The notes under the pieces were generated by a model. That model did no database searches. It worked only from the letters and a program-made list of their open reading frames with translations, and was not told the DNA's origin. The translations under genes and the position numbers were made by a program. Positions 1-12,185 of a stretch of 12,185 nucleotides of DNA are shown one piece after another. The DNA is from an uncultured Clostridia bacterium (GTDB lineage Bacteria; Bacillota_A; Clostridia; Christensenellales; Aristaeellaceae), in NCBI GenBank assembly GCA_947165745.1, contig CAMVBO010000022.1, positions 1 to 12,185 on the forward strand. Direction: 5' to 3'. The stretch's first letter is position 1, and every line of letters begins with the position of its first letter.

Positions 1-800
1 GTGATGCCGTCGGGGGGCTTTATACCTATGGCTCCCATGACAAAAACGAAGCGGGAAACTAGAGGGACGTTTTCTTTGCCGGTCCCGTTCAGTGCGACGG
101 CTATTACCTCTATGGCATCAGTTTTGCGCAGATGATCTACGACAGCGATTGGCAGGCCAGAGCGGAAGATGAAAGAGGAAGAGCCTACAGCGGGAAGGAT
201 CTGGGCGATCCCAACGGCATTTCAGCCCAGACGGCAAGCCATCTGTTCCTGTCGTGGGTCAAAAGTCTCGATGATCATTGGCCCATCATCGTGATGTCAC
301 ATGTTCCGCTCCATGCAAAGCGCGGCGATAACAGCGGCGCATGGACCTGGGCCAGGGCGTTGAACGAAGCCGCGCAAAAGCATGACGTCATTTTTCTGTG
401 GGGCCACAATCACACGTTGGAAAGAGGCAAAGAGGAACAGGCTGCCGAGCAAGCCAACTACCTGCTGCTTCCCGGAGAGGAGATCACCGTTCAAAGCTGG
501 GCGCTGAATGAGGAAGCAAAAACGGTTTTGAGAAAAGCAATTTCCTCAAAAGCCCTGACAGCGGGCGATGCCAAAGTGGAAGAAAAGCCGAAATACGAAC
601 TGATCACGGAGAAGGAAACGCTGCGATTCGTTTACATGAACGCAGGTTATATCACCAACGGAATCGGCAGTCTGCTTACCTTTACCGACATGGAGGAGGA
701 TGGCGCATGGGACCGCCTGACGGTAAAGCGCTATTCGCTGGACAGCGATGCGCCGGAGGAATGGGATTTGCCGCTGCGGCAATGGAGTCAGCAGCATTGA
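1..800 (+). pseudogene. Calcineurin-like metallophosphoesterase, 3' part, interrupted by an in-frame TAG
   Basis: The reading frame beginning at base 3 encodes the C-terminal half of a calcineurin-like metallophosphoesterase of the secreted type found in Bacillota; the 5' end lies outside the window. Visible metal-site motifs are GSHD (30-41), SHVPLH (297-314) and GHNH (402-413), in the usual family order. The frame is broken by TAG at 60-62, just after GSHDKNEAGN. Homology-like sequence continues without a shift (RDVFFAGPVQCDGYYLYGISF), so a single base change is the simplest cause. The first in-frame ATG after the stop is at 132; a product starting there would lack the N-terminal metal ligands and any signal peptide and should be inactive. 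The frame ends with TGA at 798-800. A sequencing error or amber readthrough cannot be excluded, although I see no sign of recoding in the neighbouring genes. The family call is fairly firm; pseudogene status is inferred. Confidence 0.7.
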
Positions 801-889
801 ATCAGTCTACGCAATCATAGCAGTGCCTTACCGGCAAGGAGGACAGGGCAACGCTGAAGAGCGACCTGAGTGCATTGCCGGGTTGCGGG

Positions 890-905
890 AGGGTGTCGCC
901 CTTTT
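890..905 (+). terminator. Weak terminator-like hairpin after the phosphoesterase
   Basis: AGGG (890-893) pairs with CCCT (899-902) across a 5-nt loop, and TTT follows. It lies about 90 bases after the phosphoesterase stop codon. The perfect stem is only 4 bp, so this is a weak candidate. A second short stem (906-913 with 917-924, GAA loop, one wobble pair) follows directly. Confidence 0.22.
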
Positions 906-1035
906 CATTGCGCGAAGCGCGATGCCATCGGCTCATAAACAGATATAGCAAATCTGGTAATTAGCCGTGGCCCTGTCTTTATGCTTGCGCCCCAAACGCA
1001 TTTATAGTATGCTATACCAAATACCAAATTCCATC

Positions 1036-1199
1036 TAGAGTGTGTTTCTAAAGTCCGGGATGTGCAGTTTCGAGCGTATCAGGCTGCATTTCAAGGCGAT
1101 TTTCCGAAGGCTTACTGGTTGCAAGTCGAGGAAAAGCAACACAGAAATGCAGCCTTAGACGCCGAAAATGCATGTTCAGGATTTTAGAAACACACTCTA
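1036..1199. mobile_element. MITE-like palindromic element, about 164 bp
   Basis: The ends are perfect 17-bp inverted repeats: TAGAGTGTGTTTCTAAA at 1036-1052 and its complement at 1183-1199. The symmetry extends inward: GGCTGCATTT (1082-1091) pairs with AAATGCAGCC (1145-1154), and TTTTCC (1100-1105) with GGAAAA (1130-1135), around a centre near 1118. The whole unit can fold into one long imperfect hairpin. If the repeat proper starts at GAGTGTG, the flanking TA on each side fits a TA target duplication, as made by IS630/Tc1-mariner elements and some IS5-group elements. No transposase is encoded; the element is non-autonomous. It separates the broken phosphoesterase from the ATPase relic. The element family was not identified. 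Confidence 0.72.
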
Positions 1200-1291
1200 A
1201 TCCGTGCAATACTGCGGGCATCTTTTTTGTCCTGCTTAGCTTCCCTTCAGTCAACGATGCGCCGCATTGTCCCTCTCCGCTCAGCTTGAAC

Positions 1292-1429
1292 GCGAATAAC
1301 ACGGTCACTTTGTTCGCGCACCCGCGGCGCTTCGGCAAGACGCTCACCATGAGTATGTTGGAGGTTTTTTCGATTGCTCGAGGGATAGTAAGGGGTTGCT
1401 TGATGGGCTGGGGGAGTCCTCTGTGGCAG
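1292..1429 (+). pseudogene. Relic of a DUF1703-type AAA-ATPase, frameshifted
   Basis: Translation from 1292 gives ANNTVTLFAHPRRFGKTLTMSMLEVF, which matches the Walker-A region (PRRFGKT, about 1322-1342) typical of the AAA-ATPase-like/DUF1703 family with PD-(D/E)XK nuclease tails. In this frame the match ends at the T run 1365-1370. Shifting frame there restores FFDCSRDSKGLLDGLGESS, the expected continuation, so one T seems to have been lost from a seven-T run. After about 1429 the resemblance ends. Family members are typically about 500 residues or longer, so both ends are gone. The region upstream (1200-1291) shows nothing recognisable. The 87-codon open frame from 1172 starts inside the MITE-like element and is unlikely to be a gene. 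The fragment cannot be functional. Confidence 0.62.
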
Positions 1430-1452
1430 GACTGAATAGTTACTCTGAAGGA

Positions 1453-1481
1453 TTGTATTCCGAAAGCAGCTATGTTATAAT
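1453..1481 (+). promoter_or_regulatory. Sigma-A-like promoter for the four-gene operon
   Basis: A perfect TATAAT (-10) at 1476-1481 lies 17 bp after TTGTAT (-35, 1453-1458; 3 of 6 consensus bases). Transcription would start near 1488, giving an untranslated leader of about 80 bases before the ATG at 1570. It lies just downstream of the ATPase relic and is the only convincing promoter before the operon. I saw no operator or riboswitch in the leader. Confidence 0.5.
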
Positions 1482-1569
1482 AACGCGGGAAATCCGACAC
1501 GAATGCTCGATTTACAGAAGCCCGAATCCGGACCGCAAAGGATACGACGCGTTGAAAGAGGCATGAAAT

Positions 1570-2904
1570 ATGATCCACAAGCTGATGGCAACGGGATATT
1601 GCGCCACCAGGCTGCCCGGGGCGCTGTCCTACATGCGCGAGGCCGGGCGGCTGTATCACGGTTCCCGGGAGGCCATGATGGCCTATCAGGAGGAGAAGTA
1701 TCGCAGGCTCGTTGAATATGCCTATCGTCACGTCCCTTACTATCGCCGCGTGTTTGACGGCATCGGCCTGTTCGAGGGCGGCCGGCTGCGCGAGGATCGC
1801 CTGGGGGACATTCCCATACTGACCAAGGACATCCTGCGCCAGGAGCAGGAGAACATGTATTCTGACGAAATGCGGTCGCGCAGGCCCTATTCGGCGGCGA
1901 CCTCCGGCTCCACCGGCATCCCGCTGACGATCTGGTACGACCGGCATTACATGGCCCGGAACCGGGCGGACAAGTTTTTCATGGGCCAGCTGAACGGCCG
2001 GAAGCTGGGCGAGCCGGAGCTGAAAATGTGGTTCCGGGATTTTGACCTGTATCAGAAGAACGGCAAGGACAAGGACCGCTTCTATAACTTCTTCACCAAC
2101 CGCACCTTCCGACTGGCCTCGGTGATCAACGAGGAAGCGCTGAAGGGCTATATCGATGCCATCAACCAGGTCAAGCCGGTTCAGATCTGGTCCAACCCGG
2201 CGCCGATCTTCGAGGTGTCCAAGTATGTCGTCAGCCAGGGCATCCCCGTTCACCGTCCCAGGAGCATCATCCTGACCAGCAACCCCCTCTATGACGAGAT
2301 GCGCCAGGTGATGCAGCGGGCCTTTCCCGGCACCTGGATCGTGGATCAATACGGCGGTACGGAATTCGGCGTGGTGGCTTGCGGCATCCGCGAGGACAAA
2401 AACCTGCGCATCTTCGAGCATTCCGCCCGGGTGGAGGTGCTGGACGACGCGGGCAGGCTTTTGCCCCACGGCACCGGCGACATCGTGATCACCGGGCTCA
2501 ACAACTACAGCATGCCCCTGATCCGCTATCGCATGGGCGACATGGTCAACGTGCTGCCCTATGGTGACGAGAAGGAGGGCTCCTTCGGCTCCATCTCCCA
2601 GGTCATGGGGCGGCGGCTGTCGATGCTGCGGCGGCGGGACGGCACCAGCGTGACCGGCCTGCACCTGCGCGACCTGCTGACCAAGCGCTGGATCAAAACC
2701 TTCCAGCTCATCCAGCACTCCTATGACAACCTGGAGGCGCTGGTGGTGCTGGAGGGCACGCCCCTGGAGCACCGGGAGGGCCTCGATCAGATCGCTGCCC
2801 AAATCAGGGAAGTCATGGGGGTTGAATGCCGGTTCACCTTCTGTGACAGCATTCCTTCGGAAAAGACAGGGAAATTCTACTATGTCAGAAGCGAATTGGA
2901 ATAA
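1570..2904 (+). CDS. PaaK/CapK-like adenylate-forming enzyme (phenylacetate-CoA ligase family)
   Basis: This 444-residue cytoplasmic protein has the marks of the PaaK/CapK branch of adenylate-forming enzymes, which activate a carboxylic acid with ATP and usually pass it to a thiol. Visible motifs are the P-loop TSGSTGIP (111-118), YGGTE (261-265), RYRMGD ending in Asp324, the hinge-like GRRLSMLRRRDG (348-358), and a C-terminal TGKF with the likely catalytic Lys435. Length is normal, so the enzyme appears intact. An AGAGG about 8 bases before the ATG supports this start. It is the first gene of the operon, and its end overlaps the next gene by 23 bp. The substrate cannot be read from sequence. 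CapK-type members often occur in polysaccharide gene clusters; aryl-CoA ligase activity is the alternative. No carrier-protein gene lies nearby, so the acceptor could be CoA or another operon product (inference). Confidence 0.85.
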   Translation: MIHKLMATGYCATRLPGALSYMREAGRLYHGSREAMMAYQEEKYRRLVEYAYRHVPYYRRVFDGIGLFEGGRLREDRLGDIPILTKDILRQEQENMYSDEMRSRRPYSAATSGSTGIPLTIWYDRHYMARNRADKFFMGQLNGRKLGEPELKMWFRDFDLYQKNGKDKDRFYNFFTNRTFRLASVINEEALKGYIDAINQVKPVQIWSNPAPIFEVSKYVVSQGIPVHRPRSIILTSNPLYDEMRQVMQRAFPGTWIVDQYGGTEFGVVACGIREDKNLRIFEHSARVEVLDDAGRLLPHGTGDIVITGLNNYSMPLIRYRMGDMVNVLPYGDEKEGSFGSISQVMGRRLSMLRRRDGTSVTGLHLRDLLTKRWIKTFQLIQHSYDNLEALVVLEGTPLEHREGLDQIAAQIREVMGVECRFTFCDSIPSEKTGKFYYVRSELE

Positions 2905-4096
2905 AAGGGAAGCCCTGAACCCCCTGGCCCGGGTCGCCATGGAAACGCTGGGCTGCCTGTGCGCGCTGGAAGACGCCGACGCGCTTCCTCTGCGCCCCTT
3001 CGCCCTGCCCGTGTGTACCGGCTTCGGCGAGGCCCACGACGCGGCAAGGCGCATCCTGCTGGAGACGCAATATCGGGGGCTGACCGCCCTGGCCCTGCGC
3101 TCCGGCCGTGAAACCGTGGTCGGATTCCCCTGTGTGGGCCTGGCCCGCCCCTTTACGGACGCGGGCCTGTCCTACATTGGCCTGGGCGCGCCATTGATCG
3201 TCGACGCCGCTGGAGCGCTCGGGAAAGACTCCCGCGCCGGCTTCTTTCCGGCGGACGCCACCAACCCCGCCTCGATCCTCCGGGGCCTTGAGAGCGCCCG
3301 GGGCGAGCTTTGCATCCTCACCGCGGGGCTGTTTCCCACCTTGACAGACCCGGAGCTGGACCCGCTGTGCGATGCCCTGGGCCATGCCCTGCGCGCCCAC
3401 GGCGGCGTATGGCTGACCCTGGACCCTGAATTCCCCAGCGCCTTCATGGCGATCCTGAAGGCGCTGTGCGGGGACCGCTATATGGACGTGCTGCTGCAAT
3501 CGAACGACATGCGCCAGTGGAGGACGGCGGGCCAGTTTGACAACGCCCTGATGATCGACCCCCGCTGGGATTATGAGCGCCTTCGGGATCGGGCCATTAC
3601 GCGGCTGGCCCGGCGCGGCCTTGCCGTTGCGCGAATCCCGATGGCGCCGAAGGCCCTGGCGCTGCGGTCCGTTCCCGAAACACACCCAGCCCGCGACGCC
3701 ATTCTGCAAAGCCTCGCCGGGCAATGCTGGTGGCAAATCACCGCGTCCGCCCCGGCCGGGGCGCGCCAGGTCGTCGTCCGCGCCACGGGACTGAAAATCG
3801 TCTCCCGGCGGGAGGGCGACATGCTGCGCATGAAGCTGTCCGGGCGGCTGGACACGCTGTCCGCGGAAGCCTTTTTGAATGACTTTACAGCCCGGAGCGA
3901 GGGACTTCAAGCGGTAGAGATCGACTGCGCCGCGCTGGACTACCTCTCCTCCGCCGGGCTGCGGTCGCTGTTTCAGATCCTGAACGTCTGTCCGATGAGG
4001 CTTTTGAACATCAACGAAGTGGTCGGCGACGTGCTTGAAAAGACTGGCTTTGACACGCTGGTCCAGATCAGAAACGGAGGGATGGACCATGTGTGA
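2882..4096 (+). CDS. Degenerate methyltransferase-like protein fused to a C-terminal STAS domain
   Basis: The 404-residue product has two parts. Residues about 15-290 resemble the leucine carboxyl methyltransferase/TcmP type of class I SAM methyltransferase. VVGFPCVGLARP (79-90) sits where the glycine-rich SAM loop is expected, and CILTAGLFPTLTDPELD (144-160) followed by HGGVWLTLDPEF (173-184) matches the later core strands. The SAM loop is atypical (no G-x-G-x-x-T/S-R-P), so catalysis is doubtful. Residues about 308-398 form a STAS domain like SpoIIAA/RsbV; DYLSSAGLR (353-361) holds the serines at the usual phosphorylation site. The ATG at 2882 was chosen because AGGGA lies 9 bases upstream; the frame is open further back, but that part only shadows the previous gene. 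It overlaps the preceding gene by 23 bp and the following one by 8 bp, so translation is probably coupled. The STAS call is strong; the methyltransferase-like call is moderate. Confidence 0.75.
   Translation: MSEANWNKREALNPLARVAMETLGCLCALEDADALPLRPFALPVCTGFGEAHDAARRILLETQYRGLTALALRSGRETVVGFPCVGLARPFTDAGLSYIGLGAPLIVDAAGALGKDSRAGFFPADATNPASILRGLESARGELCILTAGLFPTLTDPELDPLCDALGHALRAHGGVWLTLDPEFPSAFMAILKALCGDRYMDVLLQSNDMRQWRTAGQFDNALMIDPRWDYERLRDRAITRLARRGLAVARIPMAPKALALRSVPETHPARDAILQSLAGQCWWQITASAPAGARQVVVRATGLKIVSRREGDMLRMKLSGRLDTLSAEAFLNDFTARSEGLQAVEIDCAALDYLSSAGLRSLFQILNVCPMRLLNINEVVGDVLEKTGFDTLVQIRNGGMDHV
4076..4081 (+). promoter_or_regulatory. Ribosome binding site that sets the beta-helix protein start
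   Basis: GGAGGG at 4076-4081 lies 7 bases before the ATG at 4089, inside the last codons of the STAS gene. It favours 4089 over the in-frame ATG at 4035 and so argues that the product has no upstream leader. Confidence 0.65.
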
Positions 4097-6488
4097 GGAC
4101 TGGCGCTTTGCCGCTTTCGGCCTGAACACCTCGGCGGACGAGGCCGACAACGGCTTTTGCCGCCATGACGACGGCTCCGTCACCCTCTGGAGCCTCAACA
4201 ACCGCGGCAAGCTGAACCAGCCCTCCACGGACGGCCTGGCCTTTTACTACACATCGATCCCCGCCGACCGCCGCTTTACGCTGACGGCCCGCGCCTGCCT
4301 GGAATCCTGGACCTTTACCAACGGCCAGGAGGGCTTCGGGCTGATGGCTGCCGATCGGGTGGGCCGACACGGCGAGGATCGTTCCCTTTGGTACAATGCC
4401 TGCATGGCCGCCTGCACCCGGGTGGAATACCGGCTGGACCCGGAGACCGGCGCGGTGGTTTCGGATCGGCAATACCCGTTGATCAGCATGAAGCTGGGCA
4501 TCGGTGCCCTGCAAAAGACGGGCGTCACGCCGCAGAGCCTGCCCGAGCTGGAGGCGGGCAAACCGGATGCCGTCAAAAAGTGGATCTCCTGCCGCATGCT
4601 GCCGCTGGAAACGTCCTGCGCGGAATATGGCGAGGGCAGCTACAACCTCTTCGGGAACGAAAAGACGGGCCGCGTGGTGGGCACGGTGGCCCAGCCATTG
4701 ACGGAGGTGGTTTTGCGCCTCCGCAGGACGCCCTCGGCCTTCGAAGTGAGCTGGCTGGACGATACTGGCGCCATCCTGGGCACACAGCGCTTCTCCAATC
4801 CCGACGCCCTTCGCGCCCTTGGCGTCGACCGCATCTATGTGGGCCTGTTCGCCGCCCGGGCCTGCCGCGTCACCTTCCGGGACATATTCCTTGAAACCTG
4901 GGAAGCCGATGGAAGGGCGATCTCGGCGCAGGCCGAGCGCGTGACGCCCACCTGCCGGATCATTTCCTCGCGGCTGTCCAACCACGCAGTCTATTTCCTG
5001 CGCTTCATCACCAATGCCGACGGCACGGTATCCGTCGCCCGCCGGAGAAAGCCGGAAGGGGAGAGCGCTGTCCCGGTCAGGGCAGGGGTGCCCGCCGCCT
5101 GTCGGCTGCTGCTGGAAGAGGGCGACAACGATCTGCGGCTTCGCTTTGAGCCGAAAAAGGATTTCTGCTTTGAGAACGATATCGGCCTGTTCCGGGTGGT
5201 CAACCGGACGCTGATCCGGGATTTCGCGGTCTCCTTCGTCCCGGTGAACGGCAATAGCACGATCTACGCTTCCCCCGACGGCACGCCCGGTGGGGCGGCT
5301 ACCCGTGAATCGCCGGTGGACATCCACACCGCCATCGCCTGCGCCTCCCCCGGCTGCGAGATCATCCTGCTGGAGGGGGTATACCTGCCCGGAAAGCCCG
5401 TGGTGGTGGAGCGGGATGTCAGCGGCATCGGAGGCAGCCCCATCCACCTGCACGCGGAGGACGGCAAGCGCGCTGTCTTTGATTTCCAGAGGCGCTCCGC
5501 GGGCTTCACCTTCGCGGGCAGCCACTGGGAGATCGATCACATCGACTGCCTGAACACGGCGGATTTCAGCCCTGGCATCGCGCTGTGCGGGCACGACATC
5601 CACCTGCACCACGCGAGGGCCTGTTCGAACGGCGAGGTGGGCATCGTGGTCTGGACCCTGCAGGACACCGACACCCGGGACGATTGGCCCCACGACATCC
5701 AGGTCACCCATTGCATCTCCTGCAACAATGCTGACCCGGGTGCCACCAACGCCGACGGCTTCGCCGCGAAGCTGACCGTGGGCCCCGGGATCGTGTTCGA
5801 CCACTGCATATCCTGCTTCAACGCGGACGACGGCTGGGACCTGTTCACAAAGGTGGAACTGGGGCCCACCAGCCCCGTGGTCATCAAGAACTGCGTCGCC
5901 TTTCAAAACGGCTTCGACCCCGCCGGACGGCCGAGGGGTCAGGGAAGCGGCTTCAAGCTCGGTGGAACCAGCCTGCCCGCCGGACATTATCTGTACAACT
6001 GCGCGGCATGGAACAACCAGGGCAAGGGCATCGATTCAAACTCCGCGCCCGATGAAAACATCAAGGGCTGCACCAGCTTTGACAACCTGGGACCGAACGT
6101 GGCGCTTTACACCTCGGACGCGAAGAACACCGAATACGCCGTCCGGGGCCTGTGCTCCGTCCGGACAGCCCACAAAGATACGGAGGACATCCTCCTTCCC
6201 CGTGGGACCCAGGACGGGACCGGCCTTTACGGAAGGCGCAATTTCTACTGGCGGGACGGACAGTGCCGCAACGGGGAGGGCCTTGCGATTCCGGAATCTT
6301 GGTTTGAATCCCTGGAGGCGCCGCGGTTCGACCCGGACCGGCTGCCCGGCGCGATGGAGCGACTGATGGACGGCGACGGGCGCATCGACCTGGGCTGCTT
6401 TCTGAAGCTGACGGAAGAGGGGACGCAGGCGCTTCAAAGCGCTGGGCTTGACCCGCGGGGAGTGGCCGCCTATCTGCACGGAGAGTGA
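4089..6488 (+). CDS. PL9-like pectate lyase/right-handed beta-helix protein without signal peptide
   Basis: The 799-residue product has an N-terminal beta-sandwich-like region (about 1-270, including SLNNRGKLN at 35-43), a linker region, and a parallel beta-helix of polysaccharide lyase family 9 type (about 390-690). Family 9 enzymes cleave pectate by calcium-dependent beta-elimination. The expected residues are present: Asp556 (NADGF), Asp580, Asp581 and Asp584 (DDGWD) for calcium, and Lys623 (GFKLGG) as the likely base. The 24-residue step from Asp556 to Asp580 equals that of Dickeya Pel9A as I recall it. Such multi-domain proteins are normally secreted, yet the N-terminus (MCEDWRFAAFGLNTSADE) is polar and lacks a signal peptide. 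The start is fixed by GGAGGG 7 bases upstream and an 8-bp overlap with the STAS gene. It is followed after 7 bp by the ABC transporter. Its substrate could be pectate or another acidic polysaccharide. Confidence 0.8.
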   Translation: MCEDWRFAAFGLNTSADEADNGFCRHDDGSVTLWSLNNRGKLNQPSTDGLAFYYTSIPADRRFTLTARACLESWTFTNGQEGFGLMAADRVGRHGEDRSLWYNACMAACTRVEYRLDPETGAVVSDRQYPLISMKLGIGALQKTGVTPQSLPELEAGKPDAVKKWISCRMLPLETSCAEYGEGSYNLFGNEKTGRVVGTVAQPLTEVVLRLRRTPSAFEVSWLDDTGAILGTQRFSNPDALRALGVDRIYVGLFAARACRVTFRDIFLETWEADGRAISAQAERVTPTCRIISSRLSNHAVYFLRFITNADGTVSVARRRKPEGESAVPVRAGVPAACRLLLEEGDNDLRLRFEPKKDFCFENDIGLFRVVNRTLIRDFAVSFVPVNGNSTIYASPDGTPGGAATRESPVDIHTAIACASPGCEIILLEGVYLPGKPVVVERDVSGIGGSPIHLHAEDGKRAVFDFQRRSAGFTFAGSHWEIDHIDCLNTADFSPGIALCGHDIHLHHARACSNGEVGIVVWTLQDTDTRDDWPHDIQVTHCISCNNADPGATNADGFAAKLTVGPGIVFDHCISCFNADDGWDLFTKVELGPTSPVVIKNCVAFQNGFDPAGRPRGQGSGFKLGGTSLPAGHYLYNCAAWNNQGKGIDSNSAPDENIKGCTSFDNLGPNVALYTSDAKNTEYAVRGLCSVRTAHKDTEDILLPRGTQDGTGLYGRRNFYWRDGQCRNGEGLAIPESWFESLEAPRFDPDRLPGAMERLMDGDGRIDLGCFLKLTEEGTQALQSAGLDPRGVAAYLHGE

Positions 6489-6495
6489 GAGGCAT

Positions 6496-8619
6496 ATGAG
6501 CACAAAAATGATCGTCAGGGAAAAAGCAGACATCGCCCGGGCCCTGCTTCAGATCGAGAAGCGTTGCCAGCGACAGGACGTTCAAATCAACACCCTCCTG
6601 TGCGAAACACTGCTGATCCATTTTCTGGACAGCGGTCTGAGCGAAATCAGCGTGGCGGTGCATGCCCGCCGGATCGACCTGATCGCCCCGGGCGACGAGG
6701 TCGACTTCGTCGTGCCCCGGGACGTGAACGAAGAGACCCGCCTGGAGCTGGAGATTGGCCTCGGCATCCTGGAGAGCCATAAGAACAGGATCGACCTGCG
6801 CTATGCAAAGGGCGTCAACCGGTGCCGCGTCCACGCCGTCTCCGGCCGGGCCGCGGACCTGAGCGAGGAGATCGAAGCTTTCTATGAGAACGCGGACGAG
6901 CGCCAGCGGCAGAAGCCGACCTCCGTGCTGGTCTATCTGATGAAGCGGCACAAGGGCCTCTTCGCGGTCTCGATGCTGTTCAAGACGATCCGGCATCTTG
7001 GCGCCATGCTGCTGCCGGTGTTCGCCTCCGGCATCATCGACGTGGTGCTGGATACCAACCAGTTTTTCTGCCGCGATGTCTGGCTGAATATCCTCGGCTC
7101 GGTGCTGGCGCTGGCGGCCAACCTGCTGGGCTTCTGGGCGGAGACGATCACCTATCGGCGCTTCACCCGCAGCGTGGAATCGGGCTTCAAGCTGGCACTG
7201 GTCAAAAAGCTGCAACTATTGTCCTTCAAATATCACAACCAGGCGCAGAGCGGCCATCTGCTGTCCAAGCTGATCTCGGACATCCAGTTTGTGGGAATGC
7301 TGATCTACGACCGGCTTCAGGATGTGCTGCACCTGATTATCGATGTGCTGATCGTACTTTGCCAGACCATGCTGCGCTTTCCGCCGATGCTGGTGTTTTA
7401 TGCGGCGATCATTCCCACAGCCCTTCTGATCATTCGCAGCTTTTCCAAGCCCATCATGAAGCGGAAAACCATCATGCGCCGCAGGACGGAACGCACCAAC
7501 GCCTCCTTCAAGGAAATGCTGGAGATGGACCAGTTGACGCGCTCCCACGGCCTTCAGCAGGCGGAATTCCGGAAAATCTCCAACGAGGTCCGCCAGGTTC
7601 AGCAGGCCGCCCAGTCCTTCGATACGGTCAATGTGGCGGTCAACAGCGTCACCTACGGCGGCTTCCAGGGCTTCCGCCTGATTAGCCTGTGCTTTGCGGC
7701 CTACCTGTACACCCGGGGGCACATCAGCATGGGCACGGTGGTGCTGTTCGAATTCATGTTCGACATGCTTGTCAACAGCATCCAAAAGGTGCTGGATGCG
7801 CTGCCGCAGATCGCCCAGGACTACGACAGCCTGGCCAGCATCAACGAGATCCTGTTCGAGAAGGACGTGGAGCACAGCGGCAGCCTGCGGCTGCCCGAAC
7901 CCGTCCGCGGGGAAATCGAGCTGGATCACCTCTGCTTTGCCTACGACGACCATTCCGCGATGGTGCTGAAGGACATCAGTCTGCGCCTTCCCGCCGGAAA
8001 GGTGGCAGCTTTTGTGGGCCAATCCGGCGCGGGCAAGACCAGCCTGCTGAAGCTGATCCTGGGCCTTTATCCGCCGACGGGCGGCGAGATCCGGATCGAC
8101 GATATGAACCTGGCCGAGCTGGATCTGAACGACTATCGCCGTCATATCGCGGTCGTTCCCCAGAACACGGTGCTGTTCTCCGGCACGCTGTGGGACAATC
8201 TGGTTTTTGGGCTGAAATACGTCAGCCGCAGCCAGGTGATGGAGGTGATCCACAGCGTGGGCCTGGAGAACATGCTGCAATCCCTGCCCGACGGCCTGAA
8301 CACTGTCATCCTGGAGGGCGGCGGCAACCTGTCCGGCGGACAGCGGCAGCGTGTGGCCATTGCCCGAGCGTTGTTGAGGGACGCTCGGATCGTGCTGTTC
8401 GACGAAGCCACCAGCGCCCTGGACGCGGCCAGCGAGCAGCAGGTCCAACGGGCCATCGACGCCATGCTGTCCAAATGCACCGTCATCATGGTCGCCCACC
8501 GGCTGAACACGCTGAAAAAGGCGGATCTCATCTATCACATCGAAAATGGCCAGGCGACGCTGTGTCCGTCCTATGAATCGCTGATCGACGAATCCGCCGG
8601 GACTATGGAGCTTCGGTAA
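6496..8619 (+). CDS. ABC exporter half-transporter with an N-terminal degenerate HATPase-like domain
   Basis: The 707-residue inner-membrane protein joins six likely membrane segments (about 155-183, 196-216, 276-293, 295-315, 386-405, 412-430) to one ATPase domain. That domain has Walker A GQSGAGKT (508-515), Q-loop Gln556, signature LSGGQ (612-616), Walker B IVLFDE (632-637) and His668, so it should be active as a homodimer. The fusion order is that of type IV exporters (lipid, peptide or protein export). Residues about 10-115 precede the transporter and are not the C39 peptidase seen in bacteriocin exporters. They resemble an RsbW/SpoIIAB HATPase: CETLLIHFLDSG (36-47) at the N-box and IGLGILESHKNRIDLRYA (87-104) at the GLG region. 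The N-box Asn is replaced and the DxGxG box is poor, so kinase activity is unlikely. The start at 6496 has GGAGAG 10 bases upstream. This is the last gene of the operon. Confidence 0.85.
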   Translation: MSTKMIVREKADIARALLQIEKRCQRQDVQINTLLCETLLIHFLDSGLSEISVAVHARRIDLIAPGDEVDFVVPRDVNEETRLELEIGLGILESHKNRIDLRYAKGVNRCRVHAVSGRAADLSEEIEAFYENADERQRQKPTSVLVYLMKRHKGLFAVSMLFKTIRHLGAMLLPVFASGIIDVVLDTNQFFCRDVWLNILGSVLALAANLLGFWAETITYRRFTRSVESGFKLALVKKLQLLSFKYHNQAQSGHLLSKLISDIQFVGMLIYDRLQDVLHLIIDVLIVLCQTMLRFPPMLVFYAAIIPTALLIIRSFSKPIMKRKTIMRRRTERTNASFKEMLEMDQLTRSHGLQQAEFRKISNEVRQVQQAAQSFDTVNVAVNSVTYGGFQGFRLISLCFAAYLYTRGHISMGTVVLFEFMFDMLVNSIQKVLDALPQIAQDYDSLASINEILFEKDVEHSGSLRLPEPVRGEIELDHLCFAYDDHSAMVLKDISLRLPAGKVAAFVGQSGAGKTSLLKLILGLYPPTGGEIRIDDMNLAELDLNDYRRHIAVVPQNTVLFSGTLWDNLVFGLKYVSRSQVMEVIHSVGLENMLQSLPDGLNTVILEGGGNLSGGQRQRVAIARALLRDARIVLFDEATSALDAASEQQVQRAIDAMLSKCTVIMVAHRLNTLKKADLIYHIENGQATLCPSYESLIDESAGTMELR

Positions 8620-8633
8620 ACCACGGACAGATC

Positions 8634-8662
8634 GAGGACTCCCCAAAGGCGGGAGAGTCCTC
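8634..8662 (+). terminator. Strong hairpin just after the operon, possible terminator
   Basis: GAGGACTC (8634-8641) pairs perfectly with GAGTCCTC (8655-8662). Three more C-G pairs are possible inside after one bulged A. It starts 15 bases after the ABC-transporter stop codon, as expected for the end of the operon. The U tract of a standard intrinsic terminator is missing, so it may instead protect the 3' end of the message. Confidence 0.4.
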
Positions 8663-8696
8663 CCTGAAAAGTCCAAAAATCAGTTGTCCGTTCAGA

Positions 8697-9110
8697 TCAA
8701 CGAGAGGCTTGCCAACGCAACGAAGTTCGGCTTCTTCTTCGCCGCGTATTGTCGTGGGCGGGGTAGCTATAGCGCCAGGTGTCGTAATCCTCCCGACTCA
8801 TGTCGCCGTTGCGGTACTTCGCGGAAACGTCTGCCCAAGCTGTGACCATATCCGTGATCCGCGCAGCGTCCTTGTCCTTGCGGGGATCAAAGCGGAAAGA
8901 GACGATTCCCTCCTTGTTTTCAATCGTCAGGCCGCAGAGGCCCTCCAGCGCGAACAGCGTGTGCATCAAGCCGGGGAACGGGGAGGGGTTCATCCTGACG
9001 GGCAGCCATGGCGTTCGCATCTGATCGCCGGTCCGCCGTCCTTCCGATCCGAATTGGGGAACCCGTCCCATGTCAAGAGACAACCCGGATGTCCCTGCCG
9101 GGGGGGGCAA
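8697..9110 (-). CDS. Hypothetical protein or coding relic
   Basis: A 137-codon open frame runs on the minus strand. The segment from about 8993 down to 8757 looks protein-like: MNPSPFPGLMHTLFALEG, then a strand-rich stretch, then a helix ending in NGDMSREDYDTWRYSYP. The first 39 codons, and the arginine-rich last 20, look unlike normal coding sequence. No good ribosome binding site precedes the ATG at 9110 or the one at 8993. I do not recognise the family. It may be the remnant of a longer gene, with frame damage near both the G run at 9099-9106 and position 8755. It points toward the operon, and its stop lies about 35 bases beyond the hairpin at 8634-8662. Confidence 0.3.
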   Translation of the reverse strand: MPPPAGTSGLSLDMGRVPQFGSEGRRTGDQMRTPWLPVRMNPSPFPGLMHTLFALEGLCGLTIENKEGIVSFRFDPRKDKDAARITDMVTAWADVSAKYRNGDMSREDYDTWRYSYPAHDNTRRRRSRTSLRWQASR

Positions 9111-9230
9111 AAGTCCCCGAGGAGAACTGAAATTGAGGTAAAACGACAGGCAAGAAACAAGGAAGGTCGCTCCGAACCTGTGCAGCAGTTCAGGTGGTTC
9201 CGCGCTTATACCGAGCCAGTCGCGCGGCGC

Positions 9231-9256
9231 ATTCCTCCGGATGCTCGTGGAGGAAT
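9231..9256 (-). terminator. Hairpin downstream of the ATC hydrolase gene
   Basis: ATTCCTCC (9231-9238) and GGAGGAAT (9249-9256) form a perfect 8-bp stem with a 10-nt loop, about 60 bases past the ATC hydrolase stop on the minus strand. There is no U tract, so it is only a possible transcription end. The surrounding stretch 9111-9317 holds no convincing gene. Confidence 0.3.
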
Positions 9257-9317
9257 TGACAGTGGCCCATGTTTGGGAAAACCCGCTCCGTCATGGAGAG
9301 AGCATCCTTGCATCTCC

Positions 9318-9917
9318 TCAAGCCTTCTTCATGTCGAACCGCAGCCGGTACTCGCAGGCCCGGGCCCCCTCGGAAACCGCTGAGTTGCGGTCATAGCGGA
9401 TGTGCCGGAAGCCCTGGGAGTATTCCTTGTCCATGTGGCAGATGCACAGGACGGCCTTTTCATCGCCCAGTTCCTTGGCCAGCTCATGGTAGGGGCAGGA
9501 GAGGATGTCCACGCCGTACATCTCGGGAGGCTCGGAGACCAGCTGGCTGCGATAGCCGAGCTTCTCGCTGCTCATCTTCTTCATAACGCCCTCCACATGG
9601 CGCCAGACGAGGCGGTCCGCGCCGGGCAGGCTTGTCAGAGCGTGAATGATCCGGGCGAAGCGCCTGCCCATTGCCTCGCCATAGCCGTTCAAAAGGCCCT
9701 CGGCGTCCTCTCCCCGCACCGTCAGCGCGCGGTATAGCGCGACGGCCGGGAGCGTCATGGCGCCCTTGTGCCGCTTCAACTCCGGCCTTGAAGAGAGAAT
9801 TTTGCCGTATTCCTTTCCGGCTTCATTCCAAATCTCATCAGCGGCGTCCCTGCCCAGCGAAGCCGCGAGCCGCTTTCTAAAGCCCCTGTAAAACCATTGC
9901 CTGTTCAGCGGATTCAT
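9318..9917 (-). CDS. L-2-amino-thiazoline-4-carboxylic acid (ATC) hydrolase family protein
   Basis: The 199-residue soluble protein ends with the pattern typical of the ATC hydrolase family: CPYHELAKELG starting at Cys141, then LCICHMD (157-163), and a final GARACEYRLRF with Cys188. The named activity opens the ring of 2-amino-thiazoline-4-carboxylate in a bacterial route to L-cysteine, but most genomic members are untested and this name is by family only. The N-terminal half is helical and poorly conserved, as is usual. Length is close to that of other members. AGGAG lies 7 bases before the ATG at 9917 and confirms the start. It follows a membrane-protein gene by 33 bp on the same strand and is probably co-transcribed from the promoter at 10652-10680. 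No cysteine-pathway gene is nearby. Confidence 0.75.
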   Translation of the reverse strand: MNPLNRQWFYRGFRKRLAASLGRDAADEIWNEAGKEYGKILSSRPELKRHKGAMTLPAVALYRALTVRGEDAEGLLNGYGEAMGRRFARIIHALTSLPGADRLVWRHVEGVMKKMSSEKLGYRSQLVSEPPEMYGVDILSCPYHELAKELGDEKAVLCICHMDKEYSQGFRHIRYDRNSAVSEGARACEYRLRFDMKKA

Positions 9918-9950
9918 ACGGTTACTCCTCTTACAATGCTCCGTCTGTTT

Positions 9951-10448
9951 TCAGAAACGCGTGCAGATCCAGGCTACCAGCGCGGATGCCGCTGGGAAGA
10001 TCACCAGCAGCTTCAGCAGCTGGCTTTTTAGGTTGTAGCCGTACTTTCTGCCGGTGTACACGCGCTCCACCTCGGGGTAGTAATGCTGGAAGAAGTGGAA
10101 CCGGCAGAGGAGGAACCCGTCAAAGAAGATCATGTCATAGACTTTGTAGATCGTAAAGATGAGCACAAAGCGCAGGAAGAACTGCCAGAAGTCGAAGCCG
10201 CTTCTGAAGCCGTCCCAGATCGAGATCACGCCTACGCCCAATATCGTCAATGCGCACAGGATCATCAGCGCCCATCCCATAGTCCTGGCGCCGAAGAAAA
10301 GCTCTTCGTTTCTTGGTTTCAAAACCGCCTGCGCCTCTTTCGGGGCAGACGAGAAAAACCGGTTGTCCTGAACAAAAGCCACTGCCGAGATCAGCAGGAG
10401 CGTGATCGCGCAACAAAACACGATCGCCAGAAAAAAAGTCAAAAGCAT
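9951..10448 (-). CDS. Small four-TM membrane protein of unknown function
   Basis: This 165-residue protein has four likely membrane segments: MLLTFFLAIVFCCAITLLLI at the N-terminus, one around GWALMILCALTILGVGVISI, one around FWQFFLRFVLIFTIYKVYDM, and one near the C-terminus (LLKLLVIFPAASALVAWI). A conserved-looking stretch, FFDGFLLCRFHFFQHYYPE, lies between segments three and four. I know no function for the family. The frame is open upstream to a GTG at 10628, but the ATG at 10448 is preferred: AAGGAG lies a few bases before it and hydrophobic coding begins there. It is the first gene of a two-gene unit with the ATC hydrolase gene, and has an unusually long leader of about 200 bases. Confidence 0.65.
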   Translation of the reverse strand: MLLTFFLAIVFCCAITLLLISAVAFVQDNRFFSSAPKEAQAVLKPRNEELFFGARTMGWALMILCALTILGVGVISIWDGFRSGFDFWQFFLRFVLIFTIYKVYDMIFFDGFLLCRFHFFQHYYPEVERVYTGRKYGYNLKSQLLKLLVIFPAASALVAWICTRF

Positions 10449-10651
10449 AGGTATCTCCTTCCCATGGTGGATGTTTATTGAGGCTTCCGGCATGACGCGC
10501 AGCCGGCGGCTTATTGCCATCTGCGTTTTAAACAGACCACAGAGCAGGTTAGAACTTCTAATCAATTCTTGAAACAAATGCCCTCGCGGCCGTCCATACT
10601 GGCTCAGCGCACGGCGGGCGGGAAACACACTCCGGTTAGCCTACGCTTACT
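10449..10651 (-). promoter_or_regulatory. Long leader upstream of the membrane-protein gene
   Basis: About 200 bases separate the predicted transcription start (near 10645) from the ATG at 10448. The leader ends with an AAGGAG ribosome site. It can form a small stem between CGCAG (10498-10502) and CTGCG (10521-10525). I recognise no riboswitch class. An alternative GTG start at 10628 would make the leader coding, but the encoded N-terminus looks unlike protein. Confidence 0.25.
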
Positions 10652-10680
10652 ATTATAGCGAATAGCGCGGCGTTTTTCAA
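10652..10680 (-). promoter_or_regulatory. Strong sigma-A-like promoter for the membrane protein/ATC hydrolase unit
   Basis: Read on the minus strand, TTGAAA (10680-10675) is followed after exactly 17 bp by TATAAT (10657-10652). This is the best promoter match in the window (5/6 and 6/6). Transcription would start near 10645 and run through the membrane-protein and ATC hydrolase genes. Confidence 0.65.
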
Positions 10681-10742
10681 GCTATCCAGATGAATTTGGT
10701 CGCGTCGGTGAATGATTCCTGTTTTACAGAACGGCCTGTGGG

Positions 10743-11741
10743 TCAGCGTGAAGAAGTGACGCGCCCGTATTGTCGGTGCACTTCGTCCCAGCCGGGCATC
10801 TGTGCCCTCAATGCGTGCCAGTGGGGCATGGGCGCGTCGGGCGTCCGGGCGATCACTTCCATGAAGGCCGCGTCCAGCATCTCCATCTCCTCATAGGCGT
10901 TGCGGCAGTGCTCGCAGGCCACCAGGTCGCCGATGGTCTTGTTCTTTGCCATGACGAAATAGAGGAATTGCATCAGCTTGCCACGCGGGCCGGTGGCGTA
11001 GTAGCGGTCGTCGCCCGCGGGCAGTATGGGAACGCCCTGCGCCTTCAGCATGGCGAAGGCCTCGCGGGAGGCCAGCCGCATCAGCTTGCGCTGGGCCCCG
11101 GTGGAGGCGCGCATGTCCCCGCCCGAGGCGTAGGCCAGGTAGCCGATGGGCAGGATCGCCGCCAGGTGGCAGATCAGGTAGGCCTCCATGTCCGGCTGCC
11201 AGTTGAGCTTATAGCCGGTGCCGGCGAAGGCGTTATTCAGCTTCGACCGGGTTGCTTCGTCCGGCAGGTGGTGCAGGCCGCCGAGGTCCATGTTGCCCGC
11301 GCCCAGCCGCTCGCAGACCAGCAGCCCCTCGTCCAGATCCCGCTTTCCGGCGGTCACCTGGAAGCCGAACAGCACCTGCTTTTCGCAGACGGTCCCGCTG
11401 AGGATGGCCTTCTCCATCCCGGCGGGATTCATGTTGTTGCCCACGAGTATGACCAGCGGCGAACGGACCACGGCCAGCGGCTGGAGGATGGCACTGATTT
11501 TGTTGTAGGGCATCACGGCGAACACCGCGTCGTAACGGTCGCCTTCGGAAATATCGCCGATGACCTTCGGATGATCCAGCGTGTCCCGACGCTGCAAATG
11601 GTGGAAGATCCGCAGCCCGTGGGCTTCCAGTTGAGACTTCCACTTGCCCCGTGCCAGCACGGTCACGTCGTTTCCCGCGCGCATGAGCACATGGGCAAGA
11701 TAGCTTCCGATGACGCCCGAGCCATAAACCAATACCTTCAT
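10743..11741 (-). CDS. Ketopantoate reductase (PanE/ApbA)-like oxidoreductase lacking the usual catalytic lysine
   Basis: The 332-residue protein starts with a Rossmann NAD(P) site, VLVYGSGVIGSYLA (3-16), and has a helical C-terminal domain as in 2-dehydropantoate 2-reductases. In true PanE the motif W-x-K-L-x-x-N supplies the catalytic Lys. Here the matching stretch DMEAYLICHLAAILP (184-198) has Tyr188 and His192 in place of Lys and Asn. So it probably belongs to a relative with another substrate rather than pantothenate synthesis. The ATG at 11741 is preferred over 11750: an AGGA lies 8 bases before 11741, but only AGG, directly abutting, precedes 11750. The upstream alpha/beta hydrolase gene stops one base before this ATG (two overlapping-start options exist), so the two are surely co-transcribed and translationally coupled. 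Confidence 0.78.
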   Translation of the reverse strand: MKVLVYGSGVIGSYLAHVLMRAGNDVTVLARGKWKSQLEAHGLRIFHHLQRRDTLDHPKVIGDISEGDRYDAVFAVMPYNKISAILQPLAVVRSPLVILVGNNMNPAGMEKAILSGTVCEKQVLFGFQVTAGKRDLDEGLLVCERLGAGNMDLGGLHHLPDEATRSKLNNAFAGTGYKLNWQPDMEAYLICHLAAILPIGYLAYASGGDMRASTGAQRKLMRLASREAFAMLKAQGVPILPAGDDRYYATGPRGKLMQFLYFVMAKNKTIGDLVACEHCRNAYEEMEMLDAAFMEVIARTPDAPMPHWHALRAQMPGWDEVHRQYGRVTSSR

Positions 11742-11742
11742 T

Positions 11743-12185
11743 TCATTCATCCTGCCATTCTTTCATCTTGCGCACCATCATGTCCCAGCCCTCCTTGGCC
11801 TCCCGACACACGGGGAACACCGGGTAGCAGTGAAACATGCCTTCGCCGACGATCATCTCGTAGTCCACGCCGTATCGCTTCATCGCCGCCTCGAAGGAGG
11901 GCGCGCAGGCGGAGAGCGTCTCGTGGCTGCCGTAGATGAAGGTCACCCTCGGGCAGTTCGTGAAATCGCCCGTTTGCAGCCAGAGCATGTAATTCGGCAC
12001 GCGGTCGTCGCCGTGGCGCATGATCTCCTCGGCGGTCTTCATGTACTGCGCCGGGATGGCCACGTCCAGCCTGTCCAGCGCCAGCATCCGCTGCCACTCC
12101 TCATCCGTGTCCACGCAGGTGCCGGGGGAGATGGCCATGATGTGGCCGGGCATCGGGGTGTCGCCGTGGCCGTCGTTGATGTAGG
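11743..12185 (-). CDS. Alpha/beta hydrolase, C-terminal part (runs off the window)
   Basis: About 146 residues are visible; the frame is open to the window edge and the N-terminus, with the oxyanion hole and nucleophile, lies outside. The visible part fits the end of an alpha/beta hydrolase of the esterase/lipase (Abhydrolase_3) type. MAISPGT resembles the SPW/SP-type strand after the nucleophile, FIYGSHETLSACAPSFEAAM resembles the acid-bearing strand, and EGMFHCYPVFP carries the likely catalytic His. The acid is not certain, because GSHE stands where G-x-D/E-E is common. The frame has an internal ATG at 12153, but coding sequence clearly continues before it (YINDGHGDTP). The stop lies just before the ATG of the ketopantoate-reductase-like gene, and the pair forms an operon. 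Confidence 0.62.
   Translation of the reverse strand, partial: YINDGHGDTPMPGHIMAISPGTCVDTDEEWQRMLALDRLDVAIPAQYMKTAEEIMRHGDDRVPNYMLWLQTGDFTNCPRVTFIYGSHETLSACAPSFEAAMKRYGVDYEMIVGEGMFHCYPVFPVCREAKEGWDMMVRKMKEWQDE

Follow-up and report, generated by a model that had tools for sequence, protein, structure and literature searches.

A clostridial gene cassette combining a STAS-domain fusion protein with an ABC exporter that carries an RsbW-like head

The window that we analyzed, a stretch of 12,185 nucleotides from an uncultured Clostridia bacterium, contains a compact cassette, LIG-STASF-BHX-ABCX, whose four open reading frames all lie on the forward (+) strand. The cassette encodes a PaaK-like adenylate-forming enzyme (LIG, 444 aa, 1570..2904), a fusion of a methyltransferase fold with a STAS domain (STASF, 404 aa, 2882..4096), a leaderless PL9/PelX-like beta-helix protein (BHX, 799 aa, 4089..6488), and an ABC exporter with an N-terminal head (ABCX, 707 aa, 6496..8619). 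An earlier note had described four overlapping or nearly abutting genes behind a single promoter. The coordinates confirm the first part of this description: the start of STASF overlaps LIG by 23 bases, BHX overlaps STASF by 8 bases, and a 7-base gap separates BHX from ABCX. The single promoter stands in part. A putative promoter read from the sequence, TTGTAT-17-TATAAT (1453..1481, + strand), is conserved in genome G001, but it was not listed in a scan for consensus promoters, and just three of the six bases in its first hexamer agree with TTGACA. The window and the nearest genome share a block, 95.8% identical in DNA, that stops near the limits of the operon and has inverted repeats at its own borders; a hairpin behind the operon (8634..8662, no strand assigned) has a left arm that recurs in inverted form at 1411, close to the block's left end.

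Matches to Pfam and to PDB structures bore out the identities previously proposed for the STAS, adenylating, PL9 and ABC exporter parts. LIG was recognized by phmmer through PaaK structures (E 6.4e-14) and keeps the adenylation motifs TSGSTGIP, YGGTE and RYRMGD as well as the C-terminal KTGK. Its Pfam AMP-binding match is weak (18.9 bits, below the 29.9 cut-off), and all its NCBIfam matches of the PaaK type remain under their cut-offs, including that to the phenylacetate-CoA ligase model TIGR02155 (62.2 bits, cut-off 646.3).

The predicted structure of STASF (AF2 pLDDT 85.5) comprises two domains. Residues 11-291 (2912..3754, + strand) adopt the fold of LCM/PPM1-type methyltransferases, but residues of that family's SAM-binding motif are lost. 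Residue 102 is Gly in all seven operon-type members and Asp in all 15 others, while the motif-I Gly (85) is kept in one of six operon-type members (one row being gapped) versus 15 of 15 others. Residues 303-400 (3788..4081, + strand) form a STAS domain (PF01740, E 2e-10) with the fold and the conserved serine motif of SpoIIAA/RsbV antagonists, serines 356/357 being kept; as modeled, this domain resembles SpoIIAA.

BHX matches PF22842 (8.7e-7) and the structure 1ru4 (E 1.4e-18), and both alignment to 1ru4 and motif search indicate that the calcium ligands and the catalytic Lys of Pel9A are retained; the residue roles and numbers that we take to apply to Pel9A map onto BHX with a constant offset of 25. 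PL9 lyases depend on calcium and are normally secreted, but BHX lacks the expected signal peptide. The claim that the protein is leaderless is upheld by the peak N-terminal hydrophobicity, which is 0.32-0.88 in all four operon copies versus 2.5-3.4 in non-operon relatives (the nine with a judgeable N-terminus among 17 fetched). The judged relatives from the same bacterial family have signal-like N-termini and look secreted.

ABCX matches PF00005 and PF00664, and its ATPase carries Walker A, LSGGQ, Walker B and the H-loop. The head, residues 1-119 (6496..6852, + strand; AF2 pLDDT 85.9), matched nothing in Pfam at E values up to 1. Foldseek and VIA-align nonetheless assigned its predicted model to the Bergerat fold of the RsbW/SpoIIAB type, the Foldseek hits to RsbW and other anti-sigma proteins (E < 0.001) having TM-scores, normalized by query length, of 0.46-0.60; comparison with RsbW in hhalign gave a modest probability of 41%. 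These data agree with the HATPase-like head previously noted on the exporter. When columns were mapped through hhalign to RsbW, the N-box Asn was present in one of 48 heads and the G1-box Asp in none of the 48, the window's own head having His and Ala at these positions. With these ATP-site residues gone, the head probably does not function as a switch kinase.

The cassette is more than a chance assembly, since its block recurs in other genomes and the operon genes are under purifying selection (dN/dS 0.10-0.45 in 11 comparisons). LIG-STASF-BHX are linked in all three loci found (G001, G303 and G372). ABCX follows directly in two of these, in one as a fusion; in G303, no exporter start occurs in the 137 bp remaining on the contig. 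The fusion, in G372, joins BHX in frame to the cytosolic N-terminus of ABCX, with the caveat that the junction retains a start codon and an RBS-like sequence. The four-gene neighborhood is only partly conserved. Of the 18 related exporter loci, 16 carry neither LIG nor BHX nor an LCM-STAS gene within the sequence fetched; at one of the 16 (L062), a solitary STAS gene lies about 4.5 kb off. The head is therefore not specific to the STAS domain of STASF and has wider uses.

We consider it possible, at a little under an even chance, that the cassette forms a membrane-bound unit for regulated export, held together by the STAS domain docked on the ABCX head. The head would have turned into a pure binding platform on which the STAS domain docks as SpoIIAA does on SpoIIAB, and docking would gather the scaffold, LIG and BHX at the cytosolic face of the exporter, where an acid- or uronate-containing product could be passed to the pump. 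Docking would be set by phosphorylation and dephosphorylation of Ser356/357 in the STAS domain, through a canonical RsbW-type kinase and a PP2C phosphatase assumed to be encoded elsewhere. In line with the earlier note, neither a sigma factor nor a PP2C phosphatase was found in the window, and a scan of 10 window proteins found neither PP2C nor an intact kinase; HATPase_c_2 matches are present elsewhere in G001. STAS-head docking is plausible. Against the export-unit reading stand the exporter loci without the other genes, the G303 locus without an exporter start, the modest profile match of the head, the finding of LIG alone in genome G382, and the rate of STASF, the fastest-evolving member of the operon (omega 0.29-0.45).

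Known systems share parts of this arrangement. In RsbV/RsbW and SpoIIAA/SpoIIAB, the two folds are those matched by the cassette's STAS domain and head, and the motif serines are kept, but in the cassette the kinase-like half is built into an exporter and lacks the ATP-site residues, with no sigma factor or PP2C phosphatase found in the window. In the phospholipid transporter MlaFB/MlaFEDB (PMC7367683), the STAS protein MlaB sits on the ABC ATPase MlaF, and the authors of that study raise the possibility of similar STAS regulation more broadly. As proposed for the cassette, a STAS-domain protein there is the regulatory partner of an ABC transporter. MlaB, however, contacts the nucleotide-binding domain itself, whereas ABCX offers an anti-sigma-kinase-fold head, is of the fused transmembrane-plus-ATPase type, and is accompanied by a STAS domain joined to a methyltransferase fold.

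An alternative that we rate as unlikely treats the operon as a metabolic or surface-glycan unit, in which uronate oligomers would be shortened by BHX within the cell and activated at their carboxylate by LIG, for ABCX to export or flip the resulting product; STASF and the head would regulate through partners from elsewhere, with no mutual contact. The intact catalytic motifs of BHX and LIG suit such a unit. In G376 an exporter gene is followed, with overlap, by genes for HD, PglD-like and AMP-binding proteins, and G216 carries a homologous trio in the same order; the combination of exporter and adenylating enzyme therefore recurs, although that enzyme shows no detectable relationship to LIG. 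Yet the low-calcium cytosol would be an unusual workplace for a calcium-dependent and usually secreted type of lyase, none of the four operon genes was found to encode a glycosyltransferase, and this reading does not account for why one operon should hold both halves of a switch pair.

It is quite unlikely, in our estimate, that the head is instead the cargo- or leader-docking (or dimerization) domain of a divergent leader-peptide exporter, in the position that other exporters give to a C39 peptidase or HlyB-type domain, with STASF engaged in something else such as partner switching in trans. The best NCBIfam match of ABCX is indeed the NHLM/NHLP bacteriocin exporter TIGR03797, although its 283.6 bits are far under the 709.4 cut-off. 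Mutually homologous double-glycine-leader peptide genes lie within about 120 bp of, or overlap, the exporter gene in three standalone exporter loci (L061, L064 and L056), and in G058 an LCM-STAS gene stands amid double-glycine leader ORFs that are Nif11-like (a family name given by eye). By the pattern used, however, no such ORF occurs in the window or at the operon loci of G001, G303 and G372. Nor is the overall density clearly in excess of background: the exporter and operon loci yielded six leader ORFs over 351,619 bp, the other loci two, both in G058, over 228,322 bp; and the domain itself resembles RsbW/SpoIIAB.

BHX might also be the cargo, a leaderless lyase exported in a type I-like manner with LIG and STASF as accessories. 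Although a lyase with intact motifs adjoins an exporter that type I secretion models match (below cut-off), and its relatives in the same bacterial family bear signal-like N-termini, we regard this as very improbable, as the in-frame fusion to the exporter's cytosolic N-terminus in G372 should block export and no membrane fusion protein is encoded among the four genes. Finally, a decaying or selfish cassette with no maintained joint function is hardly credible: the G001 copy of STASF carries a frameshift, a stop occurs in three of the 18 matches to related exporters, splitting the frame in two of these, and inverted repeats mark the borders, but against this stand the purifying selection, the retained catalytic motifs, and the open frames of LIG, STASF and BHX in the window, G303 and G372.

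If the docking that we favor is true, a sigma-factor switch has been rewired into direct control of a pump within a small, testable cassette. In this exporter family, the kinase-fold half of a partner switch is part of the transporter chain itself, and one family member occurs together with a STAS partner, which hints at a form of pump control not reported before. The tie of a leaderless PL9-type lyase to the pump is a further addition; compared with PelX/Pel9A, whose beta-helix, calcium ligands and catalytic Lys it shares, BHX is distinguished by the missing signal peptide and by its fusion with an ABC exporter in one genome. On a wider view, which as a whole we hold to be rather unlikely, anti-sigma-kinase domains have been repeatedly welded onto transporters in these Clostridia, the exporter head without an ATP site serves as a STAS receptor, the phosphorylation state of the STAS::pseudo-methyltransferase scaffold gates the loading of LIG and the lyase, and the module moves as one cassette.

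Links between transporters and RsbW do recur. Protein P0088 is an exporter relative with an additional, intact RsbW domain, although it might stem from two neighboring genes whose separating stop was lost. The nearest genome encodes a MATE protein and an ABC importer ATPase, each with a C-terminal HATPase domain. Together with the BHX::ABCX fusion of G372, these proteins are consistent with transporters and switch proteins being physically linked.

The operon comprises four open reading frames on the forward strand of the window (1570-8619). The first (1570-2904) encodes LIG, a PaaK-like adenylate-forming enzyme that matches PaaK ligases in the PDB (E 6.4e-14) and retains the adenylation motifs, its matches to curated models all falling under their cut-offs. 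LIG overlaps by 23 bases the gene for STASF (2882-4096), a fusion of a methyltransferase (LCM) fold to a STAS domain, which in turn overlaps by 8 bases the gene for the leaderless PL9/PelX-like beta-helix protein BHX (4089-6488). After a gap of 7 bases follows ABCX (6496-8619), the ABC exporter whose N-terminal RsbW/SpoIIAB-fold head has lost its ATP-site residues. A putative forward-strand promoter upstream of LIG, TTGTAT-17-TATAAT (1453-1481), is kept in the nearest genome, G001; the pair is missing from the output of our consensus promoter scan.

The earlier note had looked to repeated co-occurrence of these genes. This was borne out for LIG-STASF-BHX and only partly for the exporter, which is accompanied by the other three genes in 2 of its 18 loci. 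Among 308 genomes from this bacterial family, four carry LIG (E <= 1e-60), and a genome scan for the STASF clade returned three loci, in G001, G303 and G372. G001 has all four genes, with STASF broken by a frameshift that divides it into two overlapping frames (L021 8864-10236); other loci hold intact copies. In G372, which belongs to a different genus, LIG-STASF is followed by a single reading frame of 1,541 residues comprising BHX and ABCX; an internal ATG and an RBS-like stretch are still present at the junction, so separate translation of the two proteins may be possible. G303 carries LIG-STASF-BHX, the exporter start being absent from the 137 bases that remain on the contig after BHX, and in G382, which has LIG, the other three genes were not found in the 19 kb fetched. 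A search for the exporter itself at E <= 1e-100 found it in 18 of 300 family genomes. Its head was found in 16 of the 18 loci (E <= 1e-3), twice with a stop-split frame, and L063 and L066 gave no match to it in this search. No LIG, BHX or LCM-STAS gene was found in the remaining 16 exporter loci within the stretches fetched (about 8-10 kb per side, shorter at contig ends). In L062, a lone STAS gene lies about 4.5 kb from the exporter.

The window and G001 share a single block (1408-8601), aligned at 95.8% identity across 7,195 bases. Beyond this block, comparing the window with L021 gave nothing but short repeat-like matches, none longer than 92 bases. Pieces of the window's right flank match elsewhere in same-genus genomes, including other contigs of G001. 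This flank holds a minus-strand gene of the L-2-amino-thiazoline-4-carboxylic acid hydrolase family (9318-9917) and, beyond it, genes for an ApbA-like reductase (10743-11750) and an alpha/beta-hydrolase (11743-12183). The left border of the block lies near GGGGAGTCCTC (1411), an inverse copy of which stands at 8634 in a hairpin downstream of the operon; an 11-base inverted repeat, GGGGAGTCCTC / GAGGACTCCCC, is found at the borders (1408-1421 and 8634-8662). The right end of the block falls 18 bases short of the end of the exporter gene, and in G001 a GC-rich palindromic repeat adjoins the left border. Judged from its borders in this one genome pair, the cassette appears to move as a unit. Identity to the window ranks G001 > G303 > G372 for LIG, STASF and BHX alike, as expected of joint inheritance. 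Upstream, a MITE- or REP-like repeat of about 165 bases (1035-1203) has many copies in same-genus genomes, with matches on both strands. Positions 1172-1435 likely hold what is left of a PF09820-type AAA-ATPase gene (38 bp, 89% to the gene at L053 6042-7913); G372 has an intact gene of this type directly upstream of the operon.

Transporters joined to switch-kinase folds recur in these bacteria, with the ATP site kept in some and lost in others. P0088, an exporter of the same family as ABCX (863 aa, 29 member sequences), combines a degenerate N-terminal head with a C-terminal RsbW/HATPase_c_2 domain (residues 723-856; RsbW-like model E 1.8e-38, PF13581 E 1.2e-16) and was the only match to the RsbW-like model among the proteins searched. 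MATE-family proteins bear a C-terminal HATPase_c_2 domain in G001 (L039 1486-3219; PF01554, and PF13581 E 1e-10) and, close to the exporter, in G301 (L063 2698-4452), the N-box Glu and Asn being retained by eye. An ABC importer-type ATPase (L040 721-1818; PF00005) adjoins permease-like and binding-protein-like genes in G001; its C-terminal HATPase_c_2 domain (PF13581 E 3.2e-6, just over the cut-off) has the motif CEELIYELL, by eye near the CEELL.HLL of the exporter heads. The PF13581 search returned many further long frames, and in the same bacterial order L101 (223-1890) encodes a rearranged switch protein with STAS, phosphotransferase (APH) and HATPase_c_2 domains in a single chain.

Our preferred reading is a unit at the membrane, held together by a STAS domain that would dock onto the degenerate exporter head; the earlier note, too, proposed docking on the head. 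The fold identities are well supported; the docking, a kinase and phosphatase acting in trans, and the cargo are what we infer. Partner switching is known to be reused for non-sigma outputs, and a limited literature search found no description of an RsbW-like head on an ABC exporter. We rate the cassette as a variation on known kinds, itself new.

Some of the other neighbours of the exporter bear on two rival readings, a metabolic or glycan unit and an exporter of leader peptides. In G376, the exporter is followed, with an overlap, by genes for HD, PglD-like and AMP-binding enzymes (L058 10847-14000), and homologues of this trio stand in the same order in G216 (L060 5510-8719), the Pfam run having covered L058 only. 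In G309, class III nucleotide cyclase and metallo-beta-lactamase-fold genes lie upstream of a head-bearing exporter (L055 10884-13108); close by, the opposite strand carries a gene for a cNMP-binding protein. As for leader peptides, homologous double-glycine-leader genes adjoin head-bearing exporters at three loci (L061 8655-8963, L064 5385-5603 and L056 8563-8805); the family was found in 26 of 308 genomes, and the overall density of such frames was not clearly higher than background. Around an LCM-STAS gene in G058 lie several Nif11-like double-glycine leader frames and Sel1-repeat-like proteins, named by eye (L027 7512-14533). A headless ABC exporter stands about 40 bp downstream of the LCM-STAS gene in L031 (7281-10493), and G372 has a similar exporter close to a second LCM-STAS gene (L053 1-4281).

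Export of BHX is a further rival reading. BHX can be aligned with Pel9A (1ru4), and alignment and motif search show that it retains the Asp residues and the Lys, which we take to be calcium ligands and the catalytic base, respectively. The N-terminus is hydrophobic in none of the four copies from operons (peak 0.32-0.88); all nine N-termini judged among non-operon relatives are hydrophobic (2.5-3.4; 9 usable of 17 fetched, the start for L114 being taken inside the ORF). BHX homologues occur in 33 of 308 family genomes, three of them with operon copies.

A decaying cassette, with the broken STASF of G001 in mind, is the reading that we favour least. Simple Nei-Gojobori counts over 11 comparisons, in which the G303 and G372 values are rough because synonymous divergence exceeds 0.8, gave omega of 0.10-0.21 for LIG, 0.17-0.21 for BHX, 0.23-0.29 for ABCX and 0.29-0.45 for STASF, estimates that show all four genes to be under purifying selection.
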